Source: Planctomycetota bacterium | GTDB lineage: Bacteria; Planctomycetota; PLA2 | Direction: 5' to 3' | NCBI GenBank assembly: GCA_021776785.1 | Contig: JAJFFF010000043.1 | Span: forward strand, 68,196 to 132,195 | Length of the DNA: 64,000 nt | Shown: in pieces, positions 1 to 64,000 of the stretch | How the letters are laid out: each line of letters begins with the position of its first letter | Position numbering within the stretch: the first letter of the stretch is position 1 | Notes under the pieces: generated by a model | What the model was told of the DNA's origin: nothing | Database searches by the model: none | Seen by the model: only the letters and a program-made list of their open reading frames with translations | Translations under genes and position numbers: made by a program

Positions 1-1107
1 ATCGAAGCCAAGGCCGTCTTACTCGACCGGCGCCGCGCACAAGAACGTGGCGACTACGAGACCGAGCACGCGATCTGCATGCGTTTGCTCGATGGGTCCA
101 AGCGGTACGGCCTGGCGTGGACCGATGCCGTCGAAGCGCAGCGAGCCGAGCTGCAAGCGCGCCGCGACAAAGCGAGAAGGCTCGCGGAAGAGGCCATTGT
201 TTCGCGTGACGCCGGCATTCCGGTTGACCAGTTCGACCCGGACTTTGAGTCGAGTCAGGCCGAGCTGAAGATCACATTCCAAAATTGGTACCCCGACGAA
301 AAGAGCGTGCCGCCCCAGAATGCCGATCGGACTGTCTGGTTGGAGGAGCAACGGCACAAGTATTGGACTCGTGTGTTTGCGGAGAGCGGGCTCGAGCCGG
401 GCGCGTTTGCGCACGCCTACGAACGTGCGTGTCATCAGCTCCGGCTGTTTTCTAAGAACTTGATCAAGCGGCCGGGACAGCGCGGCGCTACGCTGGCGCG
501 CGCGCGCTTCGACCAGCAGTATTTAGTGACCGGCCAAGCGCCGGTCGTTTCGTTGCGGCACCCGTTCCGTGTGGACACTGACTTCTACGTCGAGTGCACC
601 GTCGTCTGGAACGAAGAGAAAATCGTCGCGGGGCGTCCGAACATAAAGGGCGAGTGGGAGCGCGAGTTCGTGCCCCCGACCTTTTTCGCGCTCGGCAACG
701 GCCGCGTGTTCGGCGGCATGTTTCGAGAGTCTGACAAGGCGTCGGGGGTCCGGCTGTACGAAGGCGCGCACCCGTACCAAGATCTCGAAAAGGCATTCGC
801 GAAACATGCCGCCTGGGGCAAAAAAATCCGGCGGCGGAATGCACTCCGCGAGGCTGCGCCGCTTCCGGGGCGGCTCGCGTTCGAGAAAGGCCGCGCGTTG
901 CGCTTCCGCTTCGAAGTGAAGGGCGACGTTGTGAGTCTTTACGGAGCGCCGGTCGAGAGCTGGAAGAGCGACGGCGTGAAACCGATCGTGCAGCGCAAGT
1001 TGCGCCCGCAGGACCGCGCCGCGCTCCTAAGCAATCAGTTCGTCTTTACGTCGCTGGTCCGCTTCACGTTGCTCGACGTCAAGATGGGTGGCCGGCTGCC
1101 GAAGTAG
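1..1107 (+). CDS. Hypothetical protein with C-terminal LamG-like region, 5'-truncated by the window
   Basis: The reading frame is open from base 1, so the gene starts outside the window; the ORF-track ATG at 79 is internal because coding-like sequence (IEAKAVLLDRRRAQERGDYE) precedes it in frame. The N-terminal part is charged and helical (probable coiled coil). The C-terminal ~200 residues look like a beta-sandwich, with a terminal strand LVRFTLLDVKMGG resembling LamG/DUF1080-type folds. That is a weak fold-level inference and no catalytic motif is visible. The 3' end overlaps the convergent GNAT gene by about 29 nt. The secreted protein at 5438 has a similar domain, so both may belong to one lineage-specific family. 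Function unknown. Confidence 0.7.
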   Translation: MEAKAVLLDRRRAQERGDYETEHAICMRLLDGSKRYGLAWTDAVEAQRAELQARRDKARRLAEEAIVSRDAGIPVDQFDPDFESSQAELKITFQNWYPDEKSVPPQNADRTVWLEEQRHKYWTRVFAESGLEPGAFAHAYERACHQLRLFSKNLIKRPGQRGATLARARFDQQYLVTGQAPVVSLRHPFRVDTDFYVECTVVWNEEKIVAGRPNIKGEWEREFVPPTFFALGNGRVFGGMFRESDKASGVRLYEGAHPYQDLEKAFAKHAAWGKKIRRRNALREAAPLPGRLAFEKGRALRFRFEVKGDVVSLYGAPVESWKSDGVKPIVQRKLRPQDRAALLSNQFVFTSLVRFTLLDVKMGGRLPK

Positions 1108-1555
1108 GCTCCCACCAGTATTCGACGTCAGGTACCGACTCCGGCGGCGGACTGACGCTGAACTTTACGGCGCGGAAGCCGAACTTTTCGTAGAACGCGC
1201 GCGCTGGATGATTTTCTTGGTGTGTGTACAGCCGCAAGCGTTGCGGCGAGAGCACTTGGGCGTGCGCGAGCAAAGCACGCCCCGCGCCTTGGCGTTGAAG
1301 CGTGGGCCGCACATACAACCGGTCGATGAAGTCGCCCTCCATCGCCAAGAACCCGAGGAGCTCGCCGTCGCGGTGGGCCACGTAGAGATCGCACGCCTTC
1401 GCGATGTTGTTGCGAAAGTACCGCGCGCGATCGGCGAGAGGTCGCCCGGCTTCAATCGGAATGAAGTGGTACGTCACACGCGAGGTCTCATGCCATAGTT
1501 TGATGATGGCGTCGAGCTCGTCGTCTCTTGCCGCGCGAACCGTAATCGCGCTCAC
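1079..1555 (-). CDS. GNAT family N-acetyltransferase
   Basis: 158 aa, a normal size for a single-domain GNAT acetyltransferase, which moves an acetyl group from acetyl-CoA to an amine. The acetyl-CoA loop is visible as LQRQGAGRALLAHA, matching the Q/RxxGxG/A motif, preceded by the strand DFIDRLYVRP. The C-terminal NHPARAFYEKFGF is the usual alpha4/beta6 region. The GTG start overlaps the glnE stop by 4 nt (GTGA), so it is the last gene of the heptosyltransferase-glnE-GNAT operon. Nothing in the sequence identifies the acceptor; the operon partners are not obviously linked to it. Confidence 0.88.
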   Translation of the reverse strand: MSAITVRAARDDELDAIIKLWHETSRVTYHFIPIEAGRPLADRARYFRNNIAKACDLYVAHRDGELLGFLAMEGDFIDRLYVRPTLQRQGAGRALLAHAQVLSPQRLRLYTHQENHPARAFYEKFGFRAVKFSVSPPPESVPDVEYWWEPTSAAGHPS

Positions 1556-4425
1556 GACGTGAACTCCGCGATCGCTTCGCGAAACGCGCGCGCGGCGATA
1601 TCGCGGTGGTATTGATACTCCTCGTCGAAACTCGCTTCGGCTGTCATCAAAGGACCTGCGCGATAGCCGAGACGGCGCGCGAGTGCACGTCGCGCGTCCG
1701 GATCTTCCGGCAGTTTTTCCGCTGACAGGTCCTGACCCAAACGCAGTTTGCTCTCCATCGTGAGGAGAAAACGATACGAAAATTGCAGGTCGGCCACACG
1801 CTGCGGGTCGATGGCGCCTAGCTCCTGCAGCAGCGTGAGGCGGTGCGCGACGTGGCCGTCGCGAAAGCGCGGTTCGTCTTTCCCAAGCGACAACGCATAC
1901 ATCTGCGTCACAAATTCGATGTCCACGAGTCCGCCCGCCTGCGCCCGCTTGATCGACGTGGGGCCCCCTTTCGCGGCGATCTTGGCGCGCATCTCCTCCA
2001 TCTCGCGCGCGTGCTCGGGCGTGAAGCCAGGCTCAAAGATCGCCCTGGCAATTCTCTCCTCGACCTCTTCGGACAGCGTCGGCGAACCGGCCACGGCGCG
2101 AGCCCGCGAGTACGCCATGCGTTCCCACGTCTGCCCCATGCCAAGGCGGAAGTAGTTTTCAAACTCGGCGGGTGTCGTGACAAGCGGGCCGCCCTTGCCG
2201 CCGGGACGCAGCCGCAAGTCGATGTCGTACAACAAGCCGTATTCGTTGGGTGTGTCGAGAAGTTTGGTGAATCGGCGCGCGACGCGCGTGTCTTTTTCCT
2301 TCGCGCGCACGTCGCGAGCGAAGTACACGAGGTCGAGATCGGAGCCGTACGTAAGTTCGCCGGTCCCCAGCTTGCCAAGCGCCAAAATCACGAGCTCGGT
2401 GTCGGGGTTGCGCGCTCGTTCGTAGGCGAGGCGCACAATGACCTGGGCCAGACGCGTCAAGTCCTCACCGGTTTCGACGATGTCTTGCTTGCCGCGTACG
2501 TCGCGCAGTCCGATGCGCAGCATCTCAAGGTTTCTGTAGTCCGAGAGAATGCGGGCCGGATCGACGGCGCTCGGAATCATGTCCGTGGGAATGTCCTCGA
2601 AGCTGGCGAGGCCGTCTTGGTCATCTTCGGTGGCGAGAGCGTCCACGAGTTGGTCGAGCGTGCCCGGCGCCCGTTCGAGGATACGGCACAAGAAGCGGCT
2701 GTGCCCCGCCAGGTCGATGAGCATCTTGAGCAGACGCGGGTCGGCATCGATGGCCTGGTAGAGCGTGGCGCGCGCGCCGACGCGTGACGTGATCCGCTCG
2801 AATCGCCGCAGGGCCGCGTCGGGGTCCGGCGTGCGCGCGAGTGCGTCCAAGAGTGCGGGAAACACGCTCGCGAGAAACTGGCGCGTGCGGGGCGAACCCG
2901 CAAGCCACTTCGACTGCTCTTTGGTCAGCTCCTCGATCAAGAACGTGGCCCGATTGATGTCGCGTAACCCGTGTTCCTCGTACACGCGGGCCAGCGCCGC
3001 CAGGTCGGTCGTCTCGCTGAGCAAGAGGTTCGTCTCGTTGGCCTGCGCGACGCTGCGTTCGGTGAAAATTTTTCGAAATAGTCGATTGAAGATGCCGCGC
3101 ACCGCATCCGCGCGTTCGCGGTAGGCCGACATGAATTCGTCGGACGTTTCAAACCGGCAGCGCCGCGCGAGCGCGGTCAACTCCTTGGGGTCATCGGGCA
3201 TGCGGTGCGACTGAGCGTGCCGGACGAGCATGATGCGATGCTCGACGACGCGAAGGAATCGATACGCGTCGTCCAAGATGTCGCGCTCCTCGGGAAGGAT
3301 CGCTTTTGTTCCTTCGAGGAGCCGCAGCGCCGTGAGCGAGTTGTGGTGGCGCACTTCCGGCACACGCGAGCCGTGCAGCAACTGGAGAAACTGAATCACG
3401 TACTCGACGTCGCGAATGCCGCCGTAGCCCTGTTTGACCTCGGTGTGCTCCTCGCCACGCGTTTCCGTAATCGACTCCATGCGTTGCTTCAGCCGTTTGA
3501 TCGCCGAAATTTCTTCGTACGAGAGTCCGCGGCCGTAGGCCCAGTCCTTCACCGCCTGGACAAAGGACTCGCCCAAGCGGCGATCGCCGGCGATGACGCG
3601 CGCCTTGAGATGCGCTTGCCGTTCCCACGTCTCGCCCATCTGTTGGTAGTACTTGATGCTGGAGGCAAGCGTGCGCGCGAGCGATCCGACCGCGCCCTCC
3701 GGCCGCAACCGCAGATCGACGCGATAAAGCCGACCGCGTTCGGTTACCGCGTTCGCCTCGCGCGTCACGCGCTCCGTCAAGCGGTGAAAAAACTCACGGT
3801 TGGAAATCGAACGCCGGTTCTCGCCACCGTCGGTGTCGCCATCGTTGTCGTAGAGAAAGATCAGGTCGATGTCGCTGGAGTAGTTAAGTTCAGCGCCACC
3901 GAGCTTGCCCATCGCGATGACGGCAATGGCGCTGGGTTCAGATCCGTGCCACGGGCGTCCGTACTTCTGGGACAACTTCGCGTGCACTTCCGCCAAAAGG
4001 CGCTGCATCAAGATATCGGCCAAGTCCGAGATACGCCGCGTCACGACCGTGATGTCGGACTGCGCAACGACGTCTTGCCACGCGATCCGCAAGGTCTCTT
4101 CGACGCGCACTTGGCGCAGGTGGTCGATGCGCGCGGCCATGGACGGCAGCCGCGCGAGGTCCTCGTCGAGCGTCGACTCAAACAGCTGTCGTTGGTACAC
4201 GCCGTCGTCGCGCGGGATGTCGCGTGCGAGCGCGGGACGCGCGATGACGGTGTCGACCCCGGCGGGCGACGCGTCGATGAGACACAACCAGCCGGCGAGA
4301 TGCGGCTCAATGTCGGCGCCCGCTTCGAGCAACCGTTGCGTGGCGATACGCACAGCCGCCGGGTCCGCGGCGCGTTCGAGCACCGCAACGGCGTCGGCGC
4401 GGCGCAGCAGTTCGTCTGCGTTCAC
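1552..4425 (-). CDS. glnE: Bifunctional glutamine synthetase adenylyltransferase/deadenylylase GlnE
   Basis: GlnE adds and removes AMP on glutamine synthetase in response to nitrogen status through PII. Two nucleotidyltransferase modules are visible: MGKLGGAELNYSSDIDLIFL in the N-terminal half and LGKLGTGELTYGSDLDLVYF in the C-terminal half. Both carry the G-S-D-x-D metal-binding signature, and each is followed by a helical regulatory domain with YVIQFLQL or VDIEFVTQ. The ORF track begins at 4530, but GTG at 4425 (VNADELLRRAD) is preferred: a GGGGAG ribosome site lies just upstream and the GTGA overlap with the preceding gene is the same arrangement used downstream. This gives 957 aa, normal for the family. 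No glnA or glnB is nearby. Confidence 0.95.
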   Translation of the reverse strand: MNADELLRRADAVAVLERAADPAAVRIATQRLLEAGADIEPHLAGWLCLIDASPAGVDTVIARPALARDIPRDDGVYQRQLFESTLDEDLARLPSMAARIDHLRQVRVEETLRIAWQDVVAQSDITVVTRRISDLADILMQRLLAEVHAKLSQKYGRPWHGSEPSAIAVIAMGKLGGAELNYSSDIDLIFLYDNDGDTDGGENRRSISNREFFHRLTERVTREANAVTERGRLYRVDLRLRPEGAVGSLARTLASSIKYYQQMGETWERQAHLKARVIAGDRRLGESFVQAVKDWAYGRGLSYEEISAIKRLKQRMESITETRGEEHTEVKQGYGGIRDVEYVIQFLQLLHGSRVPEVRHHNSLTALRLLEGTKAILPEERDILDDAYRFLRVVEHRIMLVRHAQSHRMPDDPKELTALARRCRFETSDEFMSAYRERADAVRGIFNRLFRKIFTERSVAQANETNLLLSETTDLAALARVYEEHGLRDINRATFLIEELTKEQSKWLAGSPRTRQFLASVFPALLDALARTPDPDAALRRFERITSRVGARATLYQAIDADPRLLKMLIDLAGHSRFLCRILERAPGTLDQLVDALATEDDQDGLASFEDIPTDMIPSAVDPARILSDYRNLEMLRIGLRDVRGKQDIVETGEDLTRLAQVIVRLAYERARNPDTELVILALGKLGTGELTYGSDLDLVYFARDVRAKEKDTRVARRFTKLLDTPNEYGLLYDIDLRLRPGGKGGPLVTTPAEFENYFRLGMGQTWERMAYSRARAVAGSPTLSEEVEERIARAIFEPGFTPEHAREMEEMRAKIAAKGGPTSIKRAQAGGLVDIEFVTQMYALSLGKDEPRFRDGHVAHRLTLLQELGAIDPQRVADLQFSYRFLLTMESKLRLGQDLSAEKLPEDPDARRALARRLGYRAGPLMTAEASFDEEYQYHRDIAARAFREAIAEFTS

Positions 4426-5402
4426 GCGGACTCCCCAACACAGCGCAGCGCGGCGGCTTCGACAGGGTTCACGGCAAGCTCCGTCATACAAATCGGCGCG
4501 GGGCAGACGCGCAACGTGCAGGGACTGCACCGCACGCCGTTGCGCACGGTAACCACATGGGCGCCGCGCGGCGCGTGCACGGCGGGGTCCTTGGGCCCAA
4601 ACAACACAACGGTCGGAACGCCCGTCGCGGCCGCCAAGTGCGCCGGACCCGTGTCGCCGGCCACAACCAGGCGCGCGCCTGCCAGCACTTCGACGAGCGC
4701 GGTGAGGTCGGGCGGCGACACGATGCGCGCGGGCTGAGACATGGCGGCAACGACCTCTTCGACCTGCGTCTGCTCGCCCGGTCCGGCAGTGAGCCAGATG
4801 GGGGCGCTTAGCCGTGTCGCCAGCCGATCAGCTAGTTCCGCGAATCGCTTCGATGGCCACCGTTTGAACGCACCGAACGCGCTGGTCCCGCTGTGCAAAA
4901 CGACCGCGCCGTGATGGGGCGCGTCGGCCGCCAGTTGCGCCAGCGTGTGTGGCCCATCGTCAAACACGTGGTTCACGAGCGCTAAGTATGCATCCAGGCG
5001 GTGCGGCGTATCCGGCGGCGCAACGCGTTCGCGCACCAATAAGTGGTTGCCCTCGCGCGACAACGCGCCCCCCAGCCCCACTTTTCGCTTCGCGCCGCAA
5101 AGTGCCGTCAGCACGCCCGACTTCATGTTTCCTTGAAGATCGAGCGCCACGTCGTAGCGCTCACGGCGCACCGATCGCAAAAAGATCGGGAGCCGCCACC
5201 AATTCCACGGAAACCGGAGCCCCTTTCGTGCGTATATGTGAATGGAGTCCAGTTCGACCAGGCCACGGAGAAGGGGTGCAAACCGATCCTCAACCAGCCA
5301 GCCGATTTGGGCCGAGGGGAAGCGCGCGCGCAGCGTCGTCAAAACGTGGAGGCTTAAGGCCACGTCGCCAAGCGCGGAGAGGCGGACGATCAGAATGCGC
5401 AA
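4422..5402 (-). CDS. Glycosyltransferase family 9 (ADP-heptose:LPS heptosyltransferase-like)
   Basis: 326 aa. It starts MRILIVRLSALGDVALSLHVL, the classic GT9 N-terminus, and carries the C-terminal donor-binding motif AGDTGPAHLAAATGVPTVVLFGP. GT9 enzymes add heptose to the lipopolysaccharide inner core at the cytoplasmic face of the inner membrane, so the gene implies an LPS-like outer membrane. A cysteine-rich tail (CSPCTLRVCPAPIC) follows the Rossmann domain, as in many GT9 proteins. The start codon is TTG and no clear ribosome site is visible. It is the first gene of a minus-strand operon overlapping glnE by 4 nt. WaaC and WaaF subtypes cannot be separated here. Confidence 0.92.
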   Translation of the reverse strand: MRILIVRLSALGDVALSLHVLTTLRARFPSAQIGWLVEDRFAPLLRGLVELDSIHIYARKGLRFPWNWWRLPIFLRSVRRERYDVALDLQGNMKSGVLTALCGAKRKVGLGGALSREGNHLLVRERVAPPDTPHRLDAYLALVNHVFDDGPHTLAQLAADAPHHGAVVLHSGTSAFGAFKRWPSKRFAELADRLATRLSAPIWLTAGPGEQTQVEEVVAAMSQPARIVSPPDLTALVEVLAGARLVVAGDTGPAHLAAATGVPTVVLFGPKDPAVHAPRGAHVVTVRNGVRCSPCTLRVCPAPICMTELAVNPVEAAALRCVGESA

Positions 5403-5437
5403 TGCAAGCTCAATGAGGACATTACGATAGGCACGCC

Positions 5438-6625
5438 ATGAACGGAATCCGACTTCTGATCGCCACGCTGGTCCTCGCGCCCCTTGTTTTAGGAAAAGGG
5501 TCCGAGGCCACCCCCGGGAAAGGCGCGCCCCCGAAGGTCAAGCAAGCCCTAAACAAGGCGTTTAAGGGCAAGATCGTCAAGATCAAGAAGAAGCGCGTCA
5601 CGATCTATTACGACTTCGAGGATCCCGATCAGCTCTTGGATTTTGAGGATGCGCGGCCGCCGCGGCTCCTCGACGCGACGCAAAACAAGGCGTTCATCCA
5701 AGGCGGCCGGCTCGTGCTCGAAGGCTCCACGTCGATTCGCCACAAGCTGGAAGGCACAGAGGAGCTCCGCGCGAAGTTTTATGTGCGGGTCGGGCAGCAA
5801 CACAACGTGGGAACGGTGTTCACGGAATCCGTGCTCAGCGACTTCTATATCGTCCTAAACCTTTTTGACCAAAGATTTTACAAGAACGGCAACATGCTCC
5901 TCGCCGGTTGCGGCCTGCACGAGGACGAGGGCGCGCAGGACCTGTCTTCGGGCAAGGTCAACTGGCGCGATATCTTCTCGAGCAACCTCAAAAAGAAGGT
6001 CAAAGTCGGCCAGCCGGTCGAGGTCGAAGTCGCCAAACACGGGCACAAGGAATACGCCCGCGTGGCCGATGTCGAAGGCAAGGGGTCTTCCAAGGGCAAA
6101 ACCAAGCCCATGAAGGCCTACAAGTTCGGCTTGTGGGTGCATGGCTCGCGCGCGACGTTTGATGATCTGACGATCACGTTCCAGCTCACGGACGAGTTCT
6201 TGGACTTTCACGACCTCAAGGCCGCGATCGCCGATGACTGGGAAGATGTCGCGACCTCAGGCCCGTTGGCAGGGGTCAAGGGCGTACCGCCCCGGATTCG
6301 CACCCACATCGAGCAGTACGCCGAAGGGGGCGGAGAGGCCAAAAACATCGTGCCGGTGCTGATGCGAACGGGCCTGTCCAAGAAATGCCGCAAGATCGCC
6401 GCCGACATCTTGGCTCAGCGGGCCGATCCCAAGGCGATCCCGCTTGTGATCGATGCGCTCTACTCCAAGGACAAGGAGGCGCGCAGACTCGCGATCTTTG
6501 TCGTTAAGTCCATTGTGGGTAAAGACTTCGGGTATCGGCCCACCGGCAGCGACAAAAAGCGCTCCGAGGCCATGCAAAAGCTCAACGCCCATCTAAAACA
6601 GTATCGCAGCCGGTATTACGGGTAA
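5438..6625 (+). CDS. Secreted LamG-like domain protein with HEAT-like C-terminus
   Basis: 395 aa with an N-terminal signal peptide (LLIATLVLAPLVLG) and a short lysine-rich linker. A beta-rich domain from about residue 45 to 260 (YYDFEDPDQLLDF to ATFDDLTITFQLTDEF) resembles the LamG/DUF1080 carbohydrate- or surface-binding sandwich. The last ~100 residues (IVPVLMRTGLSKKCRKIAADIL then AIPLVIDALYSKDKEARRLA) look like two HEAT repeats. No catalytic residues are recognised. It is divergent from the heptosyltransferase operon with only 35 bp between starts, so the promoter region is shared. A role in the periplasm or at the cell surface is inferred from the signal peptide only. Confidence 0.75.
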   Translation: MNGIRLLIATLVLAPLVLGKGSEATPGKGAPPKVKQALNKAFKGKIVKIKKKRVTIYYDFEDPDQLLDFEDARPPRLLDATQNKAFIQGGRLVLEGSTSIRHKLEGTEELRAKFYVRVGQQHNVGTVFTESVLSDFYIVLNLFDQRFYKNGNMLLAGCGLHEDEGAQDLSSGKVNWRDIFSSNLKKKVKVGQPVEVEVAKHGHKEYARVADVEGKGSSKGKTKPMKAYKFGLWVHGSRATFDDLTITFQLTDEFLDFHDLKAAIADDWEDVATSGPLAGVKGVPPRIRTHIEQYAEGGGEAKNIVPVLMRTGLSKKCRKIAADILAQRADPKAIPLVIDALYSKDKEARRLAIFVVKSIVGKDFGYRPTGSDKKRSEAMQKLNAHLKQYRSRYYG

Positions 6626-6768
6626 CCGACTTGGAACCACAATCCCTCGGCAGGGAGACGTACAATATAAGGTTCGGAAACTGACCCCAAATCGGTGCGA
6701 AACCTGGCGGGGCAAGCGGGGTTTGCACCTTGTACACCGGAACGCTTGAAGTTTTGAAGAGGTAGTTG

Positions 6769-7131
6769 ATGAAACTCACAAAGTTCAAAGTCGTGGCCTT
6801 TATGGCCGTGGGCTTATTCCTGATGATCTTGCCCGCAGAGGTCGACGCACGCGGCGGACGCGGCGGCGGTCGTGGCGGCGGTCGCGGTGGTCCCGGCGGC
6901 GGTGGACGTGGCGGAGGCCGCGGTGGTCGCGGTGGACGAGGCGGACGCGGCGGTCGTAACAACGAGCGCAAAGAAGAGCAGGAGCGCCAGCGTCGTGAGG
7001 AGCGTCAAGCACGCGTTGCGACCGCACGCATCGCTTACGCCAAGCGCGAGCGCCAAAAGATGTGGGACGACGAAGCTGCGGACCGTGTGCGCGCGACCAT
7101 CCGTCGTGTGCTCAGCGGCGCGACAGAATAA
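6769..7131 (+). CDS. Secreted Gly/Arg-rich (RGG-repeat) basic protein
   Basis: About 120 aa. A signal peptide (VVAFMAVGLFLMILPAEVDA) is followed by a ~40-residue run made almost only of Gly and Arg (GGRGG/RGG repeats), then a highly charged helical tail ending in RVRATIRRVLSGATE. The ATG at 6769 is chosen over the ORF-track TTG three bases earlier because GAAGAGG sits about 7 nt upstream. RGG runs are often nucleic-acid or polyanion binding, but here the signal peptide would place the protein outside the cytoplasm. The TPR gene follows after 11 bp, so co-transcription is likely. Function unknown. Confidence 0.7.
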   Translation: MKLTKFKVVAFMAVGLFLMILPAEVDARGGRGGGRGGGRGGPGGGGRGGGRGGRGGRGGRGGRNNERKEEQERQRREERQARVATARIAYAKRERQKMWDDEAADRVRATIRRVLSGATE

Positions 7132-7142
7132 CGGGAGCGGAG

Positions 7143-8864
7143 ATGCCCAAGCAGATTCTCGCGTTCGCAACGTTTGCGTGCGTGGCCCTCGCGTTTACCA
7201 CGGCGAACGTTTACGCCGACACGGTGCCGGCGAATGCACGCGCCATCTTCGACAAGGCGGAAGTCTTGCGCGAAGAGGGCAACCTGGAGAAGGCCGCGGA
7301 AGCCTACGTTCAGGCCATTGAGGCGCATCCGTCTTATGACGGCGCGCATGCGGGGTACCTCGCCTGTTTGCGTGGCATCGGTGACCTGTTTCCCGCGCGA
7401 AAGCTGTACGCAAAACTCGCGTCCAAGCACCCCAACGTGATGGAGGTGCAGGTGTTCGCGGCGGCGTGCCAAGAACCCAAGGATGCGCTTCCGGCACTCG
7501 GCAAGATCTGCGACGACTTCCCCGGCCTCTATCGCGCGTGGGTGGAATGGGGCCGGCTGCAACTCTCGATGGGCGAAACGAAAGCGGCGGAAGCGTCGTT
7601 TAAGGCCGCCATCAAGGTGAGCAGCGATAACCCGCTCGCGCACACGTTGCTCGGCGATGTGTCGTTTAGCAAGAAGAAGTATTCGGGCGCATACAAGGCT
7701 TACAACGCCGCGCGCGAGCTTGATAAGTCCTATATCCCGGCGCAGCTGCGCTGGGCGCATTGCCGCCACCGGATGAATAAGACCGAGGAGGGGCTCAAGG
7801 TTCTCAACCGCTTAGTGGCGGAAGATAACTTGCCGCGCCTCGTGGCCGGTTGGTGGATGATTGCGGTGATTCAGTTGGAGTCCGGTAAGACGGACGAGGC
7901 GATGAAGGCCATCGACACCGTCTTGACGATCGACAAGGGTGATCTCGCGGCGTCCCTGATTAAGGGCACGCTCCTCCTCAAGATGGAGAAGCCCACCGAG
8001 GCGACAAAAGTGTTTGCCGAGGCCGTGAAGGCCAACGAGAACTCGGCGGAAGCGCTGTTTTGTTTGGGTTGGGCGTACGAGAAATCCTCGGACGCGCCGG
8101 AGATCCAAGAAGCCGCGCGCAAAGAGCGCCTGCAAAAGGCCGCCGAGGCTTACGAAAAATGCACGTCGGTGGATCCGGGTGTCCGTCCGCGCGACTCGTT
8201 GGGTTTTGTCTATCTGCTCGGTGATCTCTTTGAAGATGCCGTGCGCCAGTTTGAGCGTGCGACCGACTTGGACAAGAAGTTCGCGCCTGCGGCGAACAAC
8301 CTTGGTCTTGCCGATGATCTCGCCGACAACCGCGCCGCCGCCAAACAGCGTTACGAGATCGTTCTAAAAAAGATCGACCGTTACAACGTTCGCGCGCTCG
8401 TGATGTTGGCGTTGGACCTCTGGCTCGACGGCAACGCGACCAAAGCGCTAAAAAGCCTTGAGAAGGCCGTCAAGATCGATCCCAAAGACGATCTGGCTTT
8501 CACGTTCATCGGCGATATTCACTACGACAACAAGAAGGTCAACAGCGCGATTAAGGCCTATCAAAAGGCCGTCGCACTCAACGATGCGAACTTCTTTGCT
8601 TGGTACCACATGGGGATCGCGTACGACGAAGACAAGCGCAAGTACGAAGAGGCCGAGAAGTGCTACGAGAAAGCGTTTAACGCCGAACCGAGCCCGCCTC
8701 TCGATCTCTTGTTGCGCCTGGGCAGCATCAACGACATCGATGTCTTAGACCGCCCCGAAAAGGCGCTGCAGTACTACCAGGCCTACATCGACGCCGGCGG
8801 CACCGAGGAGTGGATCCCGGAACGTATTGAGGATCTAAAGGAGCTAGCGAAAGGCGGAGGCTAG
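7143..8864 (+). CDS. Secreted tetratricopeptide repeat (TPR) protein
   Basis: 573 aa from the ATG at 7143, which has GGGAGCGGAG just upstream; the ORF-track start at 7062 lies inside the previous gene. An N-terminal signal peptide (ILAFATFACVALAFTTANVYA) precedes at least ten TPR motifs covering nearly the whole protein, for example EEGNLEKAAEAYVQAIEAHP, KYSGAYKAYNAARELD and EEAEKCYEKAFNAEPSPP. TPR superhelices act as protein-binding scaffolds, here probably in the periplasm. It lies 11 bp after the Gly/Arg-rich secreted protein, so the two may be made together. A palindromic repeat array begins about 15 bp after its stop. The partner protein is unknown. Confidence 0.9.
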   Translation: MPKQILAFATFACVALAFTTANVYADTVPANARAIFDKAEVLREEGNLEKAAEAYVQAIEAHPSYDGAHAGYLACLRGIGDLFPARKLYAKLASKHPNVMEVQVFAAACQEPKDALPALGKICDDFPGLYRAWVEWGRLQLSMGETKAAEASFKAAIKVSSDNPLAHTLLGDVSFSKKKYSGAYKAYNAARELDKSYIPAQLRWAHCRHRMNKTEEGLKVLNRLVAEDNLPRLVAGWWMIAVIQLESGKTDEAMKAIDTVLTIDKGDLAASLIKGTLLLKMEKPTEATKVFAEAVKANENSAEALFCLGWAYEKSSDAPEIQEAARKERLQKAAEAYEKCTSVDPGVRPRDSLGFVYLLGDLFEDAVRQFERATDLDKKFAPAANNLGLADDLADNRAAAKQRYEIVLKKIDRYNVRALVMLALDLWLDGNATKALKSLEKAVKIDPKDDLAFTFIGDIHYDNKKVNSAIKAYQKAVALNDANFFAWYHMGIAYDEDKRKYEEAEKCYEKAFNAEPSPPLDLLLRLGSINDIDVLDRPEKALQYYQAYIDAGGTEEWIPERIEDLKELAKGGG

Positions 8865-8879
8865 AGCCTCGTGTTTACC

Positions 8880-9042
8880 TGCTCAACATCTGACGATGTT
8901 GAGGCCCTTACGCTCGAGCGGTTTGGCACCAATTCGGATGCTTTTTGTCGCCTCTGGCGGCGTTGGGCCTGTGTCTACGGCCCGTGTCTTTCTGCTCAAC
9001 ATCTGACGATGTTGAGGCTTGGTTTGGTATCGACTCGGATGC
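8880..9042 (+). repeat. Left palindromic repeat array (about 1.5 units, 113 bp period)
   Basis: Two copies of a perfect 9-bp hairpin CTCAACATC-TGAC-GATGTTGAG lie at 8882-8903 and 8995-9016, 113 bp apart. Between them a unit carries two further small palindromes (CGCCTCTGGCG and GGGCCTGTGTCTACGGCCC) and the conserved string TTTGGCACCAATTCGGATGC. The second unit is truncated after ACTCGGATGC. The same unit recurs in reverse orientation on the far side of terC (10001-10450). The array lies between the convergent TPR and terC genes. Confidence 0.9.
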
Positions 9043-9107
9043 GCTTTTTTGACTCGCGCGCTGCTTTTGTCGAGCTTGGCGTCGGGTCGGTTTCTGTTGG
9101 CCGGGTT

Positions 9108-9815
9108 TTAGGGCTGCGGCGTGTCTTTGTTTTGGTTGTGGCTAAAACGCATTTGGAGCAGCTCGACGCCAAGTGCGAATCCCATCGGTAGGTAGATGTA
9201 TGCCTTGGGAATGTGCTGCCCGAGTCCCTCGACGACGAGTGTGACGCCGATCGTGACGAGGAACGATAAGGCCAAGATCTTCAGCGACACTTGGCGTTGG
9301 ACGAAGTCCGCAATGGGTCCCGCGAACGCGAGTACGACGCCGAACGAAACCAACACCGCTGTGTAAATGACGAAGAGGTTGTCGGTCAGTCCGACCGCGG
9401 TGATCACGGAATCGACGGAGAACACGATGTCGAGCAGGATGATTTGGGAAACGATCGATGACGCGACCGCGTACGTTTCGTTGCCGCCCAAACGCCCGGC
9501 GGGTCGGCTCTCCACGACATGATGAATCTCTTTTACCGCCTTGTAGAGAAGAAAGCCTCCGCCCAGCAGCAAGATCAGCTGTTTCCAGCTCAGCCCCCAC
9601 AAGACCGGTTCGCTCAACTGGACGACATACGATGCGCCAAGCAGGAGAAGACAACGCGCCAGGAACGCAATCCCAAGGCCGAGCAAACGAGCTCGCCGGC
9701 GTTCCTCAGGCGGTAGTCGATCCGTGAGGATTGAGATCAACAAGATGTTGTCGATCCCGAGAACTACCTCGAGCCCGACAAGAAGCGCAAAAGTCGCTAA
9801 GAGATTGAAGTCCAC
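9108..9815 (-). CDS. TerC family integral membrane protein (tellurium resistance/Mn-homeostasis family)
   Basis: 235 aa from the preferred GTG at 9815 (VDFNLLATFALL), which has GGGA seven bases upstream; the ORF track starts 15 codons earlier at another GTG (9860). It has about seven hydrophobic segments and the two acidic signatures of the TerC family: LEVVLGIDNILLISIL near the N-terminus and LLDIVFSVDSVITAVGL in the middle. Family members such as Alx and MeeY export manganese or support metalation of secreted proteins; the specific role here is not visible. The gene is bracketed by inverted palindromic repeat arrays. I looked for a yybP-ykoY manganese riboswitch upstream and saw none. Confidence 0.92.
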   Translation of the reverse strand: MDFNLLATFALLVGLEVVLGIDNILLISILTDRLPPEERRRARLLGLGIAFLARCLLLLGASYVVQLSEPVLWGLSWKQLILLLGGGFLLYKAVKEIHHVVESRPAGRLGGNETYAVASSIVSQIILLDIVFSVDSVITAVGLTDNLFVIYTAVLVSFGVVLAFAGPIADFVQRQVSLKILALSFLVTIGVTLVVEGLGQHIPKAYIYLPMGFALGVELLQMRFSHNQNKDTPQP

Positions 9816-9890
9816 GTCGATTCCCAGCGGCGCACAAACGCCGAACGGTGAGTAGGACACAAACCCGCCCCGCGCTCAACAGTCTGAACC

Positions 9891-9919
9891 TCGAAACTTC
9901 GGGCGTATCCAAGTTTCGA
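9891..9919 (-). promoter_or_regulatory. 9-bp inverted repeat upstream of terC
   Basis: TCGAAACTT and AAGTTTCGA form a perfect 9-bp stem around an 11-nt loop, 31 bp upstream of the ORF-track start of terC. It is distinct from the adjacent repeat units and could be an operator or a leader hairpin. No U-tract follows on the terC strand. Confidence 0.4.
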
Positions 9920-10000
9920 AAAGCGGCGAAGGTCAACAAAACGCCCAGGATCATCCAAGGTCAAGCGAAAGAAAACGCGCCAACGCCGCCCAAAAATCAA

Positions 10001-10450
10001 CAGGCCCACGCCGCCAGAGGCAACAAAGAGCATCCGAGGGCGGCGCCAAACCAAACGAACGTCAAAGCCTCAACATCGTGAGACGTTGAGCAGAAAGACA
10101 CGGGCCATAAACACAGGCCCACGCCGCCAGAGGCGTCAGCAAGCATCCGAATTGATGCCAAACCAAACGAACATCAAAGCATCAACGTCGTCAGACGTGG
10201 AGCAGAAGCCATAAACACAGGGCCCACGCCGCCAGAGGCGACAAAGAGCATCCGAATTGGTGCCAAACCAAACAAACGTCAAAGCCTCAACGTCGTCAGA
10301 CGTGGAGCAGAAAGACACTGGCCATATACACAGCGCCCACGCCGCCAGAGGCGTCAGCAAGCATCCGAATTGGTGCCAAACCAAACGAACGTCAAAGCTT
10401 CAACATCGTCAGATGTTGAGCCAATAAACACCGTCGAGCAGAAAGACACC
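10001..10450 (-). repeat. Right palindromic repeat array (about four units, 105-113 bp period), inverted relative to the left array
   Basis: Four hairpin copies centre at 10069-10090, 10181-10202, 10286-10307 and 10399-10420, with periods of 112, 105 and 113 bp. Read on the minus strand each unit has the order seen in the left array: CTCAACATC hairpin, GGTTTGGCACCAATTCGGATGC, CGCCTCTGGCGG palindrome, GGGCCTGTGTTTATGGCCC palindrome. One stem pair changes from A-T to G-C in two copies and to G-T in a third, which preserves pairing. The array fills most of the 600-bp gap between terC and the gene at 10464; the rest of that gap (9861-10000) holds only the hairpin at 9891. Confidence 0.9.
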
Positions 10451-10463
10451 GACAAGCACGCCC

Positions 10464-10877
10464 CTAGGGCATGATGACTTTGGCAACGCGCTCGCCCGTT
10501 TCCGAGACAAGCAGCACTTCCACGTCGCGTGCGCCGACCGGAAGTATGCCCTCGATTTCGAGTTCGGTGCTTACCCCGTCCGCGTCAGTGAACTCGCCGT
10601 GCGTAGCTTTCTCGCACGCGCTGAGTTGGCGGATCGTCTGGCGTTTGCCGTTTAGGTGATACGCCAACGTTGCGTGACTCACCGCGCCCGCGCAGCGAAG
10701 ACGCACGCGCACTCGTTGACCGGTTTCGAGTTTGGTAACCGACACTTCCGGCTCGCCCTGGACCACCGCGAGTGTGGGTTGGTCGGGCGGAGTCGCTTGC
10801 GGTTCGACTTGCCGCGAGCGCAGCGCGAAGGCGAGCAATGCGCCCGCGATCACAAGGGTAATGACGTATCGATACAT
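10464..10877 (-). CDS. Small membrane-anchored hypothetical protein
   Basis: 137 aa. An N-terminal signal or anchor (YVITLVIAGALLAFAL) is followed by a ~110-residue extracytoplasmic domain of alternating strands (VSVTKLETGQRVRVRLRCAG, THGEFTDADG, EIEGILPVGARDVEVLLVSE), suggesting an Ig-like beta-sandwich. No catalytic or metal-binding motif is seen and I do not recognise a family. It is an isolated minus-strand gene, and the right repeat array begins a few bases past its stop, so transcription of the gene could run into the array and then terC. Confidence refers to it being a gene. Confidence 0.6.
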   Translation of the reverse strand: MYRYVITLVIAGALLAFALRSRQVEPQATPPDQPTLAVVQGEPEVSVTKLETGQRVRVRLRCAGAVSHATLAYHLNGKRQTIRQLSACEKATHGEFTDADGVSTELEIEGILPVGARDVEVLLVSETGERVAKVIMP

Positions 10878-11124
10878 CCGGTCAAACTGGGCCCGTAAAG
10901 CGGGCTATCCACTAACTATACGCTTGGACCGGGCTGAGATGTGGTTCAAGTGGTCGAATCTGCCGCGGACTCGATCGCGCGGTCGTTACGGTTTGACCCG
11001 TAAGGACTTAGGGGCAGCGGCCTTGTCTCATCGTTGGCTCCGGTTGCGCGCCATTCGTCGGGATCGCCGGCAGGCGCGAAACGCGCGGCTTGCGCCCTTG
11101 GTCGACGGCTTCGGCAGCCGACGG

Positions 11125-13080
11125 CTAAGCGGTGTCGCCGAACTGGAGCTGGTAGAGCCGGCGGTAGACCGACTTTTGGCCCATGAGTTCTTCGTGGGAT
11201 CCAATCTCGACGATCTTGCCCTCGGCCATCACGCAGATCTTGTCGGCGTGCTGAATCGTCGAGAGGCGGTGCGCGATGACCAACGTCGTGCGCCCCTCCA
11301 TCAAGTTGGTGAGCGCCTCCTGAACCGCGTGCTCGCTCTCGGTGTCGAGGCTGCTGGTCGCCTCGTCGAGGATCAAGATCTTGGGATCGCGGAGGAGTGC
11401 GCGCGCAATCGTCACGCGCTGGCATTGCCCGCCGCTGAAGTTCGCGCCGCGTTCGCCGACGATCGTGTCGTAGCCGCGCGGCAGCGTCTCGATGAATTCG
11501 TGGATGTAGGCGGCGCGGGCGGCGTCCTCGACCTGCTCGTGCGTAGCGTTCGCTCGACCGTACGCGATGTTCTCCCGCACGCTGGTGTTAAAGAGGAACG
11601 GCTCCTGCGTCACGATCGCAATGTTTTGCAGCAACGACTCGCGCTTGAACTCACGGATATCGGTGCCGTCGATCGTGATCATGCCCGCGTCGGGATCGTA
11701 AAAGCGCGGGACGAGGTTTACGAGCGTGGACTTACCCGCGCCCGAGTGACCGACGAGCGCGACGACTTGGCCGGACTTCACATCTAAGTTGATGTGATCC
11801 AGCACGCGGTCTTCGGAGTCGCGTCCGTTGTAGGCAAAGCTCACGTCCCAGAAACGGACGTCGCCCGTGACGCCATTCATCGCGACGGCGCCGGGCTTGT
11901 CGCGGCCGGACGACCGAAGGTCCATGAACTCGAACACGCGACCGGCACCCGCCAGGTGATCCACGATGTCGGTGTACGCGCGCGTGATCACCTTGCTGGG
12001 GCGATACATCTGCGCCATGAAAATGACGAACATCAACATGATGTCGGGCGGCATCGACCCGCCGCTACCGATGACGACGGCAGCGACAAACGTCACCAAA
12101 ACCATGGTTAGGTTGGTGATCAGCTCCATTTTGGCCCGCGTCCACGCCTTCGTGACGTCGGTCGCCATGGCGTCGCGCGCGAACTCTTGGTTGCGGGTCG
12201 TGTACTGGGCAACCTTGGCTTTTTCCAAGCCAAAGGCCTTCACGACGCGGATGCCCGAAAACATCTGCACCATCGATTCGGTGACGCGCCCGATCGTGCG
12301 CTGCCGGACGCGCGCGCGACGGTGCACCTTCTTCGCCTGACGCCGCACCGACATCATGATGCCGGTCAAGAAAAACACCATGACGAACACAAACCACCAG
12401 CGGATCTGCATCAGAATCCACATCGGGCCAATCAGCAGCAGCGGTTGTTGCACGATGGGGCCGGTCATCGTCTGCAGGCAGACGGTCGCCGAGGTCACAT
12501 CGTTGCTCATGCGCGTGATGAGTTCGCCGCGCTTTTGCTCGTTGTAGAACGCGAGCGGCTGATCGAGCAGATTCGTGAGCAATTTGACACGAAGGGATAC
12601 GAGGATCCGGACCACGAGCAAGGACCGGAAATACATCTGCCCGAAATTCGAGATCGCGGCAAACAGCGAGATGATTAAAAACAGCAGCGTGACTGTGGCG
12701 AGCGTCGCGACTTGCGCGCGATGCGTGGCGTTGCCCTGGATGTTGAACGTCGCGATAAACCAGGAGTCCATCGAGTCCAAAAAGGCGTCGACCTTTTTGA
12801 GCATCGGGTTGCGCGACTCGCCGCTTTGGGTGAGCGTCCGCACCACGGCGTCACCGCCGAGTTTCTCTTTGACCTCGTCGCTCGCCTCCTCGACAAAGAT
12901 CCGGAGCATCGGATAGGCGAGCGCTACGCGCCCGGTCATCGTGGCGGCGTAGATCGTGGAGCACACCACCATCGCCAGCACAACCGGCGCGTGCGGAAGG
13001 AACGTGACGAGCAGACGACGGATGACATATCCGCTCTTCGTCAAAGGGTTCTCTTGTTGCTCCGGCATAAGTGGGGGCAT
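11125..13080 (-). CDS. ABC transporter with fused permease and ATPase (MsbA/lipid-exporter type)
   Basis: 651 aa half-transporter. Residues ~30-370 form a six-helix ABC type-1 exporter domain; residues ~400-640 form the ATPase, with Walker A GHSGAGKST, signature FSGGQCQRVTIARALL, Walker B ILILDEATSSLD and the H-loop AHRLSTIQHADKICVM. This domain order in one chain is that of MsbA and related homodimeric exporters of lipid A-core, lipids or drugs. The first periplasmic region is longer than in E. coli MsbA, with an inserted ~60-residue charged stretch (EEASDEVKEKLGGDAVVRTL). The substrate is not identifiable. The ATG at 13068 is an alternative start. Confidence 0.9.
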   Translation of the reverse strand: MPPLMPEQQENPLTKSGYVIRRLLVTFLPHAPVVLAMVVCSTIYAATMTGRVALAYPMLRIFVEEASDEVKEKLGGDAVVRTLTQSGESRNPMLKKVDAFLDSMDSWFIATFNIQGNATHRAQVATLATVTLLFLIISLFAAISNFGQMYFRSLLVVRILVSLRVKLLTNLLDQPLAFYNEQKRGELITRMSNDVTSATVCLQTMTGPIVQQPLLLIGPMWILMQIRWWFVFVMVFFLTGIMMSVRRQAKKVHRRARVRQRTIGRVTESMVQMFSGIRVVKAFGLEKAKVAQYTTRNQEFARDAMATDVTKAWTRAKMELITNLTMVLVTFVAAVVIGSGGSMPPDIMLMFVIFMAQMYRPSKVITRAYTDIVDHLAGAGRVFEFMDLRSSGRDKPGAVAMNGVTGDVRFWDVSFAYNGRDSEDRVLDHINLDVKSGQVVALVGHSGAGKSTLVNLVPRFYDPDAGMITIDGTDIREFKRESLLQNIAIVTQEPFLFNTSVRENIAYGRANATHEQVEDAARAAYIHEFIETLPRGYDTIVGERGANFSGGQCQRVTIARALLRDPKILILDEATSSLDTESEHAVQEALTNLMEGRTTLVIAHRLSTIQHADKICVMAEGKIVEIGSHEELMGQKSVYRRLYQLQFGDTA

Positions 13081-13153
13081 GGGCCGGCGGCGATTCTACT
13101 CAGGCAAACGTCCCGACGCACCGTCCCCGTCCAGCCCTCCTATAGATCGGTCG

Positions 13154-13189
13154 CTGGATCTCGTCCAGACCGTCCCCATTCGGGGACGG
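13154..13189. promoter_or_regulatory. Two adjacent inverted repeats between the divergent ABC exporter and EF-G-like genes
   Basis: CTGGA-TCTCG-TCCAG is followed directly by CCGTCCCC-ATTC-GGGGACGG, a perfect 8-bp stem. The GGGGACGG palindrome resembles short REP-type sequences associated with RAYT transposases, or could be an operator. Nothing else is recognisable in the 292-bp divergent gap apart from an AT-rich stretch near 13260-13280 that may hold the promoter for the EF-G-like gene. Confidence 0.4.
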
Positions 13190-13372
13190 CTCGTTTGGCC
13201 AGGGCAGCCGGTTCCATAGGATCGCCCTTGACCCTCCGCGGGCGGCCCAGTATCGTCAATTTTTCCCTAATTTATCGGAATTTGCGGCGTTTGGCGGCCC
13301 GGCCGAATGCGCGCCAGGGCGTCGGAAACCAGCCGCGTCCCGGGCGGGCCGGCGGGCTGTGAGGAGGAGCTC

Positions 13373-15361
13373 ATGGCTGTAGCGGACACCAGAAACCTAA
13401 CCCTTGTCGGTCACGGCGGGGCGGGGAAGACGACGCTCACTGAGGCGATCCTCTTCAAGGCCGGCATGGTCAACCGCCAGGGCACGATCACCGCCAAGAA
13501 TACGGTCAGCGACTTTGGCGAGGATGAACAAGAGCGTGGGCACTCGATCGACCCCGTGACGTTGTTTGCGGACTGGAAGGGCAAGCGTGTCCAGATCGTG
13601 GACGCTCCGGGCTACCCGGATTTCTTGGCGCACGCGCTCCGCGGCCTCGACGCCGCGGACTGCGCGCTCTTAGTCGTCAACGCGTACGACGGTGTCGCGC
13701 TCAACACGCGGCGTCTCTGGGCGGCGACTCAAAACCGCGGGATCCCGACGCTTGTGATCATCAACCGTTGCGAGGCCGACAACATCGACGTCGACAAGGT
13801 GCGCGCCGATGTGGCCGACATGTGCGGTCCGCGGGCGCAGTGGCTGACGGTTCCCGACGCGTGGGGTTCGTCCATGACATGCGTCAACACGATCTTTGAA
13901 GATGCTGGTCTTAAAGAAAAGTTCGTGGAAGCGGCCGTCGAAGCGGACGAGGGACTCATGGAGAAGTACCTCGAAGCCGGCGAACTGAGCGACGACGAAT
14001 TACGCAGGGCGATCCCGATCGCCCTGCGCGAAAACACGCTGGTTCCGATCTTCTCTGTGTCCGCCGAAAAGTGTCTCGGCATCGCGAAGCTCCTCGACTT
14101 CGTCACCGACTATTGCCCGACGCCGATGGACCGCAAGATTCACGACGCCGACGGAAACGAAGTCGCCTTAGCTCCCGACGCGCCGCCGCTTGCACTGTGC
14201 TTCAAAGTGACGTTTGACCGCCAGGCGGGACGCGTGGCGTTTTTGCGCATGCTCTCGGGGTCGATGCGTTCGGGCGACCAAATGGTTTTGGCCCGCACCG
14301 GCGAATCGGTGAAAGTCGGCCATACCTCGCAATATCAGGGCAGCCAGAAGGTCGATATCCCCGAAGCCAAGATGGGTGACTTCTTCTCGCTCGTCAAAGT
14401 CGATTCGATCGAGATCGGCGACGTTTTGCACTCCTCGGACAATCCGACGACGTTTCGGCCGCGGCAGCTCCCCAACCCGATGGTCGGGTTGGCGATTTTG
14501 GCGAAGACGCGGGGCGACGAAACGAAACTGGCGCGCGAATTGGAGCGGATCAAGGGGTCCGATCCGGGCCTTGTGGTTGAGCGCGACGCGTCCACCCACG
14601 AACTCGTGGTGCGCGGACTCTCGACGCTGCATGTCGACATCGCATTGCGTCGTATGGCGGCGGCCGGCGTCGAAGTCGACACGTCGATCCCGAAGGTTCC
14701 GTACTTAGAATCGATCTCGACCAAGGCCGAGGGGCACTACCGTCACAAGAAACAATCGGGCGGTTCAGGACAGTTCGGCGAGGTCTACTTGCGGATCGAG
14801 CCGTTGGAGCGCGGCGCCGAAGATCCGCTGGAGTTCGTCAACAAGACGGTGGGCGCTTCGATTCCAAGGCAGTTCATGCCGGCCGTCGAAAAGGGCGTGC
14901 GACAGCAGATGGCGGATGGCGTCATCGCCGGGTTCCCGGTGATCGATGTGCGGGTGGAGGTGTATGACGGCAAGCACCACGATGTGGACAGCAAAGAAAT
15001 CGCGTTCATCATCGCCGGCCGAAAAGCGTTCGCGCTCGCATTCGAAGCGGCGAAGCCGGTCTTGCTCGAGCCCGTCGCCAATATCGAGATCGAGATCCCG
15101 AGTGAGTTCATGGGCGACATCACAAGCGACCTCAACACACGTCGCGCCCGCATCCAGGGGATGGAAGTCTTAGGTGAGATGCAGCTCATCAAGGCGCAGG
15201 CGCCGTTGAGCGAGATGCAGACGTATTCCACTCAACTCCGCAGCATCACCGGCGGACGCGGCGCGTTCTCGATGGAGTTTAGCCACTACGACGCGGTGCC
15301 GGGCGGTGAGACCCAAAAGATCATCGCGCGGGCCAAGGCGGAAGCGGCCAGCGGCGACTGA
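13373..15361 (+). CDS. Elongation factor G-like translational GTPase (EF-G2 type)
   Basis: 662 aa from the ATG at 13373, preceded by a strong GAGGAGGAG ribosome site; the 22 upstream codons in the ORF track are rejected. The G1 P-loop reads GHGGAGKTTLTEAIL, where canonical EF-G has AHIDAGKTT; G3 is DAPGYPDF and G4 is INRCEAD, an unusual NKxD variant. Domains II-V of EF-G follow, including the domain IV hallmark region (GSGQFGEVYLRIEP) and the C-terminal GRGAFSMEF. This shorter paralogue, known from several phyla, is usually not the main translocase. Its substitutions suggest a specialised ribosome-related role. It lies alone, facing the methyltransferase gene. Confidence 0.9.
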   Translation: MAVADTRNLTLVGHGGAGKTTLTEAILFKAGMVNRQGTITAKNTVSDFGEDEQERGHSIDPVTLFADWKGKRVQIVDAPGYPDFLAHALRGLDAADCALLVVNAYDGVALNTRRLWAATQNRGIPTLVIINRCEADNIDVDKVRADVADMCGPRAQWLTVPDAWGSSMTCVNTIFEDAGLKEKFVEAAVEADEGLMEKYLEAGELSDDELRRAIPIALRENTLVPIFSVSAEKCLGIAKLLDFVTDYCPTPMDRKIHDADGNEVALAPDAPPLALCFKVTFDRQAGRVAFLRMLSGSMRSGDQMVLARTGESVKVGHTSQYQGSQKVDIPEAKMGDFFSLVKVDSIEIGDVLHSSDNPTTFRPRQLPNPMVGLAILAKTRGDETKLARELERIKGSDPGLVVERDASTHELVVRGLSTLHVDIALRRMAAAGVEVDTSIPKVPYLESISTKAEGHYRHKKQSGGSGQFGEVYLRIEPLERGAEDPLEFVNKTVGASIPRQFMPAVEKGVRQQMADGVIAGFPVIDVRVEVYDGKHHDVDSKEIAFIIAGRKAFALAFEAAKPVLLEPVANIEIEIPSEFMGDITSDLNTRRARIQGMEVLGEMQLIKAQAPLSEMQTYSTQLRSITGGRGAFSMEFSHYDAVPGGETQKIIARAKAEAASGD

Positions 15362-15380
15362 GTCATTTAAGTCACTTCAT

Positions 15381-15421
15381 AAATGACGTAACCTGTTTGC
15401 TGAAAATAGGTTACGTCATTT
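15381..15421. terminator. 14-bp perfect hairpin between convergent genes, overlapping the methyltransferase stop
   Basis: AAATGACGTAACCT and AGGTTACGTCATTT pair perfectly around a 13-nt loop. The right arm contains the stop codon of the minus-strand methyltransferase. A second partial repeat (GTCATTT at 15362) could compete with the left arm. There is no clean U-tract, so a bidirectional terminator is likely but a protein-binding palindrome is possible. Confidence 0.55.
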
Positions 15422-16271
15422 GCGTGCGGCGTGGCGCTTCCGCGCCGGAGGGCTGCGGCACCGCTGGGGCCTTCACGGCCACCTGCGGACGCTGCGCTGT
15501 CACCCAGAACACGTCGCTGAGCGGCACGTGGTCCATAAACCGGTTGCGCACCGTTTCGAAGCCGCACTTCGCGAGGAGACGAGCGGCGGTGTCCGGCGTG
15601 AAGTAGTAGAGGTGTTGCGGGAAAAAGTATCCCGACCAAGCGGCGCCGAGCACGCGCCGGTTCCACGAGCCGTAGTGGGGCACCTTGATAAACAGATGGC
15701 CACCCGGTCTTAGGACCTCGCGGACGCGTTTCAGCGCGCGGGTCGGGAACGGCTCGTGTTCGAGGTAGCTCATCAGCAAGACAGCGTCGTATCCATCCTT
15801 GTCCAACGGCACGTCGTGAATATGGCCCCGCTGAACGGTGGTGCGCCCCAGCCGGTGCGCTTCGCGGACCGCCCACGGCGAGATGTCCACGCCGTCGGCC
15901 GCAAACCCGAGGTCGCGCATCGCCTCGACCATAAAGCCGTCGCCGCAACCGACATCGAGAAACCGTCCGCCCGTGACAAACTGCGAGATCCGGCCGGCGA
16001 CCACGGTCTCGCGCGTCTTGCGCCGCAAGATCCCTTTGCCCCGCATGCCGCGCAAAACGCGGCGCAGGCTGCCCTCTTCGGCCCGCCTTGCCCCAGTCTG
16101 GAGGGGAGCGTGGGCGAACCAATCGTAGTTTTCGGCGATCGCCTCAGGCGTCGGCCGGGGATTGAGGTAGACGAGCGCGCAGCGATCACACTGCACCAGA
16201 TGCCAGGTCTGGTGGGTCATAACGGGTGTCGCCTCGCGGGCCCCGCAAAGATCACACGGCACGTGTTCCAT
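15411..16271 (-). CDS. Class I SAM-dependent methyltransferase with N-terminal zinc-ribbon
   Basis: 286 aa from the ATG at 16271 (MEHVPCDLCGAREATPV). The N-terminus has two cysteine pairs (CDLC and CDRC, about 20 residues apart) forming a zinc-ribbon, as in methyltransferases of sugar and polysaccharide pathways. A Rossmann methyltransferase core follows, with motif I FLDVGCGDGFMVEAM, an acidic residue at GVDIS, and the later motif LRPGGHLFIKVPH. The ORF track extends 160 codons upstream across the promoter region of the atp operon and is rejected. The substrate is unknown; sugar or lipid modification is inferred from the family pattern. It is divergent from the ATP synthase operon. Confidence 0.85.
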   Translation of the reverse strand: MEHVPCDLCGAREATPVMTHQTWHLVQCDRCALVYLNPRPTPEAIAENYDWFAHAPLQTGARRAEEGSLRRVLRGMRGKGILRRKTRETVVAGRISQFVTGGRFLDVGCGDGFMVEAMRDLGFAADGVDISPWAVREAHRLGRTTVQRGHIHDVPLDKDGYDAVLLMSYLEHEPFPTRALKRVREVLRPGGHLFIKVPHYGSWNRRVLGAAWSGYFFPQHLYYFTPDTAARLLAKCGFETVRNRFMDHVPLSDVFWVTAQRPQVAVKAPAVPQPSGAEAPRRTQMT

Positions 16272-16446
16272 ACGCCCCACCAATCTAACTGCTCTCACCC
16301 CTATCGCATCGGGAACGACGCGGCCTGGCGCTGCGAATTTGCCGCGCCGGAGACGACTTTGGGGGTTGCGCCTTAGGGGGGCCTGAGAGAGCCGCCAAGC
16401 GCCTCCAAAAGAGTCTCGAAACCGACCGGTCCACGCCCTCCATTCC

Positions 16447-16475
16447 TTGAGAGGGTCGGTTTGGACACGTATCCT
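16447..16475 (+). promoter_or_regulatory. Candidate sigma-70-type promoter of the atp operon
   Basis: TTGAGA and TATCCT are separated by 17 bp immediately upstream of the first atp gene. If used, transcription would start near 16482, leaving a very short leader to the GTG at 16491. This is a by-eye match only, with four of six bases in the -10. Confidence 0.3.
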
Positions 16476-16490
16476 CCCGGCGTTCACGGG

Positions 16491-16733
16491 GTGCTCGTTA
16501 TTTCCAAAAAGGCAGAACGGACGGAACGCCAGTACCTGCGCCACGCCGGGCTGGGAGTCCAACTCGGGGTTGCCATCGCGCTCTTCACCTTGCTCGGTGT
16601 GTGGGTTGACAAGAAGTTTCCCTCGACCGAACCCTTGTGGACGATCGTCGGCTTCTTGCTGGGCGCAACCGGCGGGATGACGAGCTTGATTTACGGCGTG
16701 CTGCGAAAGACCAAAACGAAACAAACGGACTGA
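16491..16733 (+). CDS. atpZ: AtpZ/AtpI-family F0F1 ATPase assembly protein
   Basis: 80 aa from the GTG at 16491 (LVISKKAERTERQYLRHAGLG); the ORF-track TTG at 16461 is the alternative. It has two membrane segments (GVQLGVAIALFTLLGVWVD and WTIVGFLLGATGGMTSLIYGV) separated by a short DKKFPS loop. This is the AtpZ pattern, in which small two-helix proteins are encoded first in atp operons and help c-ring assembly or Mg/Ca handling. The stop codon overlaps the ATG of the next gene by one base (TGATG), implying coupled translation. Assignment rests on hydropathy, the motif and operon position. Confidence 0.8.
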   Translation: MLVISKKAERTERQYLRHAGLGVQLGVAIALFTLLGVWVDKKFPSTEPLWTIVGFLLGATGGMTSLIYGVLRKTKTKQTD

Positions 16734-17119
16734 TGAAGAACATGATGACAACGGGGCTTTGGGCCGTCGGCGGGTTCGTCCTGCTGATCGCCGTCGCGTC
16801 GTCTCAGCTTTTGAAGTTCGACGGTCCGGGTTGGGCGGGCGTCGGAATCGGCGCGCTGGTCGGGCTGATTAACTTGGCGCTCGGCGGCTGGTTGCTCAAG
16901 CGCAACATCAAAGCTGGCGGCAATCCGATGACCGGCGTCGCCGGCGGATTTCTCGCACGCCTCTTTGTGTTGGCCGCACTCACGATTGTGTTTCAGCGCA
17001 CTGCGGCCGTCGATGCGACTGCGTTCGCGCTCGTGTTCATGATGTTCTTCTTCCTCTTCGTCGCGCTTGAGATCTACATGGTCGGCCGCGTAACGAACGA
17101 ACGGAGGGTCACGACCTGA
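16733..17119 (+). CDS. AtpI-like ATP synthase subunit I
   Basis: 128 aa with four predicted transmembrane helices (LWAVGGFVLLIAVASSQ, GVGIGALVGLINLALGGWLL, GGFLARLFVLAALTIVF, FALVFMMFFFLFVALEIYMVG). This is the topology of the ATP synthase I chain, a chaperone that helps assemble the c-ring and is not part of the final enzyme. The ATG shares one base with the atpZ stop, and its own TGA overlaps the atpB ATG in the same way. Sequence conservation in this family is weak, so the call depends mainly on topology and place in the operon. Confidence 0.78.
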   Translation: MKNMMTTGLWAVGGFVLLIAVASSQLLKFDGPGWAGVGIGALVGLINLALGGWLLKRNIKAGGNPMTGVAGGFLARLFVLAALTIVFQRTAAVDATAFALVFMMFFFLFVALEIYMVGRVTNERRVTT

Positions 17120-17898
17120 TGCTTCTGGCTGGATCGGATGTCGTCTCGCACCTCATGGACTACGAGTTCATGGGGCCGTACCTAACGGCGCACCATGTCT
17201 TGATGATCATGGTCACCGTGATCATGGTGTGGGGCTTTGGCGCGATCGCGCGCATGTCGCGTCGCGGCGCCGCGCCGGACAAAAAGGGATGGACGTCGAT
17301 CACCGAAGTCGGACTCGTATGGGTGCGCGACGAAATCGTTTACGCATGGCTCGGTGCAAAGCAGGGGCGCAAGTACCTGTTCTTTTTTTGGACGCTGTTC
17401 TTTTGGATACTTTTGTCCAACCTGCTGGGCTTGTTTCCGTTTCCGGTCAATCCGTGGGCTCGCGGCCACACCGGCAATATCAACGTGACGGCAGCGCTGG
17501 CGGCAACTGCGTTCGGCGCGATCGTTTTGGCGGGCTGCAAGAAGCACGGCGTGAAGGGCTTCATCTTGCATTTCATCCCGCCCGGCGTGCCCGGATTTTT
17601 GGCGCCGCTTGTTTGGCTCATCGAAGTCATCGGGCTGTTCGTCAAACCGTTCGCGTTGATGATTCGTCTGTTCGCGAACATGACCGCGGGCCACGCCATC
17701 TTGGCGGTGCTGTTTAGCTTCATGTGGGGCACCGCCCACTACTCAAGTGTCATATCGGGAGGGCTCGCGACCGGAGCGTCCTTCCTGTTCATCTTGTTCA
17801 TCATGCTTTTTGAAACCCTGGTCGCGTTGATCCAGGCGTTCATTTTCACAGTACTGACGGCGATCTTCATGAGTCAGGTCGTCGCGGATGATCACTAA
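17119..17898 (+). CDS. atpB: ATP synthase F0 subunit a
   Basis: 259 aa integral membrane subunit forming the proton half-channels of F0. The essential arginine is present in the conserved segment KPFALMIRLFANMTAGHAIL (R of LMIR), and the C-terminal helix LVALIQAFIFTVLTAIFMS carries the conserved Gln. Five to six membrane helices are apparent. The N-terminus is short compared with Planctomycetes relatives that have long extensions. It is translationally coupled to the upstream AtpI-like gene, and a 25-bp gap leads to atpE. Confidence 0.96.
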   Translation: MLLAGSDVVSHLMDYEFMGPYLTAHHVLMIMVTVIMVWGFGAIARMSRRGAAPDKKGWTSITEVGLVWVRDEIVYAWLGAKQGRKYLFFFWTLFFWILLSNLLGLFPFPVNPWARGHTGNINVTAALAATAFGAIVLAGCKKHGVKGFILHFIPPGVPGFLAPLVWLIEVIGLFVKPFALMIRLFANMTAGHAILAVLFSFMWGTAHYSSVISGGLATGASFLFILFIMLFETLVALIQAFIFTVLTAIFMSQVVADDH

Positions 17899-17923
17899 CT
17901 CTTAAGAATTGGAGACGTAGGAA

Positions 17924-18235
17924 ATGTTGCAGCTTATCGCTGAAGCGACTGGAGTTCCCGTCGCGTGGGGCTTCTTCGGCGCAGCCGTCGGTGCCGGCAT
18001 CGCGGCGCTCGCGGCGGGTATCGGTATCGGCAAGATTGCCGCTAGCGCGACCGAGTCGATCGCTCGTCAACCGGAGTGCGCGGGCGATGTCCGTGGCGTC
18101 ACGATCATTACCGCGGCGTTTATTGAAGGTGTTTGCCTCTTCGCCGTCGTGGTTTGCTTGCTCGTCAACGGTTCGCTTGGCGCTGAAAACGTCCAACAGC
18201 TCGAGATCGACGCGGCCGCCGCTGAGAACAAGTAG
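17924..18235 (+). CDS. atpE: ATP synthase F0 subunit c
   Basis: 103 aa: two membrane helices joined by the polar loop ARQPE, the hallmark of subunit c. The ion-binding carboxylate is E68 in AAFIEGVCLF. It is followed by Gly where sodium-binding rings usually have Ser/Thr, and no matching Gln is evident in helix 1, so proton coupling is the simpler reading. Helix 1 has the Gly/Ala packing motif GAGIAALAAGIGIG. A hydrophilic C-terminal tail of about 20 residues (ENVQQLEIDAAAAENK) extends beyond the usual end and would project from the ring. A GGAGACGTAGG ribosome site lies upstream, fitting the high copy number of c. Confidence 0.95.
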   Translation: MLQLIAEATGVPVAWGFFGAAVGAGIAALAAGIGIGKIAASATESIARQPECAGDVRGVTIITAAFIEGVCLFAVVVCLLVNGSLGAENVQQLEIDAAAAENK

Positions 18236-18245
18236 GTAAGGTCGC

Positions 18246-18773
18246 ATGCTTACCGCAGTGATTCTCGCTGCCGGCAAGGGCGGTCTTACCGACGTTCAGC
18301 CTGCGACGTTTGTCTGGGCCCTCGTTACGTTCTTTGTCGCGTTTATCGCGCTGAAGAAAGCGGCGTGGCCGATGCTCCTCGAAAAAATGGAGGAGCGTGA
18401 GGTCACGATTCGTGAGGGCTTGGAGAAGGCCGCTGCGGCTGAAAAAAGAGCGACCGAGTTGGTGGAGAGGCAGGAATCAATCCTGCAAGAGGCTCGCGAC
18501 GAGGCGCAAAAGCTCCTCGCCGACAGCCGTGCCGCCGCAGAAAACATCAAGAGTGAAACGCTCGCCGCCGCGCAGTCGGAGATTGCGGTGGAAAAAGAAC
18601 GCGCCAAAAAGGAGATCCACTTGGAACGTGCCAAAGCAGTCGAAGAGCTGCGCCGTACTTCCGTGGATCTAACTTTGCAGGCCGCGGGCAAGTTGATCGA
18701 GCGTGATCTAAACGACGACGACCACCGGCGGCTCGCTGCCGAGGTCATCTCCCAGGTGGAAACCATCGCGTGA
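18246..18773 (+). CDS. atpF: ATP synthase F0 subunit b
   Basis: 175 aa peripheral-stalk subunit. One N-terminal membrane helix (FVWALVTFFVAFIALKKAAW) is followed by a long charged, right-handed-coil-type helix rich in Ala, Glu and Lys (EGLEKAAAAEKRATELVERQ), ending in a region that docks onto subunit delta. Only one b gene is present, so the stalk is a homodimer rather than b/b'. The stop overlaps the GTG of atpH (GTGA). Confidence 0.95.
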   Translation: MLTAVILAAGKGGLTDVQPATFVWALVTFFVAFIALKKAAWPMLLEKMEEREVTIREGLEKAAAAEKRATELVERQESILQEARDEAQKLLADSRAAAENIKSETLAAAQSEIAVEKERAKKEIHLERAKAVEELRRTSVDLTLQAAGKLIERDLNDDDHRRLAAEVISQVETIA

Positions 18774-19318
18774 GTAGTTCGCAGTCTGTCGCACGCGTCT
18801 ACGCCGAAGCGTTGTTGGACTTAGTTGCCGACAACGACACGCAGCTTTCTCGTCTCGTGGATGATCTCCACGGCGTCGATGAGCTGTTCGCCAAAGACGC
18901 TACGTTTCGAGAATTCTTCGGGTCGCCGCGACTCGATCCCGTGCATAAAAAGCGCGTGCTCGATATGGCTCTCAAAGACAAACTCGATCGGCCGGCGCTC
19001 GGTCTGCTGCATGTCTTAATCGACAAGCAGCGCGAGATGCTTTTGGACAACATCGTCCAGGAGTTCGACCGGTTCCGCGACGTGCGGGAAGGTCGTCTGC
19101 ACGCTTATGTGACGACGGCGCGCGAGTTAGGTGACGACCAACGCGGACAACTGGTGGCCAAGCTGGAAGCCGCCACCGGTAAAAAGATTCAGCTTCACGA
19201 GAAAGTGGAACCGCGCGTATTGGGCGGCATTCGCGTGAAGGTGGGCGACAACGTGATCGACGGGACCGTGCGCCGGCGTCTACACGACCTGCGCGGCGCG
19301 CTCGTCTCGAAGGGATAA
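18770..19318 (+). CDS. atpH: ATP synthase F1 subunit delta
   Basis: 182 aa with the typical two-part structure: an N-terminal helical bundle beginning SQSVARVYAEALLDLV that binds the top of F1, and a C-terminal domain ending VLGGIRVKVGDNVIDGTVRRRLHDL, the conserved delta signature. It connects the b stalk to the alpha3beta3 head. GTG start, overlapping the atpF stop by 4 nt; the atpA ATG follows after 3 nt. Confidence 0.95.
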   Translation: MSSSQSVARVYAEALLDLVADNDTQLSRLVDDLHGVDELFAKDATFREFFGSPRLDPVHKKRVLDMALKDKLDRPALGLLHVLIDKQREMLLDNIVQEFDRFRDVREGRLHAYVTTARELGDDQRGQLVAKLEAATGKKIQLHEKVEPRVLGGIRVKVGDNVIDGTVRRRLHDLRGALVSKG

Positions 19319-19321
19319 GGC

Positions 19322-20860
<1,539 letters not shown>

Positions 20861-20869
20861 GCGTAACTG

Positions 20870-23148
<2,279 letters not shown>

Positions 23149-23565
23149 GTGTCGTTAGACGTCACAGTGGTCAGTCCGGCGCGTCCGGTCTTTGAAGGGT
23201 CAGCGAACAAGCTGGTCATTCAAGCCATGCGTGGCCAAATGGGCGTGCTCCCCAAGCACGCCGACATTGTGGCCGCACTCGGCGTCGGACCGCTGCGCAT
23301 CACCCAAGCCGACGGCTCGCAACTCGAGTTCGCGGTCTGGGGTGGGTTCCTAAAAATCGGCGGCAGCCGTGTGACGGTCCTGGTGGACCAAGCGGTCGCC
23401 AAAGACGAGATTGTGGAGAGCGAAGCGCAAAAGGACTTAACCGAAGTCAAAGCGCAACTGCGTCATCCGAAGTCCGACGAGGAGTTCCAAGAGCTGCTCG
23501 GCAAGCGCAAGTGGGCCGAAGTTCGACTCGGCTTGGTTGGAGCGAGAGCCACCGTCAGCCACTAA
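23149..23565 (+). CDS. atpC: ATP synthase F1 subunit epsilon
   Basis: 138 aa from a GTG placed directly after the atpD stop. The N-terminal beta-sandwich is clear (LDVTVVSPARPVFEGSANKL, GQMGVLPKHADIVAALGVGPLRI, FAVWGGFLKIGGSRVTVLVD). The C-terminal helical hairpin is shortened and Lys/Glu-rich (DLTEVKAQLRHPKSDEEFQELLGKRKWAEVRLGL). Epsilon links the rotor to the c-ring and can inhibit ATP hydrolysis. It is the last gene of the operon, followed by a strong terminator. Confidence 0.93.
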   Translation: MSLDVTVVSPARPVFEGSANKLVIQAMRGQMGVLPKHADIVAALGVGPLRITQADGSQLEFAVWGGFLKIGGSRVTVLVDQAVAKDEIVESEAQKDLTEVKAQLRHPKSDEEFQELLGKRKWAEVRLGLVGARATVSH

Positions 23566-23583
23566 AACACATGATTCGATCAG

Positions 23584-23619
23584 ACGGGCGGTCCGGCGCG
23601 AGCGGGGCCGCCCGTTTTT
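23584..23619 (+). terminator. Rho-independent terminator of the atp operon
   Basis: ACGGGCGG and CCGCCCGT form a perfect 8-bp GC-rich stem followed by TTTT, 19 bp after the atpC stop. The downstream gene is convergent. Confidence 0.9.
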
Positions 23620-23622
23620 CGT

Positions 23623-24564
23623 TCACTTGTCGGTGAGCGGCGCGGCGGGGGATGCCGTGGACGGGGCGCGCTTCGCGGAGTTGTTTTGGGCGCGCCATTT
23701 CGCGAGTTGTTGCAGCCGTCGCACAAACCAGTCGCGTTCGGTCGTGAGTTGGTTGCGCGCGCAGAAGTCACGGAGGCCGACGAGACGCTTCTTGGTATCC
23801 CAGCGTCGGTTCCAACGCAGCTTGCGATGGCACGGCGGACAAAGATGCAGCGGTTGCGAATCGGACTCCTGTAGTGAATTCGATCCGTTCATCGTGCACT
23901 GGTAGCGCACGCAGTGGTGGAGACCGAAGACGTGTCCGATCTCGTGAACCACGAGTTGGCACGCGCGGCGCAAGAGTTTGCGCCTTGTCGCGAGTGTGGA
24001 CGGCCCGCCGTAAAACGTCGGTTGAAAACGCGCGAACGACCAAACGCCGATGCGCCGACGCAGGTCCGCCATCCCGAACACGAAGTTCCATGACTGATCG
24101 GGGTACAAGTCGGCCATCGTGACCGCTTGCACGCTGACCGCATCGTCGGGGCGGTTGTCGGGTAAGAGATGACGCAGGAAGTAATTCGTGTCGTACTGCT
24201 TGCCGGTAGTTCGGTCGCGATGCCAGTCTTTCGGCAGCGATTGAGACTTCAGTGTCCGCGTGTCCAGTTGGAACCAGATTCCCGCGAACTCGATGGAGAG
24301 AGCGCGGGTCTTTTTTTGCACGACGTCGAACGGTCCCACGGGCAAGAACGCAAGCACTTCGCGGGGGCGAGCACGAACCGGGCGCGCCGCGCGATACATA
24401 TCGAGCGTCTGGCCGTCCTCGCGCATCCGCGCGAGCCAGTCGTGCGCCCCGGGCTTCCGCTTTTTCTCAAACAGCGGGGGCGTCTTGTCGTCGTCGGCAC
24501 GCACGGACGCAACGCTGACCACGACGACAGCGAGTCCCACACCGATCCAACACACGCGGCGCAT
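23623..24564 (-). CDS. Exported archaemetzincin-type zinc metallopeptidase (M54-like)
   Basis: 313 aa with a signal peptide (VGLAVVVVSVASVRA). The catalytic region reads VVHEIGHVFGLHHCVRYQCTMNGSNSLQESD and is followed by LHLCPPCHRKL. This matches the archaemetzincin signature HExxHxxGxxHCxxxxCxMNxSN with a downstream CPxC zinc knot, including all three His ligands, the catalytic Glu and the Met-turn. Family members are metzincin endopeptidases. Most bacterial and archaeal forms I know of are short and cytosolic, whereas this one has a signal peptide and a ~100-residue N-terminal extension. It stands alone, convergent to the atp operon. Confidence in family is high; the physiological substrate is unknown. 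Confidence 0.9.
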   Translation of the reverse strand: MRRVCWIGVGLAVVVVSVASVRADDDKTPPLFEKKRKPGAHDWLARMREDGQTLDMYRAARPVRARPREVLAFLPVGPFDVVQKKTRALSIEFAGIWFQLDTRTLKSQSLPKDWHRDRTTGKQYDTNYFLRHLLPDNRPDDAVSVQAVTMADLYPDQSWNFVFGMADLRRRIGVWSFARFQPTFYGGPSTLATRRKLLRRACQLVVHEIGHVFGLHHCVRYQCTMNGSNSLQESDSQPLHLCPPCHRKLRWNRRWDTKKRLVGLRDFCARNQLTTERDWFVRRLQQLAKWRAQNNSAKRAPSTASPAAPLTDK

Positions 24565-24611
24565 ACAGAAAGGAACGGGGCGCGAACGCGACGGTTCGAA
24601 TTTGACGCGCG

Positions 24612-25130
24612 CTAAGCGCCCGCAGCGTCAGGGTTGTGGCCGGGGATGTTGCCGGCGCCGAGTTCTTGGTCGAGCAGCATCAACCCCGCGCCGACTTCGC
24701 CGGCGAGGCGCAGGCGGCCGAGCAGCGAACGCGCCATGTTCTCTTCTTCGACCTGCTCGTTGATGAACCACTCGAGCATGATGCGCGCGGCTTGGTCGTT
24801 GGCTTTGTCCGCGACGGCGTAGAGTTGGCGGATCGACTCGCTGACGGTTTGCTCGGACTTCAACACGGCGTCCAACGCCTCGCGCGGGGAGTCGTAGGTA
24901 GCGGCCGGCTGCGCGAGCGCCGGAAGGACGGGCGATTGGTCGCGGTCTTGTAAGTGCTCGATGAACCGATACGCGTGTTGCATCTCTTCGGCGGCCTGGG
25001 TCTTGGCGAACGATGCAAAGCCAGGGAGGTCCGCTTCTTCGAACCAAAGCGCCATCGCGCTGTATTTGTACCAGGCGTCGAGTTCCAACTTGAGGTGTGC
25101 GTTAATCGCGTCGCGAACTTCCGGTTTCAT
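24612..25130 (-). CDS. Ferritin
   Basis: 172 aa from the ATG at 25130 (MKPEVRDAINAHLKLE), normal ferritin length; the 35 codons upstream in the ORF track are rejected. The four-helix bundle carries the ferroxidase ligands E16, E49 and H52 (AEEMQHAYRF), the E/Q pairs of helices C and D (SEQTVSESI, FINEQVEEENMARSLLGRL), and the conserved DLPGFASFAKTQA turn. It oxidises Fe(II) and stores it as a mineral in a 24-subunit shell. The M20 peptidase start is only 70 bp away on the other strand, so the two genes share a promoter region. Confidence 0.93.
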   Translation of the reverse strand: MKPEVRDAINAHLKLELDAWYKYSAMALWFEEADLPGFASFAKTQAAEEMQHAYRFIEHLQDRDQSPVLPALAQPAATYDSPREALDAVLKSEQTVSESIRQLYAVADKANDQAARIMLEWFINEQVEEENMARSLLGRLRLAGEVGAGLMLLDQELGAGNIPGHNPDAAGA

Positions 25131-25200
25131 CCAGGCATTGTATCGCGGTCGCACCACGGTCGGCAGAGATCGAGGGCCGCACTCGCGGTACGATGCGGGG

Positions 25201-26391
25201 ATGAGCGATGTCGTCGCCGCCCAGTTCTTGGACAAAGCGCTGGATCACCTCCGCCGCCATGTCGCTCTAAACTCGTTTACGAGAAATCGCGCGGGCGTCG
25301 TGGCCGTGGGGGACCTGACCGCGGAGTTGTTTGCCCCGCTGGGGTTTCGCGCGACGCGCGTCCCGTCGATCACGCCGGAGTGCGGCGATCACCTCACCCT
25401 CACCCGCAGGGCGGGGCCTGACGCGCCGCACCTCGTGATGGTTTCGCATCTCGACACCGTGTTTCCGCCCGACATGGAGTTCTCGTGGCGAGAGGACGAT
25501 GGGGATTGGGTCGTCGGGCCGGGCGTCTGCGACATCAAGGGCGGGACCGTGCTGATGTGGATGGTGCTGTCCACGTTGCAGGCGAGCGATGCGGCGCGCT
25601 TGGAGAATACGTCGTGGACGTTGCTCTTGAACGCGACCGAAGAGGGCGGGTGCGATGACTTTCCCGACCTTGCTCGCGCCGCGTGCGCGCGTCCGAACAC
25701 GCGCGCTTGTTTGGTGTACGAAGCGGGGATGGAGGCGGGCGCCGCGACGACGTTGGTCACCCAACGCAAGGGGTGTGGTCGTTTCCGCCTGACGGCGCGC
25801 GGTCATCCGGCGCATTCGGGGAATGCACACGAACAGGGGGCGAGCGCAATCCGCGAACTCGCGCGCGCGGTCGAGAAGGTTGAGCAACTCACGGACTACG
25901 ACGCGGGCCAGACGCTATCCGTTGGGCTGATCCGGGGCGGCTCTGCCGTGAACTCGATTTCCGAAACGGCCAGCGCCGACATCGACGTGCGTTCGTGGAC
26001 GGTCGAAGCCGAGCAGGAGGCCGAGCGGAAGCTACAAGCGATCGCGAATGAAGCGACCGTTGCGAGCGCCGACGGCAAGAACTTCTGTCGCATGGAGCTC
26101 CGTCGATTGCCGGGCTACCCGCCGTGGGCAAAAAACGATGCGAGCGACAACCTCGGCGCGCTCGCCGCACGGTGCGCAAGAGATCTCGGACAAGCCATCG
26201 CGCCGGGAGCAAGACGAGGCGGCAGCGATGGCTGCCACACGTGGGACCTCGTACCGACGCTCGACGGACTAGGTCCGATCGGACGCGCGACGCACACGCT
26301 GCAGGAAGCCGTGAAGACTTCTTCGTTTGTCCCGCGAACGATGTTGTCGGTGCGATTGATTGAGGCCTTGTTGACCGGAGAGTGTCCGTGA
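25201..26391 (+). CDS. M20 family metallopeptidase (glutamate carboxypeptidase-like)
   Basis: 396 aa from the ATG at 25201. The dinuclear zinc ligands and catalytic residues follow the M20 order: VSHLDTVFPP (His, Asp), GVCDIKGGTVLMW (bridging Asp), NATEEGGCDDF (catalytic Glu plus ligand Glu), and a late His in SDGCHTW. The lid dimerisation domain (GCGRFRLTARGHPAHSGNAH) sits in the middle. M20A enzymes remove C-terminal Glu or hydrolyse small peptides and acylated amino acids; no signal peptide is present. The stop overlaps the GTG of the next gene by GTGA, so the two are co-translated. Confidence 0.9.
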   Translation: MSDVVAAQFLDKALDHLRRHVALNSFTRNRAGVVAVGDLTAELFAPLGFRATRVPSITPECGDHLTLTRRAGPDAPHLVMVSHLDTVFPPDMEFSWREDDGDWVVGPGVCDIKGGTVLMWMVLSTLQASDAARLENTSWTLLLNATEEGGCDDFPDLARAACARPNTRACLVYEAGMEAGAATTLVTQRKGCGRFRLTARGHPAHSGNAHEQGASAIRELARAVEKVEQLTDYDAGQTLSVGLIRGGSAVNSISETASADIDVRSWTVEAEQEAERKLQAIANEATVASADGKNFCRMELRRLPGYPPWAKNDASDNLGALAARCARDLGQAIAPGARRGGSDGCHTWDLVPTLDGLGPIGRATHTLQEAVKTSSFVPRTMLSVRLIEALLTGECP

Positions 26392-27686
26392 AACGCTGGC
26401 GCCGTTGGGGCGTCGCCACCGCGATTTTGTGCGTGCTCGCGTTGTCGCTTTGGTTGCGCGAGCGCTCGCATACCCGCACGCCACGTTTGACGAAGCCGCC
26501 GGCGCAAGCTCATCGGCCGATCCGGCCGCCGCGTCAACATGCGGACCCGGACCCAGACCCGGAGCCGCGACCCGCGCCCAAGCCTGCGCCACTCGACCCG
26601 AGCTCTCCGTTTTTCGGCGAGCAGGAGGTGCGCGGTACGGTGTTGTCCCATGACGGCAAGCCCGTGCCCGATGCCGCCGTGCGGTGTATTCCCCTCGGCT
26701 ACCTGGCGCATCTTCCGTCAGAGCGCGATCATCTAAGCGCGCGGACCGACGAACAGGGAGAGTTCGTATTTCGCCGTCTGCCGACCGTTGGCGAGTACCA
26801 ATTGGCCGCGCTCAGCAAGGCACGGTCGCAGTTCGGACGGCTGACGGTGTCCGATCCCGCAGCTCCTATCGTCGTTCGCTGTGATGCTATCGTTTACGAG
26901 CGTCTTGAGTTTCGGTACGACCGAGCAAGATTTCCGGCGGGACCGGTCGCGCAGTCGTGGGGGATCCTACGTGGGATGTCGCTTACTTCCCAGATGGACG
27001 CGGGTGACCTCTTCGCGCTGGGGCGACGCGAAGGTATCGAGTTTCGGTCGCTTCCGTTTGCCTACGCGCGGCGCACATCCGATCATCCGATTGCCATGAG
27101 TATCAGATTCGTTGGGTATGACGCCGTCTCCCTCAACATCGGTGCGCGGCCGCTCTCTGACTGGCCGAAATCGCGCGTGATCGAGCTGAAGCCTGCGCCG
27201 ACGGAGCCGGGCACGACCACGTATGTTGTTCGGTTTTCGAACGTGCCGTCGGCCCATCGGGACTGGCTGCTGGTTTCGGTTGCGCCTGTCGGGCAGGTGG
27301 GCCAATATCTAGTCGACTACCGACGGACGTTTGTGGGGCGGCGCGATGCGGCGTGGGAGGTCAGGTTCCTAGCGAATCCAGATCGCAGATTCGCCTGTGT
27401 GTCGATTGATCACGGGACGTACACCGAGCTCGTTCCGCAGCTACCCACGCTGGGAACTGCAGAGATATCGGTCCCGCAAGTGGAAGGGAGTGTCAACTGG
27501 ATGATGTACTCCAACGGTGTGTTGCGCCCACGACCGTACTATCCGGGCGTCTACCGCGTCGGGCCGCTTCCGATCGGGGTGCACCAGGTATTCCGACATG
27601 TTCGCAATGCCAAAGGCCTGCTGATTCTGAACGAGTCCCGTCATATAGAGATTCGAGAAGAGCATCGAAAGATCGCGTGGGATTGA
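26388..27686 (+). CDS. Membrane-anchored protein with carboxypeptidase-regulatory-like domain
   Basis: 432 aa from the GTG at 26388, which overlaps the M20 stop (GTGA); the in-frame GTG two codons earlier is possible. An N-terminal membrane anchor (GVATAILCVLALSLWL) is followed by a Pro-rich linker with the DPDPDPEPRPAPKPAP run. Next comes a CarboxypepD_reg-like beta-sandwich (EVRGTVLSHDGKPVPDAAV, then TDEQGEFVFRRLPTVGEYQL). The remaining ~280 residues are beta-rich without a motif I recognise. Its TGA overlaps the sirtuin ATG (TGATG). The similar protein at 28403 shares this architecture, so the sirtuin is framed by two relatives. Confidence 0.72.
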   Translation: MKRWRRWGVATAILCVLALSLWLRERSHTRTPRLTKPPAQAHRPIRPPRQHADPDPDPEPRPAPKPAPLDPSSPFFGEQEVRGTVLSHDGKPVPDAAVRCIPLGYLAHLPSERDHLSARTDEQGEFVFRRLPTVGEYQLAALSKARSQFGRLTVSDPAAPIVVRCDAIVYERLEFRYDRARFPAGPVAQSWGILRGMSLTSQMDAGDLFALGRREGIEFRSLPFAYARRTSDHPIAMSIRFVGYDAVSLNIGARPLSDWPKSRVIELKPAPTEPGTTTYVVRFSNVPSAHRDWLLVSVAPVGQVGQYLVDYRRTFVGRRDAAWEVRFLANPDRRFACVSIDHGTYTELVPQLPTLGTAEISVPQVEGSVNWMMYSNGVLRPRPYYPGVYRVGPLPIGVHQVFRHVRNAKGLLILNESRHIEIREEHRKIAWD

Positions 27687-28384
27687 TGGGTGACTCCATG
27701 CGATTCGCCGACTTCGAACGCATTGTGTTCTTCACGGGTGCTGGGCTGTCGGTCGAGAGCGGCATTCCGACGTATCGGGGGAAGGGCGGGTTGTGGCACG
27801 AGTACAACTACGAGGACTTTGCGTGCCAGCGGGCGTTTGATCGGGCGCCGGACCGGGTGTGGGACTTTCACGACAAACGTCGCGCGGCGATCGGTGCCTG
27901 CGCGCCGAATGAGGGCCACAAGATCATTGCGGATGTGCAACGTGAAAACTCGCGCACAAAGATCATCACCCAAAACATCGACGGCCTGCATCAACGCGCA
28001 GGCGCGACCGACGTAGTCGAGCTGCACGGAAGCATCTGGCGGATCCGTTGCGACGCCTGTTTTCGGACCGAGTTAAGCAACGAAACGCCGCTCGGCGAAC
28101 GTCGCTGCTCGTGCGGACGCTATTGGCGGCCCGACATCGTGTGGTTCGAGGACGCGTTGCACGATAAAACCGTGCGCGCGGCCGAACAAGCGTTGGTCGA
28201 ATGCGATCTATTCGTGAGCATCGGCACGTCGGCTGTCGTGTACCCCGCAGCGGCGATGCCGCAAATCGCGCAGCGCGCGGGGGCAACGCTGATCGAGATC
28301 AATCCGGAAGAGACGCAGGCGTCGCATCTGTACGAGCATCCGTTGCGCGGTCCGGCTTCGGCGATGCTGCGCACGCTGATTTAG
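27686..28384 (+). CDS. Sir2-family NAD-dependent protein deacylase (sirtuin)
   Basis: 232 aa. The NAD-binding motif FTGAGLSVESGIPTYRGKGG, the ribose-binding TQNIDGLHQRAG and the catalytic His in ELHGS are all present. The structural zinc site is CDAC plus a second pair in RRCSCGRYWRPD, i.e. CxC spacing rather than the usual CxxC. SIGTSAVVYPAA and LIEINPEE complete the Rossmann core. A class III sirtuin of the CobB type would remove acetyl or other acyl groups from lysine. The start shares a base with the upstream stop; the ATG at 27698 (MRFADFERIV) is an alternative. Confidence 0.93.
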   Translation: MGDSMRFADFERIVFFTGAGLSVESGIPTYRGKGGLWHEYNYEDFACQRAFDRAPDRVWDFHDKRRAAIGACAPNEGHKIIADVQRENSRTKIITQNIDGLHQRAGATDVVELHGSIWRIRCDACFRTELSNETPLGERRCSCGRYWRPDIVWFEDALHDKTVRAAEQALVECDLFVSIGTSAVVYPAAAMPQIAQRAGATLIEINPEETQASHLYEHPLRGPASAMLRTLI

Positions 28385-28402
28385 CGCGCCGAGATCGTCG
28401 CG

Positions 28403-29908
28403 GTGCTGGACAATGTCTCCGTGCGCACGTTTCTTTGGTTGTTTGGACTGGCGGTGATCGCGGTGCTCACGTGGGCGCTTTGGCCGGATTGGGTCGAGCG
28501 TCGGGCCGGCGAGCGGCGCGATGGCGTTTCACAAGAGAACGGCGGCGGCGAACCGGTGGGTCGCGAGACCACCGAAGACAACGACACGCCTTCCCCCGGC
28601 GGCGAGCCCGTTCCGTCTTCTGAAACCAAAGAAAACGCAGGCGCGGGTGCGTCCAAGATCCGGATCGTTGTTGTGTTTGAAGATGGCGCGCCGGCCGAGG
28701 GCGCACAGGTCCGACTCACCCCGGGCCAAAACATCAAGAGGCCCCTCGTGCACGAGGGGGAGCGACGCACGAATCGCGCGGGAATGGTCGAGATCGAACC
28801 TCCGGCGCAACGCTCCTGGGTGCTCGTTCGACGCGGGCCGTCCGCCGCGATGCCGATCGCGGTTCAGCATCCCGGCGAGTACCTCGCGGTGTTGTCCGAA
28901 TCCTGCGTTCTTGCGGGGCGCGTGCTTTTGCCCGGCGGAGCACCGGCGGCGGGTGCAACGATCAGCCTGAATGGTTTCGACGGTTGGGAGTATCGATGGC
29001 TGGCCGTGACCGCGGACGCGGATGGGAGGTTCGAGTCGCCGCCCGTGCCTCGTCGATGGTTCGACACGCTGTATGTGTGGGTGCAACACCCGCCAGCTCC
29101 GCGCATGCTGTTCACGTTTCGAGAGGGGCAGGCCACGCGCGAACCCGTCTTCCTGCAACTCTCGTCGCAGCCCGTGACCGGCGTCGTTGTCGATGCGAGC
29201 GGCGCGGCGGTTCCGCGTCAAAGGGTCGATCACGCCGACGGCTTCGTCACGACCGACGCGCGCGGCGCGTTCCGCATCGAGTTTGCGCGGCGGGCGGGAC
29301 AGGTCCTGCGCGTGGGCTCCACACTTCGCACCGTGGGTCAAGACGATGACAAGATCGAACTCGTCGTGCAGGCCGGTAAGACGCTGCGCGGCCAGCTGCT
29401 CTCGCATTCCGGGCAGCCGCTGCCTCACGTGGAGATCTCATGCTTTGTGGCGGGGAGCAAAACGATGCTCCAACATGAAGCAACGGGGGCGGACGGCGCA
29501 TTCTTGCTCGCCGACGTGCCGAACGGTCCACTCGAGCTTTGGTTCGAACTGCAAGAGAGCGCGGATGTGCCGACGATTCCGTACATCGTCGAAGTCGTGG
29601 CTGGCGAGCCGAAGACCATCCGGCTGCCGCAACCCATTGATGTCACGCTGCGGCTGCGGCGTCAGGATGGCCGCGCGCCGCAAGAGATTCACAGCGGTCA
29701 GATTCGGATCGCACGAAGCGAGAGAGTGATCCAACGAAACGTACACGGAACGCCAAGCGAGTTCACGTTGCGCGTGTGGGAGCCGGGACGCTATCGGTTT
29801 CTGCTCACGTCGCCCCGGCACCTTCCGGCCCGCGCGGAACAAAACGTGACGCGGAGCGGCCCCAACGTCTTAGACGTGCCACTGACGCGGCGACCGCACC
29901 TTCGTTAA
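28403..29908 (+). CDS. Membrane-anchored protein with repeated carboxypeptidase-regulatory-like domains
   Basis: 501 aa, GTG start at 28403 (or GTG at 28421). It has an N-terminal membrane anchor (FLWLFGLAVIAVLTWALW), then a disordered Glu/Gly/Asn-rich linker. At least three CarboxypepD_reg-like beta-sandwich units follow, seen in LAGRVLLPGGAPAAGATISL, VTGVVVDASGAAVPRQRV and LRGQLLSHSGQPLPHVEISC. Each is followed by a D-x-G-x-F strand (DADGRFESPP, DARGAFRIEF, GADGAFLLAD). Such arrays are common adhesion or surface modules in Planctomycetota. It lies 18 bp after the sirtuin, so probably in the same operon. No enzyme motif seen. Confidence 0.75.
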   Translation: MLDNVSVRTFLWLFGLAVIAVLTWALWPDWVERRAGERRDGVSQENGGGEPVGRETTEDNDTPSPGGEPVPSSETKENAGAGASKIRIVVVFEDGAPAEGAQVRLTPGQNIKRPLVHEGERRTNRAGMVEIEPPAQRSWVLVRRGPSAAMPIAVQHPGEYLAVLSESCVLAGRVLLPGGAPAAGATISLNGFDGWEYRWLAVTADADGRFESPPVPRRWFDTLYVWVQHPPAPRMLFTFREGQATREPVFLQLSSQPVTGVVVDASGAAVPRQRVDHADGFVTTDARGAFRIEFARRAGQVLRVGSTLRTVGQDDDKIELVVQAGKTLRGQLLSHSGQPLPHVEISCFVAGSKTMLQHEATGADGAFLLADVPNGPLELWFELQESADVPTIPYIVEVVAGEPKTIRLPQPIDVTLRLRRQDGRAPQEIHSGQIRIARSERVIQRNVHGTPSEFTLRVWEPGRYRFLLTSPRHLPARAEQNVTRSGPNVLDVPLTRRPHLR

Positions 29909-29963
29909 GGACTATTCCCGCGCGCCACCGGCCGCTGGAGCGGCGTCGAGCCGCACGCTAGCG

Positions 29964-32474
29964 CTACTTCGTTGGCTTGATGATCGGTTTCCCAGCGGAG
30001 CCGAGCAGTCCGCTGAACTGCGCTGCCGCTGAGCTGACGCCGCGCGTTTTGCTCTTAAACGAGTCCCTCAAGAGCGCGTACGCGTGTTTGTGCAACGCGG
30101 CGCGCCGATCGATCGCGAAGTTCGGTGGGTACGACGTAACCGCCTGTAGCGCAAGTGCGCCCGTCGCTGTCGCGAACACCGTTCCGGCGCCCGTGCTCCA
30201 GATCCCAACGCTCGGCCAGGTCCCGTCCGCCATTTGGCCGCGTTGGAGTGCCGTCGAAAGCTCTTTGCGCCAACTCACCGCCCGCAATCCTCCGTCGCTC
30301 GCCGCGACGAGCGCGCCGAAGTGCCACGAGCAGTGATCTACCGCCAACTCGCGCGGCGCCCAGCGAGGAGTTGACTCTAGGGCCATCTTGACCACGATTG
30401 CTGGACGATCGTTGGTGAGTAGAACCCGCGCCCAAAGGCCACCCGCCGTGCAGCAGGCCGTTTTTTGCGCGGTTGTATCGATGATTTCACCCGTGGCTTT
30501 GTTCTTCAACACGCCAACGCCGGACTGCGTCTTTCCTTTCATCAAGAGGCGCGAATCCTGACCGCCGGGATAGCTGTATCCGATGCGACCGAAGTTCGGC
30601 TCCGACATCTTCGTCACCCACTTGATCGCCGCTTGGGTCGAGGCGCTGTCCACCTCGAAGCCCGCCATGTGTCCCGACGCCAGTGCGTACGCCATCCACG
30701 TCGTTACGAACGTGTCGTTTGTGCCGGGGCGCGGCGTGTAGCGCCAAGCGCTCAATGGGTTTCGGGCCATAGCAATGTACGCGAGCGCCTCCTTGACGAC
30801 GCGCCGTGAGACCGAGTTCGGATCGATCCCATAGGCCTCCGCCAGCGCCGTAGTCGCTATGCCATGTTGGATCATCAAGATGTTTCGGTGCTTCCAGCCA
30901 ATCGCGCCGCTTTCGTTTTGCTCGCTTGCAAGATAGGACAGCGCCCTGCGCGCGTGCGGACCGACCTTGCCTTCCCCGAGCAAGGCGAGACAAGCGAGGC
31001 CGGTCACGCCGACGTCCGACTCGGCAAATCCCCCGAATCGAGACGCATCCCAACGTCCGTCGGGCTCCTGGTTTGTGCGTAGCCACTCCAGCGCCCTCGC
31101 AATGGTCATCGCGTTCGGGTTTTTTTGCGTCGCCCGTGATCGAAAATCGAAGCGCGGCGCCTGAGACAAGATCATGCCGACCGATGTGACCGCCTCGGGG
31201 CTTCCCTCGTACCCGAGTTTGACTAACGTTTTGAGCGTCGGCAGCGCGTGGACGCCCATCTGGCCCAACCGAACGACGGCGTCTCGATCTCCCTGTTTCA
31301 CCAGTTGTTCGCAGAGTTCAACGGGCGGGGGCGTCCCGCGCCGATCCCAGAGCGCGAACTGAGCTTCCATCGATACGGCAGAAACGGGGTCCTTGCGCGC
31401 ACGCAAAAACACCTCGTCGGAAACGTCGAGCCAGTGGGCCGCAGCGACCGCAGCGGCACGCACGCGGTAGTTCGTGCTACGACAAGCGGACTGGGCCGCG
31501 CGCACGATGGGTTCGGATTGCGGGAGGTAGGGTGCGATACGGCAGGTCGCGATCGCGAGCTTCGCATTCTTGGAGCTGATCGCCTCCGCGAAAGTGGTGA
31601 GTCCGTTTCGTGGAAGTTCCCGGTAAAAATAAAGAGGTACGTTTAGAAGTTCCGCCGCAGGTTTACGCCGAAACGACAAGAACCACGGCGTAAGACTCTC
31701 CTGGTCGAGGAGAGGCAACACGCGCGACAGAAGCGGCTGCGGCACATCGTGGCGTAGCGTTTCAAAGTCGTACCTTGCGAAGCGTGCGAGCGCGAGAACC
31801 GCGAACTTTGTATTCGTGGTGGCGCGGACAAGCGCCGGCACCACAACTTTCGCTTTCGCCCCGAGTTCTGCAAGCGACCATGCCGCCCGTTCACGCAGCA
31901 TCTCGGATCCATCGGCGAGATAGGGAAGGATCAGTTCGACGTGAGTCGGATCTTTCGTCTGTCCAAATCCAGCGAGCGCGGCATGCTTCCGACGCGGAGA
32001 CGACGTCGCGAGGTTTCGATGTAGGGCTGCGATTCCCGGAGGGCCGAGTCTTGCGACAGCGGATCCCGCGCCCTCGCGAACATCGTCGTACTTGCTCCCG
32101 AACAGCCCATCCAGAACTCGAATGTTTTTGGCCGTTGCCTTGTGGAGCAGGTCCGTGACGCACCAACGAACCACTTGGTTCTTGTCGCGTAGAGCCTTCG
32201 CCAGGGAAGGAATGTGCCTTTCAAGGTTCGCGTGCCTTGATCCCAACTCACGGATGATGCGAAATGCCCGGACTCTCGCCAGTTCGGACTTGAGGCGAAG
32301 CGCGGCCGACAGGATGACTCCAAACCGCTTCGGGTCGCTGCCAAGCAACGTCTTCTTGGCCTCTTGTCTCTTTCCCTCATTGGCCGAGGCGAGCTGCCAA
32401 ACCATGTCTGCAAACCATCTCTCGTTGGCCTGCGCGGTCAACGCTAAACAGAGAACCACCATCCACGTTCGCAT
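29964..32474 (-). CDS. Secreted HEAT-repeat protein with prenyltransferase/squalene-cyclase-like domain
   Basis: 836 aa. A signal peptide (WMVVLCLALTAQA) is followed by ~350 residues of HEAT-like repeats (for example PSLAKALRDKNQVVRWCVTDLL, LILPYLADGSEMLRERAAWSLAELG). The C-terminal half is an alpha/alpha-barrel domain of the prenyltransferase/squalene oxidase repeat type, with ALEWLRTNQEPDGRWDASRFGG, ALSYLASEQNESGAIGW and MADGTWPSVGIWSTGAGTVFATATGALAL carrying the QxxDGxW-type motifs. Such secreted proteins are typical of Planctomycetota; the cyclase catalytic DxDD is not visible, so enzymatic activity is doubtful. It is an isolated minus-strand gene convergent to 28403. Confidence 0.85.
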   Translation of the reverse strand: MRTWMVVLCLALTAQANERWFADMVWQLASANEGKRQEAKKTLLGSDPKRFGVILSAALRLKSELARVRAFRIIRELGSRHANLERHIPSLAKALRDKNQVVRWCVTDLLHKATAKNIRVLDGLFGSKYDDVREGAGSAVARLGPPGIAALHRNLATSSPRRKHAALAGFGQTKDPTHVELILPYLADGSEMLRERAAWSLAELGAKAKVVVPALVRATTNTKFAVLALARFARYDFETLRHDVPQPLLSRVLPLLDQESLTPWFLSFRRKPAAELLNVPLYFYRELPRNGLTTFAEAISSKNAKLAIATCRIAPYLPQSEPIVRAAQSACRSTNYRVRAAAVAAAHWLDVSDEVFLRARKDPVSAVSMEAQFALWDRRGTPPPVELCEQLVKQGDRDAVVRLGQMGVHALPTLKTLVKLGYEGSPEAVTSVGMILSQAPRFDFRSRATQKNPNAMTIARALEWLRTNQEPDGRWDASRFGGFAESDVGVTGLACLALLGEGKVGPHARRALSYLASEQNESGAIGWKHRNILMIQHGIATTALAEAYGIDPNSVSRRVVKEALAYIAMARNPLSAWRYTPRPGTNDTFVTTWMAYALASGHMAGFEVDSASTQAAIKWVTKMSEPNFGRIGYSYPGGQDSRLLMKGKTQSGVGVLKNKATGEIIDTTAQKTACCTAGGLWARVLLTNDRPAIVVKMALESTPRWAPRELAVDHCSWHFGALVAASDGGLRAVSWRKELSTALQRGQMADGTWPSVGIWSTGAGTVFATATGALALQAVTSYPPNFAIDRRAALHKHAYALLRDSFKSKTRGVSSAAAQFSGLLGSAGKPIIKPTK

Positions 32475-32532
32475 CCCTGATGATCATAGTCGAAAGCGGC
32501 AAATGACGTTCGTGTAGACGTCGTTCCGTGCG

Positions 32533-33123
32533 TCATCGAACCAGCTGCCGTACGCGACGCCTCACATACGGAATCACGTCCGACTCAAACCAAGGGTTGG
32601 TCTTTAGCCATCGGTTGTTGCGTGGGCTTGGATGGGGGAGCGGAAGGCACGCGGGGCGATAGTCTTTCCACGCGCGCACGATGTTGGTCAGTGATTCGCT
32701 ACGGGGCGGCGCAAGGTGCCACTTCATCGCGTATTGGCCGATGACCAGCGTGAGTTTCACGGCCGGCATTCGATTGAGTAACGCGTCGCGCCACGCTTCC
32801 GCGCACTCCGGACGTGGTGGAAGGTCGCCCGACTCTCCGGTGCCCGGATAGCAAAAGCCCATCGGCAAGATAGCGATCTTTGCTTCGTCGTAAAACGTCG
32901 GCTTGTCCACGCCCATCCAAGCGCGCAGTCGTTCGCCGCTCGGATCATCGAACGGGACGCCCGACTCGTGCACGCGCCGCCCCGGAGCTTGGCCCGCAAT
33001 CAAGACGCGCGCGTCTTGGTGCGCCTGAAGGACGGGTCGCACGCCGTCCTTCAGGCAGGCTTCGCAGATGCGGCAGGCGCGAACATCTCGCAATAAGTTC
33101 GCGAGACTCTGCTCTCTCGCCAT
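32533..33123 (-). CDS. Uracil-DNA glycosylase superfamily protein
   Basis: 196 aa from the ATG at 33123; the ORF track extends into the upstream haemoglobin gene and is rejected. The N-terminus has a cysteine cluster (CRICEAC), then the superfamily motif 1 region VLIAGQAPGRRVHESGVPFDDPSGERLRAWMG. The C-terminal motif 2 LPHPSPRNNRW is the DNA-intercalating HPS loop. UDG superfamily enzymes excise uracil or related damage from DNA. The exact subfamily is unclear and the motif 1 catalytic Asp/Asn is not in the usual GxDPY context. The ATG overlaps the truncated haemoglobin stop by one base, an odd pairing of a repair enzyme with an exported globin. Confidence 0.8.
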   Translation of the reverse strand: MAREQSLANLLRDVRACRICEACLKDGVRPVLQAHQDARVLIAGQAPGRRVHESGVPFDDPSGERLRAWMGVDKPTFYDEAKIAILPMGFCYPGTGESGDLPPRPECAEAWRDALLNRMPAVKLTLVIGQYAMKWHLAPPRSESLTNIVRAWKDYRPACLPLPHPSPRNNRWLKTNPWFESDVIPYVRRRVRQLVR

Positions 33124-33635
33124 TACACGTCTTCGATTTCGACGATGTCGGGGCGTAGCGTTCCGATGATCGCGAGGAGTTCTTTTTTCTCCCGCGCGGG
33201 AACCTTGAATTCGTCGAGAGTCGAAACAAGGTGGCCGACGACGATGTTGAACTCGGACGCTTTGATGCCGAGCCCGCCGTGTGTCGTCTTCGCCGAGCGG
33301 CTGATGATCTTGCAGGGGCCCCCGGTCACGGCGCAGACCAGGTTCTTGTTCTTTTGGCGAAAGCCCTCGCGCGAGTCGTCGCTCATGCCGAAGAAACGCT
33401 TCCCTACGACCGGGTCGTCGAACAACTTCTGCGCAAAGACATCGACGACCGCCGACACCGCGTCGTAGCCGCCGAGCCGTTCGTAAAGCGTGGCTTGGGA
33501 CATGGCCCGCTTGGCCGGGGCGCTCGCTTCCGGTGCTTCTTTCGACGCGGGCGTGGCCGCGCACCCAAACGGGAGCAGCAGCACAAGCGCCGTGGCAATC
33601 GACGTCCAGAGGCCGTGTGTGGAGGGATCAAACAT
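33123..33635 (-). CDS. Truncated haemoglobin (group 1-like) with lipoprotein signal
   Basis: 170 aa. An N-terminal signal ends in a lipobox (LLLPFGCAAT), so the protein is predicted to be lipid-anchored in the envelope. The globin domain starts LYERLGGYDAVSAVVDVF and continues to HGGLGIKASEFNIVVGHL, where the His of THGGLGI is the expected proximal haem ligand. Group 1 truncated globins bind oxygen or NO and can act in NO detoxification; export is unusual. The stop overlaps the start of the uracil-DNA glycosylase gene, implying co-translation. Confidence 0.87.
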   Translation of the reverse strand: MFDPSTHGLWTSIATALVLLLPFGCAATPASKEAPEASAPAKRAMSQATLYERLGGYDAVSAVVDVFAQKLFDDPVVGKRFFGMSDDSREGFRQKNKNLVCAVTGGPCKIISRSAKTTHGGLGIKASEFNIVVGHLVSTLDEFKVPAREKKELLAIIGTLRPDIVEIEDV

Positions 33636-33849
33636 GGGTCACCTTTCTTTGGATCTAAAACCGTGCGCCATGGAGCGCGCTGTTCTCAATCGCAAGACCC
33701 GTGCCTTAAGGCCTCGAACTCCTCACGTTTCGCATTAGTCATTCCCGTACAATGAGTTCCGGCGCTTTGGATGGATGTGGGGGCCGCGGCGGCGCATGAC
33801 CCTCCCACGACTATTGGTGGCGCCCCGCGAATATTGGTGGAGCCAGGAC

Positions 33850-35229
33850 ATGACGAACCCCATCGACCGGCTGTTTGAACCGGACACGACGCCGCCGGAA
33901 GAGCTCGCGCACAACCTGCTCGAGACGTTTCCGTCCCCGGTTGTTGTCTTCGATGCCGAGACCTGGCGCCCGATCGGATTCAACGATCACGCCGCCGCGA
34001 TGATGGGGTACACGCGAGATGAATTCGCGTCGGTTTCGATCTCCGATCTGGAAGCCGTGCCCGCGCCGGACGAGACGAAAAAACATGTCGAGGCGATTCA
34101 GCGTGTCGGCGGCGAGACGTTTGTGCGCGAGCACAAGTGCAAGGACGGGTCGCTCATTCGCGTTCTCATCAGCGTGCGGTGGATCCGGTGGTTCGGGCGC
34201 GCCGCGATGATGACGACGTGGCACGACACGGCGAAGCTTCCCGAAGGAAAGAGTGCGCCGGGCACGCCGAGCAGTGCGGCGGGCGAGTCCCCGCGCGAGA
34301 CATACGTTTGGGCTGATCCACGTTCGGGTCGCCTTTTGTCACTCGTTGATCGAGTCGCCGTCACCGACACGACCGTGCTCGTTACGGGCGAGACCGGAAC
34401 GGGCAAAGAGAGGATCGCGCGGCGGGTCCATCATGTGAGCCCACGTGCCGGCGGACCGTTCGTCGCGGTCAATTGCGCAGCACTTCCGGCGGACCTGATC
34501 GAGGCCGAGTTGTTCGGGCACGTGAAGGGCGCGTTTTCGGGTGCGACCGCGGCCCGCAAAGGGAGTTTTGAGCAAGCCGACAAAGGTACGCTGTTTCTCG
34601 ACGAGATCGGTGAACTCCCGTTGCCGATGCAGGCCAAACTTCTGCGCGCGCTCGACGAGCCATGGATTCAACCACTGGGCGCATCGAGCCCGCGCCGCGT
34701 CGATGTGCGCGTTGTCGCGGCCACAAACCGCAACTTGGCCGAAGCCGCGTCGCAGGCGCGATTTCGCTCCGACCTTTATCACCGCCTCAACGCGTTTCCG
34801 GTGCACATTGCACCGCTGCGCGAACGAAGACAAGACATCGGCGTACTCGTAACGCATGTCCTGCGCCGACTCGAGCAGGAGTTGGCGCGGCCGGTCGGCA
34901 CGATGGGCGACGACGACTTGAGCTCCCTGGAGCGTTACTCCTGGCCAGGCAACGTGCGCGAACTACAAAACGTGTTGCGACGCGCCGCGATCCTCTCCTC
35001 ACCAAACGAATTCAAACTGCCTGACGACTGGTGCACGACGTATTTCGACGAGGCGTTCGATCCGAAGAGCGAGAGCTTAGACAGCCGCATGAAAGCACAC
35101 ATCGAGACGATTCTCGAAGCGTGCAACTGGAGCATCGAAGGAAGCGGCGGAGCAGCAGAACGCCTCGGGATGGCGCCGAGCACGTTGCGCTACCGGCTCA
35201 ACAAGCTGGGTATCGAGCGGCCGAAGTGA
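33850..35229 (+). CDS. Sigma-54-dependent transcriptional activator with PAS sensor domain
   Basis: 459 aa from the ATG at 33850 (MTNPIDRLFEP, AGGA upstream). A PAS domain (residues ~20-130; FPSPVVVFDAETWRPIGFND, HKCKDGSLIRVLI) is followed by an AAA+ domain: Walker A GETGTGKE, Walker B GTLFLDEIGEL and the sigma-54 contact loop as GAFSGAT instead of GAFTGAT. The C-terminal Fis-type helix-turn-helix reads GGAAERLGMAPSTLRYRLNKLGI. It should activate sigma-54 promoters on an intracellular signal read by PAS; no receiver domain or kinase is nearby. The FNT gene starts 25 bp downstream, so it may be the same transcript or a target. Confidence 0.93.
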   Translation: MTNPIDRLFEPDTTPPEELAHNLLETFPSPVVVFDAETWRPIGFNDHAAAMMGYTRDEFASVSISDLEAVPAPDETKKHVEAIQRVGGETFVREHKCKDGSLIRVLISVRWIRWFGRAAMMTTWHDTAKLPEGKSAPGTPSSAAGESPRETYVWADPRSGRLLSLVDRVAVTDTTVLVTGETGTGKERIARRVHHVSPRAGGPFVAVNCAALPADLIEAELFGHVKGAFSGATAARKGSFEQADKGTLFLDEIGELPLPMQAKLLRALDEPWIQPLGASSPRRVDVRVVAATNRNLAEAASQARFRSDLYHRLNAFPVHIAPLRERRQDIGVLVTHVLRRLEQELARPVGTMGDDDLSSLERYSWPGNVRELQNVLRRAAILSSPNEFKLPDDWCTTYFDEAFDPKSESLDSRMKAHIETILEACNWSIEGSGGAAERLGMAPSTLRYRLNKLGIERPK

Positions 35230-35254
35230 GGCGCGAGATGGGCGGGGAGGCAAC

Positions 35255-36043
35255 TTGACACGACGAATCGTTGAAAACTCAACAGACGCGTGGTCTCCGC
35301 AAGAGATCGCCCATCGCGTCGAGGACGTGGGTGTATCGAAGGCGCGGGCTCACGGGCTCACCGTGTTCGTGCTCGCCGTCCTCGCAGGCGCGTTTATTGC
35401 GATGGGCGCCATCTTTTTTACCGCAGTCATGGCGGAAGGCGCGTCGCGACTGGTCGGTGGTCTTGCCTTTTGTCTCGGGCTCGTTTTGGTGGTTGTGGCC
35501 GGGGCCGAGTTGTTTACCGGCAACAACCTGATTGCGATGGCGTGGGCATCCAAGCGAATCCGTACGCGAGAACTCCTGCGCAATTGGGGGATCGTCTACC
35601 TGGGCAACATCGTGGGCGCGCTGGGAACAGTCGCCTTGGTTGCGCTCTCCGGCATCGACACCGTCGTCGGCGAGAAAGCACTTGCGATCGGCGAAGCGAA
35701 AGCGGAGTTGGGAATTGTCTCGGCGTTGGTGCGCGGCATCTTGTGCAACGCGATGGTCTGCTTGGCGGTTTGGCTTGCCATGGGGGGGCGGAGCGTGACC
35801 GATAAGATTCTCGCGGTCCTCTTCCCGATCACGGCGTTTGTCGTGCTTGGCTTCGAACACTCGATCGCGAACTGGTTTTTTCTTCCGTACGCGATCGTCT
35901 TGGATGGCGGATTCACAAGCGATCTTTGGACCGGTGCTCTTCACAACCTAACCGTCGTGACTCTCGGCAACGTGATCGGCGGCTCGCTACTTGTTGCAGG
36001 GATCTACTGGTTGGCCTACTTGCGACAAAGCGATCAGGCTTGA
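35255..36043 (+). CDS. Formate/nitrite transporter (FNT) family channel
   Basis: 262 aa with six membrane segments in the FNT arrangement. Conserved pieces include LAGAFIAMGAIFFTAV, the LVVVAGAELFTGNNLIAMAW segment with the family motif F/L-T-G-N, LVRGILCNAMVCLAVWLAM (the NxxVCLA/NWLVC motif) and FEHSIANWFFLPYAI (the family's HSIANMF motif). FNT channels form pentamers passing formate, nitrite, hydrosulfide or lactate. TTG start with GGGAGG upstream. It directly follows the sigma-54 activator gene. Confidence 0.92.
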   Translation: MTRRIVENSTDAWSPQEIAHRVEDVGVSKARAHGLTVFVLAVLAGAFIAMGAIFFTAVMAEGASRLVGGLAFCLGLVLVVVAGAELFTGNNLIAMAWASKRIRTRELLRNWGIVYLGNIVGALGTVALVALSGIDTVVGEKALAIGEAKAELGIVSALVRGILCNAMVCLAVWLAMGGRSVTDKILAVLFPITAFVVLGFEHSIANWFFLPYAIVLDGGFTSDLWTGALHNLTVVTLGNVIGGSLLVAGIYWLAYLRQSDQA

Positions 36044-36080
36044 GCGTGTACCGTCGGTTGGCAAGGCTGCGCGCTTGAGC

Positions 36081-36117
36081 AAAAAAAAGCGCGCGGCGCG
36101 CTACGAGCGCGCCGCGC
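36081..36117 (-). terminator. Rho-independent terminator for the minus-strand zinc-ribbon gene
   Basis: GCGCGGCGCGCT and AGCGCGCCGCGC form a perfect 12-bp stem with an ACG loop. On the minus strand this is followed by GC and eight T residues. It lies about 95 bp past the stop of the gene at 36211 and may also block read-through from the plus-strand FNT gene. Confidence 0.88.
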
Positions 36118-36121
36118 AGCG

Positions 36122-36142
36122 GACTGCAGCCGTCCTGCAGTC
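36122..36142. terminator. Second hairpin adjoining the terminator
   Basis: GACTGCAG-CCGTC-CTGCAGTC is a perfect 8-bp stem with a 5-nt loop just beside the main terminator. It lacks a T-run and may reinforce termination. Confidence 0.4.
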
Positions 36143-36210
36143 TAGCGTGGTTCTTCTCTTATCGGCATGCGGAACGCTCTTCCGCAACCGATGTTCGCTT
36201 CTTGTTTAGC

Positions 36211-36768
36211 CTAGTTCGTGATCGCGCGTCGATGTTGCAGCGCCAACCAAAGCGCCAGCATCGCTACGCTCAACGCGAGGACGCGTGACACGTCCACCGC
36301 GTTCTCCATGTAATAATTTTGGGCGCAAACGCACAAGGCGAAAATGGCGACGGACTCGCTCGCAAACAGCGGAAACCGCGCGGCAAGCCACCCGGCGCCC
36401 AAGATTCCGAGGCCCGCCGGAATCAAAATCGCGGCACTGAGCGCAAAATACGAACTCGGCGGCGGTTTCCAGCCGGCGTAAAACAGCGCACCCACAAAGC
36501 ACGAGAGCCCGAGCGCGCCGAGCGCCGCCTGGGTGAGATACAGCCACGCCGACGTTTTCGGTCGCGGTTTGCGGGCGCTCGCTTTCGGGTCTGCGGACTT
36601 GGGAGCCGCGCGCGACTTGCGCGCGGGGGCCGCCCGGGCGGGCGACTTTTTCTTGGGGCGTGCGGGCACGGTCAACGACGTGCCGCACTCGGGGCACGAC
36701 ACCGTCATCCCCGCAAGGTTCGCGTTGAGCTGGAGCTCCGCATCACAAGACTGACAACGAACTCGCAT
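36211..36768 (-). CDS. Zinc-ribbon protein with basic linker and four-helix membrane domain
   Basis: 185 aa. An N-terminal zinc ribbon (VRCQSCDAELQLNANLAGMTVSCPECGTSLTVPA) has CxxC and CPEC pairs. It is followed by a ~45-residue Lys/Arg/Ala/Pro-rich linker and then four hydrophobic helices (LYLTQAALGALGLSCFVGALF, LSAAILIPAGLGILGAGWLAA, VAIFALCVCAQNYYM, ALSVAMLALWLAL). This type of ribbon joined to membrane helices is common in Planctomycetota proteins of unknown role. It is monocistronic with a strong terminator. Function unknown. Confidence 0.78.
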   Translation of the reverse strand: MRVRCQSCDAELQLNANLAGMTVSCPECGTSLTVPARPKKKSPARAAPARKSRAAPKSADPKASARKPRPKTSAWLYLTQAALGALGLSCFVGALFYAGWKPPPSSYFALSAAILIPAGLGILGAGWLAARFPLFASESVAIFALCVCAQNYYMENAVDVSRVLALSVAMLALWLALQHRRAITN

Positions 36769-36795
36769 TCCGTTCTCTAAGAGACGGGAAGGAGC

Positions 36796-36894
36796 CTATT
36801 TGCCGCGCTTCGCTTTGAGGCGCCGCTTCACACGGAGGCGCCGCCGATTATTGGTGGGTTTGGACGTACCGGAAACCTTGCGTCGCTTTGCCAT
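36796..36894 (-). CDS. Very small basic protein (32 aa), possibly ribosome-associated
   Basis: ATG at 36894 to TAG at 36796 encodes 32 residues, about half of them Arg or Lys (MAKRRKVSGTSKPTNNRRRL then RVKRRLKAKRGK). The composition resembles tiny ribosomal proteins or COX24/AURKAIP1-domain proteins, but I cannot match a family. The ORF track shows it only as the tail of a longer frame (36796-37200) that runs through the aldo/keto reductase promoter. No clear ribosome site is seen. It sits 27 bp upstream of the zinc-ribbon gene on the same strand. Confidence 0.45.
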   Translation of the reverse strand: MAKRRKVSGTSKPTNNRRRLRVKRRLKAKRGK

Positions 36895-36982
36895 ACGAAT
36901 AAGGATCGGCTTTTGTTTGGTCGCCGTCAAGCCTCTGCGACTTGCGGCGCCCCAGAGATCGCGAAATCGGTACACTGCGCCC

Positions 36983-37933
36983 GTGCAATATCGTCGCTTG
37001 GGTCGCAGCGGTTGCCGTGTGAGCGCCGTTTCGTTGGGTACTTGGCTCACGTTCGGTGGCAGTCTGCACGATCGGCAGGCGCAGCAAATCGTGCGGCGCG
37101 CGTTCGATCTGGGCATCAATTTTTTCGACACGGCAGACGCGTACGAGATGGGCGCGGCCGAGGAGCAGTTGGCGGCGGCGCTCGAAGGCGTGCCGCGCAA
37201 GGACTACGTTTTAGCGTCCAAAGTGTTCTTTCCGACCGGTGATGGCCCCAACGATCGCGGGCTATCCCGCAAACACATCTTCGAAACGGTCGAGGCGTCG
37301 CTGCGCCGGCTCAAGACCGACTACATCGAGCTATTCCAGTGCCACCGGTTTGATCCGGAGACGCCCGTCGACGAAACCGTGCGCGCGTTCGACGATCTGA
37401 TCCGGCAGGGCAAGATTCACTACTGGGGCGTGAGCGCGTGGGAGGCGGGGCAGATCGACACCGCCGTTCAGATTGCGCGCGGCCTCAACGCCGCGCCGCC
37501 GATTACAAACCAACCCGCGTACAGCCTGCTGAACCGTTCGATCGAAGGCGAGATCTTGCCGGCGTGCATCCAGCACGGGCTTGGGATCTTGCCGTTCTCG
37601 CCGCTCGCGCAGGGCGTGTTGACCGGCAAGTATGTCGGCGGCCAAAATCCGCATTCGTCCCGGGCCGCCGATACCCGGCGCAATCGATTCATGGGGCCGT
37701 ATTTCACCGACGACGCCAAGGTGCGCGTCGAGAAGTTCGTCGCCTTGGCCGCAGAGCGCGATCTCAAGCCGGCCGAGCTGGCCATCGCGTGGCTGTTGCA
37801 TCGCCACGGCGTGTCGAGCGTGATCGTGGGCGCGAGCAACGCGGGACAGATCGAGCAAAACGCGCGGGCCGCCGAGCTCTCGCTGCCCGACGAATTCGTT
37901 CATCAGCTCAGCGAGTTGTTTCCGCGGGGCTAA
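36983..37933 (+). CDS. Aldo/keto reductase (KCNAB/YghZ-like)
   Basis: 316 aa from the GTG at 36983 (VQYRRLGRSGCRVSAVSLGTW); the ORF-track start at 36800 is rejected. The AKR catalytic tetrad is visible: Asp and Tyr in NFFDTADAYEMGAAE, Lys in VLASKVFF and His in ELFQCHRFD. The NADPH-binding C-terminus has SSVIVGASNAGQIEQNARA. The closest pattern is the voltage-gated potassium channel beta-subunit-like group, with PITNQPAYSLLNRSIE. It reduces aldehydes or ketones; the physiological substrate is unknown. It is convergent with the DprA-like gene, with their stops adjacent. Confidence 0.92.
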   Translation: MQYRRLGRSGCRVSAVSLGTWLTFGGSLHDRQAQQIVRRAFDLGINFFDTADAYEMGAAEEQLAAALEGVPRKDYVLASKVFFPTGDGPNDRGLSRKHIFETVEASLRRLKTDYIELFQCHRFDPETPVDETVRAFDDLIRQGKIHYWGVSAWEAGQIDTAVQIARGLNAAPPITNQPAYSLLNRSIEGEILPACIQHGLGILPFSPLAQGVLTGKYVGGQNPHSSRAADTRRNRFMGPYFTDDAKVRVEKFVALAAERDLKPAELAIAWLLHRHGVSSVIVGASNAGQIEQNARAAELSLPDEFVHQLSELFPRG

Positions 37934-37934
37934 G

Positions 37935-38468
37935 TTACGCGGACGCGCTGTCGCCGCGCAAACGCGCAGCGAGCTGATCGCGCCGCAGGTCTCGCGTCGG
38001 GCCCCACGCGGCGCGCGGCGGCTCGGCGGTGACCAGCGTTACCGCGCCGTCTTCCAAAAAGCCCGCCATGCCCCGCAGCAACGCGCGCGCTTTCAGCATG
38101 CCCTTGGACAAGACGACGACCGCGCGCCCGCCGCCGTCGAGCACGTCGATCAGCTCCTGGCCCTGCGCGCCGCGGACTTTGGTGAACGTGCGCACCTCAT
38201 CGTCGTGAAGCAACGCGACCCGACCGGCCACCTGCAGGAGGACCGGCCCGTCCTCGCGCAAGCGCGGGGGGTACTCGTCACTGGCAATCGGAATCAGGCG
38301 CACGCCGAGCTCTTCCAACGCCGCGGCGTCCTCGGCCTCGCGCTCCAAGACGTCTTGCGCGAACGATTCCGGGTCGGGGCCGTCGCCCAGCGCAATGCGC
38401 ATCGCGTCGGCCGACGACAGGGCGCTGCGATGCGCCAAGGCTAACCAAGCGGCGGCGTCGTCTCGCAT
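37935..38468 (-). CDS. Miniature DprA/Smf-like protein
   Basis: 177 aa from the ATG at 38468, overlapping the msrP stop (ATGA). The N-terminal half matches the DprA helical domain and its exit (WLALAHRSALSSADAMRIAL then LEELGVRLIPIASDEYPPRL). The second half is a shortened Rossmann-like region with GGRAVVVLSKGMLKARALL and ending EPPRAAWGPTRDLRRDQLAARL, reminiscent of the DprA end where RNRxIAGL is found. The SGxARGID motif of true DprA is missing and the protein is about half normal length. It may be degenerate or have a new role; DNA loading of RecA is not assured. Confidence 0.6.
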   Translation of the reverse strand: MRDDAAAWLALAHRSALSSADAMRIALGDGPDPESFAQDVLEREAEDAAALEELGVRLIPIASDEYPPRLREDGPVLLQVAGRVALLHDDEVRTFTKVRGAQGQELIDVLDGGGRAVVVLSKGMLKARALLRGMAGFLEDGAVTLVTAEPPRAAWGPTRDLRRDQLAARLRGDSASA

Positions 38469-39439
38469 CAGAAGTAGCGCTTTAGGTCCATGCCCTTGTA
38501 CAGCCCGGCGACCTGCTCGCCGTAGCCGTTGAACATAAGCGTCTTGCGGCGTTCCATCTGCGACGGGATCATCCACTCGTTCGCTTGCGACCAACGCGGA
38601 TGCGCCACTTCGGGATTGACGTTGGCATAAAAGCCGTACTCGTTGCCGGCGGCCACATTCCAAAACGTTGCGGGTTGTTTTTCAACGAAGCTGATTTTCA
38701 CGATCGACTTGCACGACTTAAACCCGTACTTCCACGGCACGATCAGGCGAATGGGCGCGCCGTTTTGTTTCGGCATCGTGCGTCCGTAGATGCCGGTCGC
38801 GAGCAAGGGCAACTCGTTGGTCGCCTCGTCGATGCGCAACCCTTCGTAGTACGGGAACGACGCGCGGAAATCCACGCCCGGCATCTCCTTGGGCCGGAAC
38901 AGCGTTTCGAATCGCATGTACTTCGCGGACGCGGGCGGCTCGGCCCACTCGACGAACTTCTTGAGCGGGATACCGATCCACGGCACCGCCATCGCCCACG
39001 TTTCCACGCAGCGGAAGCGGTAGAGGCGTTCCTCCTGCGGGAGCGCCTTGAGCAACTTGGCGAGGTCGTGCTTGCCCTTTTTTTTGCAGCCTGCGAGTTC
39101 GACGGTCCACGGTTCGGTCGTGAGCTTTTGCGCGAGCGGCCACACCGCGGTCTTGTTGATCGTGAACTCGTAGTAGTTGTTAAAGCTTGCAGCGATGACG
39201 TCTTTGGTCAGCGGCCGGTCGAGCTTGTACTTCCCGTTGCGTACGACTTTCGTCGGGTACTTCACCGTCTTGTCGAGCGGGCCCTTGCCGGCCGGAAAAT
39301 CCTGCGCGCACCCAATCGACGGGAAGATCAGCGCGCCCGCGGCCGCGGCCAAGAACGCGCGGCGTCTCAAGTAGATCGATTCCGGCGTGGCCTCGGCTTC
39401 CGGCAGGAACCAAGGGGGGCGAATGTGAATGTTGGGCAT
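38468..39439 (-). CDS. msrP: Protein-methionine-sulfoxide reductase catalytic subunit MsrP (YedY)
   Basis: 323 aa. A twin-arginine signal (YLRRRAFLAAAAGALIFPSIGCA) indicates folding with molybdopterin cofactor in the cytoplasm before Tat export. The molybdenum ligand Cys lies in YRFRCVETWAMAVPWIGIPL, and the sulfite-oxidase fold continues with FETLFRPKEMPG, ATGIYGRTMPKQNGAPIRLIVPWKYGFKSCKSIV and PATFWN. MsrP repairs oxidised methionines in periplasmic proteins using electrons from the membrane haem protein MsrQ, but no msrQ is visible in this window. The neighbouring octahaem cytochrome may be relevant. It overlaps the DprA-like gene. Confidence 0.94.
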   Translation of the reverse strand: MPNIHIRPPWFLPEAEATPESIYLRRRAFLAAAAGALIFPSIGCAQDFPAGKGPLDKTVKYPTKVVRNGKYKLDRPLTKDVIAASFNNYYEFTINKTAVWPLAQKLTTEPWTVELAGCKKKGKHDLAKLLKALPQEERLYRFRCVETWAMAVPWIGIPLKKFVEWAEPPASAKYMRFETLFRPKEMPGVDFRASFPYYEGLRIDEATNELPLLATGIYGRTMPKQNGAPIRLIVPWKYGFKSCKSIVKISFVEKQPATFWNVAAGNEYGFYANVNPEVAHPRWSQANEWMIPSQMERRKTLMFNGYGEQVAGLYKGMDLKRYF

Positions 39440-39574
39440 GGCGTCATCTCGCAGCGTTATCTCGTAGGGCGTTTGCTTAGGTGTACGGAGCGGAACCCTG
39501 TTTGGATGCGTGCGGCCTTGTCTTGGTCGCGCACATTCCGCGGAGCGAATCCCGTTTCCGGACTCGACCCCAGG

Positions 39575-41419
39575 TTAGCCCGGTTCTGTGAGTTTGACGT
39601 AGCGAGCCCGCGCGGTGGCGGCCTTTTCCGTCTCTTTGTCCCAATCGTAGATGCTGGCGAGGACGCGCCAGAGTTCTGCGTGGTCGTTGCGAAGCTCGGT
39701 GCATTGCTCCAAAACGGCCCGCACCTGGGCCCGAATCTTGGGTTTTTGCCCGATGTAGTCGAACGGTTTGCGAATCCACTTGGTCGCCAGGGCAAGCGCT
39801 GCGGCGCGACGGAGGACCGTAGATTTTTCGGTGAGTAACGGAAGCAGGGCCTCGGGATGGCGGAGCGCGACGCCGGGAATCGCGGCGCGCCGCACCATGG
39901 TTTGCGGATCGCGAAGCTGCGGTCGTAGGTCGTGCTCGTAGCGCTCCAGCAAAAACGCCGCGCCCGCTCGATAGACCGGGTTTCTGTGTTTGAGAAGCTC
40001 AACGAGGCGTGGCTGCGCGTCGGGTCGTTTCGCGCGCGCCGCTGCGATCGTTTGGGCCAGCGCCACGCGGTGGTTGTTTTTTTCCGCGTTGGGATACCAG
40101 CGTTGGAACGGTTCTTCTTCAAACCCGGGGTCTTCCAGCAGGTGACACGTGGCGCACGCGTTGGGCAGGCCGAAGTCCTGCGAGTTCTTCACCGACGGAA
40201 TCGAGATCGTGTGGTCGAACACTTTTCCGTGGCCGCCTTCGATGACAAGCTGCGGCATGTGGCAGCTGATGCAACGACTGCCGGTGCTCGCGGCCGGATG
40301 GTGCGTGTGCGCTTCGATGTCTTGGCCGATGGTTTCGTGGCACTGCGTGCATGTTGCGTCGTCCGACAACGGCTTCCACACGTCGCCGGGGAGTCCGCTG
40401 CCGTGCGGGTCGTGGCATTTTGTGCACGACATCGGACCGCAGCGACTTTGCATCGATGGAATCAAAGAGTGGATGAGTTCTTTCGCGCGTCCATCGGGAT
40501 ACGTATGCGTCGTGTCTTCTAAGCCCGCGACATCGACGAAGTCGAACAGGTTTTTTCCGGGGCGGAAGCCGGGATCGACCATCAACGCTTCGGCATGACA
40601 GAACCCGCAGTTTTGGTTGGACTGTTCGACGGACAGCTTCGCCGGGTTGACGATCGCGTTGTCCTTGGCGCCGCCGCGATGCCAGATTCTGACGTGTTCG
40701 GCGGCCGGGCCGTGGCATGACTCGCACGACACCGCGCGCTCGGTCCACTTCGTTTGGTACGACGCTTCGTCGGGGTCGTAGTTGATGTGGTAGTCGGTGA
40801 TGTGGCAGCGCCCGCAGCGGCTGTTGAAGTTTCTGTGGGGGCCGTACCACGAGTAGTAGCTGTCCGGCGGAACCTCGAAGTCGGGCGGTGTGCCAAAGAT
40901 GAAGTCCGTGTAGTCAAACCAGCGCTTGTCCGGAACTTCGAGGAACACAGGCAAGACCTGAATGCGCCCGCGCGAAAAGTTCGTCGTAAACATCTGCACG
41001 CGCCGCACGCCGATGATCATGTCGACATCAAACGTGGCGTCGTCGCCGCCCGGACCTTCGCCGGTCATCTTGGCGCCAGGGCCGAGAACGTGTTCGATGT
41101 CGCGCGCGACGAACCGGTCACCGTCAAACGGCTTGGCGACCGCGTCTTTGGAAAACGTCTGGAGCGTCTGCGCGTGCGCGGTTTTTGACCAGCGCTCGTA
41201 GATCGCCGGATGGCATTCCTGGCAGCGCGCACTGCCCGCCCAATCACCCTTAGGCAGCGGCACTTTCGGCGCGGCGGGCGCCGGCGGTCGCTTGCCCGGG
41301 TTGGCTTTTTTCGCCGGCGTCGTCGAATCGTTGCCATCGCCCGCACCGTCGAAATCCCAGACCAAGATGCCGGCAAACACGATCAGGGCGAGAAGAAGCA
41401 GACCGTGTCCCGCGCGCAT
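39575..41419 (-). CDS. Octahaem cytochrome c (cytochrome c554/NrfA-like superfamily) with HEAT-like C-terminus
   Basis: 614 aa with an N-terminal membrane anchor or signal (GLLLLALIVFAGILVW). Eight CxxCH haem-binding motifs are countable: CQECH, CGRCH, CESCH, CGFCH, CTKCH, CTQCH, CISCH and CATCH. The last ~130 residues lack haem sites and look like HEAT repeats (RPRLVELLKHRNPVYRAGAAFLL as seen in part). The haem part resembles the multihaem cytochrome c family commonly fused to TPR or HEAT domains in Planctomycetota and Verrucomicrobia. A periplasmic electron-transfer role is likely; the substrate is unknown. It lies 135 bp upstream of msrP on the same strand. Confidence 0.88.
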   Translation of the reverse strand: MRAGHGLLLLALIVFAGILVWDFDGAGDGNDSTTPAKKANPGKRPPAPAAPKVPLPKGDWAGSARCQECHPAIYERWSKTAHAQTLQTFSKDAVAKPFDGDRFVARDIEHVLGPGAKMTGEGPGGDDATFDVDMIIGVRRVQMFTTNFSRGRIQVLPVFLEVPDKRWFDYTDFIFGTPPDFEVPPDSYYSWYGPHRNFNSRCGRCHITDYHINYDPDEASYQTKWTERAVSCESCHGPAAEHVRIWHRGGAKDNAIVNPAKLSVEQSNQNCGFCHAEALMVDPGFRPGKNLFDFVDVAGLEDTTHTYPDGRAKELIHSLIPSMQSRCGPMSCTKCHDPHGSGLPGDVWKPLSDDATCTQCHETIGQDIEAHTHHPAASTGSRCISCHMPQLVIEGGHGKVFDHTISIPSVKNSQDFGLPNACATCHLLEDPGFEEEPFQRWYPNAEKNNHRVALAQTIAAARAKRPDAQPRLVELLKHRNPVYRAGAAFLLERYEHDLRPQLRDPQTMVRRAAIPGVALRHPEALLPLLTEKSTVLRRAAALALATKWIRKPFDYIGQKPKIRAQVRAVLEQCTELRNDHAELWRVLASIYDWDKETEKAATARARYVKLTEPG

Positions 41420-41521
41420 CTGTGTAGTGTAAGAAAAGATGCGCGAAACTCAGCTTGCGTTGTGCCTTCGCGGCTTTGTATAGATACGCACGCCCACCAA
41501 ACCGACTCGAAAACGAAACGA

Positions 41522-41917
41522 ATGAAGTACCTTGCCGGAATCCTCACCGCGCTTGTCGCGACGGCGTGGGGTTTTTTGGTGCTCGTCGCGTTCTTGTTTG
41601 CGTCGGATGTGTTTCTGCGTCGGCCGTGGCGGCTCGCGGTCTGGGTGAGTGGCTACGTATTGCTAGCGCTGGTCACGAAGCGCCGTCCCGCGTATCGCGC
41701 GCTTGGTTGGTATGGCGCGGGGCTGATCGGCATACTGCTGTGCGTTGCGGGCGCCAATTTCATATGGCCGCTGCGCAACGAGAGCGCGGGCGGCTTCTTG
41801 GGCGGCCGCGGCGTCGTGAACTACATCTTGGCGCCGTGGCTCCACGTCGCGCTGTTCTTGGCCGCGGCACGCCTGTTCCCGGCCCCGCCCGCAACGCGCC
41901 CCGAAGACGCGTTTTAA
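41522..41917 (+). CDS. Small integral membrane protein
   Basis: 131 aa from the ATG at 41522 (MKYLAGILTALVATAWGFLV); the upstream 104 codons of the ORF track overlap the cytochrome gene and are rejected. Four hydrophobic segments are seen (LTALVATAWGFLVLVAFLFA, WRLAVWVSGYVLLALV, WYGAGLIGILLCVAGANF, VVNYILAPWLHVALFLAAA), with a short PPATRPEDAF tail. No family is recognised. A diverged copy of its 3' end occurs at 42427, beyond a palindromic element. Confidence 0.65.
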   Translation: MKYLAGILTALVATAWGFLVLVAFLFASDVFLRRPWRLAVWVSGYVLLALVTKRRPAYRALGWYGAGLIGILLCVAGANFIWPLRNESAGGFLGGRGVVNYILAPWLHVALFLAAARLFPAPPATRPEDAF

Positions 41918-41990
41918 TCGTCCTAACCCGCGTCCGCGCGTTCTTTCATGGACTGCCAGGCCCAGGTTTCGCAACCGCTTGCCCGGACCT

Positions 41991-42405
41991 CGTTGCCGGG
42001 ACCCGCGTGCCGCGAACCGGGACCCGAACCGGGACCAGGTTACCCTGTCGAGCGTCGTAAGTGATTGTAAAATAATCGGTTATGGAAATCATGTGCGGGA
42101 TTTTTCGCGCAAAATCGGTTCGCGGTCCGCCGCCTAGAACTCTGCGCGAAACGCCCCTAACGGCCCCAATTCCCCGATCTCCGCCGTTTTGCCCCATAAA
42201 CGACAGGTGCCTGTCGTGTCTCTCCAGCCTCTAAATGCGCGAAAAATCCCGCACGCGATCGACGTAAGTCAATAATTTAAAGCGCGTTACGAACGCCGAA
42301 GGCGGAACCTGGTCCCGTTTCCGGGTCCCGTTCCCGGGGCCCGTTCCCGGTCCTGGGAGACGGAACGGGGTCCTGTTCCGCTGGGTCTCGTTTCCGCCGG
42401 ACGCG
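41991..42405. repeat. Non-coding element with nested inverted repeats (MITE-like)
   Basis: No credible ORF lies in this 587-bp gap. A perfect 18-bp inverted repeat GTGCGGGATTTTTCGCGC/GCGCGAAAAATCCCGCAC (42093-42110 and 42237-42254) lies inside GC-rich outer arms that also face each other: CCGGGACCCGAACCGGGACCAGGTT on the left and AACCTGGTCCCGTTTCCGGG on the right. The middle holds a perfect palindrome ACGACAGG-TG-CCTGTCGT (42200-42217). Short AT-rich stretches next to the inner arms both contain CGTAAGT. The layout suggests a miniature transposable element or a large structured RNA. Confidence 0.7.
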
Positions 42406-42426
42406 TGCTGTTCCGCGGAACTCTAC

Positions 42427-42495
42427 GTCGCGCTGTTTTTGATGGCGGTGCTCCCGTTGCCAGCATCGCCCGCTTCGTGGCTCGAAGACGCGTTC
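42427..42495 (+). pseudogene. Remnant duplicate of the 3' end of the 41522 membrane-protein gene
   Basis: Translation gives VALFLMAVLPLPASPASWLEDAF, against VALFLAAARLFPAPPATRPEDAF at the end of the gene at 41522. The two 69-nt stretches align without gaps at about 51 of 69 positions by eye (41846-41914 against 42427-42495). No start or upstream part of a second gene remains, so this is a fragment left after duplication and loss around the palindromic element. Confidence 0.65.
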
Positions 42496-42504
42496 TCGTC
42501 GGGC

Positions 42505-43641
42505 TTATCCCGCCTTTTTCGGCTTGGCGCGCATTTGCTTCATGTGCCACATGATCAGTTGGCCGACGGCGGTGTCGCACAACGTTGCCGCGGGTTGGCC
42601 GCCCTGATTGCAGATCACTAAGTAAGCCGCGTCGATTTCCGGGGCTAACCAAATGACGGCGAACCACATCGTGTTTGATCCCGTGTGTGTCAGTACCGTG
42701 CCGCGACCCCAAGGCCTTTTGGTGGCCATCCAGCCCATCGCGTAGTTTGCAGGATTGTTGGCGTACGGCGTGTGCAACTTCTTAAACGTGTCGGGCTTTA
42801 GGAGCTTTGATTTTCCGCGTGCGCCGCGCAGATGGAGTTGTGCGAACTTTCCCCAGTCCGCGATCGTGCAGTGCACGCGCCCCGCCGGGCCGATGGCGGT
42901 GGGATTGTCCGCCTGCAATCCCGGCGGCACCGGTTTGCCTTCGGCCGTGTGTCCCCACGGCTGATCGAGCTCGTCTGTTTTTGTGCTGGCCGGTGCGCCG
43001 AAGCCCGCGCTGTCCATCCCGAGCGGCGTAAATAAATGCGCGCCCATGAGCACGCGCCACGACTTCTTGGTCTTGGTCTCGGCAAGGTAGCCCGCGACGG
43101 AAAACCCGGCGTTTGAGTACAGGTACTTCTCGCCGGGCGGGACGGTCGGTGGGTGTTTCACGACCGACCAAAACAGAAGTTCGCGCGCCTTCGTCGGTGT
43201 TCCCTGAAACGCCCAGAGTTTGGCCCAAAGGCCGTCTTGGTCGAGTTGGCTCGGCATACCGCTGTGGTTGGAGAGCAGTTGCTCCAGCGTGACGCCGCGA
43301 TACGCCTTGTGAATCGGATTTTTTGTGCGGGGGAACGACTCGTTGAGCGTCTGCGCCCAACGAAGTTTGCCGCGCTCCACGAGCATCGCGCACAGCGTCG
43401 CCGTCATCGCTTTCGTGCACGAACCGATGTGAAACTTGTCCCCAGTCGTGACGGCGATCTTGCTGCCGCGCTTGCGCATGCCCGCCGCGCCCACCGCGAT
43501 CAGCTGGTCGCTCGACACGACCGCCGCAACGATTCCCGGCGCGGCGCCGGACTCGAGCGCCTTGCGCAACTGGGGCGAGACATCGGTAGGTGCGGTGTGG
43601 GAGACACCGACGAGAAAGCCCAGGCACAGCAAGAAACGCAT
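42505..43641 (-). CDS. Secreted serine hydrolase of the class C beta-lactamase/EstB family
   Basis: 378 aa with a signal peptide (FLLCLGFLVGVSHTAP). The catalytic serine and lysine are in IGSCTKAMTATLCAML (SxxK), the YxN motif is YLYSNAGFSVAGYL, and the third motif is HTGSN, all in the expected order. This fold covers D-alanyl carboxypeptidases, esterases and class C beta-lactamases; the HTG variant is more common in esterase/peptidase relatives, so true beta-lactamase activity is not implied. The ATG is followed by a standard Sec signal. It is a single gene on the minus strand, 23 bp downstream of the serpin-like gene stop. Confidence 0.9.
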   Translation of the reverse strand: MRFLLCLGFLVGVSHTAPTDVSPQLRKALESGAAPGIVAAVVSSDQLIAVGAAGMRKRGSKIAVTTGDKFHIGSCTKAMTATLCAMLVERGKLRWAQTLNESFPRTKNPIHKAYRGVTLEQLLSNHSGMPSQLDQDGLWAKLWAFQGTPTKARELLFWSVVKHPPTVPPGEKYLYSNAGFSVAGYLAETKTKKSWRVLMGAHLFTPLGMDSAGFGAPASTKTDELDQPWGHTAEGKPVPPGLQADNPTAIGPAGRVHCTIADWGKFAQLHLRGARGKSKLLKPDTFKKLHTPYANNPANYAMGWMATKRPWGRGTVLTHTGSNTMWFAVIWLAPEIDAAYLVICNQGGQPAATLCDTAVGQLIMWHMKQMRAKPKKAG

Positions 43642-43664
43642 GGCTGGATTTTACGGGACGTGTG

Positions 43665-44666
43665 TCAATCTCCGGGGTCGAAGAGCGTGCCCAACATCAA
43701 AATAAGTTTCGTTTCTCGATCGCGGACGGCGAAGAAGAAGGGTCGGTCCGCCTTGTGGGGCGCAGCGCGGTCGCCGCGCGATTCAACGGCCTTCACCTGC
43801 ATCCAAGCGGCGTGACGAACATCGACGTGTTTTTGCGGTGCGTACGTCGAGCGCGTCGCGAACTTAAACGCGGGGAATCGAATCCCTGTTGTTGGTTCAT
43901 CCTCGTGGAGCGCGGACCAGTCGCCGGGCGAGACGGACGTAAGGCCTGGGCCGATCAGAAGCTCGTAGCGGTCCGGTGTGTAGCGCACGCCGTACAGTCG
44001 CGTGGCACCTGCTCGGTAGACGCGGACGCCTTCGCGTCGCGTTTGGTAGGTCACTTTGCGCGTTCCGGCAGGAGCGTGAAACAGTCCGTCCTGCGATTGC
44101 CAGTCCCCGGCGAGGGGGGCGGACCACGTCGCTACGCCGACGCCGACGTTGGGTCCGAGCGGCGGCTTGGTGCCGATCACCATGTGCATCCGCGTCCGTG
44201 TTTCCAGCTTGCCCCAGCGGTTGATAAACGCGCGGTCGCCCGCGTCGTCTCCGGCAATCGCGCTCGCGCGCGCGCGAAACGTCAGTTCGACGTCGCGCCG
44301 TCGCCGCTTGTCCGGATCGCGCGCCCAAAGGCTGTAGCCCAACCGCAACGCGGCGTCCCCGTGGTCCAATCGATCCCAATCCAGCCACGCGGCGTCGCGC
44401 AAAACGGCGCCCGAGATTTCGGTCCAGTCCCGCGCGGCGTTGAGATCCGCAATCGCTGCCGCACGCGCGACGGCCAGCGGCGCGATCAGCTTGTTGCGCA
44501 GCGGAAATCGATCGAGAAGTTCTTGATGGACCGAAAGCCCGAAACGATTGAAATCGGCAACGCTCGCCCGCAACGGCTCAGGCAGCGACGGACCCGGATG
44601 CAGCTGATCCGACTTCCCACAGCCGATGAGGGCCGCGCCGCACAATAGAATCACGAACCGTGTCAT
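43665..44666 (-). CDS. Serpin-like lipoprotein (divergent I4 family)
   Basis: 333 aa with a lipoprotein signal (FVILLCGAALIGCGKS). The N-terminus after the signal (NRFGLSVHQELLDRFPLRNKLIAPLAVARA) matches the start of serpins. The end (AAWMQVKAVESRGDRAAPHKADRPFFFAVRDRETK, then LILMLGTLFDP) matches the hinge and the serpin C-terminal signature A-D-R-P-F-x-F and G-x-x-x-D-P. FPAFKFATRS fits the strand before the reactive loop. It is somewhat shorter than typical serpins and the hinge is poorly conserved (few small residues), so inhibitory activity is uncertain. The ATG overlaps the stop of a 61-aa ORF by 4 nt. Confidence 0.68.
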   Translation of the reverse strand: MTRFVILLCGAALIGCGKSDQLHPGPSLPEPLRASVADFNRFGLSVHQELLDRFPLRNKLIAPLAVARAAAIADLNAARDWTEISGAVLRDAAWLDWDRLDHGDAALRLGYSLWARDPDKRRRRDVELTFRARASAIAGDDAGDRAFINRWGKLETRTRMHMVIGTKPPLGPNVGVGVATWSAPLAGDWQSQDGLFHAPAGTRKVTYQTRREGVRVYRAGATRLYGVRYTPDRYELLIGPGLTSVSPGDWSALHEDEPTTGIRFPAFKFATRSTYAPQKHVDVRHAAWMQVKAVESRGDRAAPHKADRPFFFAVRDRETKLILMLGTLFDPGD

Positions 44667-44848
44667 CGCTGGTCGTGACGAGCGTCCGTTTGCGCAACGG
44701 CCGACGGTTCGTTGTTGGCAACATCGACGTCCGCCTGTGTACGCGTCATTGCGCGACTCCAGGCGCCGGCTCGGTCGTTGCCATCAGTTCCATCGATGTG
44801 CGGATGCATGCACGCGCCCAACATCGAAACGCAAAGCGCAGAACGCAT
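44663..44848 (-). CDS. Short probable lipoprotein upstream of the serpin-like gene
   Basis: 61 aa. The ATG at 44848 has GGAG eight bases upstream, inside the end of the preceding gene. The N-terminus MRSALCVSMLGACMHPH could be a very short lipoprotein signal (LGAC). The rest is hydrophilic without a recognised motif. The TGA overlaps the serpin-like ATG (ATGA), and the ORF starts 5 nt past the stop of the coiled-coil gene. The tight coupling on both sides is the main support for it being real. Confidence 0.5.
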   Translation of the reverse strand: MRSALCVSMLGACMHPHIDGTDGNDRAGAWSRAMTRTQADVDVANNEPSAVAQTDARHDQR

Positions 44849-44853
44849 GGCTG

Positions 44854-45120
44854 TTACTCCATGAACCGTGCCGCGGCCACTTTCCAGCGCGGGCCTTGGG
44901 TCGGCTTCAAACGGCGGCTCCCGCTCTTGCGAAAGCGAAAGCTCGATTGCGTGATGTCGGTCAGGAGGCCGTTGAGAGACGCGCGGCAGTGCGCTAAGTT
45001 GCGCATCACCTGCCCGTCTTCTTGGTCTTCCATAAGCGCGCGATCGACCAAGTTGATACGGTCGCGGAGCTCCAACACCTGGCGTTGGAGTCGGTCGCGA
45101 GTTGCTTTGCTTCGTGCCAT
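44854..45120 (-). CDS. Small coiled-coil protein of unknown function
   Basis: 88 aa. The first 45 residues are strongly helical with heptad-like leucines (RDRLQRQVLELRDRINLVDRAL). A second helix contains LAHCRASLNGLLTDI, and a basic tail ends in RRLKPTQGPRWKVAAARFME. No signal peptide and no known family. It heads a possible three-gene cluster with the 61-aa lipoprotein and the serpin-like gene. The parE stop lies 105 bp upstream on the same strand, and nothing is visible in that gap. Confidence 0.62.
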   Translation of the reverse strand: MARSKATRDRLQRQVLELRDRINLVDRALMEDQEDGQVMRNLAHCRASLNGLLTDITQSSFRFRKSGSRRLKPTQGPRWKVAAARFME

Positions 45121-45225
45121 CGACGGGGTTCTCCTCGTGGCCGAAGGTACCAGAATTTCATTCTCGGGCGCGCGTGCGCAGCGATTGGCGCGATGTTGCT
45201 CAAATGGAACAGAAACGAGTCGCGC

Positions 45226-47127
45226 CTAAAGATCGACGTCGGCTTCGTCGGCGTGGTCCATGATGAAGCGAAAGCGGGGCGCCGCGTCTTTGCCCATCAA
45301 ATCGGAAAAGACGCGGTCGGTGGTCAGCATCTCACGGATTTCGACACGGAGGAGACGGCGCGTCTTCGGGTTGAGCGTGGTTTCCCAAAGTACCTTGGGC
45401 ATCATTTCGCCCAGGCCCTTAAAGCGCGTGATCTCCGGCTTCGCGCGCCCTTTGTGTTTGCCGAGAATGCGCTCCTTGTCCGCTTCGTCCGCGGCCCAGT
45501 GCGTTTCTTTGCCGATGTCGATGCGGTACAGCGGCGGCTGCGCGATGTACACGCGTCCCGCCAAGATCAGTGGCCGCATGTGCCGGAAAAAAAACGTGAG
45601 CAAGAGCGTCGTGATGTGATGGCCGTCCGAGTCGGCGTCGGCGAGCAACACGACGCGGCCGTACCGCAGCTTGGCCGGATCGCACTGCTTGGCCAACCCA
45701 CACCCCAGTGCCACCGTGAGGTCGTTGAGCTCCTTGTTAGCGAGCAACTTTGACGGCGCGACGCATTCGGTGTTGAGGATCTTGCCGCGCAACGGAAGAA
45801 TCGCTTGCGTCTTGCGATTCCGCCCCTGTTTGGCGGTGCCGCCCGCCGAGTCACCCTCGACGATAAAGATCTCGCTCTCTTCGGTGTTGGGATCGGTGCA
45901 GTCGCTGAGCTTGCCGGGGAGCGTGAGGCGCCCCTTGGTCGCACTCTTACGCACGACCTGCACCGCGGCGGCCCGCGACGCTTCGCGCGCCCGCGCCGCC
46001 ATCACGATGCGGGCGACAATCCCTTCCGCGAGCGAGCGGTTGGAGTTGAGCCAGTGTTCAAGCGCCGGGCGCACGGTGTTATCGAGCGCGGACTGCATGT
46101 CCTGGTTGTTTAAGCGGTCCTTGGTCTGCCCCTGAAACTGCGGCTCGGCGATGAATACGGACAGCACGCCGACCATGCCCTCGCGCAGATCGTCGGTCGT
46201 GAGCTTGAGCCCCTTCGGTGCGAGTCCGTGCGTCTCGATGTAGTTGCGCAGCGCTTTGCCGAGCCCGGCGCGCATCCCGTTCTCGTGCGTCCCGCCCGAA
46301 GCGGTGGGGATGCCGTTGACGTAGCTCAGCAGCCGCTCGTCGGTGGACTCGGTCCACTGCAGCGCGACCTCGATGCGTGCGTCCCCGCCTTTGTCAACGT
46401 GAAACGGAGGGTCGTTGACTACCGTGGTTCGGCGTTCGGCAACCAATTGCGCGAGGTAGTCCACGATGCCGTTCTTGTGATGGAACTCCTCTTTGGTTTT
46501 GCTCGCGAGATCCTCGAACGTGACCTTGAGCCCGCGATGCAAAAAGCTCGCGACTTCGCAGCGCGCGCGAATGATCGACGCATCGAAACGCACGCGCGGA
46601 AAAATCTGCTGGTCCGGCTCGAAAAAGATTGTCGTGCCGGTGCCGCGCGCGGGACCGAGTGACTTGAGTTTCGTCGTCGCCTTGCCGCGCGAAAAGCGCA
46701 TCTCGTAGCGTTTGCCGTCGCGCTTCACCGTGGCGACCAACGACTTCGAGAGCGCGTTCACGACACTGGATCCGACGCCGTGCAAGCCGCCCGCGGTTTT
46801 GTACGCGCCCGCGTCAAACTTGCCGCCCGCGTGCAGCGTCGTCATGATCACTTCCAGCGCGGGCTTTTTGGTTTTGGCGTGTTTATCGACGGGGATGCCG
46901 CGGCCGTTGTCGGTCACCGTGACGCTCGCGCCGTCCTTGTGCAGCGTGACCGAAACCTCGGTCGCGAACCCGTTCATCGCTTCGTCGATGGCGTTGTCGA
47001 AAATCTCCCACACGAGGTGGTGGAGTCCCGCCGGACCCACGCCGCCGATGTACATGCCGGGACGCTTGCGCACGGGCGCGAGGCCTTCGAGGACGGTGAT
47101 GTCTTTGGCTGTGTAGTCTTTGGCCAT
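45226..47127 (-). CDS. parE: Type IIA topoisomerase ATPase subunit (ParE/GyrB)
   Basis: 633 aa from the ATG at 47127 (MAKDYTAKDITVLEGLAPVR); the 916-aa ORF in the track runs into parC and is rejected. The GHKL ATPase has RKRPGMYIGG, IFDNAIDEAMNGF, VTDNGRGIPVD and LHGVGSSVVNALS. The TOPRIM domain has IVEGDSAGGTAKQGRNRKTQAILPLRGKILN and VVLLADADSDGHHI. Length and the lack of the ~170-aa GyrB insert fit ParE as well as short GyrB proteins. It overlaps the A-subunit gene by 4 nt (ATGA). ParE is inferred from the paired A subunit lacking a GyrA box. Confidence 0.85.
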   Translation of the reverse strand: MAKDYTAKDITVLEGLAPVRKRPGMYIGGVGPAGLHHLVWEIFDNAIDEAMNGFATEVSVTLHKDGASVTVTDNGRGIPVDKHAKTKKPALEVIMTTLHAGGKFDAGAYKTAGGLHGVGSSVVNALSKSLVATVKRDGKRYEMRFSRGKATTKLKSLGPARGTGTTIFFEPDQQIFPRVRFDASIIRARCEVASFLHRGLKVTFEDLASKTKEEFHHKNGIVDYLAQLVAERRTTVVNDPPFHVDKGGDARIEVALQWTESTDERLLSYVNGIPTASGGTHENGMRAGLGKALRNYIETHGLAPKGLKLTTDDLREGMVGVLSVFIAEPQFQGQTKDRLNNQDMQSALDNTVRPALEHWLNSNRSLAEGIVARIVMAARAREASRAAAVQVVRKSATKGRLTLPGKLSDCTDPNTEESEIFIVEGDSAGGTAKQGRNRKTQAILPLRGKILNTECVAPSKLLANKELNDLTVALGCGLAKQCDPAKLRYGRVVLLADADSDGHHITTLLLTFFFRHMRPLILAGRVYIAQPPLYRIDIGKETHWAADEADKERILGKHKGRAKPEITRFKGLGEMMPKVLWETTLNPKTRRLLRVEIREMLTTDRVFSDLMGKDAAPRFRFIMDHADEADVDL

Positions 47128-49496
47128 CAGAGTTCCGGCATCTCCACGGGCCGCGCGACGATGCGCTTCCAGTATCCGTTCTTTTGCACTTCGCGCCCGC
47201 GGCCGCCGCGGTTGGTCGTTTCGTACTTCGCCGTGCTGATCGTTTTTTGGGCGTCGCGGTTGGTTTCGACGATCATCAGATCGCGATCCCCGCGCGATGC
47301 CATGAAGCCGAGCAGTTCGTCGTCTGGGCTCAACTTGATCAACAACACGCCCTTGCCGGGGCCCGACAAGAAATTCACGGTCTCGGCCGGGCAAATCATC
47401 GCGCGCGCTTTTGCCGACGCCGCCAACACGGTCTCGGAACCGTTGATCGCGACCACGTCGACGACGGTGGCGCCTTTCGACGGCCGCGCGAACCGGCGTC
47501 CGTTGCGCGTGCTCGGATCGAGAAAACTCGCCAGCGAAAAGCGCATCGAGTAACCGTTCGTCGTCGCCGCCAACGCATGGATGGTAGGCACCTCGCCCTC
47601 CTCCGCGCTGATCTGGCCGATGCGTCGCTTGTCCAAGCTGTACGCGGCGACGATGCGCTCGCCGTCTTTGAGCGCGAACCGTTTCTGAATCGGTTCGCCG
47701 TACCCGGTGGTTGCGGGAACGTCCGCGATGCGCGCCGAGTACGCGGTACCGAAGTTGGAGAAGAACACGATCGTGTCCTTGGTCGAACCAGGTTCCGCCG
47801 CGAGCACGGCGTCGCCCTCGCGCAGTTTGACCTTCGCCAAGTCGCGCACGCGTTGCTGGCGCTTGATCCACCCGTCGCGCGTCACGATCACGACCGCGTC
47901 CTCGGCGACAATGAAATCGTCGGCGGAAAACTCCGGCTCGTCCGCGACGGCTTCGACGATTGTGCGGCGCGCGCATGCCGGATCGGCGGCGAACTGTTTC
48001 TTGAGCGCCTTGAGCTCGCCTTCAATGAGTGACCAAAGGCTCTCCTCGTCCCCGAGCAGCTTCTGGATGGCGCGGGCGCGCTTGCGCTTGTCGGCTAACT
48101 CTTCGCGGATGACGTTGATTTCAAGTCGCGCCAAACGATAGAGCTTGAGCTCCAAGATCGCATCGGTCTGTTCGGCGTCGAGGGCGAACTCCTTCATGAT
48201 CTTTTTGGCCGCGTCGGCCTTGCCATCGGACGCGCGAATGATCTTGAGAATTCTGTCGAGTGCGTCGAAGACCTTGACGAATCCGTCGAGCACGTGCATG
48301 CGTCGCTGCAGCCCGGCCAACTCGTTTTCGAGCCGGTTGGTCACCACCTCCATGCGGAACTGCAGGAAGTGGTGGAGGATGGTCTTGAGGTCGCACCGCT
48401 CCGGACGCCCGACTTCGACGTTGTCGGTCGGCAGGAGGCACGTCAGGTTGACGTGGAAGTTCACCTGGAGCGGCGTGTGGCGATAGAGGTACGCGAGCAC
48501 TTTGGCGGCGTCGGCGTCGCGCTTTAAGACGAGTTCGATGCGGACGTCGTCGGTGGACAAATCGCGTACGTCGATCAGCGGCGGCAGTTTGCGGCCGACG
48601 ATGATGTCCGCGATTTTTTCGACGAGCACGGACTTGTTCACGGCATACGGGATGCTCGTGACAATCAACGTCTGCTGACCGCGCTTCGGTTTCGTCTTTT
48701 CAATCGTCGCACGCACTTTGACCGAGCCCGAACCGGTCGTGTAAATTTCGACCAACTCCTCAGAAGCGTTGAGGATCTGTCCACCCGTCGGAAAGTCGGG
48801 CCCCAAGATGTCGTTGCACAGCGTCGTGATGCGCGTCTCGCGTTTTTTGAGCAAGCGCAAGAGCGCGGTGCACACTTCCACGGGGTTGTGCGGCGGAATG
48901 TTGGTCGCCATCCCCACGGCGATGCCCGTCGAGCCGTTAATCAAAAGATTCGGGATCTGGCTCGGCAAAACGATCGGTTCGCTCTTGGTCCCGTCGTAGT
49001 TGGGCCGGAAATCAACGGTGTTCTGACCGATTTCGGCGAGCATCAAGTCGGCCGCAGGCGCGAGCCGGCATTCGGTGTAGCGCATGGCGGCCGCCGCGTC
49101 GCCGTCGAGCGAGCCAAAGTTGCCCGAGCCGTCGACCAAAGGCACGCGCAACGAAAACGGCTGCGCCATCCGCACGAGCGCGTCGTAGATCGCCGAGTCG
49201 CCGTGGGGGTGGTAGCCGCCCATGACGTCGCCGACGACCTTCGCGCACTTTCTGTGCTTGGCGTTGGAGCGGATGCCCGCCTGCCCCATCGTGTAGAGGA
49301 TCCGCCTATGCACGGGCTTTAGGCCGTCGCGTACGTCCGGCAGGGCGCGGCTCGTGATGACGCTGAGGGCGTAGTTGAGATACCGCTCCTGCGCGGCCTC
49401 ATGCAACGCAACGGCGTCGTCGGAGCTGTCGACGTCAAACAGGGTGGGATCGCTGCGCTTGGCCAAGCACCGCATCCTACCCAGTGCGGGCCGCAC
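47127..49496 (-). CDS. parC: Type IIA topoisomerase cleavage subunit (ParC/GyrA)
   Basis: 789 aa. The breakage-reunion domain is intact: ALPDVRDGLKPVHRRILYTM, VVGDVMGGYHPHGDSAIYDALVRMAQPFSLRVPLVDGSGNF and the catalytic Tyr in AAAAMRYTECRLAP. The C-terminal DNA-wrapping blades are present (IVTRDGWIKRQQ, FSNFGTAYSARIADVP, AATTNGYSMRFSLASF). I cannot find the GyrA-box QRRGGKG, which argues for ParC (decatenation) over gyrase. The start is uncertain: GTG at 49496 or ATG at 49475. It is the first gene of the parC-parE operon. No other gyrase genes are in the window to compare. Confidence 0.85.
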   Translation of the reverse strand: MRPALGRMRCLAKRSDPTLFDVDSSDDAVALHEAAQERYLNYALSVITSRALPDVRDGLKPVHRRILYTMGQAGIRSNAKHRKCAKVVGDVMGGYHPHGDSAIYDALVRMAQPFSLRVPLVDGSGNFGSLDGDAAAAMRYTECRLAPAADLMLAEIGQNTVDFRPNYDGTKSEPIVLPSQIPNLLINGSTGIAVGMATNIPPHNPVEVCTALLRLLKKRETRITTLCNDILGPDFPTGGQILNASEELVEIYTTGSGSVKVRATIEKTKPKRGQQTLIVTSIPYAVNKSVLVEKIADIIVGRKLPPLIDVRDLSTDDVRIELVLKRDADAAKVLAYLYRHTPLQVNFHVNLTCLLPTDNVEVGRPERCDLKTILHHFLQFRMEVVTNRLENELAGLQRRMHVLDGFVKVFDALDRILKIIRASDGKADAAKKIMKEFALDAEQTDAILELKLYRLARLEINVIREELADKRKRARAIQKLLGDEESLWSLIEGELKALKKQFAADPACARRTIVEAVADEPEFSADDFIVAEDAVVIVTRDGWIKRQQRVRDLAKVKLREGDAVLAAEPGSTKDTIVFFSNFGTAYSARIADVPATTGYGEPIQKRFALKDGERIVAAYSLDKRRIGQISAEEGEVPTIHALAATTNGYSMRFSLASFLDPSTRNGRRFARPSKGATVVDVVAINGSETVLAASAKARAMICPAETVNFLSGPGKGVLLIKLSPDDELLGFMASRGDRDLMIVETNRDAQKTISTAKYETTNRGGRGREVQKNGYWKRIVARPVEMPEL

Positions 49497-49553
49497 GATT
49501 CGCGCTGGTCCGCTTGGGGGCGACTACGCGCGCGCGCCCTTTGGGCGATCAGG

Positions 49554-51140
49554 CTACGGCTTGGCTACCCAGGCGAGCACCGAGCGGCCCAGCTCGCCGG
49601 GGCGCGCTCCCAGAGCGATCCGGGGGTTGAGCTTCTCCTGGGCGCCCATGTACTGGTGTGCGATGTAGTCCATGAGCGCCTTGCGTCGGCGGCCGCCGTC
49701 GGCGTTGAAGAGGTAGTGGCACGTGGACGCGCCTTGATACGCAAAAGCCTGGGCGAGGTAGATCTGGGTGCGCCGCTTTTTTTGGCGCTCTTCATCGATG
49801 TTGTCGATTTGGATCAAGTCGTCGGATGACATGAGAAAGAACGTATCCCAGGCAAACAGTCGCTCCTTGCGGGCCGTGATCTTGAGGTATTCGGCTGAGC
49901 GGGTCGAAAAGTCGATGCGATTGCGGACGAGGTCGAACTTGGCGCCGGCGAAGAACGTGAAGAGCCCCGCGACGAGGCCGTAGCCGGAGGCGGGTTCGCC
50001 CGCCATGAGCTGCGCACTTGTGTACCGCGGACAGTGCGACCACATCCACGCCCGGGTCACTTCGTGGATCGTGATGTAGTGCAGGTGTGCGGTGTCCTTC
50101 GCCGTGGGGTCTTTCTTGGCGAACATCCGCGTGACGTCCTCTTTGAGGTCGAAGCGCCCGTTTCGCCATTGGTAATACGGCGCACGCGACGCCGAGTAGT
50201 CGTAGCCGGTGCGGTTGACGAAATTCTTGCGGTTTTGGAAGAGGTGAATCGTCAACGGTTGACGCGCGCGCTTGAAGGGTTTCTTGGTGGCAAACAGCGT
50301 TTGGAGCTTGGCGACCGTCATCTGCATGCGCCGGGCGATACCGGCGACCCGCTTGAGGTCGCGCAGCGGCGTGATGATGCGCACGCCCGGAGCTTCGATG
50401 GCGTACAGGTCGGGTCGCCAGTAATGGCGGGCGCGCTCGAGGACGGTGAGGTCGTTTTTCGTAAACGTCCAACCGTGCTGCTCGAGCTCGATGTGCCACG
50501 GGAGCCAGGACTCCGGCGGAAACGCAAAGTCCGCCGGAACGTGCATGCGCACCATCGCGAGTCCCACTTTGTGGTTGGGGTCATCTTTGAGCAACGCGCG
50601 CAACAGCATCAGTTGCGCGGGCTTGTCCTGTTTGGCGCGCGCGACCAAGAGGTCCGCCAACGCGCCGCGTAACCCATCCGCCGCCTTCTCCGCAGCGTCG
50701 CGTTTCTTGAGTTTGATCTTGGGCGGGCGCCGCTTTTTTTCGAGCGACTCGACTTTTTTGCGCAGGCTCCGCATCGTCTTTTCGTCGAGCCCCTCTCGGG
50801 CAACCCACGTGTAGAGGCGGCGCGCGAGTTTGGCATCGCGCGCACTCAGTGCATCTTTTGTCAATCGAACAAGTCGTTTGCGCCGGTCCGCGAACACGAG
50901 CTTGCGGTAGCCTTCGACGCGCTCGGCCGGCCCCGCGGACCAAAGGTGGCTTCCGTCGTCTTTCTCCAAAAGAAGCAGCGCTGACTGCGGTCGGACCGAT
51001 TCAGCCAGCGTCACCGAATTCGTCGTCTTGTCCCAGACGATCGCGCCGCGCCACACCTCGCCCGTGCGAAATATGGCAACATCCGCTTGCGCCCAAGACG
51101 CAAGGCAGAGCACTACGATGCATGTTTTCAAGCCCCTCAT
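49554..51140 (-). CDS. Secreted protein of a peptidase-like family, zinc motif degenerate (HEVTR)
   Basis: 528 aa from the ATG at 51140. A signal peptide (TCIVVLCLASWAQA) is followed by a beta-rich region (VAIFRTGEVWRGAIVWD), a helical Lys-rich middle and a C-terminal domain. The latter contains PLTIHLFQNRKNFVNRTG and then YITIHEVTRAWMWSH, a position where relatives have HExxH. The second His is replaced by Arg, so zinc binding is probably lost. The divergent gene at 51224 has the intact HELTH motif in a similar context. No function can be given beyond a probable non-catalytic member of the family. Confidence 0.7.
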   Translation of the reverse strand: MRGLKTCIVVLCLASWAQADVAIFRTGEVWRGAIVWDKTTNSVTLAESVRPQSALLLLEKDDGSHLWSAGPAERVEGYRKLVFADRRKRLVRLTKDALSARDAKLARRLYTWVAREGLDEKTMRSLRKKVESLEKKRRPPKIKLKKRDAAEKAADGLRGALADLLVARAKQDKPAQLMLLRALLKDDPNHKVGLAMVRMHVPADFAFPPESWLPWHIELEQHGWTFTKNDLTVLERARHYWRPDLYAIEAPGVRIITPLRDLKRVAGIARRMQMTVAKLQTLFATKKPFKRARQPLTIHLFQNRKNFVNRTGYDYSASRAPYYQWRNGRFDLKEDVTRMFAKKDPTAKDTAHLHYITIHEVTRAWMWSHCPRYTSAQLMAGEPASGYGLVAGLFTFFAGAKFDLVRNRIDFSTRSAEYLKITARKERLFAWDTFFLMSSDDLIQIDNIDEERQKKRRTQIYLAQAFAYQGASTCHYLFNADGGRRRKALMDYIAHQYMGAQEKLNPRIALGARPGELGRSVLAWVAKP

Positions 51141-51223
51141 GCTCCCCCAATGTATATCATGCAAGGCGCTCCAGGATGGGACGCAAGGCGCGTAAGGGGC
51201 GCCCTGCGTGGGAGGCAGCAACG

Positions 51224-52957
51224 ATGAAACCGCGACGACGCCATGTAGGCCGTGACCGACGACCGCAACGGGGAGCTTCGACTCGCCGCGGCACACCCGC
51301 GCGCCGCTCGTCTCGCCCTGCGCGCGCGTCCGGAACGCCGCAGCCGGTCGTCATCGCCGTCATCGGCGGCGTCGGCTTGCTCGTTGTCATCGGGCTGTTC
51401 ATGATGACCGGGAAGAAAAAAGGGCCCGCGACGGCGCCGGTCGTCCACCAGCCCAAACCCGCCAAGGTCGACCCGCAGGAAGCCCAGGTCACCGCCGCGA
51501 TTGCTTGGTACGAAGACAACTTCTTTAACGACTACGGCAAGTCCGCACGGCTCTCGGGCGAACGCATCGAGGCGCTCATCGCCGAGGGAGAAAAACGCAA
51601 CTACGGCGCACTCCGCGCGTTCGGTTGGAAGGCCAAAAAAGACCGCGTCTACAAGCTGTTGTTGCGATCCGACCCGTTGCACCCCGCCGCGAACCGACAC
51701 TTCGGCAACGTGCCGCTGTCGACCTATCCCGACTTTTTCAAAGTGCTGTACCGGATGGGCAACCACGTCGCACTACCGGAAGACTTCGCGAAGTTTCGCG
51801 ACGAGATGGAAGCGAAGGTGCAAACCAAGCCGGTGCGCCGCGCGCCCGTGATGACGCTTGTGGAGTACCGCAAGGCCGAGCAACTGCTCCATCGGTTCGT
51901 GGCGTGGGACAAGCGCCTTCAAGATGACCCGCGGGCGCTTGCGATCTTGAATGCCCGCAAGCGTGTCAGCACCGATCCGCTGCTCGGACGCTACGAACCC
52001 ATCCACATCGAGGTACCGCCGTTCGTCGTGTTCTACGCGGCGCCGAAATCAAAAGGCGGAACGTCGGCCCGCGATATCAAGCGCTACCGGGAAAAGCTCG
52101 AGTCGTTTCGTTCGCTCATCGTCTCGTACGTAGAGTTTTTTAGGAGTCGCTGGATCCAGCCGCTCAAGCTCAAAGAGTTCGACAAGGATCAGCTGTTTTT
52201 TGTTTGGATCTTCGGTGATCGCGACAGTTGGTTGGAGTACGGGCGGAACGCGGGCATCCCGCCCCCGCCCGGCATGGTCGGGTACTTCAGCCCGCTCGAC
52301 CAGTGGGTCTTTTTGTACGAAGACTCCAAGGAGCGGCTGACGGTGGAGTCGTCGTTAGCGCATGAGCTCACACATCAACTCCATCACCACTTTTCCAGCG
52401 ACACCGGCAAGTTTGTCAACCACTTCAAACGCATCAAAGCCGTGTGGTTTTCTGAAGGTTGGGCGGAGTACGCCGGCTGGACGAAGAAAGTGGGGAGCGA
52501 GTATCGGTTCGGGCAAACTTCCGCGGAACGCGTGCGGAGCCTACGCACACTCAAGAAATACGGCCTGCCTCTGTTTCCTGTAAGGGACCTGGTCAAGCGC
52601 GAGAACTACCGCGAGTGGTTGAGTTTCGCGATCATGGAGTGGCTGCCTAAGCAGCGGTTGAAAGCGGATGTTGACCCGCAGGTGTTGGCGAGCGTGTTCC
52701 TTGAGATTCTCTACGCGCAGTCATGGTTGCTCGTGAGCTTTATGTACGAGTTCGAGCAAGGCAAGTATTCCAAAAACGCGATGGCGTTCACGAAAGCGGC
52801 GCTGCGCGGCTTTAAGGATCATCGCGGGGTGCGCGGCTACGCGCAGGCGCACGAGGTGTTTGCCAAGATGTTCGAATTGAAGACCGACGCCGCCTGGGCG
52901 AAGTTCCAAAAAGAGTACGAACAGTACATGCGCGACAAGTTCTACGAAGTCCGCTGA
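51224..52957 (+). CDS. Membrane-anchored gluzincin-like metallopeptidase (HELTH)
   Basis: 577 aa from the ATG at 51224, with GGGAGG eight bases upstream; the 125 codons before it in the ORF track are rejected. A basic, Arg-rich cytoplasmic start is followed by one membrane helix (VVIAVIGGVGLLVVIGLFMM) and a large extracytoplasmic part. The zinc motif SLAHELTHQLHHHF is followed by WFSEGWAEYAGW, a likely third ligand Glu as in gluzincins. Length and layout resemble DUF1570-like proteins of Planctomycetota. Only 83 bp separates its start from the divergent paralogue-like gene. The substrate is unknown. Confidence 0.78.
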   Translation: MKPRRRHVGRDRRPQRGASTRRGTPARRSSRPARASGTPQPVVIAVIGGVGLLVVIGLFMMTGKKKGPATAPVVHQPKPAKVDPQEAQVTAAIAWYEDNFFNDYGKSARLSGERIEALIAEGEKRNYGALRAFGWKAKKDRVYKLLLRSDPLHPAANRHFGNVPLSTYPDFFKVLYRMGNHVALPEDFAKFRDEMEAKVQTKPVRRAPVMTLVEYRKAEQLLHRFVAWDKRLQDDPRALAILNARKRVSTDPLLGRYEPIHIEVPPFVVFYAAPKSKGGTSARDIKRYREKLESFRSLIVSYVEFFRSRWIQPLKLKEFDKDQLFFVWIFGDRDSWLEYGRNAGIPPPPGMVGYFSPLDQWVFLYEDSKERLTVESSLAHELTHQLHHHFSSDTGKFVNHFKRIKAVWFSEGWAEYAGWTKKVGSEYRFGQTSAERVRSLRTLKKYGLPLFPVRDLVKRENYREWLSFAIMEWLPKQRLKADVDPQVLASVFLEILYAQSWLLVSFMYEFEQGKYSKNAMAFTKAALRGFKDHRGVRGYAQAHEVFAKMFELKTDAAWAKFQKEYEQYMRDKFYEVR

Positions 52958-52993
52958 CAAACTTCGTCGATCCGGGTTCGTATTCTGGGGTCC

Positions 52994-54016
52994 GTGCGCG
53001 CTTGGCCTCTGCTTCTCGTTCTCGTAGTCACGTGCTCGACGCGTCGCAAGGACGTGTTCCCGGCGGAGGCGCCGGATGCGCCGCAGGATGCATCGCGAGA
53101 TGCGTCGCGGGATGCGTCGCGGGGGAGCGCGGTTCGCGCGGGCGCCGAACTCAAACGCACCGGCGACGAGATCATCGTGTGCGGGCGGCTGTTTCACACC
53201 GGCGCGCGCGTGGTGACGTGGATGGATGCATCCGGATTCGACGCGTATCGTCCGCATCGTTGGCGCGACCCGTCGCAGACCGCGGCGCGTGATCGAGAAG
53301 GGGCGAATCGATACGGCACGCGGCGGCGCGGACTGCCGGTCGAGATCGCGGAGCCGGTGCACCGGCGCGGCTGGAAGCTTAAGGAACTCCAGAAGGTGGT
53401 GAGCCAGGTCGTGGTGCACTACGACGCGGCCGGAACCGCGGCGCAGTGTTTTAAGGTGCTTCACGATGTGCGCGGACTATCGGCGCACTTCCTGCTCGAT
53501 GTGGACGGAACGATTTACCAGACGCTCGATCTCAAGGAGCGTGCGTGGCATGCTGGGACGGCCAACGATCGCAGCGTCGGGATCGAGATCGCGCAGATCG
53601 GCGCGTACCGTGATTTGGAGACGCTCGGTCGTTGGTACGCGATTCGGCAGGGGCGCGCGGCGTTGACGCTACCCAAGTGGGTGTCGCGCGGCGCGTTGCC
53701 CGACCACCTGTATCGGCCCGCGCGTCAACAGCCCGTGCGCGGGCGCGTGCACGGCGTGGAGTATGTGCAATACGACTACACCGACGCGCAGTACGAGGCG
53801 TTGGCGCGATTGCTCGCGACGTTGGCGCGCGTCTTCCCCAACGCGCCGCTGGACGCTCCGCGCACGGCCGACGGGGCGGTGGCGACTCGCGTGATCGACG
53901 ACCCGCTCGGCTTCGCGGGCGTCTTGGGCCATTACCATCTGACCACGGGCAAGGTGGATCCGGGTCCGGCGCTCGATTGGCCACGCCTGCTCCAGCGCGC
54001 CAAGGCCATTCGCTAG
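52994..54016 (+). CDS. N-acetylmuramoyl-L-alanine amidase (Amidase_2), lipoprotein
   Basis: 340 aa, GTG start. The signal ends in LLVLVVTCSTRR, a lipobox-like Cys. A short low-complexity stretch (QDASRDASRDASRG) comes from a 12-bp tandem repeat. The amidase fold has zinc ligands in VVVHYDAAGTAAQC (His), KERAWHAGTAND (His) and LGHYHLTTGKVDPGPALDW, the conserved HxxxTxGKxDPGP end. It cleaves the bond between N-acetylmuramate and L-Ala in peptidoglycan, for wall turnover or recycling. Same strand as the peptidase gene, 36 bp after it. Confidence 0.9.
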   Translation: MRAWPLLLVLVVTCSTRRKDVFPAEAPDAPQDASRDASRDASRGSAVRAGAELKRTGDEIIVCGRLFHTGARVVTWMDASGFDAYRPHRWRDPSQTAARDREGANRYGTRRRGLPVEIAEPVHRRGWKLKELQKVVSQVVVHYDAAGTAAQCFKVLHDVRGLSAHFLLDVDGTIYQTLDLKERAWHAGTANDRSVGIEIAQIGAYRDLETLGRWYAIRQGRAALTLPKWVSRGALPDHLYRPARQQPVRGRVHGVEYVQYDYTDAQYEALARLLATLARVFPNAPLDAPRTADGAVATRVIDDPLGFAGVLGHYHLTTGKVDPGPALDWPRLLQRAKAIR

Positions 54017-54121
54017 CCGCGACCGGCGCGACTCGGTTCGCCGTCGGTTGCGGCAGGCGTGCGATGGCTTGGTCCCGGACGGGGCCGCGCGTTTTGCCAA
54101 TCGGCGCCGGTCACGGTGCGG

Positions 54122-54194
54122 AAAAAAAGTTGCTCAGGTCCTAGGGTGAAGTGCCGATTATGGATGCGTCTCCCCGCTAACGGGGCGACTTTTT
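54122..54194 (+). ncRNA. Structured leader upstream of the EVE-like gene
   Basis: AAAAAGTTGC and GCGACTTTTT can pair over 10 bp (one G-T), enclosing about 50 nt that include a CCCCG-CTAA-CGGGG hairpin whose last G competes with the outer stem. The right arm ends in five T, 11 nt before the ATG. It could be a small terminator or attenuator, or a cis-regulatory RNA. No known riboswitch class recognised. Confidence 0.4.
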
Positions 54195-54205
54195 GGGCAA
54201 GCGCG

Positions 54206-54694
54206 ATGAGGCACTATCTGCTGGGCTGGGGCCAGCCATGCGTGGATCGCAAAGTGGCGAGTGGGAATCTCGCCATAGACCACCTGGCGACAAACCAGTT
54301 CTTCCGAGCCGGCATTCAAGCCGGAGACACCATCTGGGTGGTGTGCTGCTCTGCGACTTCTCAGCTTGACCTCGTCGGGCGGATGGTCGTCGGCTCGGTG
54401 ATGGGCCCCGAGGGCGCGGCGCGTCGGTTGGACGCGTCTTGTGTCGCGACCCATGAGATCTTCGCGCTGCCTGAACCGGGATTCATCGACAGCGTTGAGC
54501 CGATCGATATCACGAGCCTTGCGTGGGAGCTGCTTTTTGACGGCAAGTGCAAAAAGCTTCCGAAAAAGTTCACGAGCCGGCACCTGACTACGGTGCGCCG
54601 GCTTACACATCCCGGCGGCGATCTCTTGTGGGAAGTGTGGGACATGTCCCGCCGCCAAAAGAAGACGCCCCATACCGCCCGCCGCATGGCGTAG
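54206..54694 (+). CDS. EVE/PUA-like domain protein
   Basis: 162 aa from the ATG at 54206 (MRHYLLGWGQPCVDRKVASG). The pattern YLLGW, FFRAGIQAGDTIWVVCCSATSQLDLVGRMVVGSVM, with a gated strand after a GD turn, resembles EVE or PUA-like domains that read modified bases in DNA or RNA. This is a weak, by-eye comparison. The C-terminus is basic (CKKLPKKFTSRHL, RRQKKTPHTARRMA). It sits between the amidase gene and tRNA-Tyr, just outside the integrated phage element, with a structured leader upstream. Confidence 0.55.
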   Translation: MRHYLLGWGQPCVDRKVASGNLAIDHLATNQFFRAGIQAGDTIWVVCCSATSQLDLVGRMVVGSVMGPEGAARRLDASCVATHEIFALPEPGFIDSVEPIDITSLAWELLFDGKCKKLPKKFTSRHLTTVRRLTHPGGDLLWEVWDMSRRQKKTPHTARRMA

Positions 54695-54746
54695 GCAGAC
54701 GACGCCAGCACCAAGCGCCAGCAAGCGCCAAGGCCGCTTTCGGCCC

Positions 54747-54782
54747 GTCAGCGGGGACGTCAGCGGGGACGTCAGCGGAGAC
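54747..54782 (+). repeat. Three tandem copies of a 12-bp repeat
   Basis: GTCAGCGGGGAC, GTCAGCGGGGAC and GTCAGCGGAGAC lie head to tail 105 bp upstream of tRNA-Tyr. A single further copy (GTCAGCAGGGAC, 55108-55119) lies on the other side of the tRNA, inside the element. Confidence 0.8.
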
Positions 54783-54887
54783 GATCCGGGATTGACCCGC
54801 GCGCTTTTCCGAGTATCCTCCACGGCTCGCTGAGCCAAGGCAAAGCGAAACAAAAAGACGGCGCGCACAAGCGCGCATCCACAAGGT

Positions 54888-54970
54888 GCCAGGGTGGCGG
54901 AGTGGTCAAACGCACCAGACTGTAAATCTGGCGGAGTAATCCTACGGGAGTTCGAGTCTCTCTCCTGGCA
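54888..54970 (+). tRNA. tRNA-Tyr (GTA anticodon)
   Basis: An 83-nt type II cloverleaf can be folded: acceptor GCCAGGG/TCCTGGC (one G-T), short D stem GCG/CGC, anticodon stem CCAGA/TCTGG with loop CTGTAAA (anticodon GTA), a long variable arm CGGAGTAATCCTAC, and T arm GGGAG-TTCGAGT-CTCTC. The base after the discriminator A is A, so CCA is not directly encoded. A terminator follows. It is the likely integration site of the downstream phage-like element. Confidence 0.93.
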
Positions 54971-54977
54971 ACCAAGC

Positions 54978-55015
54978 AAAACCCGCGCGAGAGGCGACTT
55001 TCGCGCGGGTTTCTT
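54978..55015 (+). terminator. Terminator after tRNA-Tyr
   Basis: AAACCCGCGCGA and TCGCGCGGGTTT pair around a 10-nt loop and are followed by CTTTG. The stem starts 8 nt past the tRNA end. Confidence 0.82.
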
Positions 55016-55059
55016 TGTGTCGCGAGCGCCGCGTGTCCCGCGCGCACTTCTGGGTTCAT

Positions 55060-55084
55060 TGCAAAGACATGCAAGGAAGTGCAA
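55060..55084. repeat. Three TGCAA repeats with 10-bp spacing
   Basis: TGCAA occurs at 55060, 55070 and 55080, exactly one helical turn apart, between the tRNA and the 3' end of the integrase gene. Helically phased short repeats near an att site are typical of integrase arm or accessory-factor sites; this is an inference. Confidence 0.55.
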
Positions 55085-55286
55085 CAAGAGGACGCCTGTA
55101 GAGGGACGTCAGCAGGGACACAGAATTGGGACGCGCGCACGGTGTTGCGCGTTCCGCGTGCGCGTCCACGGGCGCGACAACGTTGGCCGGTCTCCGCGTG
55201 CGTCGGCACATGGGGATGAGCGCGATTGACGGGCACGTCCGGCCACACGGCGGGCGTGTGCGCCGTGCTCGTTGGGCGTGGGGTTG

Positions 55287-56468
55287 TTACCCGTGCTGAC
55301 GGTGGGCGCGCGTGGCGCACGCCTCGGACACGCCGCTGGGTCCCAGCAACTCAACGGCGCCGCGCAGGTCGTGCAATTCGAGCCGTGTGTACACGTTCGC
55401 GGTCAAGACCGGCGTCGAGTGACGCATGAGCCGCTGTGCCTCTTGGAGGCGTACACCGGCGCGGGCCAACGCGGTTCCAAATGTGACGCGCAGCGCATGG
55501 AAGTCGAGGTACTGACCGTCGCTGTCTTGATACCGCAAGAAGTCGCGGTTGTTCTTGCGCCGCGTGCGCTCCTCGCCATCCGCCTCCTCAACCCAAGCGT
55601 CGTGGGCGGTCGCGAGGTCGCTCCGGAGCGTGTCCACGCCGGGCACGGCGGCGAAGACGGGCGCAGTGCGTTCTACGTCCCCGCGCGTTGCCAGCACGGT
55701 CGACAGGGCAGCCGCGGCGTCAAGCGCGAGCGGTAAGACTGCCTCGCGACGATTCTTGGCGACACTCGCCCGCACCCGGAAGGTCGGAGCCTCGTTGTCG
55801 AGGACGAGATCGTTCCAAGTCATCTTGGCGAGTTCGCCGCGGCGAAGACCCGTGCGGAGTGCCACAAGGTAGACGAGTGCGCGCGCCGCTGGCGCGGCCG
55901 CGAGAAGTCTCGACTCTTCGTCAGGCGACAGCGCGCGTCGTTGGCGCGCAGGCTCGGCCGTGCTCGACGTGGCAATGCGATCCGCGGGGTTGTGCCCCCA
56001 ACGCCCTTCGCGGATCAGCCACGTAAAAAACGTCCGTACCGCGCTCCGATAGAGGTTCCTCGTTCGGGGGCTTGCCTCACCGTCCTTGAGGCGGTTCAAC
56101 GCACGCCGGAGATATTGAGGCGTGCAGGCACCGAGGTCCTTGAGGTCACCGAGGATCGTCGTGAGTTGCGCCGCGGTTTCGCGTACGTAGCGTACGCACC
56201 GTCCCCGGCGCTCAAGGTCGTGGCGGTACTCCTCGATGAGGCCCGCGATCCGAGTCACACGTGTACGCCGATGCGTTTCGACACCGGCTGCGCGGAGCTC
56301 CTCGTCACGTACAAGCTCGCGCGCTTTCAACTCGGCGGCCCGCTTGTCGCGCAAACCTGTCGTCTGGTCGAAAAGGACACCGTTCACCGAGAATTGGATC
56401 CGCCAAGTCTTGGCGCAGAAGGGGAGGCCGGTCTTCCGATCCTTGTACATTTTTCGGTAGATCCTCAC
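55287..56468 (-). CDS. int: Tyrosine recombinase/phage integrase
   Basis: 393 aa. An N-terminal arm-binding region (TWRIQFSVNGVLFDQTTGLRD) is followed by a SAM-like core-binding domain and the catalytic domain. The catalytic residues appear in order: Arg in ALRTGLRRGELAKM, Lys in RASVAKNRREA, HxxR in DFHALRVTFG, His in LMRHSTPVLT and the nucleophile Tyr in NVYTRLE. GTG start, overlapping the stop of a 73-aa ORF (GTGA). It would insert the element at tRNA-Tyr; the gene points toward the tRNA, as is usual. Confidence 0.95.
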   Translation of the reverse strand: MRIYRKMYKDRKTGLPFCAKTWRIQFSVNGVLFDQTTGLRDKRAAELKARELVRDEELRAAGVETHRRTRVTRIAGLIEEYRHDLERRGRCVRYVRETAAQLTTILGDLKDLGACTPQYLRRALNRLKDGEASPRTRNLYRSAVRTFFTWLIREGRWGHNPADRIATSSTAEPARQRRALSPDEESRLLAAAPAARALVYLVALRTGLRRGELAKMTWNDLVLDNEAPTFRVRASVAKNRREAVLPLALDAAAALSTVLATRGDVERTAPVFAAVPGVDTLRSDLATAHDAWVEEADGEERTRRKNNRDFLRYQDSDGQYLDFHALRVTFGTALARAGVRLQEAQRLMRHSTPVLTANVYTRLELHDLRGAVELLGPSGVSEACATRAHRQHG

Positions 56469-56686
56469 CGGCTGGCCTCCCGTCGGTGCGTAGGGCCGTA
56501 GTTTCTTGCGATGGACATGTCCACACTGACGCTCGAAGCGCCGGGGCAGTCCAGTCCTTTTCGTTTGCGTCCGGGCCGGGTTGCCCTTGACGTTTGGGGA
56601 GAGCGATGCCTGCGCACCGCACGCTCATCGCCGTTGGCGACGTTGGATGCGAGGCGGCGGGTTCTTCCGTGGCTTTCCAAACTCAC
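56465..56686 (-). CDS. Small basic ORF between excisionase and integrase
   Basis: 73 aa, GTG start. It overlaps the stop of the HTH gene and the start of the integrase gene by GTGA junctions, so three genes are chained by 4-nt overlaps. It is very rich in Arg and Ser (for example TRRLASNVANGDERAVRRHR) with no fold prediction possible. It could be a coupling ORF or a short regulatory peptide. The overlaps are the only evidence for translation. Confidence 0.45.
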   Translation of the reverse strand: MSLESHGRTRRLASNVANGDERAVRRHRSPQTSRATRPGRKRKGLDCPGASSVSVDMSIARNYGPTHRREASR

Positions 56687-56865
56687 GGCGTCCCCCGGCG
56701 CTCTTCGATGAACTTCTGAAGATCGTCAGGGTGGATGCGAACGGCCCGCGCGCCGACGCGGATTACAGGCAGGGCGCGTTGGGCGATGAGCGTTCGGACG
56801 CTACGCTCGGAGAGCGCCAACACTCCGGCGACCCGTGCCACGGTGAGGAGGTCGGGGGCTACCAC
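56683..56865 (-). CDS. Excisionase-type helix-turn-helix protein
   Basis: 60 aa, the size of an HTH_17 (excisionase/MerR-like) domain: LLTVARVAGVLALSERSVRTLIAQRALPVIRVGARAVRIHPDDLQKFI. The pattern of a recognition helix followed by the RxG-wing and a final helix is typical. Its place directly upstream of the integrase suggests it is the directionality factor or a regulator of int. It overlaps the upstream gene end by 7 nt. Confidence 0.82.
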   Translation of the reverse strand: MVAPDLLTVARVAGVLALSERSVRTLIAQRALPVIRVGARAVRIHPDDLQKFIEERRGTP

Positions 56866-57113
56866 CGAAGGGCCTCGTCATTCGACTGGGGCGCATAGTC
56901 CAGAAGCAGTTGGTCATCCACCGGCTGCTCGTCGATTGGAGTCCGCAGCCATGCGCAAATCGCATCGCGGTTCTCCTCGATATGCCGCCGGACCTCGTCC
57001 GAGAGCAGTGACTTGTCGCCATTGAATTCGATCCGGTTTCCGTCGAGTGCGCGGAGATGTGCGCCGCGACCGGGAGCCTTTGCGAGGTTGGCGATGAATT
57101 CGGCGACTCTCAC
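56859..57113 (-). CDS. Small protein resembling a TubC N-terminal docking domain
   Basis: 84 aa from the GTG at 57113, which overlaps the primase stop by 4 nt; the track start at 57236 is rejected. The sequence FIANLAKAPGRGAHLRALDGNRIEFNGDKSLLSDEVRRHIEENRDAICAWL follows the TubC_N-like pattern (helix, G-x-L, short strands, L-x-D-E, helix ending in ALL-like). This pattern also occurs in small phage and plasmid proteins near primases. The rest is acidic. Function unknown; a protein-protein adaptor for the primase is a guess. Confidence 0.6.
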   Translation of the reverse strand: MRVAEFIANLAKAPGRGAHLRALDGNRIEFNGDKSLLSDEVRRHIEENRDAICAWLRTPIDEQPVDDQLLLDYAPQSNDEALRW

Positions 57114-59710
57114 AGCACCTCCTGGTGAGGAGTGTCGTCGTCGGTCGACTTCGATTTGCTGTCCAAAGAATCCAAAGAACGACCGGGAGCCGAGTTCTTT
57201 GGATTTTGTGTACACACTTTCGGGTTGAGTGCCCACTTTGATCGTTCGCTGGGGTGGCGCCCGCTGCTCCCTTTTCGCTCGACGGTGATGGAGCGGATGT
57301 AGCCGCGTTGTCTCAGTTCATCTAGCCCCTCGTCCATGTGCTTTGTCTCGTCTCCAAAGGAGCGGCGTCTGGACTCATACAGGTCGGCCCGAAGGAACGT
57401 GGCCGGATAGTCGTGCCTTGAGAGCCAATCGAGAATGACACGGGCGTGCTTCACTGCACTCGAACCGGAAAACAGGCCCATCGCGTGGAGGTAGTGCGGC
57501 GCAGCGTAGCGCGAAATGTCGATCGCCGCCGCCATCACTTCTGGTCCAATGGGCTGCTTCCACGGCTCGCTTTGGCCGACGAGGCGCGTGAAGTGCAAGA
57601 GCGCCGCGGTACGGACGGCGCGGCCCACCGCCTTGTTGGCCCAGTCCACGATTTCGACGAGGTCGCCACCTTCGCGAAGAGCCTTCTCGACTTCATCCTG
57701 GTAGGCCGCCCGCAACTCTAGAGATTCAGAGGAGAGCGAAACTCGGTGCCGAATGTACTCCTTCTGATCGTTTCGCGGACAGGGCAGTTCAGCGAGCGAG
57801 TAGATCAAGTCGTGATACTGCTGGCGCAGTTTCTGCGGAACCGGATCAAGGCCGGAGTGGCGCCACCCCACGAGGGACCGTGGAGCAATCACGTAGCAGC
57901 GTGCGAGCAATCCCCGGCCGCGCATTACTTTGCTCGAACGGAGTGTTTCCAGAAAGACCGGTTGCACACAAGCCGCAAGCGTTAGGCATGGTCTCTTGAT
58001 AGAGTCGGGTCCGCGGGAACCGCGATTGACCCGAATCTCTTCGCCCCCGTACGCCTTGAGCAAATTCTCGATCTTGGCATCCCCACCTTGGTTCGAGTAA
58101 CGAACGGCGTTGGAGATAATCGTCCCTTCATCGGAGAACGCCGCCATCGATCCGCCGCGCTCGTCGAGTAGTGTCGCAACGTTTTCCGCCGTCACGTTGT
58201 CGCAAAGGACTGTCGGGTCAACGGGCACTTTCGCCCATAGTGCCGCAAGCTCGTATTCGAGCTCCTCGAGTTCACGCATCGCTTTGGCGGCTTTTTCGAC
58301 GTTGTCGCCAGCCGCCCTGGTCTGAGTCTTCTTGATTCGCTCAAGACAGACCTCCACGTTGCGCAGCGCAATACGGCGCGGAACCGAGAGCTCTTTGATC
58401 TGTTGCTGCTCCCAGAGGCGTAGTGGGTGCGATGCATGCTCGAAGATCGGTGATTTGCGCTCGCCGGTAGCCGCGACGATCAACACGTAAAGATTGGCTT
58501 GCTCTGTGTAGCTGTCGCAAACAAAGACCTCGACTTTGGATCCGATCGCAGCCGAGATGGCAGCTAAGACCATCATCGCGGGAAGGTCGACCGGCACCTG
58601 CACAGACCTTGTTTCGGCCTCGACGTATTCACGAAGCCCCGCTACCTCAAGCGCGTGGAGCGGAAACTCGGGTCGATCGGCTCTGGCGATCCAGAGCACG
58701 TCCGCCCAGTCTTCCTCGGAATTCGCGTACAAAGAATCCACAAAACCCATCGGAGCGTGCGGGGCCCGGTTGACGAGTCGCTTGAATTGATCCGCGTCAT
58801 GGTCGCTGACGTATGCACGTAGATCAGCGTCCGCGGACCCCGCTAGCCAAGTGGCCGGCCATTCGAGGACGCGCACATCCGTTGAGACGTCCGAGAGTGC
58901 GGACACGGCTCCGGCAGCTCCCTCTCTTCCAGCGCTGTCGCCGTCATACGCGATGACCACCCGTCGATCGCGAAAGACTGAAGCGAATTCTGGGGGGAAC
59001 GTCTCGCCGCAGGCGAAGGAAGTACTCAATAGCTCGGGGGCCACCGTCGTCGCAACCAACAGGTCGGAGTCTCCTGCACACAAGAGGCACGTGGTCTTCG
59101 AGGTCGCGGAAGCAAGTAACGCCCCACCCAAGAGCCCGTTCTTTCCGATCGTCCACTTGTGGGTGTCGTGACTTTCGTGCGGTTCGGACCTGCTCGACCT
59201 GCAGGACAGGCCAACGAGCTGCCCGTTCGGATCGAATGCAGGTAGCACGACTCGATTGGGCCCGTACGTGTCTTTGGGGAAGGCACCGCCAGAGAGTCGC
59301 GTTAGAGCCGCATGGCTTGCGCCGATCTCGTCAAGGAGTTCGGTCAGCCACGAATCGCGACGAAGCGCGTGAGCCTGCGCGTCCCTCAGCAGTCGTGCAA
59401 ACCAAGTCGTCTTGGAATTGCGCGCTGGCTCCGAACTCAACCAACGTCTTAGCCAGTCCGCGGCCTCGGCTAGATCGGCCGGTGGCTGGGTGAGCACGAT
59501 GAGGTTCAGCAGTCCCCCTTTGCGTTTGCAGCCAAAGCAATGGAACAAGCCTCGATCCGGGTCGATGGATAGAGACGGTGTGCTGTCGTCGTGAAACGGA
59601 CACATCAGATTCCGCTTCGCGGAGATTTCACCGGCTCGGACACCGAGACAGTGCGCGATAATGTCCGCGACTCTCCCGGCGCCAACGACTTCTTCAACGA
59701 TGTCGCGCAT
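57110..59710 (-). CDS. Phage primase with CHC2 zinc finger, TOPRIM and DUF3987-like helicase region
   Basis: 866 aa. The N-terminal CHC2 finger is LMCPFHDDSTPSLSIDPDRG followed by FHCFGCKRKGGLLNL. A TOPRIM domain has LLCAGDSDLLVATT (Glu replaced by Asp/Gly context) and VVIAYDGDSAGREGAAGAV. From about residue 330 the sequence follows the DUF3987 pattern (MMVLAAISAAIGSKVEVFV, NLYVLIVAATGERKSPIF where the P-loop is ATGERKS). It synthesises primers and probably helps unwinding during element replication. ATG at 59710. It is the largest gene of the element's early region and overlaps the upstream HTH gene by 17 nt. Confidence 0.86.
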   Translation of the reverse strand: MRDIVEEVVGAGRVADIIAHCLGVRAGEISAKRNLMCPFHDDSTPSLSIDPDRGLFHCFGCKRKGGLLNLIVLTQPPADLAEAADWLRRWLSSEPARNSKTTWFARLLRDAQAHALRRDSWLTELLDEIGASHAALTRLSGGAFPKDTYGPNRVVLPAFDPNGQLVGLSCRSSRSEPHESHDTHKWTIGKNGLLGGALLASATSKTTCLLCAGDSDLLVATTVAPELLSTSFACGETFPPEFASVFRDRRVVIAYDGDSAGREGAAGAVSALSDVSTDVRVLEWPATWLAGSADADLRAYVSDHDADQFKRLVNRAPHAPMGFVDSLYANSEEDWADVLWIARADRPEFPLHALEVAGLREYVEAETRSVQVPVDLPAMMVLAAISAAIGSKVEVFVCDSYTEQANLYVLIVAATGERKSPIFEHASHPLRLWEQQQIKELSVPRRIALRNVEVCLERIKKTQTRAAGDNVEKAAKAMRELEELEYELAALWAKVPVDPTVLCDNVTAENVATLLDERGGSMAAFSDEGTIISNAVRYSNQGGDAKIENLLKAYGGEEIRVNRGSRGPDSIKRPCLTLAACVQPVFLETLRSSKVMRGRGLLARCYVIAPRSLVGWRHSGLDPVPQKLRQQYHDLIYSLAELPCPRNDQKEYIRHRVSLSSESLELRAAYQDEVEKALREGGDLVEIVDWANKAVGRAVRTAALLHFTRLVGQSEPWKQPIGPEVMAAAIDISRYAAPHYLHAMGLFSGSSAVKHARVILDWLSRHDYPATFLRADLYESRRRSFGDETKHMDEGLDELRQRGYIRSITVERKGSSGRHPSERSKWALNPKVCTQNPKNSAPGRSLDSLDSKSKSTDDDTPHQEVL

Positions 59711-59888
59711 GGCGGCCCTCGTTGTCTGCCGTCAGGGCCTGCTCAAGATCGGAGCGCCGAAAACGCCATTGCCCTCCCGGAGTCCTGAATGCACGGACAT
59801 GCCCGGCACGGGCCCACTGCGAGAGGGTTCGTGGCTCCACGCGAAGGAGTCGCGCCGCCTCGAGCAGAGTGAAGAGTAGATCGCTCAT
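59694..59888 (-). CDS. MerR/excisionase-type helix-turn-helix protein
   Basis: 64 aa from the ATG at 59888 (MSDLLFTLLEAARLLRVEPR). TLLEAARLLRVEPRTLSQWARAGHVRAFRTPGGQWRFRRSDL is a full HTH_17/BldC-like domain, with the GxxRF wing. The tail overlaps the primase start. It is a second such protein in the element, at the other end of the early operon, and probably regulates replication genes. Confidence 0.82.
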   Translation of the reverse strand: MSDLLFTLLEAARLLRVEPRTLSQWARAGHVRAFRTPGGQWRFRRSDLEQALTADNEGRHARHR

Positions 59889-59979
59889 GCCCGCCTCTAC
59901 GGGCGAGCAAGCCCCGATCCCACCAGGACTCCCATACGTTCCGCGTTTGGGCGGGCTCTTTCTTCGTTTGTCTTCGGTT

Positions 59980-60720
59980 CTACTTCGGTGCTGGCAAATC
60001 CCGGTCTGGATCGACGCCCCGTGCCCGGGCGACCCATCGAACGGCATCGATACGTAGCCGACCGTTCTGGCTCTTGGCACACCGGTTGTTTGTGTCTCGA
60101 AGCAGCGCGAGTGGGTCGCCAGCAGGCGCTCGCATGATCGCTTTGCGGAGTGTGTCCCCAGACGCGACGATTTCTGCAGGCCCTGACTTGTAGTTGATGA
60201 TCTCCGCGGCGCGCTTGTGGGATATCAGCTGGCCTGCCCACTTGTCCGGCCGCGGACCGGCGTCTGCGGGCGGAGTACTCGCCGTCGGTAGGTCCATGTC
60301 ATCTCGAAGAGTCCGAAGTTCAGCGACAGCGGTTTTGAGGGCTGCTACGCATGCTCCCGAATCGAGATTTTGAAGTCCTATCGTCAGGTGGATCCGCTGT
60401 GCGCAAAGCTTCCCGCCTCGTTGTCCAATCGGAGACCGGTCGTCGGGCTTCAGAATTGCCCATGTGTCGAGCGGCAATCCGAATCGATCAGTCACAAACG
60501 GAAGAACTTTCACCAAGTTATCGAGCTTCGTGTGGAGGTCTTCTATGGGCTTTGCGATGGCCGGGCTGCTGGGGCTAATAGTGGGGCGAATCGGCCCGAG
60601 CCCGAAACCTCTTCGATCATGGACTCGGCTCATCACATCGAGAGCGACCTGAGCGCTCCTAAGAGTGCTGGCGATCGATATTGCGACGGCTTCTTGATCT
60701 ATGGGCTCCCTGGGTTTCAT
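59980..60720 (-). CDS. Hypothetical phage-element protein
   Basis: 246 aa from the ATG at 60720 (MKPREPIDQEAVAISIASTL); the track start is 37 codons earlier and lacks support. The N-terminal half is helical with DLHTKLDNLVKVL and a possible coiled coil (VAALKTAVAELRTLRDDM). The C-terminal part (HKRAAEIINYKSGPAEIVASGDTLRKAIMRA then RIDAVRWVARARG) resembles a helix-turn-helix region but is not a clear match. It is divergent from the 2-TM/nuclease cassette, and the 85-bp space between them should hold both promoters. Confidence 0.6.
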   Translation of the reverse strand: MKPREPIDQEAVAISIASTLRSAQVALDVMSRVHDRRGFGLGPIRPTISPSSPAIAKPIEDLHTKLDNLVKVLPFVTDRFGLPLDTWAILKPDDRSPIGQRGGKLCAQRIHLTIGLQNLDSGACVAALKTAVAELRTLRDDMDLPTASTPPADAGPRPDKWAGQLISHKRAAEIINYKSGPAEIVASGDTLRKAIMRAPAGDPLALLRDTNNRCAKSQNGRLRIDAVRWVARARGVDPDRDLPAPK

Positions 60721-60805
60721 GTCTGTCCCAGGATAACGCAGCGGAGCCCACACAGGTTCTAGGTCTGTGCCGTGCGGCAGTCTATGGAGCGGAAAAGGAG
60801 AAGAT

Positions 60806-61246
60806 ATGGCCGCAAAAAAGAAGAAGACCACAGCTCGCAGACGCGCGCCGAAACAACCGGACTACCCGTTCTTAACTTTGAGCGAGTACGGCGCGCTAAG
60901 TCCGCAGGAGAAGATCAAGTACATCGAGGTTCTGAAGTCAGAGCCGTCGAAGCCGAATCCAAACCTGGCGCATCTGTTCAAAGAGTCGCCGAAGTTGATC
61001 GAGCGAGGAATAGAAATCTACCGCGAGCGGTTCGGCGTTCGTAGCGGGCTAACCCCCGTTTCGATGTGGGCGCACATTGGGCTCCTGGTGGTCGGAACCG
61101 CTGCTATGGTCACTCTGGGAGCGTGGGGTGTGCTCGAAGGAGCCGCAATCGTCGGCGTGCTCGGCCCGCTCTACACGTACGTGCTCGTAAACCTCCGATA
61201 CTTGACTGGCTGGAAGATGGTCGGCGACTCCGGCAGTGAGACATGA
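60806..61246 (+). CDS. Two-transmembrane protein of a phage-borne two-gene cassette
   Basis: 146 aa from the ATG at 60806, with AAAGGAG just upstream. The start is Lys/Arg-rich (AAKKKKTTARRRAPKQ), followed by a soluble helical middle (YGALSPQEKIKYIEVLK, SPKLIERGIEIYRERFG). The protein ends with two hydrophobic segments near its C-terminus (AHIGLLVVGTAAMVTLGAWGVL and GAAIVGVLGPLYTYVLVNL). The 2-TM plus soluble module layout recalls small membrane effectors of defence systems. The stop overlaps the nuclease ATG by 4 nt (ATGA). It is on the strand opposite to all other element genes. Confidence 0.72.
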   Translation: MAAKKKKTTARRRAPKQPDYPFLTLSEYGALSPQEKIKYIEVLKSEPSKPNPNLAHLFKESPKLIERGIEIYRERFGVRSGLTPVSMWAHIGLLVVGTAAMVTLGAWGVLEGAAIVGVLGPLYTYVLVNLRYLTGWKMVGDSGSET

Positions 61247-62073
61247 ACGACGCCAAACTCGAAAAGGTTCGCGCGTGGCTAGAGAAGTCCGGATACCCCC
61301 TCGAGCTAGAGATTGCCCGCCAAGTGGAGGCTATCGAACTCGCTTGGACGCAGTCTTGGCACTACCTCGACGAAGACACGCAGAAGTATCGCGAGACTGA
61401 CGTCATCGCCTGGAAAGAAATTCTCCTCCGGACGGATCGGGATCCGGTTCTGGTCCGCCTTTCACTCTGCATCGAGTGCAAGAGAAGCGACGCCTCGTGG
61501 GTGGCGTTTACGTCGAAGCGAACAAGCCCCGGAGATTTGTTTGAAGTGTTCGCGACCCCGGCGTCGGAGTATGGCACCAAAGTCCTCAAGCGTATCGCGC
61601 CGTTTCTACTTGAGTCGCCCGCGTTTCAACGAGACGACCCGGTAGCGTATTCCGTGACGACAGCACACTTGGGCAAAAAGGGCCAGCCACGAAACGAACG
61701 CGACTCGGCATACGGAGCCATCCGTGGAGTCTCCGATGGATCAATCGCGCGCGCGCGAGCCGCTGACGGGGCCGGGATGACTGTCGCCGAAATCGTAGTC
61801 CCACTCATTGTGTTTGACGGAGACCTGCTCGCGGCAACACTCCAAGACTCGGGAGAGATTTCACTCGATCCCGTTGACGAGATCCTGGTGGTCCAAAGAA
61901 GGCCCACCGAACAGCGTCCATTCACGATCGTTCGGATCGTTACCGCCGCGAGAGTCACGAACTACCTAGAGCGGTTCCTCAAATCAACGACAGTGTTAGA
62001 CATCCATAAGGATGCTATTCGGTTGGCAATCGAGAACCACCGAAAGAACAGCGGCCCTGTGGTCGTTCTTTGA
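61243..62073 (+). CDS. Predicted PD-(D/E)XK-type nuclease
   Basis: 276 aa. The first 90 residues contain the restriction-endonuclease-like core: LEIARQVEAI (E23), W..YLDEDTQKYRETDVIAW (D53) and LSLCIECKRSDASWVAF (E78-x-K80), i.e. E-x29-D-x24-ExK. The RE-D and ECK motifs fit Mrr/McrC-like or SLFN-type PD-(D/E)XK enzymes. The remaining ~190 residues are alpha/beta with EIVVPLIVFDGDLLAATL and no known fold. It overlaps the 2-TM gene and ends 1 bp from the convergent terminase gene. DNA or RNA cleavage is predicted from motifs only. Confidence 0.7.
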   Translation: MNDAKLEKVRAWLEKSGYPLELEIARQVEAIELAWTQSWHYLDEDTQKYRETDVIAWKEILLRTDRDPVLVRLSLCIECKRSDASWVAFTSKRTSPGDLFEVFATPASEYGTKVLKRIAPFLLESPAFQRDDPVAYSVTTAHLGKKGQPRNERDSAYGAIRGVSDGSIARARAADGAGMTVAEIVVPLIVFDGDLLAATLQDSGEISLDPVDEILVVQRRPTEQRPFTIVRIVTAARVTNYLERFLKSTTVLDIHKDAIRLAIENHRKNSGPVVVL

Positions 62074-62074
62074 C

Positions 62075-63631
62075 CTAGGTCCAGTCCATATGCCGCGGCA
62101 CCATGTCCTCAAACGGATCTCCATCCGGGAGTAGCCCACGAAGCATCTCCTGCTCGTGACTGGGTCGCGAAGCGGACGCGCCACGTAAGGATCGCCACCC
62201 GCTGCCTCGGATTTGAGCGTAAGCGCCCGCTAACGCATCGAGCAGGTCGTCGTGCGCCGCTGCGGGAAACGACAACGCCTCCGCGCGAAGCTCGGGGAAT
62301 TGATCGCCGCAAATTCGTAGGAGCGAGGGCTTCGTTGAGAGCGCAGGCTCCAACGCTTGGACGATGCGCAGTTCCTTATTCGTCGTGGGCTTGATGGGCT
62401 TGACCGAGATTGATGCGTGGCGCTTGCGTAGTTCGCGCTGCGTGACTTCAACGAGGGCCTCGTCACGAACCGCCTCTTGCCATACTACGCGGACTTCGGC
62501 TTCGATAGCTTTGCGTGCAATGAACGCAGCCTGTTCGGAGGGTGCTCCGCGCATGCGCTGAGCGAGAAAGACCTCCCAGCATCGCTCCGACGTGAGGTAG
62601 CCGATGGCGACCACCGCACACCAGTCCGTCTGACCGGTACGGGCGCGAGTTGAATCGCCAGCGGGATCTGCAAACAGCACCCGTTGGGAGTACGCAGAAA
62701 CACCTTGCGGAACGGGTGCATCAAAGTGCCATGTTTCAAACGGGCACTCTTCGCCGGACACGGGACGGTTCGCAAGACCACGTGCCGCAGCGGTCGGGCC
62801 CATCTGGTTGGCGCGTTCACGTAGTACGTCTTGGGGGAACGGACACGGCAACGTGCCGCTGTCGATGCACTCGCCACATGCCCACTTTTCCCACGCCAAG
62901 ACGTCGTACGGTTCCTCCGCGCGAACAATGAGCCATCGCCAACCGCTCGTCTTCTCTTCGCGCAACACCGCGGAAGCATCGGCGCAGTGATACGCCGTTT
63001 GCAACCAGCACGTACGACGCTTTCCGTCGCCCTTGAGTTGCTGACGAGACATCCAAGTCGTGCGCAACGCTTCGAGCACGCGCATGCGATTCGTGGGTTC
63101 GAGAATCGCCGTCTTCAGCGTTACGATGTCGTCGAGCAGCAAGAAGTTCGTGCGCACACCCGTGCCCGTCAAGATGCCGTGACCGCTGACGGTGGGGTTG
63201 TTCGTCATGCCTGTCCGGGCGACAGTGAACCGATCCGCGGTGTCGCGCTTCATCTGCACGCGAACACCTGGGAACACTCGTTGATACGCGGGCAAGTCAA
63301 GAATGCCGCGGACGAGCGCGACGAGTTCGCTGGAACGATCGGCGGAGTACGAGACGATCGACACGAGCAGGTTGGCGTCACGTCCAATCTCAAACGCCGC
63401 GCGGTAGCAAGCGAGCGTCGTTTTGCCGCTGCCCATCGGCAGCATGAGCCCGCACGGTGTACTGGACTCGAAGCACTCTTCAGCAAACGACCAGACAAAG
63501 CGATCGAGTTCGCGTCGCTTGAACGCGGAGCCTTGTTCGTCCAAACCGACGTAGACCAGGAACGCGCCAAAGTCTCTGCGTGCGGCATCGGCGGCCATCG
63601 CGTGTGCCTTGAGCAGCAGGTTGCTAGTCAC
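62075..63631 (-). CDS. Phage terminase large subunit
   Basis: 518 aa from the GTG at 63631 (VTSNLLLKAHAMAADAARRDFG); GTG at 63640 or a later ATG are alternatives, and the track start lies inside the preceding gene. The ATPase has a Walker A LMLPMGSGKTTLACYRA and Walker B NFLLLDDIVTLK. The RNase H-like nuclease domain has RVLFADPAGDSTRARTGQTDWCAVVAIG, a mid Glu/Asp (WQEAVRDEALVEV) and AHDDLLDALAGAY. It packages DNA into preformed heads by ATP hydrolysis and makes the cuts. It overlaps the upstream gene by 8 nt. Confidence 0.92.
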   Translation of the reverse strand: MTSNLLLKAHAMAADAARRDFGAFLVYVGLDEQGSAFKRRELDRFVWSFAEECFESSTPCGLMLPMGSGKTTLACYRAAFEIGRDANLLVSIVSYSADRSSELVALVRGILDLPAYQRVFPGVRVQMKRDTADRFTVARTGMTNNPTVSGHGILTGTGVRTNFLLLDDIVTLKTAILEPTNRMRVLEALRTTWMSRQQLKGDGKRRTCWLQTAYHCADASAVLREEKTSGWRWLIVRAEEPYDVLAWEKWACGECIDSGTLPCPFPQDVLRERANQMGPTAAARGLANRPVSGEECPFETWHFDAPVPQGVSAYSQRVLFADPAGDSTRARTGQTDWCAVVAIGYLTSERCWEVFLAQRMRGAPSEQAAFIARKAIEAEVRVVWQEAVRDEALVEVTQRELRKRHASISVKPIKPTTNKELRIVQALEPALSTKPSLLRICGDQFPELRAEALSFPAAAHDDLLDALAGAYAQIRGSGWRSLRGASASRPSHEQEMLRGLLPDGDPFEDMVPRHMDWT

Positions 63632-64000
63632 GGCCGTCACCAACTGCCAGCGGCATGCCGTCCAAAGCCTCCCGAATGATCGACGCACGTTCGGCGGGGT
63701 CCATCGCTGGCAATGCGATCCGGACAAGTCTCACGATCTCGTCGCGGCCCTGCGGTGAGTCGGGAGCGGGTAGCTCTAGATGCGCGTGGATGTGTTCGTG
63801 GCGCTCCGGGCTTAACTTCCCGAGTAGCTTGGCCATCAAACCGCATGCGCGCGCTCTTGCGCCTGGGTTGCTGCGGTCTTGGATGAGTTCACGCAAAGCG
63901 CGCAGCGTCATCTGCCATAAACCTTCATCGTCAACTGAGTGGAGGTCGCGCAGTTCGTTGATCGCGGCTTGGATGTTCTTCCGGCGCTTCCAACGCGAAG
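63624..64000 (-). CDS. Partial gene, probable terminase small subunit
   Basis: The frame is open to the right edge, so the gene starts outside the window; the ATG at 63911 in the track is internal. The visible part begins SRWKRRKNIQAAINELRDLH and continues to MAKLLGKLSPERHEHIHAHL, mainly helical. Position directly before and overlapping the terminase large subunit, small helical character and charged C-terminus fit TerS, which recognises phage DNA. The N-terminal DNA-binding part is not visible. Confidence 0.6.
   Translation of the reverse strand, partial: SRWKRRKNIQAAINELRDLHSVDDEGLWQMTLRALRELIQDRSNPGARARACGLMAKLLGKLSPERHEHIHAHLELPAPDSPQGRDEIVRLVRIALPAMDPAERASIIREALDGMPLAVGDGRD

Follow-up and report, generated by a model that had tools for sequence, protein, structure and literature searches.

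Tandem REP-like hairpin arrays at transcription-unit 3′ ends of a planctomycete genome, with a probable role in RNA

Whether extragenic palindromes are parasites or devices at RNA 3′ ends is an old question. In Neisseria and Haemophilus, intrinsic terminators are formed from inverted uptake sequences. The REP and BIME elements of enterobacteria and the GTAG-tagged REPs are short, dispersed intergenic palindromes that lie mostly just downstream of genes (Di Nocera et al. 2013, PMC3733652); they also occur between co-directional or convergent genes and can stabilise RNA 3′ ends, and most REP dimers are head-to-head or tail-to-tail. For the REPs of E. coli, RNA 3′-end stabilisation without termination of transcription has been described (PMC13289151). 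The CGTC-tagged REPs of alphaproteobacteria combine an 8-bp stem and a 4-nt loop with a CCA-like tail on the complementary strand, have no dedicated transposase, and begin their stems with complementary A-T pairs (PMC3733652). Here we describe a planctomycete hairpin family that makes the question testable: its polarity is fixed, its T-rich tract is separable, its stem has both invariant and covarying positions, and related genera differ cleanly in having or lacking it.

The window analysed here, a 64,000-nt stretch of Planctomycetota contig JAJFFF010000043.1, contains six copies of a palindrome-rich 105-113 bp unit around terC, at 8870-9069 on the + strand and 10003-10421 on the - strand. A repeat search of the window returned four direct 111-nt copies at 9991-10431 and two at 8870-9020, and the two arrays were mutually inverted, with 150-nt arms that were 85% complementary. 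Together with a covariance model (CM), this search confirmed the layout reported in the first-pass annotation, namely two copies on the left of terC and four on the right in the opposite orientation. The features are as follows.

7143..8864, + strand, TPR-repeat protein gene (Pfam TPR matches, gene prediction), whose 3′ end bears the left array
8857..8870, + strand, hairpin GAGGCT-AG-AGCCTC spanning the stop codon at the TPR gene end (sequence, fold)
8871..8879, + strand, T-rich leader GTGTTTACC, immediately 5′ of the first repeat hairpin (sequence, family leader consensus)
8881-8968, + strand, left copy 1 of the unit (CM match)
8882..8903, + strand, hairpin A of left copy 1, CTCAACATC-TGAC-GATGTTGAG (sequence, repeat search, CM)
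8947..8961, + strand, hairpin B of left copy 1, GTCGCC-TCT-GGCGGC with one G-T wobble (sequence, alignment model A2)
8965..8994, + strand, hairpin C (GGGCC...GGCCC) with T-rich tract GTGTCTTTCTG, in the left array only (sequence)
8994..9069, + strand, left copy 2 of the unit, its distal part degenerate (CM match of 43 bits, L061 7190-7265)
8995-9016, + strand, hairpin A of left copy 2
9108..9860, - strand, terC-family membrane protein gene between the arrays (Pfam TerC, 145 bits)
10003..10091, - strand, right array unit 4, the most distant from its gene (CM, 87.9 bits)
10116..10203, - strand, right array unit 3 (CM, 92.1 bits)
10221..10308, - strand, right array unit 2 (CM, 99.0 bits)
10334..10421, - strand, right array unit 1, the closest to its gene (CM, 102.6 bits)
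10464..10877, - strand, 137-aa ORF with no Pfam match, the gene upstream of the right array, its stop 42 nt away

As had been claimed, G-C replaced one A-T pair of the stem in two copies (at 10177 and 10282) and G-T (- strand) replaced it in a third (at 10065), but both G-C copies bear an additional unpaired change (GACGTGGAG), and the six window copies alone are therefore weak evidence of covariation. An Rfam search of the window matched a tRNA alone, and the arrays that were searched matched no Rfam family. Terminator-like stems that start at or contain a stop codon were seen at 8857-8870 of the window and at the array-facing gene ends of L117, L126 and L032 (for example TAAGCGCCGC-GAA-GCGGCGCTTA), so that the stop codon belongs to the hairpin.

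The unit is not confined to the window. A blastn search of the 5-Mb source genome returned 94 matches at about 35 sites, far above chance, and the hairpin pattern matched 124 times, versus 0 for a reversed control. The covariance model, built from 50 copies and applied to 61 stretches of this genome at a cut-off of E < 0.001, detected at least 172 copies in these stretches, and whole-genome scoring passed 147 of the best 150 candidates. Such a search had been proposed in the first-pass annotation, and it recovered recurrent, covarying copies. The copies are grouped in about 78 arrays, each with between one and six units; many lie at contig ends, consistent with repeats that break assemblies. 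Because unit identity was higher within arrays (0.86) than between them (0.68), we infer that arrays grow locally. One four-unit array (L054 2924-3290) lies behind a region with neither a predicted gene nor an Rfam match whose end looks structured, and which may contain an unannotated small RNA gene.

Each unit consists, in order, of a T-rich leader, hairpin A, a spacer and hairpin B, a GCC hairpin. The leader consensus, GTnTTTTTTGG, was conserved in both genera that carry the family. Hairpin A reads YYCAAC-NNC-TGAC-GNN-GTTGRR, with two more stem pairs beyond one bulged base, and alone also forms a tandem unit of about 30 nt; the spacer is TTTGACGTTCGnnCGGTTTGGCA followed by CCAATTCGG or TGCCTTTGG, and hairpin B is GTCGCC-TCT-GGCGGC. 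The T-rich tract (up to 60-90% T at several positions) is located 5′ of hairpin A and 3′ of the upstream hairpin, and the sequence 3′ of hairpin A is only weakly T-rich. Since a hairpin, belonging either to the gene itself or to the preceding unit, commonly stands before the tract, tandem units repeat the combination of a hairpin and a T-tract.

In hairpin A, the TGAC loop was present in 121 of 130 copies and the pairs C-G, A-T, A-T and C-G were almost invariant, while the two loop-proximal and two basal pairs swapped among A-T, C-G and G-C together with their partners. Four stem pairs covaried across many loci (CG25/UA20, UA28/CG21 and two others), with 67 double-changed cells observed versus 22 in shuffles, and the alternative matched stems GC/GC, GG/CC, AC/GT, GT/AC and CG/CG occurred in 6, 5, 4, 3 and 1 stretches, respectively. 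The paired stem changes, together with the conserved TGAC loop, indicate that a folded strand is under constraint, and the earlier interpretation of the compensatory changes was thus borne out by the strong genome-wide set. Helix A contained six G-U (G-T) and six A-C mismatches, that is, neither an excess nor a strand preference, so that only helix B speaks for RNA rather than single-stranded DNA. There, 110 G-T versus 6 A-C combinations, which largely represent one shared ancestral wobble, favour the given strand as the functional one.

The position of the arrays was analysed against genes called with a self-trained hexamer model. None of the 78 arrays overlapped a predicted gene, and 57 of the 70 arrays with a known neighbour were located behind a same-strand gene (p = 1e-7). 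The median distance was 53 nt between stop and array, versus 232 nt between array and next gene. Six of the 13 exceptions lay behind a same-strand RNA gene (tRNA-Met, SRP RNA, tRNA-Thr twice, tRNA-Gln and tRNA-Ala), and one further array with no called gene lay behind a same-strand tRNA-Ile. With tRNA and SRP RNA genes included, 64 of 71 arrays had the same sense as the transcription unit upstream; seven are left unaccounted for by this polarity. Arrays were also present behind RNase P RNA, tRNA-Leu, tRNA-Ser, tRNA-Arg and tRNA-Gly genes. Such placement and orientation are consistent with an element that is active in the upstream unit's RNA, or that is tolerated only there. Because the great majority of gene ends lack an array, the family is not a general terminator. 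Of 51 arrays, 16 were separated from the stop by a strong unique hairpin and may therefore receive little RNA, and in eight arrays the repeat hairpin lay no more than 20 nt from the stop.

Among the planctomycetes sampled, the family was restricted to two genera. The hairpin was found in one of 391 other planctomycetes, OFTM341, which belongs to the same family, and the covariance model matched only one of 58 relatives, G002 (taken as OFTM341 on identical pattern counts), of the same family and a different genus. The hairpin pattern gave 80 matches in G002, none in the three remaining family members and no more than one in any other sampled planctomycete. Copies in G002 retained the leader and the hairpin but not the spacer; those with the ATC stem type were mostly in sense just behind a gene end, and those with the GGC type were less regular. 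The fixed loop and stem positions also held in this second genus, although the search pattern itself demanded part of them. Between the RNase P RNA gene and its convergent neighbour, two inverted copies are present here and none in G002, G003 or G004, a difference that reflects either gain here or loss elsewhere. G002 arrays also contain a second palindrome, consisting of GGMGGAACCGCTAAGCG and its complement arm, in alternation with the TGAC hairpin (L132 2633-2900, L134 3410, L135 3848).

The best description is an untagged REP-like family whose head-to-tail arrays keep an unusually strict polarity. In the broad sense it is REP-like as a short, high-copy palindrome (at least 172 copies) that is extragenic (0/78 overlapping) and downstream of transcription units (64/71), and like REP/BIME and GTAG-REPs it is dispersed between genes just behind their ends. 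In contrast to REP dimers, its arrays are head-to-tail and on one strand relative to the gene. GTAG was absent beside either stem arm in alignments A1 and A2, which places the family outside the GTAG-REPs. A RAYT-linked element was rejected because Y1_Tnp genes, which also occur in repeat-free genomes, were unflanked by the repeat; around the five Y1_Tnp loci of the genome itself, no repeat lay within the 1.8-3.3 kb examined. The CGTC-tagged REPs resemble the unit in their 8-bp stem, 4-nt loop, CCA-like complementary tail and independence of a dedicated transposase. However, the planctomycete stem begins with T-A or C-G, CGTC is several bases off rather than adjoining the stem (A1), and head-to-tail arrays are typical of the planctomycete family, unlike CGTC-REPs; membership was rejected on the position of the tag. 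Uptake-sequence terminators are likewise repeated palindromes at gene 3′ ends that can form a terminator-like hairpin, whereas here the T-rich tract is 5′ of the conserved hairpin, the tandem units measure 30-113 bp, and no uptake role is indicated. Integron attC sites were considered because GTTGAAC and GTTGGGC fit GTTRRRY, and were set aside since the hairpin loop is merely 4 nt and the arrays contain no predicted genes. A phage origin was dismissed on finding no match in phage records. Viral contigs contained 15 isolated 18-mer matches. The genome scan also returned four Paenibacillus matches, of which the one inspected, L070, appears to lie in a coding region and was put down to coincidence.

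We favour, with moderate confidence, a dispersed REP-like hairpin family at transcription-unit 3′ ends with a role in RNA, either back-up termination or 3′-end protection; its genome-wide spread, position, polarity and covariation are observed directly. Units would join arrays in head-to-tail order and, in nearly every case, in the same sense as the gene upstream. RNA reading through the gene's own terminator would then fold into a series of hairpins, each backed by the T-rich tract of the next unit, so that arrays could serve as back-up terminators. Alternatively, they may block exonucleases at RNA 3′ ends; by analogy with the E. coli REPs, stabilisation without termination would be an equal alternative. 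The family would spread without a linked transposase and probably has a neutral or slightly beneficial effect on the cell. It is conceivable, though doubtful, that a dedicated planctomycete-specific protein reads the C-TGAC-G loop and CAAC/GTTG stem in RNA, with tandem copies retained at the ends of certain mRNA, tRNA, SRP and RNase P transcripts for their termination or protection.

The main rival is a purely selfish single-stranded DNA element: a Y1/HUH-type enzyme acting in trans would recognise the bulged TGAC hairpin and insert the repeat beside terminator hairpins, thereby fixing strand and position with no benefit to the host. Its patchy occurrence (two of five family members), the RNase P site occupied here and empty in G002, G003 and G004, and the Y1_Tnp proteins encoded by both carriers all point this way, and hairpins read by Y1 enzymes resemble a fixed loop on a compensated stem. 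Yet Y1_Tnp genes are also present in the repeat-free relatives G001, G003, G006, G009 and G015, and 0/5 Y1 loci in the genome itself are flanked by the repeat; we regard this reading as possible but rather unlikely. Quasipalindrome correction is a known mutational process, and a neutral repeat might acquire paired changes through template switching between palindrome arms and gene conversion within arrays rather than through selection on the fold. The internal homogenisation of arrays (0.86 vs 0.68) would agree with this. However, TGAC (121/130) and the C-G, A-T, A-T and C-G pairs are near-fixed while adjacent pairs vary, which argues for recognition or function, and the same positions are fixed in the second genus, in part by demand of the search pattern. 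A neutral origin of the paired changes seems improbable.

The mobile cassette or regulatory RNA pair centred on terC that was originally proposed did not survive the genome-wide comparison and is now exceedingly improbable. Two inverted arrays do flank the gene, but about 76 further arrays occupy other sites in the genome, and both window arrays are in sense behind their own upstream genes. The inverted layout follows from the left array belonging to the TPR gene (+) and the right array to the ORF at 10464-10877 (-). The two arrays are independent of each other, and terC is incidental, placed between two 3′ ends by chance gene order. Among relatives, copies recurred in a single other genus, and not in a terC context: G001 and G003 have terC homologues yet zero hairpin matches, and the repeat-bearing G002/OFTM341 gave no terC match. 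At the G001 and G003 terC loci, the neighbouring genes of the window were not matched. Repeats flanking one gene need not be a cassette for that gene.

Other short repeats were observed in the relatives. In G002 (L132-L141, L172-L191), the 12-mer ATCGCCGTCCGT, with wider consensus GACATCGCCGTCCGTnCGCT, occurred 55 times in 232 kb versus about 0.03 expected; 859 kb of the window's genome contained a single copy, and the G001 and G003 samples none. The 12-mer resembles an uptake signal or some other short dispersed motif. In G001 (L239-L258), which has no hairpin repeat, a G-rich 15-mer, AGGGGGCTCCGGGGG or CAGGGGGTCCGGGGG, occurred 21 times in 260 kb, and 12 of the 21 copies were within predicted genes.
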